From: Aquabacterium sp.
GTDB taxonomy: Bacteria; Pseudomonadota; Gammaproteobacteria; Burkholderiales; Burkholderiaceae_C
Assembly: GCF_029946005.1 (NCBI RefSeq)
Contig: NZ_JAQSDR010000039.1
Location: 1 to 64,000 of the forward strand
DNA: 64,000 nucleotides
Direction: 5' to 3'
A program made the position numbers and the translations under genes. Shown in pieces: positions 1-64,000 of this stretch. How positions within the stretch are numbered: the stretch's first letter is position 1; every line of letters begins with the position of its first letter. The notes beneath the pieces were generated by a model, which was not told where the DNA came from, did not search any database, and saw only the letters and a program-made list of their open reading frames with translations.

Positions 1-260
1 TTGGGCAGGTCGGGACGCGTGCGCGGGTAGTCGGTCTGCTGGGTTTCCCAGGTGACGATGCCGCCTTTGACGTAGACCTTCCACGAGCAAGAGCCCGTGC
101 AGTTCACGCCATGGGTGGAGCGCACGATTTTGTCGTGCTGCCAGCGGTTGCGGTAGGCGTCTTCCCAGGTGCGGTCTTCGCCCGTGGTCACGCCGTGTCC
201 TTGCGCGAAGCCCTCTTTGGGCTGCGCGAAGAAGGTCAGTCGGTCCAGAAAATGACTCAT
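1..260 (-). CDS. narG: Respiratory nitrate reductase alpha subunit, N-terminal part (cut by window edge)
   Basis: The reverse strand encodes about 86 residues beginning [11 protein letters not shown], before the window ends. NarG is the molybdenum-cofactor catalytic subunit that reduces nitrate to nitrite on the cytoplasmic side of the membrane. The visible part includes [11 protein letters not shown], which holds the His and Cys residues of the FS0 iron-sulfur cluster typical of NarG. The gene starts 20 bp after narK2, so it is very probably the next gene of the narK1-narK2-narG operon, with narHJI expected beyond the left edge. Only the N-terminus can be judged, so integrity of the rest is unknown. 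Confidence 0.95.
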
Positions 261-280
261 GTGATTGCTCCGTGGCCTGA

Positions 281-1732
281 TCAGCAGGGCTGCTCGGCGT
301 GTTCGCGGGCATAGAACCACCAGGTGGTCACAATGCACAGCAGGTAAAAGGCGATGAAGGTCATCAAGGCAAGCTCGGGGCCGCCCGTGGCCTCGATCGA
401 GGTGCCGTAGCTCTTGGGGATGAAGAAGCCGCCATAGGCCGCCACCGCCGCGGTGAAGCCCAGAACCGCGGCCGCTTCGGTGTTCGCCTCTTTCATGGCG
501 CGGGCCATGGCCGCCTCATCATTGCGGGACACTTGGCGTGTCTTCTGGTTCAAAAAAATCACGGGGATCATGCGAAAGGTCGATCCGTTGCCAATGCCGG
601 TGGTGAGGAACAGCACCAGGAACATCAGGAAAAAGCCCGTGAAATTGCCCGCTTGAGGGCCCCAGGGCATCGCAAAGGCGCTGTGCGCGCCCTTGGGCAA
701 GAAGTACAGCACCCCGACCACGGCCACCGCCATCACGACGAAGTTCCACAGCGTGACCTTGGCACCGCCCAGCTTGTCCGCCAGCCATCCACCAAAGGGC
801 CGAACCAGCGCGCCGACCAGCGGCCCCACCCAGGCATAGGCCAGCGGGTTCACGTCTTTGAACTGCGACTTGATCAGCAGTGGAAAGCCCGCCGCATAGC
901 CAATGAAGGAGCCGAACGTGCCCAGGTACAGCAGGCACATCAGCCAGTTGTGCTTGTTGCGGAAGATGGCCGCTTGCGCTGCAAACGACGCCTGGGCATC
1001 GGCGATGTCGTTCATGAAGAACCATGCCACCAAGGCCGCCACGATGATCCAGGGGACCCACACGAAGGCCGCGTTCTGCGCCCAGACCTCCGCCGGGTTG
1101 CCTGCCTTGTTGACGATGTGTTGCGACTCACCGCCCAGCACACCGAACAGACCCACCGAGATGATGATGGGGCTGAGGAACTGAACCACCGACACCCCCA
1201 GGTTGCCCAGGCCGGCATTGACCCCCAGGGCCGAGCCCTTGCGCTCTTTCGGGAAGAAGAAGCTGATGTTCGCCATGCTGGAGCTGAAGTTGCCCCCGCC
1301 CAGCCCGCACAGCAGTGCCAGGATCAGCATCGTCGGGTAAGGCGTCGTGGGGTCCTGCACGGCCACGCCAATGCCCAGCGTGGGGATCAGCAGCGTCGCG
1401 GTGGAAATCGCCGTCCAGCGGCGACCGCCCACCAGCGGCACCATGAAGGAGTAGAAGATCCGCAGCGTGGCGCCCGACAGCGCAGGAGCAGCCGCCAGCC
1501 AGAACAGCTGGTTGGTCGTGTACTTGAAGCCCAGTGTCGGCAAGTTGACCGCCACCACGCTCCACATCTGCCATACGGCAAACGCCAGGAACAGCGCGGG
1601 CACGGAGATCCACAGGTTGAGCTTGGCAATGGCCTGCCCTTGCGAAGCCCAGAAGGCCTTGTCTTCCGGGGTCCAGACGGTCAAGGTGCGGCCCGTGTGG
1701 GCCTGCCTTGCCGAGGTTGGCGTTGTTGACAT
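281..1732 (-). CDS. narK2: Nitrate/nitrite transporter, NarK2 type (MFS)
   Basis: An inner-membrane major facilitator protein of 483 residues. It carries the nitrate/nitrite-porter signature [18 protein letters not shown] near residue 150 and the repeated glycine-rich [13 protein letters not shown] motif in the second half. NarK2-type proteins are usually nitrite/nitrate antiporters that export nitrite made by NarG. I chose the ATG at 1732 ([10 protein letters not shown]) because AAAGGA lies just upstream. The longer open frame to 1795 would overlap the end of narK1 and adds residues unlike the family. It sits 22 bp after narK1 and 20 bp before narG. In some denitrifiers the two transporters are fused into one protein; here they are separate genes. 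Confidence 0.92.
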
Positions 1733-1754
1733 GATGGTGTCCTTTAAAGGGATT

Positions 1755-3017
1755 TCAGGAACGAGCGTCCACAAGGGCCCGAGAGGGCTCTCCACCCAGC
1801 ACGTCGCGGGTGCGCACTTCCGTGCGGTACATCCAGATCAGCGAGACCCAAACCACGCCATAGAGAAACATGAAGGCGCTGGAGCGAACGCCGGTCAGGT
1901 CCAGCAAGGCACCAAAGATGATGGGCAGCACGAACCCACCCAGGCCACCGGCCAGCCCCACGATGCCGGAGATGGCACCGATGTTGGTGGGGTAGTCATC
2001 ACTGATGTACTTGAAGACGCTGGCCTTGCCGAAGGCGAACGCGATGCCCAGCGTGAACATCAACGCAGTGAAGGTGTAGACGTTCAAGCCCAGATGAAAG
2101 CTCTTGACGCCATCGACCGTGTTGATGGTGAAATCGGTCTGCGGGTAGCTCAACAGGAACAGGCAGATCCAGCTGGCCCACAGCACCCACCAAGTCACCT
2201 TGTGGGCCCCGTGCTTGTCGGACAGGTAGCCGCCGATGGCGCGCAACACCCCGCCCGGCAGCGAGAAGCAAGCGGCCAGCAAGGCAGCCACGCGGATGTC
2301 CAGGCCATACTCGCCCACGTAGTACTGAACCATCCACAGGCTCAGCCCCACATAGCCGCCGAAGACAATGCTGTAGTACTGGCAATACCGCAGCACGCGG
2401 GGGTCCTTCAGCGCCCTGAATTGCTCACTGAAGCTGGCCTTGGAGGGCACCAGGTGAGCCGGATCGGAATAGCTGCCAAACCAGAACACCAGGGCCGCAC
2501 CCAGCATGATCGCCGCATAGACCTGAGGCACCACCGCCCAGCCAAACGCGACCATCAGCGCGGGCGCCACGAACTTGTTGACGGCCGCCCCCGAATTGCC
2601 AGCGCCGAAGACACCCATGGCAAAGCCTTGCTGATGCTTGGGGAACCAGCGGGCCACATAAGGCGTGCCCACCGAGAACGAGCCCCCGGCCAGGCCGACG
2701 AACAGGCCCAGCGCCAGAAAGTGCCAATACTGCGTGGCGTAGGTCATCAGGTAGATGGGCACCACGCACAGCAGCATGGTGATGAACAGCACGATCCTGC
2801 CGCCATACCGGTCGGTCCAGACGCCCAGTGGCACGCGGACCAACGAGCCGGTCAAGACCGGCGTCGCCATCAGCAGGCCAAACTCGGTGGCGTTGAGACC
2901 CAGGGTCTTCTTGATCGGAATGCCGATCACGCCAAACATCATCCACACCATGAAGCACACGGTGAAGGCCAGTGTGCTGACGCCCAAAACTGACAGGGCT
3001 TTTCCTTGCGTAGACAT
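1755..3017 (-). CDS. narK1: Nitrate transporter, NarK1 type (MFS)
   Basis: A 420-residue inner-membrane MFS protein of the NNP family with about twelve hydrophobic segments. Family motifs include GLAGGSFSVGTPYVARWFPK (around residues 105-125) and GIVGLAGGLGGFVLP in the C-terminal half. NarK1-type members usually import nitrate with protons and so complement the NarK2 exchanger encoded just downstream. The start at MSTQGKAL is supported by AAGGAG eight bases upstream; the longer open frame to 3041 would lose this site. An FNR-like box lies 107 bp upstream, inside the end of narL, suggesting its own anaerobic promoter. The role split between the two transporters is inferred from family type, not shown by the sequence. 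Confidence 0.9.
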   Translation of the reverse strand: MSTQGKALSVLGVSTLAFTVCFMVWMMFGVIGIPIKKTLGLNATEFGLLMATPVLTGSLVRVPLGVWTDRYGGRIVLFITMLLCVVPIYLMTYATQYWHFLALGLFVGLAGGSFSVGTPYVARWFPKHQQGFAMGVFGAGNSGAAVNKFVAPALMVAFGWAVVPQVYAAIMLGAALVFWFGSYSDPAHLVPSKASFSEQFRALKDPRVLRYCQYYSIVFGGYVGLSLWMVQYYVGEYGLDIRVAALLAACFSLPGGVLRAIGGYLSDKHGAHKVTWWVLWASWICLFLLSYPQTDFTINTVDGVKSFHLGLNVYTFTALMFTLGIAFAFGKASVFKYISDDYPTNIGAISGIVGLAGGLGGFVLPIIFGALLDLTGVRSSAFMFLYGVVWVSLIWMYRTEVRTRDVLGGEPSRALVDARS

Positions 3018-3118
3018 GGGAGAACTCCTTTCCAATGCCACGCAGTGTCAAGAGTTCATCCTCTGCTGAACATCCTCCCGTCGGTCAAAGCCTATCGTTC
3101 AAAAGGAGTAGTCGTCGC

Positions 3119-3847
3119 TCAAGCTTGATCTGGATCAGTGACAGCGAAGATCGCCGCCTGCACCCGAGAGGTCAAATTGAGTTTGCGAAAGATGTGCTGC
3201 ACGTGAATCTTGACCGTGGTCTCGGCAATGTGCAGCGTGCGGGCGATGCCCTTGTTGCTCGCCCCCCTTGCGATTTCGCGCAGGATGTCACGCTCGCGCG
3301 GCGACAGGCGAGCCAGGCCGATGGCCGTGTCGGATGACGGCCGGGCCTCAGCAACGGTTTCCTCAGTGTCGTCCTGCTCAGTGGCGACAGTGCTCTCTGC
3401 CGAATTCACCAGCGCCTGGCGATAAGCAGCGACCAGTTTGCCGGTCATCTCGGGTGACACCACCGATGCTCCGTCCCGCACCTGCAAGATGGCCGAGGCC
3501 AGATCGTCGCCTTCTATGGTTTTGAGCAGGTAGCCCGCTGCACCGCGGGTCAAGGCCTGCGCCAGGTCATCGGCGTCCTCGCTGACCGTCAACATGATGA
3601 TGCGGGCCTGGGGCGCCACCGCACACAATTGCGGCAGCGCGTCGACGCCATGCACGCCGGGCAGGTGGTTGTCCAGCAAGATGACGTCCGGTGCATGCGC
3701 CTGTGCGAGCTTGAGCGCCTCTCCAGCGTCACGGGCCTCCGCCACGACCAGCAGGCGCGTGTCGCGCGACAACAAGGCGATCAGCCCGCGACGGAACAGA
3801 TTGTGGTCATCGACCACGAGCAGGCGTACTGCCGCAGTGTCTTTCAT
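3119..3847 (-). CDS. narL: Nitrate/nitrite response regulator, NarL family
   Basis: A 242-residue response regulator. The N-terminal receiver domain has the acidic pair at residues 13-14, the phosphoacceptor Asp59 (LLDNHLPG) and a conserved Lys near 109. A linker of about 40 residues leads to a LuxR-type helix-turn-helix (LSPRERDILREIARG through KIHVQHIFRKL). It is expected to be phosphorylated by the NarX kinase encoded immediately upstream; the start overlaps the narX stop by an ATGA junction, so the pair is translationally coupled. Known NarL proteins activate nar genes when nitrate is present. The last codons contain an FNR-like site probably serving narK1. Confidence 0.93.
   Translation of the reverse strand: MKDTAAVRLLVVDDHNLFRRGLIALLSRDTRLLVVAEARDAGEALKLAQAHAPDVILLDNHLPGVHGVDALPQLCAVAPQARIIMLTVSEDADDLAQALTRGAAGYLLKTIEGDDLASAILQVRDGASVVSPEMTGKLVAAYRQALVNSAESTVATEQDDTEETVAEARPSSDTAIGLARLSPRERDILREIARGASNKGIARTLHIAETTVKIHVQHIFRKLNLTSRVQAAIFAVTDPDQA
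3125..3138 (-). promoter_or_regulatory. FNR/Anr-like box ahead of narK1
   Basis: On the minus strand the bases read CTGAT-CCAG-ATCAA, nine of ten matches to the FNR consensus TTGAT-N4-ATCAA. The site lies in the last codons of narL, centred about 114 bp before the narK1 start codon. A class II arrangement would place the transcript start near 3090 and leave a leader of about 70 bases. No convincing -10 hexamer is visible, so this is a candidate only. Confidence 0.5.
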
Positions 3848-5847
3848 GTGGCCTCGATCTGGGTGGGTTCGGCAGTCAGATTCGGCAGGCGCAACTCAAC
3901 GAGCGTGCCCTCCTCATTGGATTCGAAACGCAGCGTGGCGCCCACGCGCTTGGCGCGTTCGTTCATGATGCGCAGCCCCACATGGGTGTCATTGGGGGGA
4001 CCGGACTGGGTGTCGAAGCCACGACCGTCGTCGCGCACGGTCACACACCACACGGGCTGCGTTTGCACCTCGACCCACGCCTGGCTGGCCCGCGAATGCT
4101 TGCGCACGTTCGACAGGGCCTCTTGCACGATGTGCAGCACCTGGATCTGCACATCCGCAGGCAAGGGCAGGCCCTGTGCGTCCATGGTCAGGTGGCTGAG
4201 CAGTCCCGATTGATGCTCGAACTTTGTCAGCGTCTCACGCAAGGCAGGTTCCATGTTTTCCTCATTCGTGCGAACGCGAAAATGCAGCAGCAATTCACGC
4301 ACATCGCTGTAGCTTTCAAGCACCCCGGCGTCCAGCTCACTCATGCTGGTCTGGACTGCCGACTCGTCGCCCCGCGACATGGCATCGCGCAACAATTGCA
4401 TCTGGATCTTCAAGAACGCCAAGGACTGGGCAATGGAGTCATGCAGCTCCTGGGCCAACAATTGACGCTCACCAGCCACGGCCGACTCGCGGCTCATGGC
4501 CGAGGCACGCAAGCTTTCCATGGCCCCGGCCAGATGGTTGGCCAGCACCTCGAACAAGCCACGCTCCTCTTCTGAAAAATGAGGTTCGCCCCGGAAGAAC
4601 AACTCGATCTCGCCCAGCACCCTGGCGTGCATGCCCAGTGGCACAGTCACCAAGGTGGTGTAGCCCGCCCGATCGCAATGGTCCCTGACGGCTTGACCCT
4701 CGGCATGTAACGCCTGATTGCGCAGAGACACTTGGATGGGAATGACCTTGATCTTTGGAGTCATCCCCGCCTCGACCTTGGCACCGCACAGGCAACTGCC
4801 CGTCAACACGCACCGCTCTTCGCGGGCCATGACTTCGGGCAAGCAATCACTGGCCAGCAGCACATAGCGGGCATTGGCTTCGTCCGACCATCGAATCGCG
4901 ACCGCGTCGGCACCAGCGATGCGCCGAATCTGCCGGGCAAAGCCTTGTGCGAGCACCTCCAGGGTTTCGGCCCCGGCCACGAAGGCCGCCACCTCGTACA
5001 GGGCGCTGAGCCTTGCCTGCTTGACCTCCAGGCCGGCCGTTTTCTCGCGCACCTTGGACTCCAACTGGCCGTAAAGCGCCTCCAGGTTTTGAGCCATGCT
5101 GTTGAAGCCAGCGGCCAGCACGCCGAGTTCGTCACGGGTGTTCACCTGAACACGTGCTGAAAAGTCTCCCTGCTCAACGCGGCGCAAGGCCCGCTGCAAG
5201 CGGGCCACCGGCTCCAGAATCACGACGTGGCCAGCGTACAGCATGGTCAGCGCGCTCATCACCGCCAGGGCCATCATGGCTTGCTGAAAGGTGCGCAGCA
5301 GCGTCGTCCATTGGGAGAGATGGCGCTCGATGGCGGTCACAAACGCGTCGATCTTCCCGACGAAATCGTCCACTTGGACACGCAACGCGACGGAGGCCGC
5401 CGCACCGTGGCCGATGTCCAGGGCCTGCTGGCGCAACACGCCCCACTCAGCGCTCACGCCCTGAAACCGCCCTCGGGTGTCGGCATCCCAGGGCACGGCG
5501 AGCGGGCGGCCCGGATCTCCGGTGCGCAGCAGTTCAATGCTGGCGTCAAAATCGCGCAGGCGACGTTCGATGTCTGGCAGCGCGGGGGCGCCATCCCCGG
5601 GCGCCAACTGGAGAATCAAGGCCAACTGGTAGCTTCGCATGCGCATGCGTCCGGCCTCGTTCACGGCAGCGGCACCGCCTTCCAACTGCCAGGTCACCCA
5701 CAAGGTCAAACCGATGGACGCGAGCGCCAATACCAGGAAGGCCCCGCCAATGGCCAGCAACTTGGACGCCAAGCCAATGCTGACGCCGCCCCCCCCGGGA
5801 CCGGCATTGGCATCCAGTTCTTGACGGTCAACTGTCGGCACGGCCAT
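3844..5847 (-). CDS. narX: Nitrate/nitrite sensor histidine kinase, NarX type
   Basis: A membrane sensor kinase of about 667 residues. A transmembrane segment (about 26-53) is followed by the periplasmic P-box NEAGRMRMRSYQLA (about 63-77), the nitrate-binding signature of NarX/NarQ. Then come a second membrane segment (about 190-212), HAMP, a GAF-like module with five cysteines, a HisKA_3 box (QELHDSIAQSL, His near 469) and an ATPase domain with NVRKHS and DDGRGFD. I prefer the ATG at 5847 over 5913. The FNR box at 5925-5938 implies transcription beginning near 5890, downstream of the longer start, which also lacks a Shine-Dalgarno sequence. It overlaps narL by ATGA. Confidence 0.9.
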   Translation of the reverse strand: MAVPTVDRQELDANAGPGGGGVSIGLASKLLAIGGAFLVLALASIGLTLWVTWQLEGGAAAVNEAGRMRMRSYQLALILQLAPGDGAPALPDIERRLRDFDASIELLRTGDPGRPLAVPWDADTRGRFQGVSAEWGVLRQQALDIGHGAAASVALRVQVDDFVGKIDAFVTAIERHLSQWTTLLRTFQQAMMALAVMSALTMLYAGHVVILEPVARLQRALRRVEQGDFSARVQVNTRDELGVLAAGFNSMAQNLEALYGQLESKVREKTAGLEVKQARLSALYEVAAFVAGAETLEVLAQGFARQIRRIAGADAVAIRWSDEANARYVLLASDCLPEVMAREERCVLTGSCLCGAKVEAGMTPKIKVIPIQVSLRNQALHAEGQAVRDHCDRAGYTTLVTVPLGMHARVLGEIELFFRGEPHFSEEERGLFEVLANHLAGAMESLRASAMSRESAVAGERQLLAQELHDSIAQSLAFLKIQMQLLRDAMSRGDESAVQTSMSELDAGVLESYSDVRELLLHFRVRTNEENMEPALRETLTKFEHQSGLLSHLTMDAQGLPLPADVQIQVLHIVQEALSNVRKHSRASQAWVEVQTQPVWCVTVRDDGRGFDTQSGPPNDTHVGLRIMNERAKRVGATLRFESNEEGTLVELRLPNLTAEPTQIEAT

Positions 5848-5924
5848 CCTTGCTGTCTCAGGTGCGCACCCGGATGGGTGCCGTGCATTGTGATGCCGAG
5901 ACCCCCTCTGCATGAGGCAGTTTC

Positions 5925-5938
5925 TTGATCCGCGTCAA
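5925..5938 (-). promoter_or_regulatory. FNR/Anr box of the narXL promoter
   Basis: The plus strand reads TTGAT-CCGC-GTCAA, nine of ten positions of the FNR consensus and the exact half-site pair often seen for Anr-type regulators. It is in the 155-bp gap between moaA and narX, 78 bp upstream of the preferred narX start. This supports oxygen control of the sensor-regulator operon. Confidence 0.65.
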
Positions 5939-6002
5939 AACGCGGTCTTTCAAAACGTAGACCAAGGGAATATGCCCGCGTTCAGAACTCCGGTGCCTTT
6001 TT

Positions 6003-6983
6003 CTAGCCCCCGGTCTGCGACATGAAGCGAACAATCTGCTCCGGGCGTTCATTGAACTCATGCCGTTCAGGCTTGGCCGCGATGCCCTCATGGATCGCGG
6101 CCACCAACTCCTGGTCGCTGGCACCGGCGCGCATCATGCGGCCCAGCGGCATCTGATCGTTCTGGCCCAGGCACAGGTACAGGGTGCCATCCACCCCCAG
6201 CCTGACCCGGTTGCAACTGGCGCAAAAGTGCTGCGACATGGGCGTGATCACCCCCAGACTCATGCCGCCGTCCGGCGAGCACCAATAGCGCGCCGGCCCA
6301 GCGCCCTGCCCCAAAACCTGAGGCACCAATTGAAACTGACTCGCCAGCGTTTCACCCAGTCGGCTCAGGTCCGCACCCTGCGATGCTCGGCCAGTGTCAC
6401 CCACCGGCATGGGCTCAATCAAGCGCAAGATGAAGCCCTGCTCAATGGCGAAGGCCACCATCCGGTTCACCTCGTCGAGGTTCACATCGGCCTGCACCAC
6501 CATGTTGAGCTTGATGGGGCGAAAGCCCACCGCGCGGGCCTCGCGCAGCCCTGCCAGTACATCTTCCAGGCAGTCCCGGCCGGTGATGCGCGCAAAGCAA
6601 TCCGCATCCAGCGAGTCCAGGCTGATGTTGAGGCGGCTCACACCAGCTTCACGCAGGCCCGCCGCGTGCCGCGCCAACTGTGTGCCATTGCTCGACACAG
6701 ACAGGTCCTGCAAGCCCGGCAAGCTGGCCAGCTGCCGTGCCAGGTCCGTCACACCGCGGCGCAGCAAAGGCTCGCCGCCCGTCAGCCTGACCTTGCTCAC
6801 GCCCAAGGTCACGAACAAGCCCACCAGCCGGGCCATCTCTTCATGGCGCAGCCAATGCGCGGGCTCTTCGAAGCCCTTGAAGCCTTTGGGCAGGCAATAC
6901 GTGCAGCGCAAATCGCAGCGGTCTGTGACAGACACGCGCAAGTAGTCAATGCTGCGCCGGTAGGAGTCGATCAAGCGGGTCAT
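6003..6983 (-). CDS. moaA: GTP 3',8-cyclase, molybdenum cofactor biosynthesis
   Basis: A 326-residue radical SAM enzyme that converts GTP to 3',8-cyclo-GTP, the first step of molybdopterin synthesis, with MoaC. The N-terminal cluster motif CDLRCTYC begins near residue 23, GGEPLLR follows near 70, and the C-terminal second cluster CASCNRVRLG...LYLCLG is present. It ends in Gly-Gly, the tail that reaches the active site. The length is typical for the family. Its place beside narXL and narG fits, because nitrate reductase requires the cofactor. The gene is followed by the narX promoter region and preceded by a 77-bp gap. Confidence 0.95.
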   Translation of the reverse strand: MTRLIDSYRRSIDYLRVSVTDRCDLRCTYCLPKGFKGFEEPAHWLRHEEMARLVGLFVTLGVSKVRLTGGEPLLRRGVTDLARQLASLPGLQDLSVSSNGTQLARHAAGLREAGVSRLNISLDSLDADCFARITGRDCLEDVLAGLREARAVGFRPIKLNMVVQADVNLDEVNRMVAFAIEQGFILRLIEPMPVGDTGRASQGADLSRLGETLASQFQLVPQVLGQGAGPARYWCSPDGGMSLGVITPMSQHFCASCNRVRLGVDGTLYLCLGQNDQMPLGRMMRAGASDQELVAAIHEGIAAKPERHEFNERPEQIVRFMSQTGG

Positions 6984-7060
6984 GGTGACGGCCTTTGGGC
7001 ATGTTCCCGAAACTGTAGAGGCCCGTCGCCCGCTTGCCTATCGACCGGAAGGACTAGTCC

Positions 7061-8290
7061 CTATGCTGGTTGAGGCCAGGGCGTCAACAGGTGGGCCATC
7101 AAATCACGCACGCTGCGGATCTGATCGCCGAATGGCAAGGGCCCGACGCCCCGAAAGAACAGGCCTTTTTTCACATCGCCGTTGAGCGCCGAGGCCAATT
7201 GCTTGTCGATGCAAAACTGGCCCCAGCCTTGCAGGCCGTCTCGCAATCCGCACTGGGCCAGGCAATCAAAGGCCATGGTGCACCGAGGCTTGACATGGGC
7301 CACGCTTTGCAACCTGGGTTCGGCTTTGAGGTAGTTTCGCAACCAAGGCGTGGCCACGGCACGAGCGGGCAGGCCCGCCACGCTGGTGAATTCCACCATG
7401 TCTTCGTCGCGCGCCTCGGCCAGCACCCGCTTGAACTCGGCGTGCGCATCGCCCTCCAGCGTCACCGCGAAAGGCGTGCCGAGTTGAACCGCAGCAGCGC
7501 CCAGCGCCTGAACTCTGGCGATGTCCTCAAACTGGCGAATGCCCCCGGCCGCGATCAAGGGAATCTCCTTCTCAAGCCCAGCCGAGCGCAAGAACGCCAA
7601 CGAGGCCGGGATGGCGTTCTCGAAATCAAACCGAGGATCATTCAGATCGGCGATCTTGGCCGCTCCAAGGTGACCACCGGCCAGGCGGGGATGTTCGATC
7701 ACGATGGCATCGGGCAGACGCTTCTTGCGCTCCCATTTGCGCACCAGCAGCTGCACGCCTCGCGCGTCAGACAAGATGGGCACCAGCAAGGCATCGGGGT
7801 GGTCCTTGGCCAGATCGGGCAGGTCCAGCGGCAAGCCTGCGCCCACCACGACCGCATCAATGCCGCTTTGCAGTGCCCGCGTGACCGACGGTCCATATTC
7901 GCTCACGGCGCGCATCACGTTGATGGCCAGCAAACCGCGCCCGCCAGACAACTCGCGCGCGGCGCGGATCTCGCGCTCCAGCGCTTCCAGGTTGGCCTCG
8001 TTGATGGCCTCTTTTGCAGCCTGCGTGGCCGGGGCACCAGCGGGCAGGTCACGCGTTCTGTCCATCAGGTCCGGATGATGGCGACGCAGGTCCACCGACG
8101 AGATGGTGCCCACCGCATTGAGCGCGGCCACGCTGCCTGCCAGGCGATGCGCCGAGATGCCCACGCCCATGCCGCCTTGCACGATGGGCAGCATGGCCCT
8201 TCCACGCAAGGTCAAGGGCGCAAGCCCGCTCGTGCGCAGCAAAGCCATCAGAGATGCCATGACGCCACTTGGATCATTGAGATTGTTCAT
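7061..8290 (-). CDS. Nitronate monooxygenase-like flavoprotein (NPD family)
   Basis: A cytoplasmic FMN enzyme of 409 residues in the 2-nitropropane dioxygenase/NAD(P)H-dependent flavin oxidoreductase family. Visible motifs are PIVQGGMGVGIS at the N-terminal strand, VVVGAGLPLDLPD mid-protein, and the phosphate-binding LIAAGGIRQFEDIARVQALGAAAVQLGTPF. Such enzymes oxidise nitronates or act as quinone reductases; the substrate here cannot be told. The C-terminal cysteine-bearing extension is longer than in classical nitronate monooxygenases and resembles a widespread proteobacterial subgroup. I use the ATG at 8290 (MNNLND); MASLMALL at 8260 is an alternative. It is divergent from nrdD. Confidence 0.8.
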   Translation of the reverse strand: MNNLNDPSGVMASLMALLRTSGLAPLTLRGRAMLPIVQGGMGVGISAHRLAGSVAALNAVGTISSVDLRRHHPDLMDRTRDLPAGAPATQAAKEAINEANLEALEREIRAARELSGGRGLLAINVMRAVSEYGPSVTRALQSGIDAVVVGAGLPLDLPDLAKDHPDALLVPILSDARGVQLLVRKWERKKRLPDAIVIEHPRLAGGHLGAAKIADLNDPRFDFENAIPASLAFLRSAGLEKEIPLIAAGGIRQFEDIARVQALGAAAVQLGTPFAVTLEGDAHAEFKRVLAEARDEDMVEFTSVAGLPARAVATPWLRNYLKAEPRLQSVAHVKPRCTMAFDCLAQCGLRDGLQGWGQFCIDKQLASALNGDVKKGLFFRGVGPLPFGDQIRSVRDLMAHLLTPWPQPA

Positions 8291-8324
8291 GCCCACAAGA
8301 TATCGGCGCGCCAATGGCGATGGC

Positions 8325-8338
8325 TTGACGAAGATCAA
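8325..8338 (+). promoter_or_regulatory. FNR/Anr box of the nrdD promoter
   Basis: TTGAC-GAAG-ATCAA matches the FNR consensus at nine of ten positions. It is centred about 86 bp upstream of the nrdD start. A class II promoter would start transcription around 8373, within the first NrdR box, so the activator and repressor sites are arranged consistently. Because the gap is shared, it might also affect the divergent flavoprotein gene. Confidence 0.7.
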
Positions 8339-8361
8339 GCATGGGTCTAACCTGCCAACAA

Positions 8362-8408
8362 ACACTACATATAGTGTTTATGCGCGTCTTAAACACTACA
8401 TCTAGTAG
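8362..8408 (+). promoter_or_regulatory. Tandem NrdR boxes before nrdD
   Basis: Two 16-bp palindromic sites are visible. Box 1 at 8362-8377 is ACACTACATATAGTGT, an essentially perfect NrdR box. Box 2 at 8393-8408 is ACACTACATCTAGTAG, which is weaker in its right half. Their starts are 31 bp apart, about three helix turns, the known spacing for NrdR pairs. Box 2 runs into the AGGAG ribosome-binding site at 8407-8411. NrdR represses ribonucleotide reductase genes when dATP is abundant, so this is strong evidence for nucleotide-pool control. Confidence 0.9.
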
Positions 8409-8416
8409 GAGACCCC

Positions 8417-10444
8417 ATGGCAGCCACTCCCCCCATCGCCTCGCCGACCTGCGCCGTCGCGGTCATCAAGCGCAATGGCACCACCGCCAGCTTCAACTTG
8501 GACAAGATCGTTCGCGCCATTGAACGAGCGGGCACCGCCACCGCCGAATTCAGCCCCGAGCGCGCCCAGGCCCTGGCCGCGCTGGTGAGCGACAAACTCC
8601 AACGCCGTGTGCCCACCGTGGAGCAGATTCAGGACCAGATCGAGCGCACGCTGCACGAGGCCGGCCACTTCGACACCGCCCGCGCGTTCATCGTCTACCG
8701 CGAACAGCGCCACACGCTGCGGCGCGACAAGGCCTGTGCGGTCGACGTGGAACGGTCCGTCAACGAGTACCTGTCGCAGCAGGACTGGCGCGTCAACGCC
8801 AACGCGAATCAGGGCTATTCGCTGGGTGGGTTGATCCTCAACGTGTCGGGCAAGGTCATTGCCAACTATTGGCTCGGGCATGTCTACCCGCCCGAGATCG
8901 GTGATGCCCACCGCGAGGCCGACATCCACATCCATGATCTGGACATGCTGTCGGGCTATTGCGCGGGCTGGTCCTTGCGCACGTTGTTGCACGAAGGCCT
9001 CAACGGCGTGCCCGGCAAGGTCGAGGCGGGGCCGCCCAAGCATTTGTCCAGTGCCGTTGGGCAGATCGTCAACTTTCTGGGTACGCTGCAAAATGAATGG
9101 GCCGGAGCCCAGGCCTTCAGCTCCTTCGACACCTACCTGGCACCCTACATCCGCCAGGACTCGCTGAACTACGAGCAGGTGCGCCAGTGCATTCAGGAGT
9201 TGGTCTACAACCTCAACGTGCCCTCGCGCTGGGGCACCCAGACACCGTTCACCAACCTGACCTTCGACTGGACCTGCCCCGAGGACCTGCGCGAGCAGGT
9301 GCCCATCATTGCCGGCCGAGAGACGCCCTTTGCCTACGGCGACTTGCAAGTCGAAATGGACATGATCAACCGCGCCTACATCGACGTGATGATGTGTGGC
9401 GATGCCAAAGGCCGGGCCTTCACGTTTCCCATCCCCACCTACAACATCACCAAGGACTTCGGCTGGGACCACCCCAACACCGAGTTGCTGTTCGAGATGA
9501 CGGCCAAGTACGGCCTGCCTTACTTTCAGAACTTCCTGAACTCGGACCTGCATCCCAACATGGTTCGATCGATGTGTTGCCGCTTGCAGCTCGACCTGCG
9601 CGAACTGCTCAAGCGCGGCAATGGCCTGTTCGGGTCGGCAGAGCAAACCGGCTCGCTGGGCGTGGTCACCCTGAACTGCGCGCGGCTGGGCTACCTCTAC
9701 CAGGGCAACGAGGCCGCCTTGCTGGCCCGCACCGATGAGTTGATCGAGCTGGGCAAGAGCAGCCTGGAGATCAAGCGCAAAGTGATCCAGCAGCACATGG
9801 ATGGGGGCCTGTTCCCCTACACCAAGCGCTACCTGGGCACGCTGCGCAACCACTTCTCGACCTTGGGGGTGAACGGCATCAACGAGATGATTCGAAACTT
9901 CACGGGCGATGTGGATGACATCACCACCCCCTGGGGTGAGGCCTTCGCCCTGCGCTTTCTCGACCACATCCGCGCCCGCATCGTCGACATCCAGGAAGAG
10001 ACCGGCCACCTCTACAACCTGGAGGCCACCCCAGCCGAAGGCACCACCTACCGTTTCGCCAAGGAAGACCTCAAGCGTTTTGCCGACATCCTGCAGGCGG
10101 GGCCCAAGGACATGCCCTATTACACCAACTCGTCGCAGCTGCCCGTGGGTCATTGCGACGACCCCTTTGAGGCGCTGGAGCGGCAAGAGGCCCTGCAGGC
10201 CAAGTACACCGGCGGCACGGTGCTGCACTTGTACCTGGGTGAGCGGGTGTCATCGGCCCAGGCTTGCAAGGAACTGGTGCGCCGCGCGCTCACCCGCTTT
10301 CGCCTGCCCTACATCACCATCACGCCCACGTTCTCGATCTGCCCCGTGCATGGCTACATCGCCGGTGAACACGAGTTCTGCCCCCACTGCGACGACGCAG
10401 CCCTCGCGCACAAGCGCACTCAACCCGAAAGGATCACCCCATGA
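8417..10444 (+). CDS. nrdD: Anaerobic ribonucleoside-triphosphate reductase, large part (lacks glycyl-radical segment)
   Basis: A 675-residue class III ribonucleotide reductase, which makes deoxynucleotides without oxygen. An ATP-cone occupies about residues 13-105 (VIKRNGTTASFNLDK). The catalytic barrel includes the NrdD motif around MVRSMCCRLQLD and a zinc site near the end (Cys642, His645, Cys655, Cys658). The protein then stops after about 17 residues. The usual following segment with the radical glycine (RVxGY...FNxGK) is absent here and is encoded by the next small ORF, which overlaps the stop by ATGA. AGGAG precedes the ATG at good spacing. It is regulated by the FNR and NrdR sites just upstream. 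Confidence 0.92.
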   Translation: MAATPPIASPTCAVAVIKRNGTTASFNLDKIVRAIERAGTATAEFSPERAQALAALVSDKLQRRVPTVEQIQDQIERTLHEAGHFDTARAFIVYREQRHTLRRDKACAVDVERSVNEYLSQQDWRVNANANQGYSLGGLILNVSGKVIANYWLGHVYPPEIGDAHREADIHIHDLDMLSGYCAGWSLRTLLHEGLNGVPGKVEAGPPKHLSSAVGQIVNFLGTLQNEWAGAQAFSSFDTYLAPYIRQDSLNYEQVRQCIQELVYNLNVPSRWGTQTPFTNLTFDWTCPEDLREQVPIIAGRETPFAYGDLQVEMDMINRAYIDVMMCGDAKGRAFTFPIPTYNITKDFGWDHPNTELLFEMTAKYGLPYFQNFLNSDLHPNMVRSMCCRLQLDLRELLKRGNGLFGSAEQTGSLGVVTLNCARLGYLYQGNEAALLARTDELIELGKSSLEIKRKVIQQHMDGGLFPYTKRYLGTLRNHFSTLGVNGINEMIRNFTGDVDDITTPWGEAFALRFLDHIRARIVDIQEETGHLYNLEATPAEGTTYRFAKEDLKRFADILQAGPKDMPYYTNSSQLPVGHCDDPFEALERQEALQAKYTGGTVLHLYLGERVSSAQACKELVRRALTRFRLPYITITPTFSICPVHGYIAGEHEFCPHCDDAALAHKRTQPERITP

Positions 10445-10641
10445 AGAGCATTTTGGCGACGTCGACCCACCCTGTTCTGGCCGAGCACGAGCGTCAGCGC
10501 TGTGAGATCTGGACCCGCGTGATGGGCTACCACCGGCCGGTGTCGTCCTTCAACACAGGCAAGAAAGGCGAGTTTGCCGAGCGTGTCTACTTCCGCGAAC
10601 CCGCCCGGCAAGCGGCGGCCTTCGTACTAGAAAAGGCCTGA
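10441..10641 (+). CDS. Small glycyl-radical domain protein of class III ribonucleotide reductase
   Basis: A 66-residue ORF that starts within the nrdD stop codon (ATGA). Residues 25-52 read as the C-terminal radical domain of NrdD enzymes: RVMGY (Gly29 is the candidate radical glycine), then RPVSSFNTGKKGEF and ERVYF. In most NrdD proteins this follows the zinc site in the same chain. Here it is a separate polypeptide with its own ATG. The clean overlap and intact motif suggest a functional split subunit rather than decay, but a translational frameshift that fuses the two cannot be excluded. Its stop lies one base before the nrdG start. Confidence 0.82.
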   Translation: MKSILATSTHPVLAEHERQRCEIWTRVMGYHRPVSSFNTGKKGEFAERVYFREPARQAAAFVLEKA

Positions 10642-10642
10642 G

Positions 10643-11335
10643 GTGCTGGAGGTCGGCGGTTTCACCCCACTGAGCACGACGGACTGGCCAGGCCAACTGG
10701 CCGCCGTGGTGTTTGTGCAAGGCTGCCCATGGCGATGCCACTATTGCCACAACGTCGACCTGCAACCGCGCGGCGGGGGCCAGCCCGAAGGCTGGCCTCT
10801 GGCCCTGGCCACATTGCAACGCCGCCAAGGCCTGCTGGACGGGGTCGTGTTCAGCGGGGGCGAACCCACCCTCGACCCAGCCCTGCCGGAGGCCATCGAG
10901 GCCGTGCGCTCGCTGGGCTTCAAGGTCGGGCTGCACACGGCGGGCATCTACCCCGACAGGTTGGAGCAGGTGCTGCCCCTCATCGACTGGGTGGGCTTTG
11001 ACATCAAGGCCAATTTCGCCGACTACGAGGGCATCACGGCCATGCCCCGCAGCGGCCTGCCTGCGCAGCGCAGTCTGCACGCGGTGCTGCAGGCGGTCCA
11101 ACATCAAGGCCTGGGACTGGAGGTTCGCACCACCTACCACCCTCAGCTCCACGACGACGAGCAATTGCTCACGTTGGCTTCAACGCTGGTGCGACTCGGA
11201 ATCCCGCGCTGGGTGGTGCAGCAGTTTCGACCGGCGCATGTCAGCCACGCCGCCCTGGCCGCATCCTGGCTGCCGCCCAGCGCCGCGCTGTGGCAACGGC
11301 TGAGGGACACCGGCATGGACCTGGCCCTGCGCTGA
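10643..11335 (+). CDS. nrdG: Anaerobic ribonucleotide reductase activating protein (radical SAM)
   Basis: A 230-residue radical SAM activase that generates the glycyl radical on NrdD using S-adenosylmethionine and a reduced 4Fe-4S cluster. The cluster motif CPWRCHYCHN starts near residue 29, and SGGEPTL follows near 70. The start is GTG at 10643, with AAAAGG six bases upstream inside the end of the previous ORF. It is longer than the Escherichia coli NrdG and belongs to the larger subgroup that often accompanies thioredoxin-type or unclassified NrdD enzymes. It completes the nrdD/small ORF/nrdG operon. Confidence 0.9.
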   Translation: MLEVGGFTPLSTTDWPGQLAAVVFVQGCPWRCHYCHNVDLQPRGGGQPEGWPLALATLQRRQGLLDGVVFSGGEPTLDPALPEAIEAVRSLGFKVGLHTAGIYPDRLEQVLPLIDWVGFDIKANFADYEGITAMPRSGLPAQRSLHAVLQAVQHQGLGLEVRTTYHPQLHDDEQLLTLASTLVRLGIPRWVVQQFRPAHVSHAALAASWLPPSAALWQRLRDTGMDLALR

Positions 11336-11361
11336 GCCGCCCCTGATAGACATCACAACTC

Positions 11362-12978
11362 ATGCAACAAAAATTCAAATCCGACGTGCTGATCGCAGGT
11401 GGTGGCCTCGCTGGCATCGTGACGGCCATCGAGTGTCTGCTTGGCGGCAAAAGCGTGACGCTGGTGGACCGCGACACGCCCGAGCGTTTGGGGGGGCTCG
11501 CTTTGTGGGCCTTTGGCGGCATGACGCTGATCGACACGCCTGTGCAACGCTTCATGAGGCTCAAAGACTCTCCCGAGATCGCGCTGCGCGACTGGATCCG
11601 CTTTGGCGAGCTGAGCGAGCACGATGTGCGGCCGCTGCAATGGGCCCGCCATTACGTGCAGCACTCCCGCGCCGAGGTCTACGACTGGCTGATCGAAAAA
11701 GGTCTGAAATTCATGCCAGCCGTGAACTGGGTTGAGCGCGGCTTGCGGGGCGACGGCAACTCGCTGCCCCGCTACCACGTGATCTGGGGGACCTCGCAGC
11801 TGCTGACGCGACGCATGATTGAATTGATGCACCGGGCCAAGACCGCGGGTCGCCTGACCGTGCTCCACCAGCATGAAGTGCAGAAGCTGGAGACCACGAA
11901 TGGCGCGGTGTCCGGCGTCTTGGCGATCAACCACGAGAGCGGTCGGCCTGTCGATCTGGCCGCGGACGTGGTGGTGCTGGCCATGGGCGGGATCAACGGC
12001 AGCCTTGAAGAGGCCCGGGCCAACTGGATCAAGGGCCGCCCCCTCCCCACCACCATGCTCAACGGCGCGCACCCGCATGCCAACGGAAAGCTTCACCACT
12101 TGGTGGCCGAACTGGGAGGACAAATCACCCGTGCGGGCGAGATGTGGAACTACTCGGCCGGGGTCCCTCACCCCAAGCCCCATTTCGATGGCCATGGTTT
12201 GTCGATCATTCCCATGAAATCGGCCCTTTGGTTGGACCACACCGGAAGGCGTATCGGGCCTGACCCACTGGTCGCTGGTTTTGACACCCACGCCATGTGT
12301 CAGAGGGTTGCAGCGCTAGAAAAACCCTATGCATGGCACCTGCTGAACTGGCGAATCGCCATCAAGGAGTTGGCGCTCTCGGGTGCTGAGCACAACCAGC
12401 GCATTCGCGACTGCCAGCCAGTGATGTTCTTGAAGGAAACGCTGATGGGCAACCACCGCCTCGTGCATCAGATGGTGTCAGAAAGTCAACATTTTCTGGT
12501 GGACGACACCCTGGGTGGCCTTGCCGCGAAAATGAACGCACTCGCAGGCACCCAGGATGTGAGCGCCGAAGTGTTGCAGCAAACCGCAGACGCCTTTGAT
12601 GCCAACTTTCTGTTGGGCGACAAACTTCACAACGACGAGCAACTGCGCCGCATTGAACACGCGCGCCATTGGGGCCCCGACCGATGGCGCACTTGCAAGC
12701 CCGCAGCGTTGCAGGCCAAGGGTTCCGGCCCGTTCCTGGCCATCCAGACCCAACTCATCACGCGCAAAAGTTTGGGCGGCTTGCAGACTGATTTGCAAAG
12801 CCGCGTGCAAGACGGCAACGGCCAGCCCATGCAGGGCCTGTACTGCGTGGGCGAGGCGGCAGGCTTTGGCGGCGGTGGCGCCAGCGGCAAGCGATCCCTT
12901 GAAGGCACCTTCCTGCCCGGCTGTATTCTCACCGCTCGGGCAGCGGCCCGCTCGATCATCAAGGGCCGTGACCTTTGA
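11362..12978 (+). CDS. FAD-dependent dehydrogenase (fumarate reductase/ketosteroid dehydrogenase superfamily)
   Basis: A 538-residue flavoprotein with the dinucleotide-binding motif IAGGGLAGIVTAIE at residues 10-23 and a C-terminal FAD motif (LYCVGEAAGFGGGGASGKRS, near 493-512). The family includes 3-ketosteroid dehydrogenases and fumarate reductase-like enzymes. The region between the two FAD motifs would hold the capping domain. No signal peptide or membrane segment is visible, so it is probably cytoplasmic. The true substrate is unknown. It is 44 bp before a ThDP-dependent enzyme gene in the same direction, so the two may act in one pathway. It follows nrdG by 26 bp but has no obvious functional tie to it. 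Confidence 0.8.
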   Translation: MQQKFKSDVLIAGGGLAGIVTAIECLLGGKSVTLVDRDTPERLGGLALWAFGGMTLIDTPVQRFMRLKDSPEIALRDWIRFGELSEHDVRPLQWARHYVQHSRAEVYDWLIEKGLKFMPAVNWVERGLRGDGNSLPRYHVIWGTSQLLTRRMIELMHRAKTAGRLTVLHQHEVQKLETTNGAVSGVLAINHESGRPVDLAADVVVLAMGGINGSLEEARANWIKGRPLPTTMLNGAHPHANGKLHHLVAELGGQITRAGEMWNYSAGVPHPKPHFDGHGLSIIPMKSALWLDHTGRRIGPDPLVAGFDTHAMCQRVAALEKPYAWHLLNWRIAIKELALSGAEHNQRIRDCQPVMFLKETLMGNHRLVHQMVSESQHFLVDDTLGGLAAKMNALAGTQDVSAEVLQQTADAFDANFLLGDKLHNDEQLRRIEHARHWGPDRWRTCKPAALQAKGSGPFLAIQTQLITRKSLGGLQTDLQSRVQDGNGQPMQGLYCVGEAAGFGGGGASGKRSLEGTFLPGCILTARAAARSIIKGRDL

Positions 12979-13022
12979 CCGGTCAGGCCTCACTCTTTCA
13001 CTAAAACCAAGCTGAGACTTTC

Positions 13023-14678
13023 ATGCCCAATGGCGCCAACGCATTGATTCGCACCCTGGTGGATGCCGGTATCACCACCTGCTTCACCAACCCGGGCACG
13101 TCCGAGATGCACTTTGTGGCCGCCCTCGACACGGTGCCCGAGATGCGCGCCGTGCTGACCCTGTTCGAAGGCGTGGCCACCGGTGCGGCCGATGGCTATG
13201 GCCGCATGGCCGACAAGCCAGCTGCCACACTGTTGCACCTGGGTTGCGGCCTGGGCAATGGCTTGGCCAACTTGCACAACGCGCGCAAGGGCAAGGTGCC
13301 CATTCTGAACATCGTGGGGGACCACGCCACGCACCACGTGCCCTACGACGCACAACTGCAGTCTGACATCGAGACCGTGGCGCGCAATGTTTCCTCATGG
13401 GTGCGCACCTCACAGTCAACGGCGGCTCTGTGCCATGACGCCGTGGAAGCCATTGGTGCCTGCATGGGCCCGCCAGGACAGGTCGCCACGCTGATTCTCC
13501 CCGCCGACGTGTCATGGAGCGAGGGGGGCGTACCTGCCGAAACACCCACCTTCAAAGAGCCTGCCGCAGCCGACGATGCCGCCATCGCGGCCATTGCCCA
13601 GGCATTGGATGGCGAAGGCAAAAAGGCCATTTTGCTGGGTGGGCGCGCGCTCCGCACCCCAGCACTCATGGCGGTGGCGGCCATCGCAGCCAAGACCGGT
13701 GCCAAACTTTTCGCAGAAGTGTTCCCCACCCGCATCGAGCGTGGCGCAGGCCTGCCGCCGGTAGAACGCATTGCCTACCTGGCTGAGCTGGCTGGCGTTC
13801 AGCTGGCCGGTCTGAGCCACCTGGTCCTGGTGGATGCCAAGGCGCCGGTGTCATTTTTTGCCTATCCCGGCAAGAAGAGCTACCTGGTGCCCGAAGGGTG
13901 CCAACTGCACACCTTGGCATCATTCACCCAGGATGTGACCGCCAGTCTGCGCAAGCTTTCCATGGCCGTGGGGGCTGGGCAAACGGCCCCGGCGCTGCAA
14001 GCGCCAAAACGCCCGGGTCGTCCGCGCGGCAAGTTCACCGCCGACAAAGTGTGCAAGGCCATCGGCGAGCTGATGCCCGAAAGAGCCATCATCGTTGACG
14101 AAGCTCAGACCTCGGGAATCATGCTGCCCATGTACACCGCGGGCGCCCCAAGCCATGACGTCGTCACGCTCACGGGCGGAGCCATTGGGCAAGGCCTGCC
14201 CAATGCAGTGGGCGCGGCCATTGCCTGCCCAGACCGCAAGGTCATTGCCTTGGCGGGTGATGGCTCCGCGATGTACACCATCCAGGCTTTGTGGACCATG
14301 GCACGCGAGAAGCTGGATGTCGTCAACATCATCTTCAACAACCGGTCCTATTCCATCCTCAATGTGGAACTTCAGCGCGTGGGTGCGAGCGGTGCAGGCG
14401 ACAGGGCTCGCGCACAGCTGGACCTGAGAACTCCTCCGCTGGACTTCGTGCTGCTGGGCGAAAGCATGGGTGTGCCATCCAAGCGAGCCACGAGCACCGA
14501 GGAGTTCCTGGCGGCGCTCGAGCACGCGTTGTGCACACCCGGGCCGCACCTCATCGACGCCATCGTGCCCCCCACCTTGGACGGTCTCAAGCTCCGGATC
14601 CTGCCGCAGTTGCTGCAGTCACTGGCCCATTTGCCCCCGCCCATTGCCCGCGCGCTCAAGCGCAAGATGGCCCCTTGA
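13023..14678 (+). CDS. Thiamine diphosphate-dependent enzyme, acetolactate synthase large-subunit family
   Basis: A 551-residue ThDP enzyme. The N-terminal pyrimidine-binding domain has the catalytic glutamate in LFEGVATGAADGYGRM (near residue 50). The C-terminal pyrophosphate domain has the GDG...NN motif (LAGDGSAMYTIQ through IIFNNRSYS, about 413-445). It resembles benzoylformate decarboxylase and acetolactate synthase homologues that lack a regulatory subunit; no ilvN-like gene is adjacent. The interdomain linker contains a basic KRPGRPRGK stretch. It lies 44 bp after the FAD dehydrogenase gene. The reaction is unassigned: decarboxylation or carboligation of a 2-oxo acid is the general expectation. 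Confidence 0.8.
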   Translation: MPNGANALIRTLVDAGITTCFTNPGTSEMHFVAALDTVPEMRAVLTLFEGVATGAADGYGRMADKPAATLLHLGCGLGNGLANLHNARKGKVPILNIVGDHATHHVPYDAQLQSDIETVARNVSSWVRTSQSTAALCHDAVEAIGACMGPPGQVATLILPADVSWSEGGVPAETPTFKEPAAADDAAIAAIAQALDGEGKKAILLGGRALRTPALMAVAAIAAKTGAKLFAEVFPTRIERGAGLPPVERIAYLAELAGVQLAGLSHLVLVDAKAPVSFFAYPGKKSYLVPEGCQLHTLASFTQDVTASLRKLSMAVGAGQTAPALQAPKRPGRPRGKFTADKVCKAIGELMPERAIIVDEAQTSGIMLPMYTAGAPSHDVVTLTGGAIGQGLPNAVGAAIACPDRKVIALAGDGSAMYTIQALWTMAREKLDVVNIIFNNRSYSILNVELQRVGASGAGDRARAQLDLRTPPLDFVLLGESMGVPSKRATSTEEFLAALEHALCTPGPHLIDAIVPPTLDGLKLRILPQLLQSLAHLPPPIARALKRKMAP

Positions 14679-14728
14679 GGGAAGCGCATCACACTACACT
14701 GACCCATCACCTTGACCATCATCCTGAC

Positions 14729-15133
14729 ATGAGCATCACCACCTTCAATCAACTGCTGCAGGCAGCCCGCCAACAACCCGATGCCCAGCGGCTGCTGTTG
14801 GTGTTTGCCGGTGCGGGCCTGCCCGAGGGCTGCACCCCTGAGCAACGCGCCGCTTTCGAAGCTGGCCACGGCGGCGAGTTGACACCCCTGGCGTGTGTGG
14901 ACAAGACCCCCGATGAGCTGGGCAGCTTCGCCCAGTTGACGCAAGAGGCGGAGCAAATGGTTCAGGACTGGGCCATCGTGTTCGTGGCAGGCATGTCCGG
15001 CAAAGGCCAGGTGCCCCCCACCAGCGCCGAGGCGCAGCCTCAGCTGCAACGGATGGTGGACGCCATCAAGGGCGGGCAACTGGGCACCTTGATCCCCTTC
15101 AATCGGGAAGGCGAGGCGGTGCGGCTGGGCTGA
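14729..15133 (+). CDS. Conserved small protein of unknown function
   Basis: A 134-residue soluble protein starting MSITTFNQLL. I recognise it as a conserved proteobacterial protein sometimes labelled ribonucleotide reductase subunit alpha in databases, a name not supported by any reductase motif here. It has no membrane segment or signal peptide. Longer upstream reading in this frame runs into the ThDP gene and is not credible. The end overlaps the convergent outer-membrane lipoprotein gene by 35 bp. I cannot assign a function. Confidence 0.7.
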   Translation: MSITTFNQLLQAARQQPDAQRLLLVFAGAGLPEGCTPEQRAAFEAGHGGELTPLACVDKTPDELGSFAQLTQEAEQMVQDWAIVFVAGMSGKGQVPPTSAEAQPQLQRMVDAIKGGQLGTLIPFNREGEAVRLG

Positions 15134-16601
15134 AATCAGCCGACCACCCGCCCCCCAGCGCCTTGTAAAGCAGGACTGTGTAAAGCGCCTGCGACACATT
15201 GACCTGGATGGTCTCGTCCTCTCGTTGCAAGGCCGTGGCCTCGGCCTCCAGCGCGGCCTGCAGCAACTCCTGACCATTCACGAACAGGGCATGTTTGTGC
15301 TCGGCCACTTTGCGCGCCAGCCTGGCCGAGTTGCCGAGTTTCTCGAAGCGGACATCGAAGGACTTCTTCGCGGTGTACGCGTTCTCGACGTCTTCCAAGG
15401 CCGCCAGCACGGTTTGTTCGTACTGCACCGCCACGCCCTCCAGCTGAGCTTCGTTGGCTGCAATGTTGGCGCGAATGCGCCCCCCTTCGAGCAGAGGCAA
15501 CCTCATGCCAATGCCCATGGACTGGATGCTGAAATTGCGCCCCTCGATGTGGTCTGGATGGATGCGCCCGGACAGCACGCCAAACCCCAGGTAGAACTTG
15601 GGAAACAACTCGGCCTTGGCGGATCCCAGTTTGGCCGCCTGCGAGCGCACCTTGCGCGCTGCGCCACGCACATCAGGCCGACGCTCCAGGACGTCGCTGG
15701 GCAATACCTCGGGCAACTCGGTGGGGAGGTGGCTGCTGACGGGCTGAAGCGGCAAAACCTTCAATGACTCGGGCACATGCCCCATCAACACGGCAATGCG
15801 GCGCACATGGCTTTGCAGCTTGGCCTTCAATGGTTCAATTTGCGACTCGGTGAAATCAAGTTGCAGGGCCGCTCGGTCTACCTCAGAGGCCGTGGTTTGC
15901 CCCGCATTGAAGCGCCCCGAGGCGTACAGGTGCAGTCGCTGAGCCACGGTCACGCCTTGGTACAACAGCCCCAGTCGGCGCTCGGCCCCCCGCGCCTCAA
16001 AATAGTTGGTCGCAATGTCGGACGCCACCATCAGCTGGGCGCCATGCTTTTGCTCGTGGGCCCCCATGACCAGCTCACCCACCATGTCGGCATCGCTGTG
16101 GCGTGCACCGAAGATGTCGATCTCCCACACGGCGTCCAAGCCGAAGGCGTGGGTGTTGCCCTGCGTTTTGGTGGGCGGCATGTCCAGCGGAGGCAGGGGA
16201 AACGGCAGGTTCAACTGGCCTTGCACCGGGGAAGGAGTTTCCTGGCGACCGCGCGAGGCCCCCGCCACGGCCGCCACGGTGGGATAGTAGGCCGACTCGG
16301 CCACTCTCAGGTAAGCGCGGGCCTCCTTGATGCGGGCCAACGCCACCCGCACATCCAGGTTGTTCTTGAGCCCTTCTTCGATGTAGCCGCTGAGCACCGG
16401 GTCTTCCAGCCCAGCCCACCATCTGGACAAATCAGGCATGGCCGAGCCTGCGGGTCGGGCGGTGGCAGCGTCCATCTGGGTCGGCAAAGCCTCCTGCATG
16501 GCCGGGACGGCCACCCGCACAGAGGTGCACGCAGGCAACAGCGACACGACCAGCGCGCTGACCAGGCAGCGTTTATGAAACTCAGGCACTAGAGCAATCA
16601 C
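15099..16601 (-). CDS. Outer-membrane efflux lipoprotein, NodT family
   Basis: A 500-residue TolC-like outer-membrane channel of the RND/NodT lipoprotein type. The signal peptide ends in a lipobox LLPAC, with the lipidated Cys near residue 23. Two OEP repeats follow, including ALARIKEARAYLRVAESAYYP and ERRPDVRGAARKVRSQAAKLG, the typical NodT LERRPDV motif. The start is GTG at 16601, supported by AAGAGGAG six bases upstream; longer open frame to 16817 has no such site. It is the last gene of the HlyD-RbbA-permease-OMF operon and would give the exporter its exit through the outer membrane. Substrate unknown. Confidence 0.88.
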   Translation of the reverse strand: MIALVPEFHKRCLVSALVVSLLPACTSVRVAVPAMQEALPTQMDAATARPAGSAMPDLSRWWAGLEDPVLSGYIEEGLKNNLDVRVALARIKEARAYLRVAESAYYPTVAAVAGASRGRQETPSPVQGQLNLPFPLPPLDMPPTKTQGNTHAFGLDAVWEIDIFGARHSDADMVGELVMGAHEQKHGAQLMVASDIATNYFEARGAERRLGLLYQGVTVAQRLHLYASGRFNAGQTTASEVDRAALQLDFTESQIEPLKAKLQSHVRRIAVLMGHVPESLKVLPLQPVSSHLPTELPEVLPSDVLERRPDVRGAARKVRSQAAKLGSAKAELFPKFYLGFGVLSGRIHPDHIEGRNFSIQSMGIGMRLPLLEGGRIRANIAANEAQLEGVAVQYEQTVLAALEDVENAYTAKKSFDVRFEKLGNSARLARKVAEHKHALFVNGQELLQAALEAEATALQREDETIQVNVSQALYTVLLYKALGGGWSADFSPAAPPRLPD

Positions 16602-16630
16602 GACAGTCTCCTCTTGGTGGGGCGAACCGA

Positions 16631-17755
16631 TCAACCTTGGCGAGCCAGCATCGCCCGAAAGCGCAACAGGGCCATGAGCAAAAACGCCGCGCCGATGCCA
16701 GCCACGGCCAGCATCTGCGGCCAGACGATGTCGAGCCCGGCCGCCCGGTACAAAATGCCTTGGGCCAAGCGAACGTAATGGGTCGAGGGCGACAGCAGCA
16801 TGACGTTTTGCAACCAAGGGGGCATGCTTTCGCTGGGCGTGCCCGAACCCGACAGCAGGTACATGATCACGAACACGGGCACGGCCAACAGCCCGAACTG
16901 AGGCATGGACGAGGCCACGGTGGCCAGCAAAACCCCCAGTGCCGTCAGTGAAAACAAATACAAGCCCGTGCCAACCAGGAACAGGGTCAAGGACCCACTC
17001 ACCGGCACGCGCAACACGCCCTGCACGACCAGGACCATGGACAGGCCCACGGCCACCAGGATGAGCAAGCCATTGGCCACGATCTTGGCCACGGCAATTT
17101 CACTGGGGCGAACCGGCATGACCAGCAGGTGCTCGATGGTGCCGCGCTCACGCTCGCGGATCACGGCTGCCCCCACCAGCACCACCGACAGCACGGTGAC
17201 GTTGTTGATGACCTGCATGATCGAGGTGAACCAGCTGGTCGTGCTGTTGGGGTTGAACAGCACATGCACGAGGGAGCGGGTCGGCAACATCGAATCGAAG
17301 TTCTTGACTCGCAAGAAGTCCATCGTCTCGGTCAAGATGATTTCACTGATGTAGGCCAGGCCTAGCCCACCCTGGGCCATGGCCGTGGCGTCGACCGCCA
17401 CCTGCACCACGGGTGATCTTTGCCCCTGAACATCGGCCTCGAAATGTTCCGGGATGGTGATGACGAACATCATCCGCCCCTCATCCATGGCCACTTGCGC
17501 GGCTTGCGGGGTCATTTCAACGGGCGGATTGAACATAGGCGGCCGAAGCGCATCGCGAAGGCGCATTGACAGGCCAGAACGGTCCGAATCGACCAAGCCG
17601 ATCGACACATTGCTGACGTCGCTCTTGGCGCCCATCGCTACCACATAGACCGCCACCGTGAAGGAGACCAGGATGGCCCCCATCATGGTCCGATCGCGCA
17701 ATGCACAACGCAACTCTTTCAGACTCAGGTGCAGCACATTGCTCAGCCAGATCAT
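16631..17755 (-). CDS. ABC-2 type export permease (YhhJ-like)
   Basis: A 374-residue ABC-2 permease with one N-terminal membrane segment, a large periplasmic loop (about 45-175) and a cluster of five hydrophobic segments in the second half. The motif AAVIRERERGTIEHLLVMPV is typical of this family. The start ATG at 17755 follows the upstream stop by two bases (TGATCATG), so it is coupled to rbbA. Gene order matches the Escherichia coli yhiI-rbbA-yhhJ cluster. It would pair with the membrane domain of the fused ABC protein. A longer open frame to 18148 lies inside rbbA and is not credible. Confidence 0.88.
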   Translation of the reverse strand: MIWLSNVLHLSLKELRCALRDRTMMGAILVSFTVAVYVVAMGAKSDVSNVSIGLVDSDRSGLSMRLRDALRPPMFNPPVEMTPQAAQVAMDEGRMMFVITIPEHFEADVQGQRSPVVQVAVDATAMAQGGLGLAYISEIILTETMDFLRVKNFDSMLPTRSLVHVLFNPNSTTSWFTSIMQVINNVTVLSVVLVGAAVIRERERGTIEHLLVMPVRPSEIAVAKIVANGLLILVAVGLSMVLVVQGVLRVPVSGSLTLFLVGTGLYLFSLTALGVLLATVASSMPQFGLLAVPVFVIMYLLSGSGTPSESMPPWLQNVMLLSPSTHYVRLAQGILYRAAGLDIVWPQMLAVAGIGAAFLLMALLRFRAMLARQG

Positions 17756-17757
17756 GA

Positions 17758-20496
17758 TCAAACCTCCTGCTTGCTGACAAAGAGCCGCGCGAGCAACAGG
17801 TAGGCTGCCGCGAAGCCCATCATGGCCAGGCACGCGGGCCCCAGTTGCGCCCACTGCAGTCCCCAGCCCTTGGTCATCACCCCCAAGCTCACGCTTTGGA
17901 ACCATGAGGCCGGAAAGCCCACGCCAATCCAATAGTTGCCGCCAGACAGCGTGGCCACGGGCGACAGCAGGCCCGCGAAGTTGGTCGTCAGGATCACGCA
18001 CAGAATGGCCGTGAGGAACTGCGCCGCCACCTGCGTTTGCACAAAGGCCGATATCAACAGGCCCAGTGCGGTGACGGCAAAGGCATAGGCCAGGGCCCCC
18101 AGCGTCAGGGCCAACACACTGCCCGTGATGGGGATGCCCAGCACCCACACCAACACCGGCAGCAAGAGCGAATAGCTGAGCATGGTCAAGGCCACATAGG
18201 GCAACTGCTTGCCGACAAGGAACTCCCCAATGGCCCCGGGCGACGTGTACAGGTTGACGATGGTGCCCATCTCTTTTTCGCGCACCACGCCAAGGGCCGT
18301 GAGCATCGACGGGATCAATGTGAGGGCCAGCATCAGCATGCTGGGCGCAAAGGCGTACTTGCTCAGAAAGCCTTGGTTGTAGGTCATGCGGGGCGCGATC
18401 TGCACGGGCAACTGCCCCAGCTCCACGCCCGGTACGGACCTCGCAAACGCCAGGGCATGCTCCATCGAGACAGCGCGGGCGCCATTGGCGATGGCGGCCG
18501 CCCGCACCAGGGTCGCGCCGTCCACAAAGTAGCCCACCTCGGGTTGTCGGCCGCCAATCAGGTCACGGCCAAAGCCGGGCGGTATGTCGATGACCAGCCA
18601 GGAACGAGAGGCTCGCAACTCACTCTCAATCTCGCTGGGGTCGTTCAACGGTGGCTGGGCCGCGAAGAAGGATGAGCCTTCGAAGTGCTCGATCAGGCGC
18701 CGACTGTCCGTGGTCTGGTCTCGGTCCAGCACCGAAAAACGGATGCTGTCCACGTCGAAGCTCATGCCCCAGGTGCCTGCGCACAGCACGATCAGTGGAC
18801 CGATCAAGGCAAAGGCCAGGCGGATGGTGTCGTGCCGCAACTCCGTGGCCTCGCGCCGGGCATAGGCCCACATGCGAACGAGCCAAGCGCGCCAGGCTGG
18901 CGAGGTCTTGTCCAGGGCGACGAGCAAAGGCGCCGACGGGGCGGGCTCATCTTCGGCCTTGATGATGGCCATGTGTTCGGCTTCGCTGTCGGCCTCCAGG
19001 TAGTCGATGAACGCCTGTTCCAGCGTTTCACAGCCTTGGCGTTCACACAGCTCGTTGGGTGCCCCGACCGCCAGCACGCGCCCATGGTGCATCAGCGAGA
19101 TGCGGTCACAGCGCTGCGCCTCGTTCATGAAGTGGGTGGACACGAACAGCGTGACCCCCTCTTGCCGCGACATGCGGATCATGTGGCGCCAGAACATGTC
19201 GCGGGCAGCCGGGTCCACGCCCGAGGTCGGCTCATCCAGGATCAGAACCTCCGGCTTGTGCAGGCACGCCGCCGCCAGTTGCAGGCGCTGGCGAATGCCC
19301 AACGACAGCCGCGAAGGCAGCACCTCGGCATGCTCGCGCAACTCAAAGGTGTCCAGGGATTCCTCGATGGCCTGGAGCGCCACCGCCTGGTCCATGCGGT
19401 AGAGCCGGGCATGCAGCGCCAGGTTCTGACGCACGGACAGCTCTTCATACAGTGAGAACAATTGCGACATGTAGCCAATGTGCAGCCGTGTTCTCAGGTC
19501 ACCCGCATCGACCTTCTCGCCCAGCAACTTGGCCGAGCCCTCGGTGATGTCCAGCAGGCCCGTCAGCATCTTCATGGTCGTGGTCTTGCCACAGCCGTTG
19601 GAGCCTAGGAAGCCAAAGATTTCGCCGCGCGGAATGCAAAAGCTGACGTCGCGGGCGGCCACGAAGTCACCGAATCGGCGGGTCAAACCCAGTGCCTCCA
19701 TGGCAGGCGGTCCATCGTGTGCGGGCAACGGTGGAATCACCAGTGGCGCAGCGTCGCCCTTCTTCGAGAGCTTCACATAGGCTTCTTCCAGGGTGCTGGA
19801 CCGAGTCTGCTCCAGCACCTCGATGGTGGGTGCGCACACCAGCACGCGGCCCTCGTCCATGGCGACCAGGTGCTCAAAACGTTCGGCCTCCTCCATGTAG
19901 GCCGTGGCCACCAGCACGGTCATGTGCGGGCGCAAAGTGCGCAGTCCTTGGACCAGCGCCCAAAACTGGCGGCGCGACAGGGGGTCCACGCCCGTGGTGG
20001 GTTCATCGAGCACCAGCAGGTCGGGGTTGTGGACCAGTGCGCAGCACAAGGACACCTTCTGTTTCATGCCCCCGGACAGTTTTCCCGCCGGGCGATTCGG
20101 GAAGGGTCCCAGCCCCGTGGCCTCCATCAGGGCGTGGATGCGTGAACCGCGTTCTGCTGCGGGCACCCCGAACAGGCGGGCGGCAAAGTCGATGTTGTCG
20201 TACACCGACAGGGACCGGTACAGGTTGCGGCCCAGACCCTGCGCCATGAAGGCCACGCGCGGTGCCAGCATCTGCCGGAAGCGGCGGTTGCGCAGGTCGC
20301 CGCCCAGCACCTGCAAACTGCCCGACTGCAGCTTCTTGACGCCCGAAATCAGGCCCAACAAGGTGGACTTGCCCACCCCGTCGGGCCCCACCAGTCCGAT
20401 GGTCCGGCCCGTGGGCAAGCTCATGCTGACGGCATCCAGCGCAAGCTGGGGCCCATAGCGATGAGACAGCCGGTCGATGACGATGGCTTGGTCCAT
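17758..20496 (-). CDS. rbbA: Fused double-ATPase/permease ABC protein, RbbA family
   Basis: A 912-residue protein closely like Escherichia coli RbbA (ribosome-associated ATPase, 911 residues). Two ATP-binding domains come first: Walker A GPDGVGKS near residue 38 with LSGGMKQK, and GSNGCGKT near 310 with LSLGIRQR and LDEPTSGVD. An ABC-2 membrane region follows from about 555 (VVREKEMGTIVNLYTSPG). The ATG at 20496 overlaps the hlyD stop (TGATG); a GTG one codon earlier is the alternative. RbbA has been linked to ribosome function, but here it sits in a complete export operon, so export of a hydrophobic compound is plausible. Confidence 0.9.
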   Translation of the reverse strand: MDQAIVIDRLSHRYGPQLALDAVSMSLPTGRTIGLVGPDGVGKSTLLGLISGVKKLQSGSLQVLGGDLRNRRFRQMLAPRVAFMAQGLGRNLYRSLSVYDNIDFAARLFGVPAAERGSRIHALMEATGLGPFPNRPAGKLSGGMKQKVSLCCALVHNPDLLVLDEPTTGVDPLSRRQFWALVQGLRTLRPHMTVLVATAYMEEAERFEHLVAMDEGRVLVCAPTIEVLEQTRSSTLEEAYVKLSKKGDAAPLVIPPLPAHDGPPAMEALGLTRRFGDFVAARDVSFCIPRGEIFGFLGSNGCGKTTTMKMLTGLLDITEGSAKLLGEKVDAGDLRTRLHIGYMSQLFSLYEELSVRQNLALHARLYRMDQAVALQAIEESLDTFELREHAEVLPSRLSLGIRQRLQLAAACLHKPEVLILDEPTSGVDPAARDMFWRHMIRMSRQEGVTLFVSTHFMNEAQRCDRISLMHHGRVLAVGAPNELCERQGCETLEQAFIDYLEADSEAEHMAIIKAEDEPAPSAPLLVALDKTSPAWRAWLVRMWAYARREATELRHDTIRLAFALIGPLIVLCAGTWGMSFDVDSIRFSVLDRDQTTDSRRLIEHFEGSSFFAAQPPLNDPSEIESELRASRSWLVIDIPPGFGRDLIGGRQPEVGYFVDGATLVRAAAIANGARAVSMEHALAFARSVPGVELGQLPVQIAPRMTYNQGFLSKYAFAPSMLMLALTLIPSMLTALGVVREKEMGTIVNLYTSPGAIGEFLVGKQLPYVALTMLSYSLLLPVLVWVLGIPITGSVLALTLGALAYAFAVTALGLLISAFVQTQVAAQFLTAILCVILTTNFAGLLSPVATLSGGNYWIGVGFPASWFQSVSLGVMTKGWGLQWAQLGPACLAMMGFAAAYLLLARLFVSKQEV

Positions 20497-21452
20497 CACC
20501 AGCCACTGTCTGCGGTGTGCATGCGCACCAGGCCATTGCCGGTCAGCCCTGCCTTGAGCAGGCCCATGTTGGCCATGGCCACATCTTCAGACAGGCTGAG
20601 CTTGACGCGGTAAGTCAACTTCTCTCGCTCGGTCGGGGTTTCCACATGCTTGGGCGTGAACTGCGCCTCCGAGGCCACGAAGGACACCTTGGCCAGCAAG
20701 GTCACCTGGGGCGCGGCATCCAGCACGATGCGAGCCTCGTCACCCACCCGCAACTGCCCGGCCACCTTGGCGGGCAGAAAAATCGTCATGTGCACATGAG
20801 ATGTGTCCAGCAAGGTTGCCACGCGCCCGCCAGCCGGGATGACCGAGCTGGGTTCCACCACCCGGTACTCAATGCGCCCAGCCACGGGTGCGCGAAGGGT
20901 GTGGTCTTCAATGGCGATGCGCAGTCGCTTGATGCCCGCATCGGCCTCGTCACGCGCGGCGGACGCTTCGCCAATGGCGGCGGTGGCAATGGTCACACCA
21001 GCCCGCTCGCCGTCGCGCTGAGCCTGGCGGCGCTTGACCTCCGAGTCGGACACCAACACCTCCTTGCGCAGGTTCAGGGCATTGCCAAACTCCATCTCCG
21101 CCACCGTGGTCTGGATGCGCCGCACTTGCGCTTCACCTTGCGCGCGGGCCATGGCCTGCAATGCCCGCTGCCGCATGGCCTGCACGCCTGCCAATTGCGC
21201 TTGCAGATCAGTGACGTCCAACTGCGCGATCACGGCGCCGACCTTGACCACATCCCCCTCTTGCACCGGCACCTCCAGGACGCGCCCCGCAAACTTGGTG
21301 GCGATCTCGATTCGCTGCACTTCAAGTCGCCCGTTGGCCTTGACCACCCCATCGTCGACGTCCCTTGACTTGAAGGCCGACCACGTCGCCCAAGCCCCTG
21401 AAATGGTCAGGGCGGACACCACACAACCCCATGCAAAACTGCGGTAAATCAT
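20496..21452 (-). CDS. HlyD-family membrane fusion protein (YhiI-like)
   Basis: A 318-residue periplasmic adaptor anchored by one N-terminal membrane segment (about 7-27). It has the biotinyl-lipoyl hairpin parts FAGRVLEVPVQEGDVVKVG and LRAPVAGRIEYRVVEPSSVIPAGG, with a coiled-coil region between about 85 and 175. It would link the ABC exporter to the NodT outer-membrane channel. It is the first gene of the four-gene operon. The Shine-Dalgarno GGAG lies seven bases before the ATG, inside an 8-bp inverted repeat (21457-21479), and an FNR-like box lies farther upstream. Confidence 0.9.
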   Translation of the reverse strand: MIYRSFAWGCVVSALTISGAWATWSAFKSRDVDDGVVKANGRLEVQRIEIATKFAGRVLEVPVQEGDVVKVGAVIAQLDVTDLQAQLAGVQAMRQRALQAMARAQGEAQVRRIQTTVAEMEFGNALNLRKEVLVSDSEVKRRQAQRDGERAGVTIATAAIGEASAARDEADAGIKRLRIAIEDHTLRAPVAGRIEYRVVEPSSVIPAGGRVATLLDTSHVHMTIFLPAKVAGQLRVGDEARIVLDAAPQVTLLAKVSFVASEAQFTPKHVETPTEREKLTYRVKLSLSEDVAMANMGLLKAGLTGNGLVRMHTADSGW

Positions 21453-21456
21453 GGCC

Positions 21457-21479
21457 TGACTCCATAGGAACTGGAGTCA
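21457..21479 (-). promoter_or_regulatory. Inverted repeat covering the hlyD ribosome-binding site
   Basis: A perfect 8-bp inverted repeat, TGACTCCA and TGGAGTCA, with a 7-base loop. The downstream arm contains the GGAG Shine-Dalgarno of hlyD. In RNA it would form a hairpin hiding the ribosome-binding site; in DNA it could be an operator. On the minus strand it begins with TTGACT, like a -35 element of a MerR-type promoter, but no matching -10 is visible and the start codon is too close. Confidence 0.5.
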
Positions 21480-21813
21480 ATGCTCTGCCTCAATTTGGGG
21501 CGCAACCTTGAGGCAGATCAAAGCCTTCCGGTGTCAAACGAGAACGAGGGGGTCAAAAATGCACCATCGTCGTGCAGCAAACCCATCTGTCGCTGGAACG
21601 TCCTTGTTCATGATCTCTTCGGAACTCTGCATCGGCCGCTGGGCATTCAGCGCGTCACGCGCCTGATGCCGGTCTGGCTCGGTGGTCGGGTGGGTGGAAA
21701 AGATCGCCGTCAGACCGGCTGTTCTACGTGGTCTGGCGGCAATCTGAGGCGCTTGGCTTAAGCCGACCATCCCACCCGTGAGAGGTCAAGAGACGTCATC
21801 AAACCAGCCAAAC
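21480..21813. other. Intergenic stretch without a convincing gene
   Basis: There is no credible gene in the 360 bp between hlyD and guaA. The hlyD-proximal part holds the inverted repeat and an FNR-like box. A minus-strand frame of 78 residues (21534-21770) contains FSTHPTTE, which resembles the C-terminal motif of M48 metallopeptidases, but it lacks the HExxH site and good codon context. It may be a remnant or chance. Confidence 0.5.
21508..21521 (-). promoter_or_regulatory. FNR-like box upstream of the hlyD-rbbA operon
   Basis: The minus strand reads TTGAT-CTGC-CTCAA, nine of ten consensus positions. It is centred about 62 bp before the hlyD start, where a class II site would start transcription near 21473. 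The match is good, but a single box without a clear -10 remains tentative. Confidence 0.4.
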
Positions 21814-23409
21814 TCATTCCCACTCGATCGTCGCAGGCGGCTTGCTCGACACGTCATAAGTCACACGGTTGATCCCGCGCACTTCATTGATGATCCGTCC
21901 CGACACCTTCTTGAGCAGGCTGTAAGGCAACTCCGCCCAATCAGCCGTCATGAAGTCACTGGTCTGCACCGCGCGCAGGGCCACAACGTAATCATAAGTA
22001 CGGCCATCACCCATCACGCCAACGCTCTTGACGGGCAGAAACACCGTGAAGGCCTGACTGGTCAACTCGTACCAGCTCTTGCCAGTGGCCGGATCAATCG
22101 TGGCCCGCAACTCTTCAATGAAGATGTGATCAGCGCGGCGCAGCAGGTCGGCAAAATCTTGGCGCACTTCACCCAGAATGCGAACACCCAAGCCTGGGCC
22201 CGGGAAGGGATGGCGGTAGACCATGTCGGCCGGCAGGCCCAGGGCCACGCCCAATGCACGCACCTCGTCTTTGAACAACTCGCGCAATGGCTCCAACAGC
22301 TTCAGGCCCAACTTCTCGGGCAAGCCGCCCACATTGTGGTGGCTCTTGATGGTGGCCTTCTTGCTGGCCGTGCCGCCTGATTCGACCACGTCGGGATAGA
22401 TGGTGCCTTGGGCCAGCCACTTGGCGCCCTTGTTGCCTTCGCCCTTGAGCTTGCTGGCCTCGGCCTGGAAGACCTCGACGAACTCGCGCCCAATGATCTT
22501 GCGCTTCGCTTCGGGATCGGTCACGCCCTTCAAGTGGCCCATGAACTGATCGGCGGCCTCCACATGGATCACCTTGGCGTGCAGACGCCCGGCGAACATG
22601 TCCATCACCATCTTGCCTTCGTTCAAACGAAGCAGGCCGTGGTCCACGAACACGCAGGTCAACTGATCGCCAATGGCGCGGTGGATCAGGGCTGCCGCCA
22701 CGCTGGAATCCACGCCTCCGCTCAGGCCCAGGATGACTTCCTCGTCGCCCACCTGCTCACGGATTTTCGCCACGGCTTCGGCGATGTAGTCACCCATGAT
22801 CCAGTCGCCCTTGCAGCCAGCGATGTCGCGCACGAAGCGCGTCAGCATGGCCGCGCCCTGCACGGTGTGGGTCACCTCGGGGTGGAACTGCACGGCGTAG
22901 TAGCGTTTGGCCTCATTGGCCATGCCCGCGATCGGGCAGCTGGGCGTCGAGGCCATCAGCGTGAAGCCATCCGGCAAGGCCGTGACCTTGTCACCGTGGC
23001 TCATCCAGACCTTGAGCATGCCGTGCTGCTCGGTCGTGCGGAAATCTTCGATGCCGTCAAGCAACTTGGTGTGGCCCAGCGCCCGCACCTCGGCGTAGCC
23101 GAACTCGCGATGATCGCTCCACTCCACCTTGCCGCCCAGTTGCACGGCCATGGTCTGCATGCCGTAGCAGATGCCCAGCACCGGCACGCCCAGGTCCCAC
23201 ACGGCCTGTGGTGCGCGCAGTTGATGGTCTTCGTAGGTGCTGGCGTGGCTGCCCGACAGGATGATGGCCTTGGGCGCAAAGTTGCGGATGAATTCATCCG
23301 ACACGTCGTTGGGGTGGATCTCGCAGTACACGTGGGCTTCGCGAACACGGCGCGCGATGAGCTGGGTGACTTGAGAGCCGAAGTCAAGGATCAGAACTTT
23401 GTCATGCAT
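21814..23409 (-). CDS. guaA: GMP synthase (glutamine-hydrolysing)
   Basis: A 531-residue enzyme that aminates XMP to GMP, the last step of guanine nucleotide synthesis. The N-terminal class I glutamine amidotransferase has the nucleophile Cys in LGICYGMQ (near residue 82) and the His/Glu in FHPEVTHT. The ATP pyrophosphatase domain has the P-loop GLSGGVDSS (near 233), and the C-terminal dimerisation domain ends in PPATIEWE. The start is MHDKVLIL at 23409; an upstream extension to 23532 overlaps other sequence without family similarity. It is the third gene after guaB and an MFS gene. Confidence 0.97.
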
Positions 23410-23438
23410 GGTGAATTCTCTTGAATATCGAGCCAGGG

Positions 23439-24680
23439 TCAGACCGCGGTCGCCACTGGGCCCGGCGCACGGTAAGTGCGGCTGAAATAGCGCCAACCGA
23501 TGACGGCTGCCACCCCCTGGATGGCTGCGCACAGGTAGAACGGCGCCCCCACGCGCCAGTCGCCTTGGGGATAGTGCGACACTGCCGCCAGCAGCGGCGT
23601 GCCCAGCAAGGGGCCGAGCACGGCCGCCACACTGTTGATGGACGACACGGCGCCCATGCTTTCACCCTGGCGGGTCGGGTCAACGGCGTTGGACACCAGG
23701 CTTTGCAGCCCAGGCTGAACCATGTAGCCAAACACATTGGCCACCACGACCACGAAGAGCATCCAGCCCACTGGCACCAGACCGTAACCGGCAAAAGCAA
23801 TGGTGGACGAGACCAACCCAAGGGTGACCAGCTTGTGCAGCGGGATGTAGTTTTGCACCACGCGCATGAGGCCGCCCTGCACCACCACCGCCATGCCGCC
23901 CACCACGAGCAGGGACAAGCCGTTGTCCATGGGCGTCCAGCCGAACTTGAACTCGGTGTAGAGGAACCAGGAGGTGTGCAAACAGAACTGCGCCAAAATC
24001 GACAGGCCCATGATCCACATCAGGGTTTCGACGCCCTTGAGTTCCTTCAAACGGGCCAGCGCGGTGAAGGGATTGGCCTGGGCCAGCTCGAACTTGCGGC
24101 GCTTGTCCAGTGGCAGGGATTCGGGCAACACGAAGTAGCCATACAGGCAGTTCAACAGCGACAGGCTCCCCGCCAGCAAGAACGGCCAGTGCAGGTCGTA
24201 GCTGCCCAGCGTGCCACCCAGCACTGGCCCCAGGATGAAGCCCAGGCCAAACATGGCGCCCAGCATGCCGTAGTTTTTGGCGCGGTCTTCCGGCACGGTG
24301 ATGTCGGCCACATAGGCATTGGCCACCGCGATGTTGGCGCACACGGCACCGCCCATCACGCGCACAGCCAGCAGCATCCAGAACTCGGAAGCCAGCGCCG
24401 TGACGAAGAAATTGATGCCCATGCCCAACAGCCCCAGCAGCAGGATCGGGCGCCGACCATAGCGGTCGGACAGCGCCCCCAACACCGGCGCACTGAAGAA
24501 CTGCGCGATGGCAAAAGCCGCCTGCGCCGCGCCATAGGCCATCGACGTGCTGGCACCCGAGTCCATGAAGGACCCGATGAGCTTGGGCAGCACGGGGGCG
24601 ATGATGCCGATCGACATCATGTCGAGCAGCACCGTCACCATGATGAAGGGCATGGCCGCCCCACGGCGCGAGGACGCCAT
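23439..24680 (-). CDS. MFS efflux transporter (TCR/Tet-like) between guaB and guaA
   Basis: A 413-residue inner-membrane MFS protein with about twelve hydrophobic segments. It has the family A-motif [16 protein letters not shown] near residue 65 and the motif-C-like LGPVLGG near 145, as in TetA-type drug/H+ antiporters. Its ATG at 24680 overlaps the guaB stop (TGATG), so it is translated in step with guaB, and guaA follows after 29 bp. This placement suggests a role tied to purine supply, for example export of purine bases or analogues, but the sequence itself resembles drug exporters and no substrate can be assigned. Confidence 0.85.
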
Positions 24681-26152
24681 CACTCCATGCGGTAGTTGGG
24701 CGCTTCTTTCGTGATCTGCACGTCGTGGACGTGACTCTCGCGAATGCCCGCGGCCGTGATCTCGACGAACTCGGCCTTGTTGCGCATGTCTTCGATGGTG
24801 GCGCAACCACAGTAGCCCATGGAGGCGCGCAAGCCGCCCGCCATTTGCGTGACGATGCTGATCATCGAGCCCTTGAACGGCACGCGGCCTTCAATGCCCT
24901 CTGGGACCAGCTTGTCCGCGTTGGGGTTGGTGGTTTCGTCGTTTTCCTGGAAGTAGCGGTCGGCCGAGCCGGCCTTCATGGCGCCGATCGAGCCCATGCC
25001 GCGGTAGCTCTTGTAGCTGCGGCCCTGGTACAGGATCACTTCGCCGGGCGCCTCTTCGGTGCCGGCGAACATGCCGCCCATCATGACGGTGCTGGCACCG
25101 GCCGCGATGGCCTTGGCGATGTCACCCGAATAACGGATGCCGCCGTCACCAATCAAAGGCACGCCTGTGCCTTGCAGCGCCGTGGCTACGTTGTCGATGG
25201 CCATGATCTGCGGCACGCCCACACCCGCGATGATCCGCGTGGTGCAAATGGAGCCGGGGCCGATGCCGACCTTGACGCCATCGGCGCCCGCTTCGACCAA
25301 GGCCAAAGCCGCTGCGCCGGTGGCGATGTTGCCCCCGATCACATCCACTTGCGGGTAGTTTTTCTTGACCCAGCGCACGCGCTCGATCACGCCTGCGCTG
25401 TGGCCGTGGGCCGTGTCGACCACCAGGGCATCAACGCCAGCGCGAACCAGCAGTTCAACGCGCTCTTCGGTGCCCTCGCCCACGCCAACCGCCGCGCCCA
25501 CGCGCAGCTTGCCGTGCGAATCACGGGCCGCGTTGGGGAAGTTGGTCTGCTTGGTGATGTCCTTGACGGTGAACAAGCCCTTGAGCTCGAACGCTTCGTT
25601 GATGATCACCACGCGCTCCAGCTTGTGGTGGTGCATCAAGGCCTTGGCTTCTTCTTTCGAAGCGCCATCCTTGATGGTGATCAAGCGCTCGCGCGGGGTC
25701 ATGATCTCGCGCACCGGCACGTCCAGGCGGGTCTCGAAGCGCAAATCGCGCCCCGTGACGATGCCCACGACGCGACCTTCATCAACCACCGGGAAGCCCG
25801 AGATGCCGTGTTGCTGCGACAGCGCGATCACATCACGAACGCGAACGTCGGATGAGATCGTGATCGGGTCACGCAACACGCCAGACTCGTAACGCTTGAC
25901 GCGCGAGACTTCCGCAGCTTGTTGCTGAGGCGTGAGGTTTTTGTGGATGATCCCGATACCGCCTTCCTGGGCGATCGCGATCGCCAGGCGGGCTTCCGTG
26001 ACCGTGTCCATGGCGGCAGACACCAGGGGCAGGTTCAGGGTGATGTTTCGAGAAAGACGAGTGGCCAGCGACGTGTCACGGGGTAACACTTGTGAAAACG
26101 CGGGCACCAGCAGCACATCGTCGAATGTGAGTGCTTTACCAAGCAGGCGCAT
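24680..26152 (-). CDS. guaB: IMP dehydrogenase
   Basis: A 490-residue enzyme oxidising IMP to XMP with NAD+, the first step towards GMP. The TIM barrel is interrupted by two CBS domains (about 90-205). The active-site loop GPGSICTTR holds the catalytic Cys near residue 305, and the flap residues follow. The start [10 protein letters not shown] at 26152 matches the family; a longer frame to 26260 would cross the promoter. A TATAAT promoter is 26 bp upstream. It heads the guaB-MFS-guaA operon. Confidence 0.97.
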
Positions 26153-26177
26153 GAACAGGCTCCAGACGCAAAAGCGG

Positions 26178-26207
26178 ATTATACGCGCAGCGGAGGCAGG
26201 CTGTCGA
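26178..26207 (-). promoter_or_regulatory. Likely sigma-70 promoter of guaB
   Basis: On the minus strand a perfect TATAAT (26183-26178) is preceded at 18 bp by TCGACA (26207-26202), five of six matches to TTGACA. Transcription would begin near 26171, leaving a short leader of about 20 bases before guaB. Confidence 0.65.
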
Positions 26208-26280
26208 AGCGGGGATTTACCGTGACGAATGGGCGTTTTCGCGGCCATTGCGATCGCCAAGCCGGACTAAACTCCGCGTC

Positions 26281-26802
26281 ATGAAAAGCACCAGCCCTCA
26301 TTCCGCCCTGCTCATGTCCTTGATTTTGGCCAGTGTGGCGCTCGTCGCTACACCTGCCAAAGCCGGCACCCAGTGGAAGTGGAAGGATGCCACGGGCGCG
26401 ACGCAATACAGCGACCGCCCTCCTCCGGCCGGCACCCCTGAGGCGAACATATTGCAACGGCCCAATGCGTCGAAGATGGTGCAATTGGCCAAGCCCGCCT
26501 CCGAAGTGGACGCCGCCGCGTCCGCTGCCAAGCCCGCCGCCAAGGCGCCTGAGTCCGAACTGGACGTGAAGCGCCGCAAAGCTGAAGAAGAAAAAGAGGC
26601 CCAACGCAAGGTCGAGGAAGAAAAGGCCGCAAAGGGCCGCGCTGAGAACTGCACGCAAGCCCGCAACTACCAGCGCACGCTCAACGACGGCATCCGCATT
26701 GCCCGCACCAACAGCAAGGGTGAGCGCGAGATCCTGGACGACAAGGGCCGCGCTGAAGAACAGCGCCGCACGCAGGAAGCCATCGCCAGCAACTGCAAGT
26801 GA
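26281..26802 (+). CDS. DUF4124-containing periplasmic protein
   Basis: A 173-residue exported protein. A signal peptide (residues 1-28, ending TPAKAG) is followed by a DUF4124 module (QWKWKDATGATQYSDRPPPAGT, in two parts about 31-52). Then come an Ala/Pro-rich stretch and a highly charged Lys/Glu helix (about 97-127), and it ends with two cysteines. DUF4124 proteins are common in Betaproteobacteria and of unknown function. The ATG at 26281 is the only start that gives a proper signal peptide. It is divergent from guaB and convergent with rnfH. Confidence 0.85.
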   Translation: MKSTSPHSALLMSLILASVALVATPAKAGTQWKWKDATGATQYSDRPPPAGTPEANILQRPNASKMVQLAKPASEVDAAASAAKPAAKAPESELDVKRRKAEEEKEAQRKVEEEKAAKGRAENCTQARNYQRTLNDGIRIARTNSKGEREILDDKGRAEEQRRTQEAIASNCK

Positions 26803-26817
26803 TGGCTTTTTAGCTGC

Positions 26818-27177
26818 TCAGTCTGACGGCTCGGTCACTGACCGCGTTTGAAGCCGTTTGACACCCTTCCTGGGCAGTTTTTCGCCATGCGCCCGGTACC
26901 TCACACGCCGAGCCTCTTTCGGATCAACGATCAGGCCACGGTAGACCTCGACCCGATCGCGGTCCTGCAAGACATGCCCCAGGGTGGACTTGCGGCCCCA
27001 GATGCCCACGCTCAGGCCTTGTTGCGCCTGGGCCAGCAAGTTGGCGCCCAACAAAGCATCCTTGACGCAACTGCCCAAAGGCAAGGTCAAGGCTTTCAGT
27101 TCGATCTGCCTCGGCCCTGAACTGAACACCACCTCAACGTGAATCACCGGGACTGGGGTTGGTTCAACGGGGCCCAT
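26818..27177 (-). CDS. RnfH-family ubiquitin-like protein
   Basis: A 119-residue small protein of the RnfH (UPF0125) family with a beta-grasp fold. Visible family features are the N-terminal strand IHVEVVFSSGPRQ and the central GIWGRKSTLGHVLQDRDRVEVYRGLIVDPKEARR. The function is not settled; the family is found next to ratA and, in other organisms, rnf genes. The start at 27177 overlaps the ratA stop by 14 bp, so the pair is coupled. It has a basic C-terminal tail. Confidence 0.85.
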   Translation of the reverse strand: MGPVEPTPVPVIHVEVVFSSGPRQIELKALTLPLGSCVKDALLGANLLAQAQQGLSVGIWGRKSTLGHVLQDRDRVEVYRGLIVDPKEARRVRYRAHGEKLPRKGVKRLQTRSVTEPSD

Positions 27178-27646
27178 ACACCTGCTCAGCCCGTTTGACG
27201 AAGGCATCGACAAAGGTGTTGGCGATGCGGTCGAACACAGGGCTGATCACCAGGGCCAGGGACCGACTGGAAAAATCGTAGCTCAGTGAAAACTCGACCT
27301 TGCAGGCGGTGGGCTCCGGTAGAGCCTCACCAAGCGCTGAGGCGGGCGAACCGGGTTTTTGCAACGGCGTGAACTTCCAGGTGCCCTCCAGCTTGGAGAA
27401 GGGGCCATCCACCAAACTCATGTGAACCTGGCTGGCCTCGGTGTTGGTATTGCGCGTGGTGAAAGCCTGCCTGATGCCGGCAAACGCGATGTGCAGGCGC
27501 GCGGTGACGCCATCGTCGTGCTGCTGAAGGACTTCAGCGCGTTCACACCAGGGCAGGAATTGGGCGTAGTCCTCGACGGCGGTCACCAGCGCGTACATTT
27601 CGCGGGGCGAATACCAGAGCAGGACGGACTTGTTGACTTGCTTCAT
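27164..27646 (-). CDS. ratA: RatA-type START-domain protein (coenzyme Q-binding/ribosome association family)
   Basis: A 160-residue START/polyketide-cyclase fold protein. MKQVNKSVLLWYSPREMYALV and DYAQFLPWC mark the family, which includes Escherichia coli RatA (ribosome association toxin) and the mitochondrial coenzyme Q-binding Coq10. Either role is possible. It carries an insertion of about 15 residues (LQKPGSPASALGEALP) near residue 100. It is divergent from smpB across 39 bp and followed by rnfH, an arrangement conserved in many proteobacteria. Confidence 0.88.
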   Translation of the reverse strand: MKQVNKSVLLWYSPREMYALVTAVEDYAQFLPWCERAEVLQQHDDGVTARLHIAFAGIRQAFTTRNTNTEASQVHMSLVDGPFSKLEGTWKFTPLQKPGSPASALGEALPEPTACKVEFSLSYDFSSRSLALVISPVFDRIANTFVDAFVKRAEQVYGPR

Positions 27647-27685
27647 AGAATGCCGCCATTTTAAGGACCCTGTATCCTTCTGACC

Positions 27686-28150
27686 ATGACGATCGCTGAA
27701 AATAGAAAAGCCCTGTTCAATTACCACATCGAAGAACGTTTCGAGGCCGGTGTGGTCCTGGAAGGCTGGGAAGTCAAGGCGATCCGCGCAGGCCAGGTGC
27801 AGTTGACCGATGGCCACATCATGATCCGCAATGGCGAGTTGCACCTGATCGGGCTGCGCATCAACGCGCTGCGTTCGGCATCGACCCACGTCAAGCCTGA
27901 AGCGGACCGCACCAAGAAACTGTTGATGCACCGCGCCGAGATCCGCCGCCTGGTCGGCAAGACCGAGCAAAAGGGCTACACCCTGGTGCCGCTGAACCTG
28001 CACTTCAAGGGCAGCTATGTGAAAGCGGAGATTGCCCTGGCCAAGGGCAAGGCCGAGCACGATAAGCGCAACACCATCAAGGACCGCGAGTGGGAGCGGG
28101 AAAAGGGCCGAATGATGAGACATAAGGTCTCTTCAGGCCCCAAGGATTAG
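27686..28150 (+). CDS. smpB: SsrA-binding protein
   Basis: A 154-residue RNA-binding protein that, with tmRNA, rescues stalled ribosomes. The OB-fold core has [21 protein letters not shown] at the start and the C-terminal basic tail [21 protein letters not shown] that enters the mRNA channel. Length and motifs are standard. No tmRNA gene is visible in this window. Its stop codon overlaps the convergent metC-like stop by three bases. Confidence 0.96.
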
Positions 28151-29358
28151 GCACCAGCTGCCAACACCGTCAAGGCCTGCGCCAGGTCATCGATCAGGTC
28201 CTGCGGATCCTCCAGCCCAATGGCCAAGCGCACCAGTGTTCCCTGCGGCACATCACCCACCGTGCGCATGCTGGGCAGGTGATAGGGCACTGCCAGGCTC
28301 ACCGGCCCACCCCACGAATAGCCAATCTTGAACAGGTCCAAGGCATCGATGAAGGCATCGACCTGGGCGGGGCTGTAGCGTTCATCGAACACCACCGATA
28401 CCAAACCACCCGCCGCGCTGCAGGTCTGGGCCCAATGCGCATGGCCGGGTGACTCGGGCAATGCCGGGTGAAGCACTTGCGAGACTTCAGGCCGGGTCTG
28501 CCACCACTGCGCGATCTGCCGGGTCGCGGCATCGTGCGCGGCATAGCGCAAGGGCAAGGTCGGCAGGCCACGCAGCACGGCTTCGACATCGTTGCCGCCC
28601 ACGCCCAGCCCCATGCGCATGTGCGTCATCTTCAGCTTGATGTGCAGGGCCTCGTCGCGCGTGGTGATCGAGCCCATCAGCACATCGGCGCCACCCGAGG
28701 GGTACTTGGTCAGGGCGTGCACGGAGATGTCCACGCCTTGTGACTGGCCGCCAAACTCATCGAAGGCAAACGCATCAAACGCCAGGCCAGCGCCCCAGGT
28801 GTTGTCCAGCGCGACGATCACCTGGGGATGCTGGCGGGCCACACGCAGCAGGCCGATCAGATCGGGAAACTCCAGCGTCACCGACCCGGCCGCTTCCAGC
28901 CAAATCAGCTTGGTTCGCGGGGTGATGCGGCTGGCCAGTTCATCGGCGCGCAGGGGATCGTAGAACTGGTGGGTGATGCCCCAATGGGCCAGCTCCCCAC
29001 GCGCCAGATCCTTGTTGGGGCCGTAGGCATTGTCGGGGATCAGCACCTCGTCGCCCGCGTGGAGCAAGGCCATGTCCACCATGGCGAGGGCGGCCAGGCC
29101 GCTGGGAGCGAGCAGCGTTTGCAGACCGCCCTCCAGCGTGGCCAGGCGCTCTTCCAGTGTGAACGTGCTGGGGGTGCCGTGCAGGCCGTAGGTGTAGCCC
29201 GTTTTGTCTTTCCATTGGCGCGCGCGCAAGGCCACCGTGTTGTCAAAGATGACGGTGGAGGCCTTGTGGATGCCGGGCACCACGGATTTGAAGCCGGCAG
29301 GCGGCTCATAAGCGTGGTGGATGAGGTGCGTGCTGGGGGCAATTTTGCGCTGCTTCAT
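28147..29358 (-). CDS. metC: Cystathionine beta-lyase-like PLP enzyme
   Basis: A 403-residue Cys/Met-metabolism PLP enzyme. The cofactor lysine is in [12 protein letters not shown] (near residue 217), and the phosphate-binding and tyrosine elements are in [12 protein letters not shown] (near 53). Among the family it most resembles bacterial cystathionine beta-lyases, which release homocysteine for methionine synthesis; other lyases (methionine gamma-lyase, cystathionine gamma-synthase) are less likely but possible. It is separated by 24 bp from the ABC permease gene downstream on the same strand. Confidence 0.85.
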
Positions 29359-29382
29359 CCAGCCATGCTAATGGAGTTTGGC

Positions 29383-30345
29383 TCAGCGCTCACCAGCGCG
29401 GTAAGGCTTCATCAGGGCTTGCGGATAAGCGGCCCGGCGGGCCATGACGATGAGGGCCAGGATGGACAGCACATAGGGCAGCATCAGGTAGACCTGGTAA
29501 GGCAAAGCCACGCCCAGCACTTCGCCGCCAGCCTGCTGCAGGCGCAGTTGCAGCGCATCGAAGGCTGAGAACAACAAGGCACCCAGCAAGGCCTTGCCAG
29601 GCCGCCACGAGGCGAACACCACCAAGGCCACGCAGATCCAGCCCCGGCCATTGACCATGTTGATGTAGAAGGCGTTGAAGGCCGACAGCGTGAGGAAAGC
29701 CCCGGCCACGCCCATCAGGGCTGATCCGGCCACGATGGCACCGGTGCGCAAGCCCACCACGCTCAGCCCCTGGCCTTCGGCGGCGGCCGGGTTCTCGCCC
29801 ACCATGCGCACGGCCAGGCCCAGCGGGGTTCGCATGAGGATCCAGGCGAGCACGGGCACCAGGGCCAGGGCGGTCAAGGTCAAGGGCGTTTGAGCGGCCA
29901 GTACCTCGCCGATCAAGGGCAGTTTGGCCAGGCCTGGCCACTGCTGGCCCACCGCGGCCATCGGCGTGATGGTGGGGGGCGTTGAGATCTTGGGGAAAGC
30001 GATACGGTAGCTGTAGTGGCTCAGGCTGGTCGCCAACAAGGTGAGGCCCAGGCCCGCCACGTGTTGCGACAAAGCCAACCCGACGGTGAGCAATGCGTGC
30101 AGCAAACCGCACAAGGCGCCGACCAAGGCTGCGATCAGCACGCCCATGGGCAGGCTGCAGCCATGGTAGACGGCCAGCCAGCCGGTGAATGCCCCCGCCA
30201 CCATGATCCCTTCGATGCCCAGGTTGAGCACGCCCGCGCGCTCGCACAACAACACGCCCAGGGTGCCCAACAGCAGCGGCGTGGCCATGCGCAGCACGGC
30301 GATCCAGAAGCTGCTTTGCGCGACCAGGTCCCACCCCTCGGTCAT
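29383..30345 (-). CDS. ABC transporter permease, nucleoside/BmpA-associated (NupQ-like)
   Basis: A 320-residue permease of the branched-chain/nucleoside ABC permease family with about nine hydrophobic segments. Motifs RAGVLNLGIEGIMVAGAFTGW (near residue 37) and VNGRGWICVALVVFASWRPGKALLGALLF mark the NupQ/YufQ subgroup in parts. The start at 30345 overlaps the previous permease stop (ATGA). It would form the membrane pore with the neighbouring permease for purine nucleoside or related substrate import. The ATPase partner is frameshifted (see 31445-33008). Confidence 0.88.
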   Translation of the reverse strand: MTEGWDLVAQSSFWIAVLRMATPLLLGTLGVLLCERAGVLNLGIEGIMVAGAFTGWLAVYHGCSLPMGVLIAALVGALCGLLHALLTVGLALSQHVAGLGLTLLATSLSHYSYRIAFPKISTPPTITPMAAVGQQWPGLAKLPLIGEVLAAQTPLTLTALALVPVLAWILMRTPLGLAVRMVGENPAAAEGQGLSVVGLRTGAIVAGSALMGVAGAFLTLSAFNAFYINMVNGRGWICVALVVFASWRPGKALLGALLFSAFDALQLRLQQAGGEVLGVALPYQVYLMLPYVLSILALIVMARRAAYPQALMKPYRAGER

Positions 30346-31448
30346 GCCGGGCTCCCAGTCGCAGGGCGCACCCAGCGCAGGCGATAGCGCGTGAACATCT
30401 GGGTGACCAGCATGCACAGCAGGGCCAGGGACACCATCACGTCGGCCAAGTAAGTGGGCACGCCCAAGGCCCGGCTCATGCTGTCGGCTCCGACCAGCAC
30501 GCTGGCCACGAACAAGGCAGAAGCCACGACACCCAAGGGGTGCAAGCCCGCGAGCATGGCGATCACGATGCCGCTGTAGCCATAGCCGGGCGACATGTCG
30601 AGCGTGAGGTAACTGGTGCGCCCCGCCACCTCGCCAACACCCGCCAGCCCCGCCAAGGCGCCTGACATGAGGGCGGTGATCAAAGTGAGGCGTCGCACCG
30701 GCAACCCGGCGAAGGCCGCCGCGCCGGCGTTGGCGCCCACAGCGCGCAAACCCAAGCCCAAGGTGGTGTAGCGGTCAACGATCCACAGGAGCAAGGCCAG
30801 CATCAAGGCGCCCAGCAAGCCGCTGTGCACCCGCGAGCGCTCGATCAGGCGGCTGAACTCGAGTTCGGGCCACAGCGCCACCGACTGGGGCCAACCCATG
30901 GCCATCGGGTCTTTCATGGGGCCGTCCAGCATCATCGAGACCAGCAGCAAGGCGATGAAGTTCATCAACAAGGTGGTGACCACTTCGTCGACACCGAGCC
31001 TGGTTTTCAGCCAGGCGGGGCCCAGCAGCCACGCTGCGCCGGCCGAGGCCCCGGCCAGGACCATCCAGAACGTGAGCCAGGCGACCGAGCCGGTGAACTC
31101 GGCCGCACCGGCTTGCTGACCGCCCACGGCGACGGCGGCCATGGCACCGATGTACAACTGGCCTTCGGCACCGATGTTGAACAGGCGGGCCCGGAACGCC
31201 ACGGCGGCGGCCAGCCCAGTCAGGATCAAGGGCGTGGCACGGGTCAATGTTTCCGAGATGGCGAAGGTTGAACCCCAAGCACCCTGCACCATCAGGCCAT
31301 AGGCCTGGGCCACGGGGGCGCCGCTCCAGGCGATCAGGCCGGTGGCCAGGATCACGGTGGCCAGCACGGCGGCCAGGGGCGCGGTCAACCAGCCCCAGCG
31401 CAAGGGTTGTTCGCGGTTTTCAAGTCGCCAACGTGGCAAGGGTGTCAC
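30342..31448 (-). CDS. ABC transporter permease, nucleoside/BmpA-associated (NupP-like)
   Basis: A 368-residue permease with a first hydrophobic segment at about residues 22-44 and eight or so others. The motif FNIGAEGQLYIGAMAAV (near 90) and SPGYGYSGIVIAMLAGLHPLG (in the C-terminal part) identify the NupP/YufP group. The start is GTG at 31448 and overlaps the ATPase stop (GTGA), showing tight coupling in the operon BmpA, ATPase, NupP, NupQ. Confidence 0.87.
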   Translation of the reverse strand: MTPLPRWRLENREQPLRWGWLTAPLAAVLATVILATGLIAWSGAPVAQAYGLMVQGAWGSTFAISETLTRATPLILTGLAAAVAFRARLFNIGAEGQLYIGAMAAVAVGGQQAGAAEFTGSVAWLTFWMVLAGASAGAAWLLGPAWLKTRLGVDEVVTTLLMNFIALLLVSMMLDGPMKDPMAMGWPQSVALWPELEFSRLIERSRVHSGLLGALMLALLLWIVDRYTTLGLGLRAVGANAGAAAFAGLPVRRLTLITALMSGALAGLAGVGEVAGRTSYLTLDMSPGYGYSGIVIAMLAGLHPLGVVASALFVASVLVGADSMSRALGVPTYLADVMVSLALLCMLVTQMFTRYRLRWVRPATGSPA

Positions 31449-33008
31449 GTGGTAAGCCTTTCAGGCACGGTGCTTGAGTCGGCCTCGCTGCCCGCCATGG
31501 CCAGGCCCAAGCTGGCCAGCGTCCAGTCTGGCCGAGGACGCGCGGCGGTGAGCCGCCCTTCGTGCATCACGGCGATGCGGTCGGCCAAGGCGAGGATCTC
31601 GTCCAGGTCTTCCGAGATCAGCAGCACCGCGCTGCCCTGCTCGGCCGACTGGATCAGGCGTTCATGCACGAAAGCGACGGCGCCAATGTCCAGGCCCCAA
31701 GTGGGTTGGGCGGCCACGATCAGGGTGGGCACGCCCAGCGCTGAGCCTTCGCCCAAGGCCAGGGCCCGGCCCAGCACCAGCTTTTGCATGTTGCCGCCTG
31801 ACAGGCGCCGCGCGGGTGAATCAAGGCCGCCGCCTCGCACATCGAAACGCTCGATGATGTGCTGCGCATGCGCCCGCGCCGCAGATCGCCGCACCCAGCC
31901 CCAGCGGGCGAAGCGCCGGTCAAACAAGCGCTCGGTGATGGTGTTTTCCCACAGGCTCAGGTCGCCGACCACGCCCTGCGTGTGGCGGTCTTCGGGGATG
32001 CGCGCCACGGGGCACGGACACCCAATCGCGCGGCCGGGCGCACAAGGGTTGGGAGGACACCTGCAGCCGTCCTTGGGCGGCCGGTAACAAGCCGTGCAGC
32101 AGCTCAGCCAGCGCCACCTGGCCGTTGCCTGAAACCCCGGCCACGGCCACGATCTCACCTGCATGCACCGTCAGGTCAATACCTTGCAGCGCCGTGCCTT
32201 GCGCCCCCTTGGCGGTGTGAACGCCCTCGCATTGCAAAACCACCGTGCCCGAAGGTGGCCCCACCGCCGCGACACGGCGCGCGGTCTTGACCTCACGGCC
32301 GACCATCAAGGCGGCCAGTTCGGCTTTGGTGGTGCCCTGTGCGGCACATTCGGCCACCAGCTTGCCGCCACGCAGCACGGCCACGCGGTTTGACACGCGC
32401 AGGACTTCGTCCAGTTTGTGGCTGATGAAGATCACGGCCAGGCCGTCTTTGACCAAGGTGTCCAGCGTGGCGAAGAGCTGTTCGCTCTCTTGCGGGGTGA
32501 GCACCGCCGTCGGTTCGTCCAGGATCAGGATGCGCGCGCCGCGGTACAAGGCCTTGAGGATCTCAACGCGCTGGCGCTCGCCGACCGACAAGCTGCCCAC
32601 GCGCGCATCCGGATCAACGGCCAGGCCAAAGCGCCCGGCCAAGGACAGCAAGCGTTGCCGCCCCGCCTGGCGACGCGAGGACAGGCGCCACATCGACTCC
32701 GTCCCCAACATCACGTTGTCGAGCACGCTGAGGTTGTCGGCCAGGGTGAAATGCTGGTGCACCATGCCAATTCCAGCCTGGAGCGCCGCCCTGGGCTGGC
32801 CTGGTGGCAAGGGCTGGCCCTGAACCTCGATGCGCCCCGCATCGGCCACGTAGTGCCCGAACAAGATGGACACCAGCGTGCTCTTGCCAGCACCGTTTTC
32901 ACCCAGCAAGGCCAGCACTTCGCCAGCCTGCAAGGTCAGCGAGATGTCGTCATTGGCCACCAGCGAGCCAAAGCGCTTGGTGATGCCCTGCAGCCGCAGC
33001 ACCGTCAT
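31445..33008 (-). pseudogene. ABC transporter ATP-binding protein, nucleoside type, with a frameshift
   Basis: A double-ATPase of the NupO/YufO type. The first frame runs from MTVLRLQGI at 33008 with Walker A GENGAGKS, LSVGERQR and LDEPTAVLT, then the second domain's start VAGVSGNGQVALAELL. After ARPRDWVSVP the correct reading passes into another frame, resuming at VARIPEDRHTQGVVGDLS and ending at 31445 with LSGGNMQK and the final LLISEDLDE. One extra base in the GGGG run at 32009-32012 explains the break. The rest is intact and the operon overlaps are preserved. Either it is a recent mutation that inactivates the transporter or a sequencing error. Confidence 0.85.
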
Positions 33009-33033
33009 CTGGGAAGCCGGACCGTTGTGTGGC

Positions 33034-34038
33034 TCAGTTCGACGATTTGGGTTCGGTTTCGACCACCGGCACCTTGAACGCGCCCGACAGGATCGCGGCC
33101 TGCTTGGCCTTGACTTTGGCGACCACCTCGGCGGGCACCTTGGACTCAAACGTGCCCAGCGGCGCCAGCTCGCTGCCCTTGAACTTCATCATGGAATAAG
33201 GGCCGTAATCCTCACCCTTGAACTGCCCAGACTTGGCCTTCTTGATGGCCAGGTCCACCGTGGGCTCCATGTTCCACAGGGCCGAGGCAACCACGGTGTC
33301 CGGGTACTGCGGCTGGGTGTTGATCACGTTGCCGATGGCCAGCTTGCCTTTTTCCTTGGCCGCATCGCTCACGCCAAAGCGCTCGGCGTAGAGCACGTCA
33401 GCGCCCTTGTCGATCATGGCAAAGGCGGCCTCCTTGGCTTTGGGTGGATCGAACCAAGAACCGATGAAGCTCACGGTGAACTTCACCTTGGGGTTGATTT
33501 CCTTGGCGCCAAGCATGAAGGCGTGCATCAGGCGGTTGACCTCGGGGATGGGGTAACCCCCGACCATGCCGATGTGGCCGCCCTTGCTCATGCCACCGGC
33601 GACCATGCCGCTCAGGTAAGCAGGTTCCTGGATGTAGTTGTCGAACACCGAGAAGTTGGGGGCCTGTGGCTTGCCGGATGAGCCCATCAGGAAGCTGGCC
33701 TTGGGATAGTCCTTGGCCACCTTGCGGGCTGCGGCCTCCACGCCGAACACCTCACCCAGGATCAAGGTGTTGCCGCCTTCAGCGTACTGCCGCATCACGC
33801 GCTCATAGTCGGCGTTGGCGGTGTTCTCGGAAAAGACGTAGTCGATCTCACCCCGGGCCTTGGCCTCGTTCAGGGCCTTGTGGATGCGCGACACCCACTG
33901 CTGCTCGACCGGCACCGTGTAAATGGCGGCCACTTTGAGTTTGGCCTGCGCCCAAACCGGCATGGCTGCGGTGGCGGAAATCAACACGGCCGAAGCCGCC
34001 ACGAGGTTCAACAAGGATCGTCTGGCAAATGGCTTCAC
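33034..34038 (-). CDS. BmpA/Med-family substrate-binding protein of the ABC transporter
   Basis: A 334-residue periplasmic binding protein. The signal peptide runs to about residue 30 (MPVWAQA) and has no lipobox cysteine. The mature chain starts KLKVAAIYTVPVEQQWV and has the BMP family features GEVFGVEAAARKVAKDYP and GGHIGMVGGYPIPEV. Members bind nucleosides or purine-type ligands. It is the first gene of the transporter operon, 25 bp before the ATPase gene. A sigma-54 type promoter lies 54 bp upstream, suggesting nitrogen-responsive expression. Confidence 0.9.
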   Translation of the reverse strand: MKPFARRSLLNLVAASAVLISATAAMPVWAQAKLKVAAIYTVPVEQQWVSRIHKALNEAKARGEIDYVFSENTANADYERVMRQYAEGGNTLILGEVFGVEAAARKVAKDYPKASFLMGSSGKPQAPNFSVFDNYIQEPAYLSGMVAGGMSKGGHIGMVGGYPIPEVNRLMHAFMLGAKEINPKVKFTVSFIGSWFDPPKAKEAAFAMIDKGADVLYAERFGVSDAAKEKGKLAIGNVINTQPQYPDTVVASALWNMEPTVDLAIKKAKSGQFKGEDYGPYSMMKFKGSELAPLGTFESKVPAEVVAKVKAKQAAILSGAFKVPVVETEPKSSN

Positions 34039-34091
34039 TGAATACTCCTGATGCGCCGCCCTGCACCGGTCTGGGGCAGGTGGTTCAGCTC

Positions 34092-34107
34092 TGCAAAAGG
34101 AGTGCCA
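34092..34107 (-). promoter_or_regulatory. Sigma-54 (-24/-12) promoter of the BmpA transporter operon
   Basis: The minus strand reads TGGCAC-TCCTT-TTGCA, matching the sigma-54 consensus TGGCAC-N5-TTGCA at all conserved positions with correct spacing. Transcription would start near 34081, about 43 bases before the bmpA-like start codon. No NtrC site is obvious in the short gap; an enhancer could lie inside rimO. Confidence 0.7.
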
Positions 34108-34126
34108 GGCGACTCTGGCGATCAGA

Positions 34127-35539
34127 TTAGAAGGGTTGCGCGATCAGGTCGTGACCCTCAACCGCCACGATGCGCGCCTTGGTGAACTCGCCCACCTTCA
34201 AGGTCTTGCTGGCCTTCTCGGGCGGCAACAGGCGCACGGTGCCGTCAATCTCGGGCGCATCGGCGTAAGAACGCCCCACCCCACCCTTGCGGCCCAATGC
34301 GGGCGCGCTGTCGATCAGCACCTGCATGGTCGCGCCCACGCGGCGTTGCAGCTTGGCGATAGACACCTGTTCGGCCACGGCCATGAAGCGGGCGCGGCGT
34401 TCTTCGCGCACTTCGTCGGGCAAGGCACCCTCCAGCGCATTGGCAGGCGCGCCTTCGATGGGCGAATAGGCAAAACAGCCCGCGCGGTCGATCTCGGCCT
34501 CGCGCAGGAAATCGAGCAGATATTCGAACTCTTCTTCCGTCTCGCCAGGGAAGCCCGCGATGAAGGTGCTGCGCACCACGATCTCGGGGCAGATCTCGCG
34601 CCAGCGCAGCAAGCGCTCCAGGTTTTTCTCACCATTGGCCGGGCGCTTCATGCGCTTGAGCACGGCGGGGTGGGCATGCTGGAAAGGCACGTCCAGGTAA
34701 GGCAGGATCAGGCCTTCGGCCATCATCGGCAGGATCTCGTCCACGTGCGGGTAGGGGTAGACGTAATGCATGCGCACCCAGGCACCGTGCTGCTGCGCCA
34801 AGGTGGCCAGTTGCTCCGCCAGGTCGAACATGCGGGTCTTGACGGGCTTGCCGTCCCAGAAACCGGTGCGGTACTTCACGTCCACACCATAGGCGCTGGT
34901 GTCCTGGCTGATCACCAACAGTTCTTTCACACCGGATTCAAACAGGGCGCGGGCTTCGCTCAAGACATCGCCGATCGGACGCGAGACCAGGTCGCCGCGC
35001 ATGCTGGGGATGATGCAGAAGCTGCAGCGGTGGTTGCAGCCTTCGCTGATCTTCAAATAGGCGTAATGCCTGGGCGTGAGCTTGATCCCGGCAATGCCGC
35101 GCGACTCGGGCACCAAGTCAAGGAACGGATCGTGCGGCTTGGGCACGTGCAGGTGCACCGCGTCCATCACCTCTTGCGTGGCGTGGGGGCCGGTCACGGC
35201 CAGCACACTGGGGTGCATCTGGCGGACCAGGTTGCCGCCATCGGCACCGGCTTTGGCGCCCAGGCAACCGGTGACGATGACCTTGCCGTTCTCAGCCAGG
35301 GCCTCGCCGATGGTGTCCAGGCTTTCGCGCACGGCATCGTCGATGAAGCCGCAGGTGTTCACGATCACCAGATCGGCGCCGTCAAAGGTTTTGGAGGTTT
35401 GGTAGCCCTCGGCGGCCAGTTGGGTCAGGATCAGTTCGGAGTCGGTGAGCGCTTTCGGGCAGCCAAGGCTGACAAAGCCGATCTTGGGGGCGGCTGCGAA
35501 CGGGGCGGGCGTGGTGGGGGTGAGCAGTTCAGACGTCAT
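34127..35539 (-). CDS. rimO: Ribosomal protein S12 methylthiotransferase
   Basis: A 470-residue radical SAM enzyme that methylthiolates an aspartate of ribosomal protein S12. The N-terminal auxiliary cluster cysteines are in [20 protein letters not shown] and VTGCLG (about residues 30-100). The radical SAM motif CNHRCSFC is near 170, and a TRAM domain ends the protein. The related MiaB has a different N-terminus; RimO is favoured by the PKALTDSE and GHDL end. The start MTSELLTP at 35539 is a judgement, as the longer frame adds 12 residues. It is 88 bp upstream of the bmpA-type operon. Confidence 0.95.
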
Positions 35540-35654
35540 GGGGGTGGATTGTCGGGGAAATTGCGGTTTTCGCAACGCCTCCGACCGTCAGAGATCTCAC
35601 AAGAACCCCCCAAGCCGGGTCTGCACTGCCTGCCGCCCTTCCAAAAACAGTGCT

Positions 35655-36730
35655 TCAGGGCTGCGCGGCCACCACCGGCCAATCGATCTCGGCCTTGTTG
35701 GAACATTCGGACGCCGCGCTGTACACACTGCACCGGATGCGCTTCATGACCTTGAGGCCTTGCTTGTCGTAAAAGCCCTTGCTGGCCAACTCGACACGCA
35801 AGTCGCGCTGAGACACAACAAAGGCCAGCGCGTCTTCGGTGGAGTAGTCCACAACTTGGCTGGCGGGCACGTCGGCCTCGGCCTTGCGCACGGCCACCAC
35901 CGCTTGGTCGAATTGCGACGACCAGTACTGGCGGGATTTCTCGCCAAAACCCGCCGGAAAGCGGTTGCGGTCCAGCACCAGTTGCATGGTGCTGAACGCC
36001 AGCGGAAACCGCGACACCCCACCCTTGGTTCCCACGCCCCGGTAGATTTCCAGCGGCTTGTAGGCCACGGCGGGCGCAAAAATCACGTCCACGCTGCCAT
36101 TGTTGAACTTGGTGACAAAGTTGCTGATGTCGGAAGACACGGGCTGAGCCCCAATACGCTGGATCAGGTAGGCCTGCACCTTGTCGTCGTCAAAGGCCGG
36201 CATGCGGGTGCCGGCAAAACCTTTCTTGAAGATCGCCCGGTCGCGCGCGAAGGTGTAGATACCGCCCATCGGGATGATCCCACCCACTTCAAAGCGGTCT
36301 TGCACCGCCAGCTTGGCCGCCACCGGCGAGGCAAAAAGCTGAATGGCCTTGCGGACAACGTCGTAGCTGGCCTCCAAGTCGATCTTGCCGTCCTTGATGA
36401 TGGTGGACGCGCCGGCGTAGTCAATGGCCACCGTGATGGGGTTGTACGGCCGGGTGTGGCCAGCAAGGCATCACATTGGCCCACGCGGAAATCCTCGGAG
36501 GCCACGCGTTCGTCCGTGTACGCCTTGAGTCTCACTTCCACGCCCAGCTTCTGCGCGGCCAGGGCATAGCTCTTGGCCGCGTCAAACAGCGGGCCTGCCG
36601 CACCGATCGGATCCCACACGCACAGGCTGGGCGAACTGCCCTCAGCGGCCAAGGCCGGCGCACTGGCCATGCACAGGGCAGTCAGCAGCGCCCCCCACTT
36701 GAGTTTGAATTCAGCTCGAATGTTCTTCAT
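35655..36730 (-). pseudogene. TRAP-associated solute-binding protein, frameshifted
   Basis: Two overlapping frames make one exported binding protein. Frame one starts MKNIRAEFKL at 36730 with a signal peptide ending APALAAE and runs to QCDALLAT. Frame two resumes at TRPYNPITVAIDYAG and ends at 35655. The break at 36450-36460 fits a loss of about 10 bases around the expected TGLR-like residues of this family. It resembles solute receptors sometimes named AdeT-like, found with large TRAP permeases. The permease gene lies directly upstream and is intact. The second half is well conserved, so decay is recent or the break is a sequencing error. Confidence 0.75.
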
Positions 36731-36801
36731 GACCATGAGATCCCTGTCGGTTGATTGATTGAAAATTTGCGAAGCCAATGCGCTGCCCGAACGTTCATGG
36801 C

Positions 36802-38979
36802 TCATGACCACCAGCGCAAGATGGGCTCGAAGATGCTGAAGCGCTGCACGGCCAACGGCACGAATGCCACCAGCAGCAAGCTGATGGACATCACGGTGCA
36901 AGGCAGGATCCAGCGTTCGTAGCGCCGGTAGAACGACAACCCTTCCACCTCTCGGTCTGATCTCTCGATTTCGGCCTCGCCCACAACCTGGCGAGTGAGC
37001 AACTGATTCAGCGCCACCGGCGGAAGCAGGTAACCCAGCTCGAAGGCCACGAGCACCATCATCCAGAAGTTCACGGGATCGATGCCGTTGCGATAAGCCA
37101 TGGGGGCCAGCGTGCTCGACACCAGGATGATGGCACCCAAGGGCTCCATGACCATGCCCAGCAGCACCTTGACCAGCACCAGAAAGCCCATGGCCAGCCA
37201 GACGTTTGGAAAATGCTGCGGCAGCATGCCCATCACTTCGGAACGCTCGACCATGCCGCCCACCAACTGCGTGGCCACCATCAAGGTGATGTAGGAGCCC
37301 ACGTGCTCCACGGTTTCGGCGGTCGCCACCCGGATCGCCGGCCCGGTGTCCTGGGAAGAGGCCATGCCGATGGACGCGGGAAACGATGCTGCCACGGGAC
37401 CAGCATGCTCCTTGCCCACCCGTGATCCGATCGCCTTGTCGAGCACCAGCACCGTCAACATCAAGATGGGCAGGATGCTCGCCGCCGAGTTCTCATCGAA
37501 ATGGGTGTCCAGCACCTGGCCATAAAACAGCAGGATCGCCCCGATCAAGGCCACATAGGGCAGGACCGATTTCATCTCTCGCAGCATGGCGGGCATGGCC
37601 ACCATGGGCGATGCCATGCCGATGCTCGCTTGCCCACGCGCCTTCGCCGAGACCTGCGAGGCGATGAAGAACATCGTCGAAGTGAGCGCAAAGACAAAGC
37701 CGCCCCAGTAAAACAACTGCGTGGTTGTGACCTGCCGGTTCAGCGCCGCGATGCCTACCACCAACAGGCTGGGCCGCAAAACGGCGCCCAGCGAACCCGA
37801 CATGGCCGTGGCCGCCAAGGCGTACTGGCTGGTGCCGCCCGCAGCCCTCACCTCGTGGTAAATGAGCGCGCCCGCGGCAATCACGAACACGCTGGACACG
37901 CCGGCATAAGCCGTGGGCAGGCCGGCGGCCAGCAAGATGATGTACGTCAGGACTTCAGGTGACAGCTTCCAGGGACGCATGACATTCATGAACAGGATCA
38001 CCAGGCGGCTTTGCTTGAAAAGCATGCCGGCCCAGATGTGCAAGGCCAGCGCCAAGGGCAAGCTCATGAAATCGAGCAGCTTGTTGGCGTAGATGGCCGG
38101 GCCAGACGGATGGCCTTCCAGGAAAAAATACACGCTGCTGATGACGCACATCCAAGCCACCAGCGGAACGCATTGCAGCGATTTCAGCCAGCCGCCAGGT
38201 TCAGGCAGCGCCGCAGGCAGCGGGCGCATCACACGCCAGGCACTGACCAGCGCCAATACGGCGAACAAGCCCATCCACATGAAGTAGACCTGCGGCGCAT
38301 CCACCGGCACGCCAGAGCTCATCGACAGGCGATAAAAGCGCACGAACGAATACAGCAACATGCCGCTGGCCAACAGCATGCTCAACGACTGCGCCAAGTA
38401 GTCATGCGCGCGGCGGGGCGGACGCACAGAGATGTGCTGGTGCCGCAGCGTGGCGTGGGCTGCCGTGAAGGCCAGCAGCAACAACAGGATCAAGGCCCGG
38501 TTGTTCGAGCCCAGCAGGTAGAGGCCCAGGAAGCTGGTTTCCAGCGTGCGGAACGTCACCAGCGATGGTGTGATGTTCGACTTGATGCCTTGGTAGATCG
38601 CATGCCTGGCCGTGCAGACCTTGGCCTCTTCCTCTATCGAGGCGCGCAAGGCGGCGGGGTCCTGTTGGCTGGACTCGAACATCGCGTCGATGTCGTCCTT
38701 GCTCGACCCGGTGCCTGCCGCCAACTGCCTGGCCACCTCGGCTTGAACATCCATGTTCCGCTGGCAAGTGGGCGCCACCGGATCGGCCCGGAGCATGAAG
38801 TACTGGATCTGATGCGAAGGATCACCAAACAGCTTGTCGCCCAGCTTGAGCAATTGCCCATGCACCATCTCACCCGTGCTGAGGATCAAGATCAAGACCA
38901 GCAGCACGACCGTGGGCCAGGTTGTCAGCCAGCTGGCCGCGCCATGGCCTGCGCCCTTGTCAGCCAGGGTGTCCTTCAT
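36802..38979 (-). CDS. Large TRAP transporter permease (fused DctQ/DctM type)
   Basis: A 725-residue inner-membrane protein with many hydrophobic segments. The N-terminal third has one membrane segment, then a periplasmic loop (about 45-150) with two cysteines, then four segments, resembling an expanded small subunit. The C-terminal two-thirds has DctM-like motifs such as MVMEPLGAIILVSSTLAPMAYRNGID in parts and a final FELGYLLPPVALNQLL. It is followed by the frameshifted binding-protein gene after 71 bp, and the pair forms a TRAP system of unknown substrate. Upstream is a Shine-Dalgarno AGGAGA. Confidence 0.8.
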   Translation of the reverse strand: MKDTLADKGAGHGAASWLTTWPTVVLLVLILILSTGEMVHGQLLKLGDKLFGDPSHQIQYFMLRADPVAPTCQRNMDVQAEVARQLAAGTGSSKDDIDAMFESSQQDPAALRASIEEEAKVCTARHAIYQGIKSNITPSLVTFRTLETSFLGLYLLGSNNRALILLLLLAFTAAHATLRHQHISVRPPRRAHDYLAQSLSMLLASGMLLYSFVRFYRLSMSSGVPVDAPQVYFMWMGLFAVLALVSAWRVMRPLPAALPEPGGWLKSLQCVPLVAWMCVISSVYFFLEGHPSGPAIYANKLLDFMSLPLALALHIWAGMLFKQSRLVILFMNVMRPWKLSPEVLTYIILLAAGLPTAYAGVSSVFVIAAGALIYHEVRAAGGTSQYALAATAMSGSLGAVLRPSLLVVGIAALNRQVTTTQLFYWGGFVFALTSTMFFIASQVSAKARGQASIGMASPMVAMPAMLREMKSVLPYVALIGAILLFYGQVLDTHFDENSAASILPILMLTVLVLDKAIGSRVGKEHAGPVAASFPASIGMASSQDTGPAIRVATAETVEHVGSYITLMVATQLVGGMVERSEVMGMLPQHFPNVWLAMGFLVLVKVLLGMVMEPLGAIILVSSTLAPMAYRNGIDPVNFWMMVLVAFELGYLLPPVALNQLLTRQVVGEAEIERSDREVEGLSFYRRYERWILPCTVMSISLLLVAFVPLAVQRFSIFEPILRWWS

Positions 38980-39126
38980 GCATGTCTCTCCTGAAATATT
39001 TTTAATCGTCGCCTTGACTCAAGGGATAACCGCCCCGATGGCAAGGTGCCAGGGCACTATAAACTGCCTCCGGCCAGCCCCATGAGCGGGTTTACAGGCA
39101 CGCGATCCGAACAAGGACCCCACACC

Positions 39127-39492
39127 ATGATGAACACCGCCGCCACCATCCTGACCGCCCTGGTCGCGCTGTTGCACCTGTATTTCATGGTGCTCGAGAT
39201 GTACTTCTGGGATAAGCCACTGGGGCGCAAGGCATTTGGCCTGAAGCCTGATTTCGCCACCGCCTCCAAGGCCTTGGCCGCCAACCAGGGTCTGTACAAC
39301 GGCTTTCTGGTGGCGGGCCTGGTGTGGGGCCTTTGGTTGGGTGCCGCAGGCCATGACATCAAGGTCTTCTTCCTGGGTTGCGTGATCGTGGCCGGGGTAT
39401 TCGGGGCTGCCACCGTCAGCCGCAAGATCTTCTTCGTGCAAGCCTTGCCCGCCATCATCGCGCTGGCTTTGCTGCTCGTGCAGAATGCCTGA
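39127..39492 (+). CDS. DUF1304-family small membrane protein
   Basis: A 121-residue inner-membrane protein with four hydrophobic segments. The family motif LHLYFMVLEMYFWDKPLGRK (residues 17-36) with KALAANQGLYNGFLVAGL is typical of DUF1304. Its function is unknown. The ATG at 39127 is preceded by AAGGA; a longer frame from 39046 is unlikely. It is divergent from the TRAP permease and 25 bp before a GST gene. Confidence 0.88.
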   Translation: MMNTAATILTALVALLHLYFMVLEMYFWDKPLGRKAFGLKPDFATASKALAANQGLYNGFLVAGLVWGLWLGAAGHDIKVFFLGCVIVAGVFGAATVSRKIFFVQALPAIIALALLLVQNA

Positions 39493-39517
39493 CACCCCAT
39501 CAAAACTGGAGGCCCTC

Positions 39518-40147
39518 ATGAGCACGGACCAGCACGTCACCTTCTACCACTCACCCAATTCGCGCTCGGCCGGCGTGCTGGTGCTGCTGGAAGAATTGAA
39601 CGCCGACTACGAAACCTACGTCCTCAACCTCAAAGCGGGCGAGCAGCGCAAGGCCGACTACCTGGGCATCAACCCCATGGGCAAGGTGCCCGCCATCAAG
39701 CATGGCGAGGCGCTGGTCACCGAACAGGTCGCCATCTACCAGTACCTGGCTGAGCTGTACCCCGAAGCCGGGTTGGCACCTCAAATCGGATCGCCCTTGC
39801 GGGGACCGTTTCTGCGCTGGCTGGCCTTCTATGGCTCCAGCTTTGAACCCGCCTTGGTCGACAAGTCGCAAAAACGCGAGCCAATGCCGCCCTCGACCTG
39901 TCCCCATGGTGACTTCGACACCATGTTCAAGACGCTGACCGACCAACTGGCCAAGGGCCCTTACATCCTGGGCGATCAGTTCAGCGCCGCCGACGTGCTG
40001 TGGGCCAACGCTTTGCGCTGGACCACCATGTTCAAACTCGTGCCTCTGACGCCGGTCATCCAGGCCTACATCGACCGGGTCACCTCGCGCCCGGCGGCCG
40101 CGCGCGCCGCCGCCAAGGACCAGCAACTGATCGCCGCCCAGGCCTGA
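39518..40147 (+). CDS. Glutathione S-transferase family protein
   Basis: A 209-residue GST. The thioredoxin-like domain has the catalytic SPNSRS (residues 9-14), the cis-proline in MGKVPAIKHG and the glutathione-binding TEQVAIYQYLAE. The helical domain follows, with ILGDQFSAADVLWANAL. The physiological substrate is unknown; reductive or conjugating detoxification is typical. A GGAGG lies eight bases before the ATG at 39518. It ends 9 bp before an FMN-binding protein gene and may be cotranscribed with DUF1304. Confidence 0.88.
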   Translation: MSTDQHVTFYHSPNSRSAGVLVLLEELNADYETYVLNLKAGEQRKADYLGINPMGKVPAIKHGEALVTEQVAIYQYLAELYPEAGLAPQIGSPLRGPFLRWLAFYGSSFEPALVDKSQKREPMPPSTCPHGDFDTMFKTLTDQLAKGPYILGDQFSAADVLWANALRWTTMFKLVPLTPVIQAYIDRVTSRPAAARAAAKDQQLIAAQA

Positions 40148-40156
40148 GACTCAAAC

Positions 40157-40798
40157 GTGTACTCACCTGCCCACTTTGACGAGTCAAGGCCAGAGGTTCT
40201 GCAGGGCTTGATTCACGCCCACCCCCTGGCCACCTTAGTCACCCTGTCCGCCGATGGCCTGACGGCCAATCACATCCCGCTGCACCTGCAAGCCGATGGC
40301 TCTGCCTTGGGCAAGCTGGTGGGGCACGTGGCACGTGCCAACCCGTTGTGGCAGAACTCCGATCCCTCGGCCGACGTGCTGGTCATCTTTCAGGGGCCCA
40401 ATGCCTACATCACGCCATCCTGGTACGCCACCAAGCAAGACGGCGGCAAGGTCGTGCCCACGTGGAACTATGCCGTGGTGCATGCCCATGGCCGATTGCT
40501 GGTGAAAGACGACCCGCAGTGGGTGCGCGCGCAATTGGCGTCCATGACTGCCCAGCACGAGGCCTCTCGGGCCGAGCCCTGGGCCGTGTCAGATGCCCCT
40601 CGCGAGTTCACCGATCGGCTGCTGCAAGCCATCGTGGGCATCGAAATCCCGATCACCCGCCTGCAAGGTAAGTGGAAGGTCAGTCAGAACCAGCCAGCGC
40701 AGAACCGCACCAGCGTGATTGCCGGGTTGAACGGACAAGACCATTCCGGCCCGGCAGCAGACATGGCCACCCTGGTGGCCGCTCATTCACCGTCTTAG
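40157..40798 (+). CDS. FMN-binding negative transcriptional regulator-like protein (PaiB family)
   Basis: A 213-residue cytoplasmic protein of the PaiB/FMN-binding split-barrel family. It starts YSPAHFDESRPEVL and contains GPNAYITPSWYATK and VPTWNYAVVHAHG, all family hallmarks. Bacillus PaiB represses protease genes, but the proteobacterial relatives are mostly uncharacterised and may simply be flavin-binding enzymes. The start is GTG at 40157. It follows the GST gene by 9 bp and precedes the Nudix gene by 20 bp. Confidence 0.85.
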   Translation: MYSPAHFDESRPEVLQGLIHAHPLATLVTLSADGLTANHIPLHLQADGSALGKLVGHVARANPLWQNSDPSADVLVIFQGPNAYITPSWYATKQDGGKVVPTWNYAVVHAHGRLLVKDDPQWVRAQLASMTAQHEASRAEPWAVSDAPREFTDRLLQAIVGIEIPITRLQGKWKVSQNQPAQNRTSVIAGLNGQDHSGPAADMATLVAAHSPS

Positions 40799-40818
40799 TC
40801 ACGTCGAGCCGAGGAAAC

Positions 40819-41337
40819 ATGGCCTTCAAGTTCTGCCCCCAATGTGCCCAGCCCCTGCAAGAGCGCGAGCTGGACACCGTCATGCGGCTGTCCTGCCTGG
40901 ACACCAACTGCACCTACGTGCATTGGGACAACCCGGTGCCCGTGGTGGCCGCCGTGGTTGAACATGAAGGTGCAATCATCCTGGCGCGCAACAAAGCCTG
41001 GCCGGTGCCCTTCTATGCGCTGATCACGGGGTTTCTGGAGAAGTCAGACCCCAGCCCCAAAGAGGCCATCGAGCGAGAGGTGATGGAGGAGTTGGGCCTG
41101 CAGGCACAAGGCACCCACTTCATTGGCCACTACGCCTTCCCGCGCCAGAACCAGATCATCATCGCGTACCACGTGCCCGCCACGGGTGTGATCACGCTGG
41201 GCGACGAACTGGTGGACTACAAGCGCATTGCACCTGCAAAAGCGCGCTACTGGCCATCCAGCACAGGCCTGGCTTTGCGCGACTGGCTGATTGGCCGGGG
41301 GCACGAGCCCCAGGCGCTGGATCTACCCAAGCTTTGA
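40819..41337 (+). CDS. Nudix hydrolase with N-terminal zinc ribbon
   Basis: A 172-residue protein. A small zinc ribbon comes first (Cys6, Cys9, Cys26 and Cys31, roughly). The Nudix box follows as GFLEKSDPSPKEAIEREVMEELG in parts (GF, E, REVMEELG), near residues 75-98. It resembles the NAD+ diphosphatase NudC group but is shorter. It hydrolyses a nucleoside diphosphate derivative, of which NADH is one candidate. GAGGAA precedes the ATG at 40819. The 3' end overlaps the convergent ribA gene by 15 bp. Confidence 0.85.
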   Translation: MAFKFCPQCAQPLQERELDTVMRLSCLDTNCTYVHWDNPVPVVAAVVEHEGAIILARNKAWPVPFYALITGFLEKSDPSPKEAIEREVMEELGLQAQGTHFIGHYAFPRQNQIIIAYHVPATGVITLGDELVDYKRIAPAKARYWPSSTGLALRDWLIGRGHEPQALDLPKL

Positions 41338-42006
41338 AGGGTCGTCGTCCTCGGTTTTGGGCGGGATGTATTCGGGCAGCCAGTCCATGTGATGGCCCAA
41401 TTTGAGGGCCTTGGTGGCCAGGTAATGGTGGTTTTCCGACTGCGACTGGCTGCGCACGGGCACCCGCTCCACCACCTTGACGCCATGCTTTTCCAAGGTG
41501 GACACCTTGCGGGGGTTGTTGGTCATCAGGCGCACCGAATCGACCCCCAACAGCGACAGCATCTGCGCGGCCACCTCGAAATTGCGCAAATCGGCGGGAA
41601 AGCCCAAACGCAGATTCGCCTCGACCGTGTCCAACCCTTCATCTTGCAAAGCGTAGGCCTTCAGCTTGTTGATCAGGCCGATGCCGCGCCCCTCCTGGCG
41701 CAGGTAAAGCACCACGCCGCTGCCCTGCTTGCCGATTTCATCCAGCGCGAAATGCAGCTGGGGGCCACAGTCACAGCGCAGCGAGCCGAACACGTCGCCG
41801 GTCATGCACTCACTGTGCACGCGAACCAGCGCCGTGCCCTGGACCTCGCCCATGACCAGGGCAACGTGCTCCAGGCCAGAGGGCTCTTCCTTGAACAGCT
41901 TCATGGTGAAAGTGCCGTGCTCGGTGGGCACACGGGCTTGGGCCACCAAGGACACCTGCTGCGGTACAGGGGCCAGGGGGCGACTGGAGTCTTGCGGCGA
42001 ATTCAT
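41323..42006 (-). CDS. ribA: GTP cyclohydrolase II
   Basis: A 227-residue enzyme for the first step of riboflavin synthesis, converting GTP to a diaminopyrimidine phosphate. The zinc cysteines are in SECMTGDVFGSLRCDC (near residues 66-81). The catalytic LRQEGRGIGLINKLKAY and DLRNFEVAAQML are also present. It is a standalone type, without fused ribB. It overlaps the Nudix gene end, convergent. The start ATG at 42006 gives a typical length. Confidence 0.95.
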   Translation of the reverse strand: MNSPQDSSRPLAPVPQQVSLVAQARVPTEHGTFTMKLFKEEPSGLEHVALVMGEVQGTALVRVHSECMTGDVFGSLRCDCGPQLHFALDEIGKQGSGVVLYLRQEGRGIGLINKLKAYALQDEGLDTVEANLRLGFPADLRNFEVAAQMLSLLGVDSVRLMTNNPRKVSTLEKHGVKVVERVPVRSQSQSENHHYLATKALKLGHHMDWLPEYIPPKTEDDDPSKLG

Positions 42007-42047
42007 CAGCTTGTGTTTTCGGGAAATCCTCGGGAAAGTCCCGTTCC

Positions 42048-42695
42048 TTATCTCTGTATTTTCGCAGATGCGTCAATACCCCCGAAATTAGACAGCCAGG
42101 TGGCCAATTCTGCCGCCGTGCGCACCCCCAATTTCGAGAAAACCCGCGCCCGGTGGACCTCGACCGTGCGCACCGCGATGTGCAATTCGTCGGCGATGAC
42201 TTTGTTGAGCTTGCCTGCCGCGACCCGGGGCATGACCTCGCGCTCTCGTTCGCTCAGGCTGGCCAGGCGAGCATGGCCTTCCGCTTGCCGGGCATCATCC
42301 AGCAACATCGCGCGCTCGATCGTCACGGCCTGCTCAATGCGATCGACCAGGGTGTTGTCGGCATACGGTTTTTCCAGAAAATCGAAGGCGCCCTTCTTGA
42401 GCGATTCGACCACCATGGGGATGTCGCCATGCCCGCTGAGGAACAACAGCGGGTTGCGGATGCCTTGCGTCAGCAACTCCTCGTGCAACACCAGGCCCGA
42501 CATGGGCTCCATGCGCACATCGACCAGGAAAACGCCCCGGACCGGGCGCGGACAAGACGCCAGGTAAGCCAGCACCGCCGCCCCGCCGTCAAAGCTGAAA
42601 ACCAGCAGCCCGCGCGATCCCAGCAAAAAGGCCAAAGCGTCTCGGACCACGGTGTCATCGTCCACCAGATAAACAATGCCTTGATCGGGGTTCAT
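42048..42695 (-). CDS. dctR: LuxR/FixJ-type response regulator for C4-dicarboxylates (DctR-like)
   Basis: A 215-residue response regulator with an N-terminal receiver (VDDDTVVRD at the start, phosphoacceptor Asp59 in FLVDVRMEP, Lys near 109 in LEKPYAD) and a C-terminal LuxR-type HTH (LSEREREVMPRVAAG to VEVHRARVFSKLG). Its start overlaps the kinase stop by ATGA. This type, rather than an NtrC-like DctD, works with DctS in Rhodobacter capsulatus to control TRAP dctPQM, which is the divergent operon here. The operator is likely the palindrome at 44728-44741. Confidence 0.85.
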   Translation of the reverse strand: MNPDQGIVYLVDDDTVVRDALAFLLGSRGLLVFSFDGGAAVLAYLASCPRPVRGVFLVDVRMEPMSGLVLHEELLTQGIRNPLLFLSGHGDIPMVVESLKKGAFDFLEKPYADNTLVDRIEQAVTIERAMLLDDARQAEGHARLASLSEREREVMPRVAAGKLNKVIADELHIAVRTVEVHRARVFSKLGVRTAAELATWLSNFGGIDASAKIQR

Positions 42696-44674
42696 GCGGG
42701 TTCCTCCAGGTCTTCGGGGCGCAGGCAGGGCACGGTGAAGGACAAGCTGGCTCCACCGCCGATGACCTCTTCGGCATCCAGGCCACCATAGTGCAACTCG
42801 ATGATCGAGCGGCAAATGGCCAGCCCCATGCCCATGCCATCGGATTTGGTGGAATAAAAGGGCTGGCACAGTTGATCGATGCTGCGGCCACCCAGACCTG
42901 GCCCGCTGTCGGTGACCACCACTTTGGCAAAACGCCCGCCTGCGCCAAGCAAGGTCTGGATGTGGACCCGACGTGGTTGATCGGTATGGGCCAGTTCATC
43001 GCAAGCGTTGCGGACCAGGTTGGCCGCCACCTGCTCGATGAGGATGGGGTCGGCCATCACCCTGGGCAGGCTGGCGTCCAGCTCGGTGGTGACCGCAATG
43101 CCATGGCGCGCGATCTCGCGGCTGAGCAAGGCCACGGCCGAGGCCACCACCTGGTTGAGGTCGCAGGGTTCGCGCTGGGGCTCACGCCGGGTCAGGAACT
43201 CACGGATGCGTTTGACGATGCGCCCCGCGTGCGAGGCCTGTTCGCCCATGCGTTTCAGGGCAATCAGCAAGGCCGGGTCGCTGCCCGGCTCGCGGCTGAG
43301 TGAGTTCAGCACGCCCGCGTTGTAGCTGGCAATGGCCGACAGGGGTTGGTTCAACTCATGCGCCAGGGTCGAGGCCACCTCGCCCAGCATCGTCAGGCGC
43401 GAGTGGTGGGCCATGGTGTCAGCCTGCTTGCGCTCGCGCTCTTCCAGGCGCTTGCGCTCGGTCACGTTCAGGATCGAGGCCATCCAGCCGATGTGCTGGC
43501 CTTTGGCATCCACCAAAGGGGCTTCCAGCACCACCACTTCCAGAATCTGCCCATCGCGGTGTTGCCAGCGCGACTCATAGCCCTCGCTCGGCGCCTGGCC
43601 GGCCATGTTGCGCAAATGCCGCTGCATCGCCTGATCCAGCTCCTGGCTGGGCCAGTAGGGCATGGGCGGCATGGCGCCGATCAGCTCTTCGGGCTGATAG
43701 CCCAGCATGTCGGCCATGGTCTTGTTGACGTAAACCAGGCGCCCCTCCAGGTCACGCGCCCGGATGCCCACGGCCAGCGAATCTTCCATCGCCGTTCGCC
43801 AGGCGGCTTCGGTGCGCCAGGCCTCTTCCGCGCGCGACACGCCCTGCATCTGGCGCCGCAGCATCCAGCTGGCACCACCGATCAGCAGCACAAAACCGCT
43901 CATCAACACCACCGGCAAGGTGCGCCACCAAGGCTTGATGGTCTCGCGCGCTGAAAGCTCCAGAAAGGCCTGGGGCAGCGAAGGCCCCGCCGGCACTCGG
44001 TACCAGGCCTGGCGGGCCAGTCGCGGGCCGTCAATCGTGGAGGCAATCACTTCGCCCAGCTCATCGACCAGGCGGATGTCGTACTTGCGGGCCAGCCACC
44101 AGGGCACCTTCTGGCGCAAGACCTCGGCAGGCATGTAACGCGCCACCAGCAAGCCAGCAGGCTTGCCACCCCAGTCTTGCAAGGGTGCCGACAAATGCCC
44201 TGCCAACCCCCGCTCATCCGCTCCGCTGCGCGCCGACGAATGGGCGGGCATGCTGTCATCGGGCACCTGCACCACGATGCGCCCTTTGGCGTCCAGCCAG
44301 GTCACGCTGATCCAGAAGCGGCGCAGGCCATCAAGCACCAGGGCGTGTTGGGCAAATGCATTGTCAGACAAGTTTTCGGCCTTGATCACATCGGCCAGCG
44401 TCCGCAGCCGGGCGGCTTCGGCATCGAGTCGGTTGCTGACCTGGGCCTCCAGCGACAGGGCATCGGAGATCATCTCGGCCCGCTGGCTGTCCAGGTCGGC
44501 TAGCTCCACCGAGCGCAACCAGCCCATCACACCGCCCACAAACATGAGGGACAACAGCAAAGGCCAGGCCCACAGGTGTGGCATCACCGACACGAAAGAG
44601 CCCCCCACCCGCCACCGGGGCTGCGGGGGCACGGCCAGCGTGGGTCGGGGTGGCGCACTGATGGGGGGGCTCAT
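42692..44674 (-). CDS. dctS: Sensor histidine kinase, DctS type
   Basis: A 660-residue membrane kinase. Two hydrophobic segments (about 33-53 and 250-272) frame a periplasmic sensor domain. A PAS domain follows (about 290-400, LVYVNKTMADMLGYQPEEL), then the histidine box LAHELNQPLSAI (His near 455) and a HATPase_c domain with LVRNACDELAH and GPGLGG. It resembles the DctB/DctS dicarboxylate sensors. The ATG at 44674 avoids unlikely extra sequence. It is divergent from dctP, so it probably senses the substrate that the TRAP system carries. Confidence 0.85.
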   Translation of the reverse strand: MSPPISAPPRPTLAVPPQPRWRVGGSFVSVMPHLWAWPLLLSLMFVGGVMGWLRSVELADLDSQRAEMISDALSLEAQVSNRLDAEAARLRTLADVIKAENLSDNAFAQHALVLDGLRRFWISVTWLDAKGRIVVQVPDDSMPAHSSARSGADERGLAGHLSAPLQDWGGKPAGLLVARYMPAEVLRQKVPWWLARKYDIRLVDELGEVIASTIDGPRLARQAWYRVPAGPSLPQAFLELSARETIKPWWRTLPVVLMSGFVLLIGGASWMLRRQMQGVSRAEEAWRTEAAWRTAMEDSLAVGIRARDLEGRLVYVNKTMADMLGYQPEELIGAMPPMPYWPSQELDQAMQRHLRNMAGQAPSEGYESRWQHRDGQILEVVVLEAPLVDAKGQHIGWMASILNVTERKRLEERERKQADTMAHHSRLTMLGEVASTLAHELNQPLSAIASYNAGVLNSLSREPGSDPALLIALKRMGEQASHAGRIVKRIREFLTRREPQREPCDLNQVVASAVALLSREIARHGIAVTTELDASLPRVMADPILIEQVAANLVRNACDELAHTDQPRRVHIQTLLGAGGRFAKVVVTDSGPGLGGRSIDQLCQPFYSTKSDGMGMGLAICRSIIELHYGGLDAEEVIGGGASLSFTVPCLRPEDLEEPA

Positions 44675-44727
44675 GCACCTGAGTCTATGTCGGCCCTTTG
44701 TGAGGAGGCCAGGCGCCAACGCACAAA

Positions 44728-44741
44728 TGTGGAACTCCACA
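44728..44741. promoter_or_regulatory. Palindrome between dctS and dctP, candidate DctR operator
   Basis: TGTGGA-AC-TCCACA is a perfect 6+6 inverted repeat with a 2-bp centre. It lies in the 128-bp divergent gap between dctS and dctP, 61 bp before the dctP start. It is the best operator candidate for DctR. No sigma-54 elements were seen, consistent with a LuxR-type regulator. Confidence 0.5.
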
Positions 44742-44802
44742 ATTTCCCCGGCAGGCTCCGAGGGAAACAATCCGGCTGACCCCATACCCTGAGGAGACCA
44801 AC

Positions 44803-45831
44803 ATGACTACATCCTTCGCCGGACAGATTCTGCGCCGCCACCTGTTGGCCGCCGCTGCCGCCATCGCCTTGGTGCCCAGCGCCTTTGCCCAGGCCCCGAT
44901 CGTGATCAAGTTCAGCCACGTGGTGGCCATCGACACGCCCAAGGGCAAGGCCGCCGCTTTTTTCGCCAAACGCGCGGAAGAGTTGACCAAGGGTCGAGTC
45001 AAGGTCGAGGTTTACCCCAACAGCCAGCTCTACAAGGACAAGGAAGAGCTGGAAGCCCTGCAACTGGGCTCGGTGCAAATGCTGGCCCCCTCGCTGTCCA
45101 AGTTCGCGCCATTGGGCGTGAAAGAGTTCGAGGTGTTTGACCTGCCTTTCATCTTTGATGACTACGCCGACCTGCACCGCGTGACCGAAGGCCCCGTGGG
45201 CAAGGGCCTGCTGACCAAGCTCGAAACACGCGGCATCACCGGCCTGGCTTACTGGGACAACGGCTTCAAGGTGTTCTCGGCCAACAAGCCTTTGAGGGCA
45301 GTGGCCGATTACAAGGGCACGAAGATGCGGATCCAGTCCTCCAAGGTGCTGGATGCGGAAATGCGCGCCCTGGGCGCCCTGCCTCAGGTGCTGGCTTTCT
45401 CCGAGACCTACCAGGCCTTGCAGACAGGCGTGGTCGATGGCACCGAGAACCCGCCCTCCAACCTCTACACACAAAAGATGTACGAAGTGCAAAAGCACCT
45501 CAGTGTCACCAACCATGGTTACCTGGGTTATGCCGTGGTCGTGAACAAGAAGTTCTGGGACGGCCTGCCCACCGACATCCGGGGTCAGCTGACCCAGGCC
45601 ATCTCCGAAGCCACCAAGGTTGCTAATGACCACGCCTTCACCGACAACCAGGAGGCCCTGGCCAAGGTGAAGGCCGCTGGCAAGACCGAGATCTACACGC
45701 CGACCCCGGCTGAGCGCCTGGCCCTCAAAAAGGCCTTGGTGCCTGTGCACCAACAGATGACCTCGCGCATTGGCGAGGAAACGCTGCGGGCCATCTACAA
45801 GGTAACCGGCTTCGATCCCAGCAAGCTCTGA
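44803..45831 (+). CDS. dctP: TRAP C4-dicarboxylate substrate-binding protein
   Basis: A 342-residue periplasmic binding protein. The signal peptide ends near residue 29 (VPSAFAQA). Family motifs are FSHVVAIDTPKGKAA, KVEVYPNSQLYKDKEELEALQLG, GTKMRIQSSKVLDAEMRALG and QTGVVDGTENPPSN, the last containing the carboxylate-binding region; the conserved arginine is in KMRIQ. It captures succinate/fumarate/malate-type acids for DctQM. GAGGAG lies upstream. A hairpin terminator sits between it and dctQ. Confidence 0.93.
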   Translation: MTTSFAGQILRRHLLAAAAAIALVPSAFAQAPIVIKFSHVVAIDTPKGKAAAFFAKRAEELTKGRVKVEVYPNSQLYKDKEELEALQLGSVQMLAPSLSKFAPLGVKEFEVFDLPFIFDDYADLHRVTEGPVGKGLLTKLETRGITGLAYWDNGFKVFSANKPLRAVADYKGTKMRIQSSKVLDAEMRALGALPQVLAFSETYQALQTGVVDGTENPPSNLYTQKMYEVQKHLSVTNHGYLGYAVVVNKKFWDGLPTDIRGQLTQAISEATKVANDHAFTDNQEALAKVKAAGKTEIYTPTPAERLALKKALVPVHQQMTSRIGEETLRAIYKVTGFDPSKL

Positions 45832-45850
45832 GTTTGAACGACACCCCCTG

Positions 45851-45875
45851 AGCCCACCCCTGCGTGGGCTTTTTC
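45851..45875 (+). terminator. Hairpin with T-tract between dctP and dctQ
   Basis: Stem AGCCCAC/GTGGGCT with a 6-base loop, followed by TTTTT. It looks like an intrinsic terminator 20 bp after dctP. It probably lets dctP be made in excess over the membrane subunits, as is needed for binding proteins. Confidence 0.8.
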
Positions 45876-45906
45876 ATGACCCGACTGACACCCCTGGGAG
45901 AACGCC

Positions 45907-46506
45907 ATGAAATGGCTTGATCACCTGGAGGAATGGCTGATCGCGACCTTCATGGCCGCAGCCACCCTCATCATCTTCGCGTCGGTGGTGCACCGCTACG
46001 TGATCGGTTTCAACATCCCCGTTTTGCAAGACTGGCTGCTGAGCATCAACATGGCCTGGACCCAGGAGGCCTGCATCTACCTGTTCGTCTGGATGGCCAA
46101 ATTTGGCGCAGCCTATGGCGTGCGCACCGGCATCCACGTGGGGGTGGATGTGCTCATCAAGCAGTTGTCTGACCAGAAGCGCAAGTACTTCGTGATGTTC
46201 AGCCTGCTCGCGGGGGCCTTGTTCACGGGCGTGGTCGCTACCCTGGGCGCCACCTTTGTGTGGGACAACGGCCTGCACCACGCGGCCTACCAGGCCTTGG
46301 GGCTGAACATGGATGGCCTGATTGAAGGCCCCACCACACCCGACCTGGAGTGGCCGACCTGGATCATCTACCTGGCCATCCCGCTGGGCTCATCGCTGAT
46401 GAGCTTTCGCTTCCTGCAAGTGGCCTGGACGTTTCAACACACCGGTGAGCTGCCTCACCATGATCATGGCCATGTGGACGGCCTGGATGAAGGAGCTCGC
46501 GCATGA
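45907..46506 (+). CDS. dctQ: TRAP transporter small permease subunit
   Basis: A 199-residue inner-membrane protein with four hydrophobic segments. The family motif WTQEACIYLFVWMAKFGAAY (around residues 55-75) and RTGIHVGVDVLI identify DctQ. The C-terminus is longer than average, with a His/Asp-rich tail (HHDHGHVDGLD). It joins DctM to make the membrane part. The stop overlaps dctM by ATGA, and GGAGAA precedes the start. Confidence 0.92.
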   Translation: MKWLDHLEEWLIATFMAAATLIIFASVVHRYVIGFNIPVLQDWLLSINMAWTQEACIYLFVWMAKFGAAYGVRTGIHVGVDVLIKQLSDQKRKYFVMFSLLAGALFTGVVATLGATFVWDNGLHHAAYQALGLNMDGLIEGPTTPDLEWPTWIIYLAIPLGSSLMSFRFLQVAWTFQHTGELPHHDHGHVDGLDEGARA

Positions 46507-47783
46507 ACGGCCTGATCATTCTGGGCCTGCTGGTGATGTTGATGCTCACCGGCATGCCGATCTCCATCGCCCTGGGCTTGACCGTGCTCAGCTTCATCTT
46601 CGGGTTCACGCAAGTGCCCCTGGAGTCGGTCGCCCTCAAGCTGTTCACCGGCATTGAGAAGTTCGAGATCATGGCGATCCCGTTCTTCATCCTGGCGGGC
46701 AACTTCCTGACGCACGGGGGGGTGGCCAAACGCATGATCAATTTCGCCACGTCCATGGTCGGGCATTGGCATGGCGGTTTGGGCTTGGCCGGCGTGCTGG
46801 CCTGCGCCCTGTTCGCGGCGGTGTCGGGCTCATCGCCTGCCACGGTCGTGGCCATTGGTTCGATTTTGTTGCCTGCGATGGCGAAGGCGGGCTTCCCTGC
46901 TCGTTTCGGCGCTGGCATCGTCACCACCTCCGGGGCGCTGGGCATCCTGATCCCACCCTCGATCGTCATGGTGATGTACTCGGTGTCCACCAACACCTCG
47001 GTGGGCGCCCTGTTCATGGCGGGGGTCATCCCGGGCATCCTGCTGGCTTTCCTTCTCGGATTGACAGCCTGGTGGCGTGCGCGCAAGTTCAACTACCCAC
47101 GCCAGACCAAGGCCACCACGGCGCAACGCCTCAAGGCCTTGCGTGAATGCTTCTGGGGGCTGCTGCTGATCGTGGTGGTGATGGGCGGCATCTACACCGG
47201 CCTGTTCACGCCGACCGAAGCCGCAGCGATGGCCGCCGTGTATGCCTTCATCATCGCCGTGTTCGTCTACAAGGACATGGGCCTCAAAGACGTGCCGCGC
47301 GTGCTGCTGGCCTCGGCCAACATGAGCGCGATGCTGCTGTACATCATCACCAACGCGGTCCTGTTCTCGTTCGTGCTGGCCAATGAAAACATCCCGCAGC
47401 ACTTGGCCGACTCGCTGATCACCATGGGCCTGGGCCCGATCGCCTTCCTGGCGGTGGTCAACATCCTGCTTCTGCTGGCTGGCAACTTCATGGAGCCGTC
47501 TTCAATCGTGTTGATCATGGCGCCCATCCTGTTCCCGGTGGCCATGAAGTTGGGCATCGACCCGGTGCACTTTGGCATCCTGATCATCGTGAACATGGAG
47601 GTGGGCATGTGCCACCCACCGGTGGGCCTGAACCTCTACGTGGCCTCCGGGGTGACCAAGATGGGCATCACCGAACTGACCGTCGCGGTGTGGCCATGGC
47701 TGCTCACCATGCTGGGCTTCCTGGTGCTGGTCACCTACTGGCCACCGTTGTCGCTGTGGTTGCCCAACCTGCTGATGAAATGA
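46503..47783 (+). CDS. dctM: TRAP transporter large permease subunit
   Basis: A 426-residue inner-membrane permease with about twelve hydrophobic segments. It has the DctM signatures PFFILAGNFLTHGGVAKRMI, AVSGSSPATVVAIGS and MCHPPVGLNLYVASGV. It uses a sodium or proton gradient to import dicarboxylates handed over by DctP. It follows dctQ with a 4-bp overlap and is ended by a strong terminator. Confidence 0.94.
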   Translation: MNGLIILGLLVMLMLTGMPISIALGLTVLSFIFGFTQVPLESVALKLFTGIEKFEIMAIPFFILAGNFLTHGGVAKRMINFATSMVGHWHGGLGLAGVLACALFAAVSGSSPATVVAIGSILLPAMAKAGFPARFGAGIVTTSGALGILIPPSIVMVMYSVSTNTSVGALFMAGVIPGILLAFLLGLTAWWRARKFNYPRQTKATTAQRLKALRECFWGLLLIVVVMGGIYTGLFTPTEAAAMAAVYAFIIAVFVYKDMGLKDVPRVLLASANMSAMLLYIITNAVLFSFVLANENIPQHLADSLITMGLGPIAFLAVVNILLLLAGNFMEPSSIVLIMAPILFPVAMKLGIDPVHFGILIIVNMEVGMCHPPVGLNLYVASGVTKMGITELTVAVWPWLLTMLGFLVLVTYWPPLSLWLPNLLMK

Positions 47784-47799
47784 TGAAGTGATGGGATGA

Positions 47800-47829
47800 A
47801 GCCCGGTCCGTGAGGGCCGGGCTTTTTTT
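47800..47829 (+). terminator. Intrinsic terminator after dctM
   Basis: AGCCCGG and CCGGGCT form a 7-bp stem with a 10-base loop followed by seven T. It is 17 bp after dctM and 10 bp from the end of the convergent ppc gene, so it may work in both directions. Confidence 0.88.
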
Positions 47830-47838
47830 CGTCAAACC

Positions 47839-50667
47839 TCAACCGGTGTTGCGCAGCCCGGCAGCCACCCCGTTGATCGACAGGTGAATGCCACGCTGCA
47901 CCCGCTCGGCCACGGTCTCGCCCTCCACCTCCGAGGCGCGCGTGTCTTGCGCCTTGCGGTGGCGGCGCATCAGCTCCACCTGCAAGTGGTTGAGCGGGTC
48001 GACATACGGAAAGCGGTAAGCCAAAAAGTCGGCCAGTTCAGGCTGGGCCGCCAGGCGGGCCTTCGTGCCCGTGATCAGGTTGAGGGCCTGGTTGGTCAGG
48101 TCCCATTCGGCCTTGATGGCGGTCATGATCTTCTTGCCCAGGCGCTTGTCTTCCACCAGGGCAACGTAGCGCTGGGCAATCCCCAGATCGCTCTTGGCCA
48201 GCACCATGTCCATGTTGGACAGCAGGGTGCCAAAGAAAGGCCATTGCTTGTGCATGCGCTGCAACAAGGCCAACTGCGCCTTGCGCTCGGTGCCGGGCGC
48301 GCTCAAAAAAGCCTCGATGGCCGAACCCATGCCGAACCAACCTGGCAAGGCCACGCGGCATTGCCCCCATGAGAATCCCCAAGGGATGGCACGGAGGTCT
48401 TCGATGCGGCGGGTGGATTTTCGCGAGGCCGGGCGCGAGCCAATGTTCAGCTCGGCGATCTCGCGGATCGGGGTCGCCGCGAAAAAGTACTCGGTGAAAC
48501 CGGGTGTCTCGTAGACCAGCTTGCGGTAGGCGGCCATGCTGGCCTGCGAGATCACATCGGCCGTCTGCAAAAAGGTGCTGGGCACGGGCTTGCTGGGCTG
48601 GATCAAACTGGCCTCCAGCATGGCCGACACCAGCGTCTCCAGATTGCGCCGCCCGATCTCGGGGTGAGCGTATTTGGACGCGATCACTTCACCCTGCTCC
48701 GTCAGGCGGATCTGACCATTGACCGTGCCCGGTGGCTGCGCCAGGATGGCCTGGTGCGTGGGGCCACCACCGCGACCCACCGTGCCGCCACGGCCATGGA
48801 ACAGGCGCAGGCCGATGCCATGGCTCGCGCGCAAATCGTTGAACAAAGCGACCAGGGAGATCTCGGCGCGGTACAGCTCCCAATTGCTGGTGAAGAAACC
48901 GCCATCCTTGTTGCTGTCGCTGTAGCCCAGCATGATGTCTTGCTCGCCACCTGATCGCTTGACCAGGTCAGCGATGCCGGGCACCGCGTAGAAGCCACGC
49001 ATGATGTCGGTGGCATGGCGCAGGTCGGCGATGGTCTCAAACAGCGGCACCACGATCAGCTCGGCCCGCGAATCGGCGTCGTCCAGGGTGCCGTGCATCA
49101 AGCCGCACTCCTTTTGCAGCAGCAGCACTTCCAGCAGGTCGCTCACGGTTTCTGTGTGCGAGATGATGTAGTGAATCAGTGCCTGCGGGCCGTAACGCCT
49201 GCGAGCCGTGGCGGCCGCCTCGAAGATGGCCAACTCGCCCTTGGCCAGGTCGCTGTAGGTCGCACCCTGCACGCGCAGCGGCCGTGCCTCGCACAGCAAC
49301 TGGCGCATCAGGGCCTGCTTGGCCTCCTCACTCAGCTTGGCGTAGTGGGGCTCCACCTTGGCAGTGGCCAGCAACTCAGCGATGACCAACTCGTGCTGGT
49401 CCGAGCTTTGGCGCAAATCCAGGGTCGCGAGGTGGAAGCCAAACACCTGCACAGCCCGGATCAAGGGCTTGACTCGCAGGTCCGCCAGAACGGCAGCGTG
49501 GTGCTGGCGCAGGGAGCCATCCACCGCGCGCAAATCGGCCAGAAACTCGTCGGCACTGAGGTAGGCATCCTGCGGCGCCACCGCGTGTCGCAGGGCTTTG
49601 GTGCCGGTCAAGTCTTCCAGCGTGGCGGCCAAGCGAGCGTAGACGCCGGTCAAGGCCCGCCGGTAAGGTTCGTCAGACCGGTGCGGGTTGAGGTCGGGCG
49701 AACGGTCGGCCAGCATGGCCATTTCGGGCGAAATGCCGACCAGGCGCCCCGACATCGACAACTCGGCTCCCAACTGGTGCACCTCGACCAGGTAGTGGCG
49801 CAAGGCCACCTCGGCCTGGCGCGACATGGCCAATTGCAAGGTCTGGGCGGTCACGTTCGGATTGCCGTCGCGGTCGCCGCCAATCCATTGGCCCATGCGC
49901 AGGAAGGACGCTACTTCGCGCCCCGGCAAGGCACGCTCCAGTTGCGCGTAAAGGCGAGGGATCTCGCGCAAAAAAGTGCTCTGGTAGTAGCTCAGCGCAT
50001 TCTCGATCTCGTCGGCCACCGTGAGCTTGGTGAAGCGCAGCATGCGCGTCTGCCAGAGCTGGGTGACCCGGGCGCGCAGGGCAGGCTCAATCTCCTGGCG
50101 CTCCTCATCGTCGGCTTTGTCCAGCCGGGCGATCAGTTCAGCTACCGCGCGTTCGGCGTCCAGGATGGATTTGCGCTGCACCTCGGTCGGGTGGGCCGTG
50201 AGCACGGGCGACAAATAGGCCCTCTTGAGCAAGGCGGCGATGTCGTCGGTGCGCACGCCCTGGTCCGTCAGGCGCTGGAAGCAGGCGGACAAGGAGCCCT
50301 CTGTGGCGGCCTTGACCGAGGTCTCCCGCTGGCGCACCTGGTGGCGGTCTTCCGCCATGTTGGCCAAGTGCGAAAAATAGCTGAAGGCCCGGATCACCGA
50401 CACGCTTTGGTCGGCTGACAGGTTCTTGAGCAATCGGTCCAGGTCCTTGCCGGCCGCGTCGTCCCGGCGAGCCCGATAGGCCACGGCCAATTGGCGGATG
50501 CGTTCGATCAGCTCGTAGGCGTCGCGCCCATCCTGCTCTCGGATCACATCGCCCAGGATTCGGCCCAAAAGGCGAATGTCGCGCAGCAAAGGCGCGTTGC
50601 GGTTGGCGGGGCTGTTTTTGGTGGGGGTGGGAGTGGCGCTTTTGCGCGCGGGTGCCTTGGTGACCAT
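47839..50667 (-). CDS. ppc: Phosphoenolpyruvate carboxylase
   Basis: A 942-residue enzyme making oxaloacetate from phosphoenolpyruvate and bicarbonate to refill the TCA cycle. The catalytic His is in [13 protein letters not shown] (near residue 160). [15 protein letters not shown] is the substrate loop, and YSDSNKDGG and the C-terminal NTG are also conserved. The start [10 protein letters not shown] at 50667 is chosen because the open frame beyond adds an odd extension. It is divergent from the gcv riboswitch and convergent with dctM. Length is close to the family norm, with a slightly long N-terminus. Confidence 0.96.
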
Positions 50668-50818
50668 GCCGTGTTGAGATTGATTGGGTGTGGTTGAAGG
50701 GCAGAAACCCGGTTTTAGCACCAACACACAAACATCGTGCCAAGTCCCCCAAGTCCATCAGGCACCCTGTTTCAAAGGGGCCACGCCGCCCACTTCCTCG
50801 CATACAATTTGCGCTGCT

Positions 50819-51067
50819 AGGAGAGAACCCGTGTGCGCGTTGCAAGGCAAGCACGACGGGTCGCCGAAGGCGCAGGGTGGCTTGCCATTCGAACGCTCAG
50901 GCAAAAGGACTGGCAAACACCTTGTTCACAAGGTGATCCTCACTGGAGAGAGGCTGGTGATCACGGTTGCAAAACCTGATGAGCCGGTCCACCGAAGGGG
51001 CAAGCCCGCACCGCCATGGTCATGCCGTGGCGACGGGTCAATCTCTCAGGTAAAGCGGACAGCGAGG
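50819..51067 (+). ncRNA. Tandem glycine riboswitch upstream of gcvT
   Basis: Two glycine aptamers in the leader. The first has AGGAGAGAACC (50819-50829), CGCCGAAGGCGCA (50862-50873) and CGCTCAGGCAAAAGGAC (50894-50910). The second has CACTGGAGAGAGGCTGG (50941-50957), CCACCGAAGGGGCAAGC (50989-51005) and CTCTCAGGTAAAGCGGAC (51043-51060). The GGAGAGA, CCGAAG and CAGGnAAAnGGAC motifs are diagnostic. A -10-like TACAAT is at 50803-50808. A hairpin GTTTTGC/GCAAAAC follows at 51084-51103 as part of the expression platform; it lacks a T-tract. Glycine would turn on its own breakdown. Confidence 0.93.
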
Positions 51068-51157
51068 GCAGCACCGGGACGGCGTTTTGCTTGACGGCAA
51101 AACACCCCCTGGAACCATGTCAATGCCCTCTTCCTGGCCTGGCGGTCAGGCACGCTC

Positions 51158-52273
51158 ATGTCTGCAGACCTGCTCAAAACGCCCCTCCACGCCCTGCACG
51201 TCGAACTCGGCGCCAAGATGGTGCCCTTCGGGGGCTACGACATGCCGGTGCAATACCCCACCGGCCTGATGACCGAGCACAAGCACACGCGCGCCGACGC
51301 GGGCCTGTTCGACGTCTCGCACATGGGCCAGTTGCTGCTCAAGGGCCCGGATGCCGACAAGGCGCTTGAAACCCTGGTGCCCGTGGACATCATCGACCTG
51401 CCCGTGTTCAAGCAGCGCTACGCCCTGTTCACCAACGACACTGGCGGTATCCTGGACGACCTGATGGTCACCCGCCGCCAGGACGACATCTTCGTGATCG
51501 TGAACGCCGCCTGCAAGGTGCAGGACATCGCCCACTTGCAAGCCCACATCGGCCAGCGCTGCACCGTGCAGCCCCTGCCCGACCAGGCCCTGCTCGCGCT
51601 GCAAGGCCCTCAAGCCGTGACCGCCCTGGCCCGCCTGAACGCCGACGTGCAAAAACTCACCTTCATGACCGGCGGCCACTTTGTGCTCAATGGCGCCGAG
51701 TGTTTTGTGACACGCTCCGGTTACACCGGCGAAGACGGCTTCGAAATCTCGGTGCCCGACGCCCAAGCCGAAGCTCTGGCCCGTGCACTGCTGGCCCAAC
51801 CCGAGGTCAAACCCATCGGCCTGGGCGCCCGCGACAGCCTGCGCCTGGAAGCCGGCCTGTGCCTGTACGGCCACGACATCAGCACTGATACCTCGCCCGT
51901 CGAAGGCGCCCTGACCTGGGCGATCCAGAAGGTGCGCCGCGCTGGTGGCGCGCGCGCTGGCGGTTACCCCGGAGCCCGCGTCATCGACGAGCAACTGGCC
52001 CAAGGCGTGCAACGCAAGCGCGTCGGCCTGATCGGCAGCGAACGCGTGCCCGTGCGCGAAGGCGCGCAAGTCATGGCTGAAGACGGCACGCCTTTGGGCA
52101 TCGTCACCAGCGGCTCGCCCGGCCCCAGCATCAACCAGCCCATCGCCCTGGCTTACGTCTCGACCACCCACGCGGCCATTGGCACGCCAGTGTTCGCCCT
52201 GGTGCGCGACAAGCGCGTGCCCATGACCGTGACCACCCTGCCCTTCGTGCCCAACGGTTACTACCGCGGCTGA
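51158..52273 (+). CDS. gcvT: Glycine cleavage system T protein (aminomethyltransferase)
   Basis: A 371-residue folate-dependent enzyme that moves the methylene group from the H-protein to tetrahydrofolate, releasing ammonia. It begins LLKTPLHALHVELGAKMVPFG and has SHMGQLLLKG, the folate region SGYTGEDGFEISV and LGARDSLRLEAGLCLYG. It is the first gene of gcvTHP behind the riboswitch. The ATG at 51158 gives the standard N-terminus; the ribosome-binding site is weak (AGG), which suits control by the leader. Confidence 0.95.
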   Translation: MSADLLKTPLHALHVELGAKMVPFGGYDMPVQYPTGLMTEHKHTRADAGLFDVSHMGQLLLKGPDADKALETLVPVDIIDLPVFKQRYALFTNDTGGILDDLMVTRRQDDIFVIVNAACKVQDIAHLQAHIGQRCTVQPLPDQALLALQGPQAVTALARLNADVQKLTFMTGGHFVLNGAECFVTRSGYTGEDGFEISVPDAQAEALARALLAQPEVKPIGLGARDSLRLEAGLCLYGHDISTDTSPVEGALTWAIQKVRRAGGARAGGYPGARVIDEQLAQGVQRKRVGLIGSERVPVREGAQVMAEDGTPLGIVTSGSPGPSINQPIALAYVSTTHAAIGTPVFALVRDKRVPMTVTTLPFVPNGYYRG

Positions 52274-52310
52274 AATAGTCATCCCTCTTTTTTTGATCAA
52301 GGATCCGACC

Positions 52311-52685
52311 ATGACCATCAAGTACACCCCCGACCACGAATGGCTGCAAATCGAAGCTGACGGCACCGCCATCGTCGGCATCACCATTCATGCGCAAGAC
52401 GCGCTGGGCGACGTGGTCTACGTGGACCTGCCCGCCGTTGGCACCAGCTTCAAGCCCCAGGATGTGGCCGGCGTGGTCGAGTCCGTCAAAGCCGCCGCCG
52501 ACGTCTACATGCCCGTCACGGGCGAGATCACCGAAGTCAATGAAGCCTTGCGCGACGACCCTTCGCTGGCCAACACCGATCCGCTGGGCGCCGGCTGGTT
52601 CTTCAAAGTCAAGCTGTCCAACCCGTCAGAGCTGGATGCCCTGATGGACAAGACCACCTACGACGACCTGGTCAAGAACGCCTGA
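52311..52685 (+). CDS. gcvH: Glycine cleavage system H protein
   Basis: A 124-residue lipoylated carrier that shuttles the aminomethyl group among P, T and L proteins. The lipoyl lysine is Lys60 in [12 protein letters not shown]. It starts [11 protein letters not shown] and ends YDDLVKNA as expected. AAGGA precedes the start. It lies 37 bp after gcvT. A histidine ([10 protein letters not shown]) replaces the more common Thr in TxyAQ, a minor change. Confidence 0.96.
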
Positions 52686-52746
52686 TCGCTTCTTTTCCAA
52701 AGCCCGCGCCGTTCCCGCTGTACCCCCGCCCCTGCCAAGCCCGACC

Positions 52747-55650
<2,904 letters not shown>

Positions 55651-55656
55651 GAAACT

Positions 55657-55679
55657 GGTGACGGAGGAGGACCGTCACC
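55657..55679. terminator. Hairpin between convergent gcvP and hydrolase gene
   Basis: GGTGACGG and CCGTCACC form a perfect 8-bp stem with a 7-base loop, directly at the end of gcvP and overlapping the stop of the opposite hydrolase gene. There is no T-tract, so it may be Rho-assisted or merely protect the RNA ends. Confidence 0.4.
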
Positions 55680-56538
55680 AAGCGCCGTGCGACAAGTACT
55701 TTGACAACTCCGGGCGGCTCCCCTGGGTGAACGGCGTGTAACGCCGGTCCTCATCCACGAAGCGCTTGAGCCACGCGATGGTGTAGCGACCCAGCACGGC
55801 CCGCATGCGGCTGCCTTCCAGGATGGTCGGCGTCAGGTGATCTGCTCCGGCGATCTCGATGTAGGCACTCGGCAAAGCCGCGCTCAGACTTTGAAAGACC
55901 GGCATCGAATAGGTCGCGTTGGGCGCGATCACATCCTTCTCGGCGGCCAGCACCAAGGCGGGCACCTGGAGTTGCGAAAACTCCTTTTGGGTCCCCACTG
56001 CCAGGGTCAGACCCACCACCGCCTTCAAGCCAGGGTTGCTCAAAGCCGCCGTCAAGGCCGCGCCACCGCCAGCCGAGTGGCCCATCAAGGCCAGACGGTC
56101 TGGATTAACCAGGCCCGAATAGGGCGAGGTAGCCGTCTGGCTCAAGGCCAGCACCTGCTTGAGCGCACTGGCCAGTTGAGGCGCGCGCACGTCGGGCGAA
56201 TCAAAAATGCTGTTGGTGCTCAAGTTGACCACCACAAAACCATGCGAGGCCACCCGCTCGGCCAGCCAGCTGTAGTAGCCCTGCGCCAGCAAAAAGCCTG
56301 GCGCCAGCACCACCAGGCCATAGGGCCCATCGGACTTCGCCGTGGGATAGGTCACCGTGGCGGCGCCATAGCCAGAAGGCGAGGCCACCTTGGTGTTGGC
56401 CACCGCAAAAGGCCCTTGCTTGGCCTCAAGCAAGGAGGCCGTCGGGTCAGGGCCATGCGGCGCCGGGTCCGCATGCACAGGAACAGCCATGAACAGGCAT
56501 GCCGCCAGGGTGAAGATGATTCGCGTCAACGTGCGCAT
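55675..56538 (-). CDS. Secreted alpha/beta hydrolase, PETase/cutinase-like, second copy
   Basis: A 287-residue alpha/beta hydrolase with a signal peptide ending AVPVHADP (near residue 24). The nucleophile is Ser155 in GHSAGGGAAL, with Asp202 and His234 as likely triad partners. It shares SPSGYGAATVTYP and LASALKQVLALS-type segments with its neighbour and with the polyester hydrolases of the dienelactone-hydrolase/cutinase group. Compared with PETase it lacks the Trp of the APW segment (TLAVG here) and has no disulfide cysteines. GGAGG precedes the start. It follows the first copy by 17 bp, so the two are cotranscribed; they are diverged tandem duplicates. Substrate unknown. Confidence 0.82.
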   Translation of the reverse strand: MRTLTRIIFTLAACLFMAVPVHADPAPHGPDPTASLLEAKQGPFAVANTKVASPSGYGAATVTYPTAKSDGPYGLVVLAPGFLLAQGYYSWLAERVASHGFVVVNLSTNSIFDSPDVRAPQLASALKQVLALSQTATSPYSGLVNPDRLALMGHSAGGGAALTAALSNPGLKAVVGLTLAVGTQKEFSQLQVPALVLAAEKDVIAPNATYSMPVFQSLSAALPSAYIEIAGADHLTPTILEGSRMRAVLGRYTIAWLKRFVDEDRRYTPFTQGSRPELSKYLSHGAW

Positions 56539-56555
56539 GGCAGCGTGCCTCCAGC

Positions 56556-57437
56556 TCAGTACTGACCGCGGGTGTCGAAGGCCGACATGTCCGCCGCCTT
56601 GCTCTTCACGAACGGCGTGTAGCGGGTGTCCCCGTCCACGAAACGCTTGAGCCAAGCCACCGAATACTTCGCCAGTGAGGTCTTGCACTTCTCGGCGCTG
56701 ATCTGGATGCCGCACAGGTGGTCGGCCCCGGCCAGTTCGATCTTCGCGCTGGGCAAGGCGGCATTGAAGCTGGCATAGAAGGGGTTGGAATGCGCGCTGT
56801 TGGTGGCAATGAAATCTTTCTCGTCAGAGATGATCAGCGTCGGCACCTGGACCGTCGACCACGTCTTGGTCGTGTGCCAGGGTGCCAGCGCCACCGCCGC
56901 CTTCAGCGACGGGTTGTCGCGGGCCACCACCAAGGTGCCGCCCCCGCCCATGGAATGGCCCATGGCCGCCTGGCGATTGGTGTCGGTCACACCGGAGTAA
57001 GGCGAGGTGGCGGTCTTGCTCAGCGCCACCACCTGCTGCAGCGCCTTGGCCATCTGCGTGCCACGCGAATCAGGCTGGTCGAAGGTGCTGTTGAAATTGA
57101 CCGTCACCACCACGAAACCATGGGAGGCCACACGCTCGGCCAACCATTTGTAGTAGCCCTGCACCGCCAGGAAACCCGGGGCCAGCACCACCAGGCCAAA
57201 TTGCCCTTCCGTGCGGACCGTGGGATAAAAAACCGTGCCCGCGCCATAGCCACTGGGCGCGCTCACCACCGCGCTGCTCACCTTGTAAGGGCCAGCCGCC
57301 GCCTCCAGCGATTGCACCGTGGGATCGGGTCCATGCACCTGGGCCTGGGCCAGGCCGACGACCAGCGACAACACGGCGGCGCCCAGCAGTCGGGTCTTGA
57401 ACAGGGCGCGCGATTTGATGGAAGCGGGGGTCAACAT
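56556..57437 (-). CDS. Secreted alpha/beta hydrolase, PETase/cutinase-like, first copy
   Basis: A 293-residue exported hydrolase with a signal peptide (about 1-32, ending LAQAQ). It matches Ideonella PETase in several blocks: HGPDPTVQSLEAAAGP, SGYGAGTVFYPT, LASHGFVVV-like ASHGFVVVTVN, GHSMGGGG (Ser162), APW (Trp187) and VAWLKRFVDGDTRYTPF. Asp208 and His240 complete the triad. His161 stands where PETase has Trp, Phe89 where PETase has the oxyanion Tyr, and the PETase active-site disulfide partner is absent, while Cys242 and Cys251 may pair instead. It is probably a periplasmic or secreted esterase, perhaps acting on polyesters. GAGGA precedes the ATG. Confidence 0.85.
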   Translation of the reverse strand: MLTPASIKSRALFKTRLLGAAVLSLVVGLAQAQVHGPDPTVQSLEAAAGPYKVSSAVVSAPSGYGAGTVFYPTVRTEGQFGLVVLAPGFLAVQGYYKWLAERVASHGFVVVTVNFNSTFDQPDSRGTQMAKALQQVVALSKTATSPYSGVTDTNRQAAMGHSMGGGGTLVVARDNPSLKAAVALAPWHTTKTWSTVQVPTLIISDEKDFIATNSAHSNPFYASFNAALPSAKIELAGADHLCGIQISAEKCKTSLAKYSVAWLKRFVDGDTRYTPFVKSKAADMSAFDTRGQY

Positions 57438-57554
57438 GGCTTGTCCTCGTGGTTGTGGATTCCGATCCCCACTTTACGAAGACCATGCAACGCTCCGCGC
57501 CCCGCACATACCCTCTTCACCCCCTGAACAGGGTGCCCCCGGCATCCAAGACTG

Positions 57555-58373
57555 TCAGCGAGCGCTTTTTTTAGGCTTGTGCACTTTGGGAATTTTTTTA
57601 GCAGCATGCCAAGGTTCGAGTTCGTACTCGATCGACGCGGTGGTGAAGCGCAGCGTTTCCTTGTGTTCGGCCGACAGTTCCGCCCAGCGCTTGCCAAAGC
57701 TGCCCGCGCAGTCGCGGAACACCTCATCGGTGCTGGCCACCACGATGCGGTTGCCACCGCACTCGATGTCCAGCGCCATCACCGGCTCGCCAAAGACCTG
57801 CCAGATGCGTCCGACCAGCTTGGTGCATTCCGGCTCGATGTCCTGCAAGTTGACCACCAGGATGCCGGACTCGGCCAGGGCCTTGCGGCAGCTCTTGTAA
57901 AAATCGACGGACACCAGCGTTTCGGGCTGGCCATCGTAGTTGAAGCCATCAATCATGATCAGGTCATGCGTACCCCGCGGGGTCTTCGCGATGAAGTCCG
58001 CGCCATCACCGCACACCACGCGAAAACGATCGCTGTCAGGCGGTACCTTGAAGGCATCACGCACTTCGATCACATGGGGATTGATCTCCACCACCGTGAT
58101 GTCCGCCTGCGGCAGGTGGGCATGGCAGTACTTGGCCAGCGAGCCACCACCCAGCCCGACCATCAGGATCGAGCGGGGCTCGGGGTTCAGCATCAAAAAC
58201 GCCATCATGGCCCGCGTGTACTGCAGGTCCAGCGCGATCGGGTCATCCAGGCGCATGCGGCTCTGGATCAGCTTCAGGTCGAACTGCATCGACATCGAAT
58301 CATCGTCGGTGCTGATGAAAGGCTTCAAGGCATTGGTCTCGGCAAAGGGGCGCGAGTCTTCGAATTCAGGCAT
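57555..58373 (-). CDS. Spermidine synthase-like methyltransferase-fold protein
   Basis: A 272-residue protein of the spermidine synthase superfamily. The S-adenosylmethionine-type binding loop is ILMVGLGGGSLAKYC (near residues 68-82), with VVEINPHVIEVR and CGDGADFIAKTP following. It lacks the full N-terminal beta domain, and the substrate-binding residues of true SpeE are uncertain, so aminopropyl transfer is not assured. The C-terminal tail is Lys-rich (KVHKPKKSAR). Its ATG overlaps the ppsR stop (TGATG), linking it to the ppsR gene in this order. Function unclear. Confidence 0.72.
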   Translation of the reverse strand: MPEFEDSRPFAETNALKPFISTDDDSMSMQFDLKLIQSRMRLDDPIALDLQYTRAMMAFLMLNPEPRSILMVGLGGGSLAKYCHAHLPQADITVVEINPHVIEVRDAFKVPPDSDRFRVVCGDGADFIAKTPRGTHDLIMIDGFNYDGQPETLVSVDFYKSCRKALAESGILVVNLQDIEPECTKLVGRIWQVFGEPVMALDIECGGNRIVVASTDEVFRDCAGSFGKRWAELSAEHKETLRFTTASIEYELEPWHAAKKIPKVHKPKKSAR

Positions 58374-59191
58374 CAGTAGATCAAACGGTCAGGGCGAAGG
58401 TCTCGAAGAATCGTGGTGGCGATTTCTTCGATCGATTTGTGGGTGGACGACAACCAGGCGATGCCCTCGCGGCGCATCATGGCCTCGGCCTGATTGACCT
58501 CCTGGCGGCAGTTCTCCAGGCTGGCGTACTTGCTGCCTGGTCGGCGTTCATTGCGGATTTGGGACAGGCGCACGGGGTCAATCGTCAGGCCGAAGCATTT
58601 CTTCTTGTGTGGCTTGAGCATGGTCGGCAAAAAGCCACGCTCGAAGTCTTCCGGGATCAGGGGCACATTGGCCGCCTTGATGCCGTGCTGCATCGCCAGG
58701 TACAAGGAGGTCGGCGTCTTGCCACTGCGGCTCACGCCCACCAGCACCACGTCCGAGGTCGCCAGGTTGCGCCCCGACTGGCCGTCATCGTGCTCCAGCG
58801 TGAAATTGATGGCGTCGATGCGGTCGTTGTACTCGCGGTCCTGGCTGGCGTCGCTGAAGCGGCCCACCCGGTGGTTGGACTTCAGGCCAAATTCTTCTTC
58901 CAGCGGCTCCACGAAGGTCTTGATCATGTCGAAGACCTTGCCGTTGCAGGCCTTGAGGATGTTGAGCACATCGTCGTTGGCCAAGGTGGTGAACACCACC
59001 GCCCGCTTGCCCTCGCGCTCGCTGGCGGCATTGATCTCACGCACCACCTGGAACGCCTTGTCCACCGTGTCGATGAAGGGGCGGCGCACATGGCGCGGCT
59101 TGACCGCAAACTGGGCCAGGATGGAATTGCCCAGGGTTTCGGCGGTGATGCCGGTGCCATCGGACACGAAAAAAACACTGCGATCGGACAT
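58373..59191 (-). CDS. ppsR: PEP synthase regulatory protein (bifunctional kinase/phosphorylase)
   Basis: A 272-residue regulator of PEP synthase that inactivates it by ADP-dependent phosphorylation and reactivates it by phosphate-dependent release. The P-loop GVSRSGKTPTSLYLA is near residue 152, and the start FFVSDGTGITAETLG is typical of DUF299 proteins. It is divergent from its target ppsA across 202 bp. Coupled downstream is the spermidine-synthase-like gene. Confidence 0.95.
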   Translation of the reverse strand: MSDRSVFFVSDGTGITAETLGNSILAQFAVKPRHVRRPFIDTVDKAFQVVREINAASEREGKRAVVFTTLANDDVLNILKACNGKVFDMIKTFVEPLEEEFGLKSNHRVGRFSDASQDREYNDRIDAINFTLEHDDGQSGRNLATSDVVLVGVSRSGKTPTSLYLAMQHGIKAANVPLIPEDFERGFLPTMLKPHKKKCFGLTIDPVRLSQIRNERRPGSKYASLENCRQEVNQAEAMMRREGIAWLSSTHKSIEEIATTILRDLRPDRLIY

Positions 59192-59393
59192 GGTGCAACT
59201 CCGCCTCCCCCCGAATGCGTGAAGACGCGCGGGTCAAGGACTCTGGAATGAGCTTGAACAAGCCAGGATCATAGGCTGCGCCCTACAATCCGATCAACTT
59301 CGTGCGCAGATCTCTTTAAAGGCCCCATAAACACAATTCCAGGGCCCCGGGTGGATCTGTCACAGACCGGTTTTTTATCTTGGAGCTTTGTCT

Positions 59394-61799
59394 ATGTCTA
59401 CCCTCTTTGAGCCGACCGCCCTGGTCGTGCCCTTTGAACAACTGCGCATGACCGATGTCGAGTCCGTTGGCGGCAAAAATGCCAGCCTGGGCGAGATGAT
59501 TTCGCAGTTGCCCGATGGCGTGCGCGTGCCCACGGGCTTCGCCACCACCGCCCACGCCTTCCGTGAATTCCTCAAGCACGACGGCCTGACCGACCGCATC
59601 AGCAAGCGCTTGGCCGCCCTGGACACCGAAGACGTCCGCGCCCTGGCCGAAGCGGGTGCCGAAATCCGTGGCTGGGTCGAGGCCCAACCCTTCCCAGCCG
59701 ACCTGGGCCAGGCCATTCGCGATGCCTTCGTCACCCTGGCCGGAGCCAACCTGCAAGCCTCCTTCGCCGTGCGCTCGTCCGCCACAGCAGAAGACCTTCC
59801 CGACGCATCGTTCGCCGGGCAGCAGGAAACCTTCCTGAACGTGGTCGGCATCGAAGACATCCTCCACAAGATGAAGGAAGTGTTCGCCTCGCTGTACAAC
59901 GACCGTGCCATCTCCTACCGCGTGCACAAGGGCTTCGCCCATGACGTGGTGGCTTTGTCGGCCGGCGTGCAACGCATGGTGCGATCCGACCTGGGCGCTG
60001 CGGGCGTCATGTTCACCATCGACACCGAATCAGGCTTCGAAGACGTGGTTTTCATCACCTCCAGCTATGGCCTGGGTGAAACCGTGGTTCAGGGCGCCGT
60101 CAACCCCGACGAGTTCTACGTGCACAAGCCCGCCTTGAAGGCCGGTAAGCAGGCCGTGATCCGCCGCAACCTGGGCTCCAAGCTGATCAAGATGGAGTTC
60201 GCCACGCCTGAAGAGAAAGCCGCCAGCGGCAAGCTGGTGCGCACCATCGACACCACGCACGAACTGCGCAACCGCTACAGCCTTAGTAACGAAGACGTGA
60301 CCGAGCTGGGCAAATACGCGGTCATCATCGAGCAGCACTACGGCCGCCCCATGGACATCGAGTGGGGCAAGGACGGCATCGACGGCAAGATCTACATCTT
60401 GCAGGCCCGCCCAGAGACCGTGAAGAGCCAGCAGCAAGGCAAGACCGAGCAGCGCTACAAGCTCAAGAGCACCGGCACCGTGCTGGCCGAAGGCCGCGCC
60501 ATTGGTCAGAAGATCGGCACCGGCCCCGTGCGTGTCGTGCATTCGTTGGCCGACATGGACACCGTGCAGCCCGGCGACGTGCTGGTCACCGACATGACCG
60601 ACCCCAATTGGGAACCCGTCATGAAGCGCGCCAGCGCCATCGTCACCAACCGTGGCGGACGCACCTGCCACGCCGCCATCATCGCGCGCGAGTTGGGCAT
60701 CCCAGCCGTGGTCGGCTGCGGCAACGCGACCGAAAAGCTCAAGGATGGTGCCTTGGTCACCGTGGCCTGCTCTGAAGGCGACACCGGCCACATCTACGAC
60801 GGTCTGCTGGAAACCGAGATCACCGAAGTCACGCGCGGCGAAATGCCCCACGTCGGCATCAAGATCATGATGAACGTGGGCAACCCCCAACTGGCCTTCG
60901 ACTTCGCCCAGATGCCCAACAGTGGCGTGGGCCTGGCCCGCCTTGAGTTCATCATCAACAACAACATTGGCGTGCACCCCAAGGCCATCTTGGACTACCC
61001 CAATGTCGACAATGACCTGAAGAAGGCCGTCGAATCGGTCGCCCGTGGCCACGCCAGCCCGCGCGCTTTCTACGTCGACAAGCTGGCCGAAGGCATCGCC
61101 ACCATCGCGGCGGCCTTCTGGCCCAAGCCCGTCATCGTGCGCCTGTCCGACTTCAAGTCCAACGAGTACAAGAAGCTGATCGGCGGTTCCCGCTACGAGC
61201 CGGAAGAAGAAAACCCCATGCTGGGTTTCCGTGGCGCCTCGCGCTACATCAGCGCCGAATTCGGCGAGGCTTTCGCGATGGAGTGCGAAGCCCTCAAGCG
61301 CGTGCGCAATGACATGGGCCTGAGCAACGTCGAGATCATGGTGCCCTTCGTGCGCACTTTGAAGCAGGCCGAAAAAGTGACCACCATGCTGGCCGACCAC
61401 GGCCTGGTGCGCGAATCGCAAGGCGGCAAGGATGGCCTGAAGATCATCATGATGTGCGAAGTGCCCAGCAACGCCATCCTGGCCGACCAGTTCCTGGAAT
61501 ACTTTGACGGCATGTCCATCGGCTCGAACGACCTGACCCAACTCACCTTGGGCCTGGACCGCGATTCCGGCCTGGAAGTGTTGGCCCAGGACTTCGACGA
61601 ACGCGATCCGGCCGTCAAGGCCATGATCTCGCGCGCCATCGCCGCCTGCCGTGCCCAGGGCAAATACATTGGCATTTGCGGACAGGGCCCGAGCGACCAC
61701 CCGGATTTCGCTGACTGGCTGGCCGACGAAGGCATCGTGTCGATGTCACTCAACCCGGACACCGTGGTTGAAACCTGGCAGCGATTGGCCAGCAAATAA
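59394..61799 (+). CDS. ppsA: Phosphoenolpyruvate synthase
   Basis: An 801-residue enzyme making phosphoenolpyruvate from pyruvate with ATP, for gluconeogenesis. The ATP-grasp domain leads ([11 protein letters not shown] near residue 26, [20 protein letters not shown] near 125). The phosphohistidine domain has [15 protein letters not shown] (His near 423). The C-terminal PEP domain has [20 protein letters not shown] lies eight bases before the ATG at 59394; a TTG two codons earlier is less likely. Upstream, a TACAAT at 59284-59289 could be a -10, but no good -35 is visible. A terminator follows. Confidence 0.96.
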
Positions 61800-61820
61800 G
61801 CTTGCCTGCTGGCAGGCTGT

Positions 61821-61844
61821 AGGGCGCCCCAGGGGCGCCCTTTT
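61821..61844 (+). terminator. Intrinsic terminator after ppsA
   Basis: AGGGCGCCCC followed by AGGGGCGCCC and TTTT gives a strong GC hairpin about 22 bp after ppsA. The T-tract overlaps the -35 region of the rpsF promoter, so the two genes are packed tightly. A smaller GCCTGC/GCAGGC hairpin precedes it. Confidence 0.82.
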
Positions 61845-61869
61845 CAATTCAGCATATTCGCGCTATAAT
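61841..61869 (+). promoter_or_regulatory. Probable sigma-70 promoter of the rpsF operon
   Basis: A perfect TATAAT at 61864-61869 is preceded at 17 bp by TTTTCA, a weak -35. Transcription would begin near 61876, leaving a leader of about 125 bases before rpsF. Confidence 0.65.
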
Positions 61870-61949
61870 TTTAGGCTACCCATTTGCTACTCAGACTTTT
61901 TGAGCAGCCCTTGCCGTTTGCGGGTTTGACGCTTCGCGACGGCTTCCAT

Positions 61950-61998
61950 CCTTCCCGGTGACCATTCAAGGCGCCGGGCGGGGAATCCATAAGGAGCA
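61950..61998 (+). promoter_or_regulatory. Structured rpsF leader, possible S6:S18 binding site
   Basis: TTCCCGG (61952-61958) can pair with CCGGG and GGGAA (61973-61984) across a 14-base loop just before the ribosome-binding site AAGGAG. Leaders of rpsF operons in many bacteria carry an S6:S18 autoregulatory motif with a CCG bulge. The match here is by eye only. Confidence 0.3.
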
Positions 61999-62001
61999 TT
62001 T

Positions 62002-62373
62002 ATGCGTCACTATGAAATCGTGCTGCTGATCCACCCGGATCAAAGCGAGCAAGTTCCAGCCATGCTGGAGCGCTACAAGACCCTGATCACTTCCACCGGC
62101 GGCCAAGTGCACCGTGTCGAAGACTGGGGCCGCCGTCAGTTGGCCTACCAGATCGTCAAGCTTGCCAAGGCGCACTACCTGTGCCTGAACATCGAGACGA
62201 ACAACGAAACCCTGACTGAACTCGAGACCGGCTTCAAGTTCAATGACGCCGTGCTGCGTCACCTGACTGTGGTGAACGCCAAGGCTCCGGCCGGCCCGTC
62301 CATCATGATGAAGCAAGTTGAGCGTGATGAAGCCCGCAAGGCCAGTCACCAAGAGCAACAAGCTGCTGCCTGA
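62002..62373 (+). CDS. rpsF: Ribosomal protein bS6
   Basis: A 123-residue small-subunit protein that binds 16S rRNA with S18. It starts [19 protein letters not shown] and has the typical [17 protein letters not shown]. The C-terminal extension ends in [21 protein letters not shown] lies seven bases before the ATG. It leads the operon rpsF-priB-rpsR-rplI. Confidence 0.97.
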
Positions 62374-62405
62374 TTGATGCCGCAAGGCATCGCGTCCGCG
62401 CTCTC

Positions 62406-62696
62406 ATGAACCGTGTGCTGTTGACAGCCCAGATCATTGAACGCAAAGCGCTGAGATACACCCCGGCCGGATTACCCGCCCTCGACCTGGTTCTGAAACA
62501 TGAATCGGATGTCGTCGAAGCCCAGCAAGCCCGCAAGGTGGCGCTGGACATCAAGGCGGTGGCCTTAGGCCCGATTGCTGAGCAATTGGTCCGATGCGAA
62601 ATTGGCGTGCCCCTTGGGCTGGCTGGTTTCCTGGGAGCTCCTCGCAACGGACGCGGCGTGCTGCTGCACATCACCGAACTCAACGACACTGTTTAA
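62406..62696 (+). CDS. priB: Primosomal replication protein N
   Basis: A 96-residue single-strand DNA-binding OB-fold protein that helps PriA restart stalled forks. It begins MNRVLLTAQIIERKALRYTPAG and has LVLKHESDVVEAQQARKV, as in betaproteobacterial PriB. It is always found between rpsF and rpsR in this group, and the gap to rpsR is 12 bp. Confidence 0.93.
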   Translation: MNRVLLTAQIIERKALRYTPAGLPALDLVLKHESDVVEAQQARKVALDIKAVALGPIAEQLVRCEIGVPLGLAGFLGAPRNGRGVLLHITELNDTV

Positions 62697-62708
62697 AGAG
62701 GTCATCAA

Positions 62709-63002
62709 ATGCCCGCTCCTCGTTCCAAGAACGGTAAGTTCTCCAAAGACCGTAAAGGCAAACGCAACACCCAATCGTTGCTGTTCCGCCGCAAGCGCTT
62801 CTGCCGCTTCACCGTCACCGGTGTTGAGCAGATCGACTACAAGGATGTCGACACCCTGCGCGACTTCATCGCCGAAAACGGCAAGATCATTCCCGCTCGC
62901 CTGACCGGCACGCGCGCGATCTATCAACGCCAGCTGACAACCGCCATCAAGCGTGCTCGCTTCCTGGCCATGCTGCCTTACAGCGACCAGCACAAGGTCT
63001 AA
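62709..63002 (+). CDS. rpsR: Ribosomal protein bS18
   Basis: A 97-residue small-subunit protein. The core [20 protein letters not shown] and the C-terminal [20 protein letters not shown] are standard for S18, as is the binding to S6. It is 12 bp after priB and 12 bp before rplI. Confidence 0.97.
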
Positions 63003-63014
63003 GGAGTTTTCGAC

Positions 63015-63467
63015 ATGCAAATCATCCTCCTCGAAAAAGTCGTCAACCTGGGTACCCTGGGTGACGTGGTCAAGGTCAAAGACGGCTACGCCCGTAATTT
63101 CCTGATCCCTTCGGGCCGCGCCCGTCGTGCCACGACCAAGGCCATCGCTGAATTCGAAGCTCGCCGCGCCGAGATCGAAAAGGCTCAAGCCGACAAGCAC
63201 GCTGCTGCACAAGCCCTGGGCGACCGCCTGAACGGCAAGACCGTGACCGTGAGCCAAAAGGCTGGCGTTGACGGCCGCCTGTTCGGTTCGGTCACCAATG
63301 CCGACGTTGCCGAAGGCCTGAAGAAGGCTGGCTACGATGTGGTCAAGGCCCAAGTGCGCATGCCCAATGGTCCTTTGAAGGTCATTGGCGACCACAGCGT
63401 GTCGGTGGCTCTGCACACCGACGTGGTGGTGGACGTGATCGTGACCGTGGTTGGCGAAGTCGCCTGA
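63015..63467 (+). CDS. rplI: Ribosomal protein bL9
   Basis: A 150-residue large-subunit protein. [32 protein letters not shown] is the N-terminal domain in parts, joined by a long central helix (about 40-75) to the C-terminal domain. Length is normal. It is the last gene of the operon, followed by a terminator. AAGGAG precedes the ATG. Confidence 0.97.
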
Positions 63468-63496
63468 TCCATCAGTCCGGTTTCACACCGCACGAC

Positions 63497-63521
63497 AAAG
63501 GCACCTTCGGGTGCCTTTTTT
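63497..63521 (+). terminator. Intrinsic terminator after rplI
   Basis: AAAGGCACC-TTCG-GGTGCCTTTTTT: a 6-bp GC stem (plus A-T pairs) with the stable TTCG tetraloop and a T-run, 30 bp after rplI. The symmetric A- and T-tracts could also stop the convergent dusA transcript. Confidence 0.93.
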
Positions 63522-63544
63522 CATGCCTTACTCAATCAGTTCAA

Positions 63545-64000
63545 TCAGCGGCGTTCATGCGCCAAACGCATCACCTCTGAAGGCGACAAAGCCTTGAGTT
63601 GATGGTCGGACCAGACCTGGCGCCAGCGCCGCGCACCAGGCAGGCCGTTGTACAGCCCCAGGATGTGCCGAATCACAGAGGGCCAGCGCACAGCAGCCCC
63701 TTCCATGCCTTGCGTGCGCGCGATTTCACGTTCGCAGTACGCCACCATGGCGGCCTCCAGGTCCTCGCGGCGCCGATCGTGGCCGAATGACTCGTCGCCA
63801 TAGAACAGAGCGTCCCAGTTGGCCATCATCCACGGCTGGTGATAGGCGGCTCGGCCCACCATGACACCATCGAGCGTCACACCATCGAAGACCGCGTTGG
63901 GCTTGAGTTGGTCTGCAATCTGCGCGTTGTCGTTGATGCCGCCATTGAGCACGATCGTCAGGTGGGGAAAATCGCGTTTGAGCTGGTGCACGAATTCGTA
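63545..64000 (-). CDS. dusA: tRNA-dihydrouridine(20/20a) synthase, C-terminal part (cut by window edge)
   Basis: The last 151 residues of a flavin-dependent tRNA dihydrouridine synthase. Visible are IVLNGGINDNAQIADQL, the DGVMVGRAAYHQPWMM motif of the FMN site, and a helical C-terminal region with VIRHILGLYNGLPGARRWRQ, typical of DusA. It reduces uridine in the D-loop of tRNA. The 5' part lies beyond the right edge. Convergent with the rplI operon. Confidence 0.93.
   Translation of the reverse strand, partial: YEFVHQLKRDFPHLTIVLNGGINDNAQIADQLKPNAVFDGVTLDGVMVGRAAYHQPWMMANWDALFYGDESFGHDRRREDLEAAMVAYCEREIARTQGMEGAAVRWPSVIRHILGLYNGLPGARRWRQVWSDHQLKALSPSEVMRLAHERR

Follow-up and report, generated by a model that had tools for sequence, protein, structure and literature searches.

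Two adjoining genes of an Aquabacterium genome, here called hydA and hydB, encode serine hydrolases of the PETase family, and we put the probability at roughly 60% that a tandem duplication gave rise to two secreted enzymes, hydA a broad esterase with polyester potential and hydB a hydrolase of other esters. The window, meaning the whole stretch of DNA that was analysed, is 64,000 nucleotides long, and all positions refer to it. Pfam E-values, synteny kept in relatives and dN/dS values place the pair beyond chance: the two genes are a real and apparently constrained tandem pair, divergent in sequence, within a family already known.

The locus and its two hydrolase genes

Both genes are intact open frames on the same strand, their products are 52% identical, and their surroundings are as follows.

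52747..55650, plus strand: gcvP, convergent neighbour and synteny anchor
55675..56538, minus strand: hydB, 287-aa, apparently exported PETase-family serine hydrolase (ORF and Pfam; second enzyme of the initial annotation)
56539..56555, minus strand: spacer of 17 bases from the hydA stop to the hydB start, containing GGAGG (by eye)
56556..57437, minus strand: hydA, 293-aa, apparently exported PETase-family serine hydrolase (ORF and Pfam; first enzyme of the initial annotation)
57555..58373, minus strand: spermidine-synthase-like protein (PF01564), upstream of hydA on the same strand
58373..59191, minus strand: ppsR-like kinase/pyrophosphorylase (PF03618), synteny anchor

The plus-strand frame we take, from its sequence, to be the glycine cleavage P protein gene, and the locus order is ppsR, (spermidine-synthase-like gene), hydA, (hydB), gcvP. 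The mechanical ORF list had begun hydB at GTG 56715; the likely start is instead ATG 56538, which is preceded by GGAGG and lies 17 bases beyond the hydA stop. Judging from this short gap and its GGAGG, hydA and hydB are probably cotranscribed. By eye, both N termini carry a hydrophobic leader with the appearance of a Sec-type signal peptide, and both proteins appear to be exported, in keeping with the initial annotation, which had described two adjoining, exported, PETase-like alpha/beta hydrolases.

A PET-specific operon was considered for this locus and rejected, as the flanking genes (gcvP, the spermidine-synthase-like gene and ppsR only) look like housekeeping genes and none of them is linked to a substrate. 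The tannase family PF07519, searched for an MHETase partner, has no match in the genome of the window, and likewise none in 14 control genomes, which deprives this negative of weight.

Family membership and predicted fold

Both proteins match Pfam PF12740 (PETase; curated cut-off, 28 bits), hydA with 299.7 bits (E = 2.4e-89) and hydB with 251.4 bits (E = 1.3e-74). Against the NCBIfam model NF051441 for BdeA, a bis(hydroxyethyl) terephthalate hydrolase (cut-off, 520), they reach 276.7 and 236.2 bits, respectively, and fall outside it. Alignment and predicted folds agree on a Ser-Asp-His triad in a GxSxG alpha/beta hydrolase fold for both.

56952..56954, minus strand: hydA catalytic Ser162 (GHSMG), aligned to IsPETase S160
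56814-56816, minus strand: hydA catalytic Asp208, aligned to IsPETase D206
56718-56720, minus strand: hydA catalytic His240, aligned to IsPETase H237
56074..56076, minus strand: hydB catalytic Ser155 (GHSAG), by alignment
55933-55935, minus strand: hydB catalytic Asp202, by alignment
55837-55839, minus strand: hydB catalytic His234, by alignment

The AlphaFold2 models have a mean pLDDT of 91.5 (hydA) and 93.1 (hydB), and PETases and cutinases predominate among the 50 best Foldseek rows for each (TM-scores by target, 0.89-0.95); entries of IsPETase appear among them at 45-46% identity to hydA and 38-40% to hydB. The initial annotation had ascribed a set of PETase sequence blocks (GPDPT, SGYGAGTV, GHSMGGGG, APW, VAWLKRF, DTRY) to both enzymes; these fit hydA, but hydB reads SGYGAATV, GHSAGGGA, IAWLKRF and DRRY and has no APW.

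With IsPETase of Ideonella sakaiensis (6eqd/6qgc), a type IIb enzyme, hydA and hydB have in common PF12740, the triad, the fold and the extended beta8-alpha6 loop that passages of Joo et al. 2018 (PMC5785972) give as a mark of type II. The histidine loop of each is 5 residues longer than that of 8ety in both alignments, and IsPETase position 246 is occupied in each. In contrast to IsPETase, both have His for Trp159 and Leu for Ser238, and Ser214 is replaced by His in hydA and Tyr in hydB. The additional type II disulfide, Cys203-Cys239, is absent, the corresponding residues being Asp205/Cys242 in hydA and Ala199/Thr236 in hydB. Also absent is the C-terminal disulfide Cys273-Cys289, which is common to the six enzymes aligned by Joo et al. 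(PMC5785972); hydA has Lys and Gly at its positions and hydB has Gln and Gly, while a Cys occupies each of the two in 104 of 140 distinct homologues. This set of homologues, used throughout, is a non-random sample of named loci (the best 80 of 425 confirmed matches, from a scan with two peptide patterns) plus genus and family search matches.

A probable old duplication in an Aquabacterium clade

In a tree of 87 rows and 309 columns, a hydA clade of six orthologues is sister to a hydB clade made up of the gene in the window and that of genome G016 (support, 100/95), and the relation persists (99/92) in a repeat without the trait columns (255 columns, four long rows left out). The duplication proposed in the initial annotation is thus upheld. 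That annotation had also turned to phylogeny for a place among polyester hydrolases: both proteins do lie in the PETase family, but they do so inside a 22-row clade drawn entirely from the Aquabacterium set (100/99) that includes none of IsPETase, 7dzt, 7cwq, the PHL7 entry, the Thermobifida fusca cutinases or 8ety. The first three lie in a separate clade (100/98), and 8ety, the PHL7 entry and the T. fusca cutinases lie in a third (100/97). As a positive control, the G093 protein fell at practically zero distance to IsPETase.

Within a genome, hydA and hydB differ by dS values of 1.23 and 1.41, which are near saturation, while hydA among its four nearest carriers shows dS values of 0.18-0.65. 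A recent duplication is rejected on this near saturation and on the position of hydB outside all six hydA sequences, and hydA and hydB are probably the products of an old tandem duplication in Aquabacterium. The stem branch of hydB is 0.70, against 0.31 for hydA. Sliding windows gave no clear signal of strong mosaicism or gene conversion.

The pocket of hydA and its likely substrates

The Trp of the APW block, which the initial annotation had found kept in the first enzyme and lost in the second, is indeed present in hydA.

56877..56879, minus strand: hydA Trp187, equivalent to IsPETase W185, by alignment

Subsite I of hydA consists of Phe89, Met163, Trp187 and Ile210, which corresponds to the set Y/F87, M161, W185 and I208 of Joo et al. 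2018, whose text calls it highly conserved across all 69 PETase-like enzymes compared (PMC5785972); IsPETase Met161, Trp185 and Ile208 are all retained. The same four residues line PHL7, where subsite I is given as F63, M132, W156 and I179 plus the triad His, with L93, Q95, H185 and F189 behind it (passages of PMC10076380). The hydA second shell (F119, Q121, H216 and F220) shares Gln, His and Phe with PHL7, and its sole change is Phe119 for Leu93. hydA further matches PHL7 in having His at position 159 and Leu at position 238, whereas subsite II has Leu90 in place of the PHL7 Thr; in the residue table used for these comparisons, the PHL7 row is 9qnm, an engineered chain. Compared with PHL7 and the type I cutinases (TfCut2), hydA has a longer histidine loop (+5 relative to 8ety), the Cys242/Cys251 pair and no C-terminal disulfide.

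The most likely reading of hydA is that of a secreted esterase of broad range, which would work beyond the cytoplasm and have the potential to attack polyesters (resembling cutin, PHA or PCL, and possibly PET itself). Another Aquabacterium enzyme of the PETase family, Dh5 (Aquabacterium sp., MBI3384080.1), shares with hydA and hydB the genus, the family, the extended loop and the Leu after the catalytic His, and it is described as clearing PCL and releasing products from PET powder (PMC10547765). The residues described for Dh5 (T, A, H, L and M) fit 1 of the 140 homologues, L048, which is presumably Dh5 itself. L048 lies outside the clade of hydA and hydB, and the activity of Dh5 is therefore not directly transferable to them.

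A competing explanation, to which we give a real but clearly smaller chance, is that both proteins are general secreted lipases or esterases, acting on short- and medium-chain lipids or Tweens, that their likeness to PETases is historical, and that polyesters are not their natural substrates. The lack of any placed characterised polyester hydrolase in their clade speaks for this, as does the presence of the S. exfoliatus lipase 1jfr among the close folds found by Foldseek. A lipase of Aquabacterium parvum has reportedly been dealt with by Ho et al. in 2023 (cited in PMC12296185). The competing explanation is further favoured by passages of the Dh5 report, in which large PCL clear zones are described for only 2 of 8 synthesised family candidates, and a candidate 79% identical to IsPETase gave no zone, the expression of the inactive ones being unconfirmed (PMC10547765). 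Against this explanation stand the retention in hydA of the subsite I residues so highly conserved in the 69 PETase-like enzymes (PMC5785972) and the action of another Aquabacterium family member on PCL and PET powder (PMC10547765), and we continue to favour hydA as a broad esterase with polyester potential.

A proposed exchange of disulfide partner in hydA

hydA has two cysteines only, Cys242 and Cys251.

56712..56714, minus strand: hydA Cys242, equivalent to IsPETase Cys239, kept (by alignment)
56685..56687, minus strand: hydA Cys251, occupying the place of IsPETase Asn246 and proposed to have become the partner of Cys242
56823..56825, minus strand: hydA Asp205, replacing IsPETase Cys203 (by alignment)

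The initial annotation had read these as a new cysteine pair substituting for the PETase active-site disulfide. Half of the pair is new: Cys251 is novel and Cys203 has been replaced, but Cys242 is the old IsPETase Cys239. In the AlphaFold2 model, a helix begins at residue 249, and Cys251 belongs to its first turn.

Among the 140 homologues, a Cys is found at the IsPETase 239 position in 37, of which 31 pair it with Cys203 and 6 with Cys246. These six are exactly the hydA orthologues; all have Asp at position 203, and they alone have Cys at 246. None of the 140 has Cys239 without either Cys203 or Cys246, and none has Cys203 without Cys239. This is the distribution expected from a swap of partners, and at the level of sequence it indicates that the active-site disulfide of hydA has moved from Cys239-Cys203 to Cys239-Cys246 (IsPETase numbers). 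In passages of Joo et al., the IsPETase variant C203A/C239A is reported with a Tm lowered from 46.8 to 33.6 C and with lowered activity (PMC5785972), and because both are lower in IsPETase without the classical bridge, it is plausible that some bridge would be retained on the histidine loop of hydA. The putative Cys242-Cys251 bridge would anchor this loop at the beginning of the helix that follows and not at the aspartate loop, and hydA may thereby bear on whether a bridge confined to the histidine loop stabilizes the enzyme like the classical one.

Loss and apparent constraint of hydB

A match to hydA occurs in 31 of 42 genomes of the genus at E <= 0.001, 28 of these at E <= 1e-20. With up to six candidates scored per genome, hydA matches at E <= 1e-55 were found in at least 11 of 399 genomes of the wider family, four of them Aquabacterium. 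On the same scoring, hydB-like proteins were found in at least 2 of 399 family genomes at E <= 1e-60, both Aquabacterium; at E <= 1e-40, they were found in at least 1 of 399 order genomes (our own only) and in at least 3 of 369 class genomes (our own and two of one genus). The gcvP-ppsR locus was surveyed in 38 Aquabacterium genomes in which gcvP was matched, from the window itself and from 37 flanks spanning about 2-3.6 kb or more (those of G025, G013 and G015 being short), with one of the two gcvP copies of G033 covered; hydA is present there in 6 of the 38 and intact hydB in 2. Carriers of hydA other than our own genome include G017, G002, G038 and G008, and intact hydB is carried by the window genome and G016.

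Traces of hydB nevertheless remain in genomes that lack an intact copy. In G029, which a tree of weak support (92/94 and 93/94) places outside the five nearest genomes, the hydB spot holds a fossil that contains one stop and has suffered a large deletion in its interior. hydB matches this fossil at 71% over residues 52-103 and at 59% over residues 254-287, and hydA matches it at 50%. In G017, the sequence after hydA reads GSSPELSRDLSHGA, and 11 of its 14 residues are as in the hydB end GSRPELSKYLSHGA, a terminal scar. hydB is absent from G038, the genome nearest to G016 by dS, where the hydA stop directly adjoins the gcvP stop, and G032 has neither gene at the locus. Scars below the reach of tblastn were sought by eye in the junctions of G038, G002, G008, G017, G016 and G032, the other flanks being covered by tblastn alone. 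Fossil, scar and absences together lead to the view that hydB is old at this locus and has been lost more than once.

Where hydB persists, its dN/dS is 0.155 (0.108/0.695; a single pair, 287 codons), and hydA in the same two genomes gives 0.158. Over 15 pairs, the hydA values range from 0.117 to 0.240, the relatives' frames running from stop to stop and some hydA pairs including codons upstream of the start. These values indicate purifying selection on both genes where present, for hydB from one pair, and hydB as a pseudogene in its two carriers is rejected.

Since several relatives lost hydB, it could be argued to be of little importance, and it may be dispensable in those relatives. We regard it as improbable, however, that hydB is a degenerating duplicate heading for loss and not a specialised enzyme. 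The fossil of G029, the scar of G017, the absences in G038 and G032 and the longer stem branch of hydB would fit such a course, but in both carriers the frame is open and the triad intact, and the dN/dS of 0.155, at a dS of 0.695 over 287 codons, is close to that of hydA in the same genomes.

The altered pocket of hydB and the Trp-less proteins

The initial annotation was correct that the second enzyme lacks the Trp and all such cysteines: the only cysteine of hydB is Cys14, in the leader, and three pocket positions have changed.

56071..56073, minus strand: hydB Ala156, replacing IsPETase Met161 (by alignment)
55996..55998, minus strand: hydB Val181, replacing IsPETase Trp185 (by alignment)
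55909..55911, minus strand: hydB Tyr210, at the IsPETase Ser214 / PHL7 His185 position (by alignment)

The pocket of hydB consists of F82, A156, V181 and I204, backed by F112, S114, Y210 and V214; F82 and I204 are kept, and with Ala156 and Val181 two of the four subsite I side chains are lost. Most relatives have Met161-Trp185-His214 where hydB has Ala-Val-Tyr. A table in PMC10098701 gives the BHET activity left in IsPETase mutants as 5% for W185A and 52% for M161A. In the known enzymes treated in passages of PMC10080609 and PMC10076380, position 214 adjoins the Trp185 ring, and the triple change therefore resembles an aromatic wall shifted to the neighbouring position. The Ala-Val-Tyr set would remove the tryptophan clamp, and the tyrosine may wall the pocket from next to it. 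hydB most likely prefers other esters; its specificity would have shifted to probably soluble or aliphatic/bulky ones, with little activity on PET. As for the specialisation suggested in the initial annotation, perhaps on different polyesters or natural esters, what stands is divergence in sequence under constraint (stem of 0.70 against 0.31, a dN/dS of 0.155 from one pair, two losses in subsite I) and only that.

Of the 140 homologues, 131 have Met at position 161 and 6 have Ala, the other 3 being gapped there; one of the two scan patterns required Met or Ala after the catalytic Ser. The six Ala161 rows are the two hydB proteins and four Trp-less Aquabacterium proteins, L010, L014, L017 and L044, and every one of the six combines the loss of Trp185 with a Tyr or Phe at 214. 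In all, 10 of the 140 are without Trp185, namely, these six, three without a catalytic Ser and L047, which has Tyr. The number with an aromatic residue at 214 is likewise 10, and since four of these (L025, L031, L062 and L142) retain Trp185, this part is not exclusive to the triple change. Unlike hydB, the four Trp-less proteins keep the classical Cys203-Cys239 pair, and they are sister to another subgroup (99/96).

The triple change probably arose independently in hydB and in these four proteins. Parsimony on the tree without trait columns counts two origins of Ala161, three of the Trp loss and five of the aromatic 214, and forcing the six Ala161 rows into one clade costs 17.0 log-likelihood units. 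Convergence is favoured and not proven, as a single origin survives the AU test (P = 0.095 for this constraint; P = 0.068 for one Trp-less clade on the full tree). That hydB is instead kin of the Trp-less (GHSAGGG) proteins, inserted beside hydA and later converging on it by gene conversion, is improbable to much the same degree as its degeneration: the shared M161A, Trp185 loss and aromatic 214 and the AU results would allow it, but hydB groups with hydA at starred support in both trees, including the one built without trait columns, the long branches of the two groups would sooner draw them together, and hydB is nearer to hydA than to the Trp-less clade in 11 of 13 sliding windows (equal in 1, lower in 1).

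Two active-site variants at one locus

The subsite I Trp and the Cys203-Cys239 bridge are linked to PETase activity and stability in the passages drawn on here (PMC5785972, PMC10076380, PMC10080609, PMC10098701). Sister genes at this single locus supply naturally occurring variants of the two features, one of the copies having been repeatedly lost, and the pair constitutes a natural test of the features that enable action on plastics. More tentatively, and with the odds against it, we speculate that two rewirings of the active site are at work, a partner-swapped disulfide and an aromatic clamp relocated at least twice (in hydB and the L010 clade), with a specificity switch and a tandem division of labour. 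The relocated clamp (Met161 to Ala, Trp185 to Val or Ala, Tyr or Phe at 214) would then have served repeatedly to switch acyl specificity away from the polyester type, and hydA might attack polymers while hydB takes other esters or released oligomers. Comparing hydA, hydB and L010-type enzymes would bear on whether exchanging the Trp for a neighbouring aromatic residue changes specificity predictably. The portions of the PETase and Aquabacterium polyester-hydrolase literature consulted, mostly open access, hold no description of the hydA/hydB pair, and the PETase passages among them none of either active-site variant.

Other family members and other tandem pairs

The genome of the window has four members of the family: hydA, hydB and two further copies, on contigs 14 and 8. 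All the cysteines that form the two IsPETase disulfides are present in the contig 14 protein, and since its best solved relative is 7dzt (4.2e-91), this copy, and not hydA or hydB, is the genome's nearest to the IsPETase-type enzymes.

Other loci, too, hold two family members in tandem, namely, L072, L097 and L131 (3 of the named loci, which are the best 80 of 425) and loci of G251 and G381. The L097 pair, the tandem cutinases of Thermobifida fusca, resembles hydA and hydB in comprising two adjoining family members, but its members are close in the tree (end branches of 0.02 and 0.06), in contrast to the 52% identical hydA and hydB. In G257, two family members lie about 1.1 kb apart.

Catalytically inactive PETase-like domains and the distribution of the family

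PETase-family genes are abundant in Aquabacterium, with matches at E <= 0.001 in 31 of the 42 genomes searched and as many as five in a single genome. Three genomes hold a long open frame with a PETase domain:

L027:703-2304, + strand, genome G037 (PF12740, 6.5e-56)
L030:1423-3024, - strand, genome G040 (PF12740, 7.4e-56)
L061:253-1854, + strand, genome G005 (PF12740, 5.7e-46)

Each frame spans 534 residues, measured from stop to stop, and the PF12740 domain occupies the C-terminal ~250; in the alignment this domain has cysteines at all four IsPETase disulfide positions but lacks both the catalytic serine and the catalytic histidine. This PETase-like domain, judged catalytically dead, is retained in all three genomes, where it perhaps serves as a polyester-binding or decoy module.

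The L027 protein is 44% identical over 256 residues to an enzyme of the source genome of the window:

L034:6525-7409 (contig 14, 186572-187342), PETase-family enzyme

Among the family members of that genome, this enzyme is the nearest match to IsPETase-type enzymes, and in the alignment it carries Trp185 and the cysteines of both IsPETase disulfides.

A second Aquabacterium group without Trp185 (L010, L014, L017, and L044) has Ala161 and Phe214 and retains the classical Cys203-Cys239 disulfide cysteines in the alignment.

With hydB, the downstream hydrolase of the tandem pair, as an order-wide query and up to six candidates scored per genome, at least 1 of 399 genomes matched at E <= 1e-40, the source genome being the only one among the matches listed. 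A hydB fossil lies at the equivalent locus in another genome:

L032:1522-1773, hydB remnant in G029
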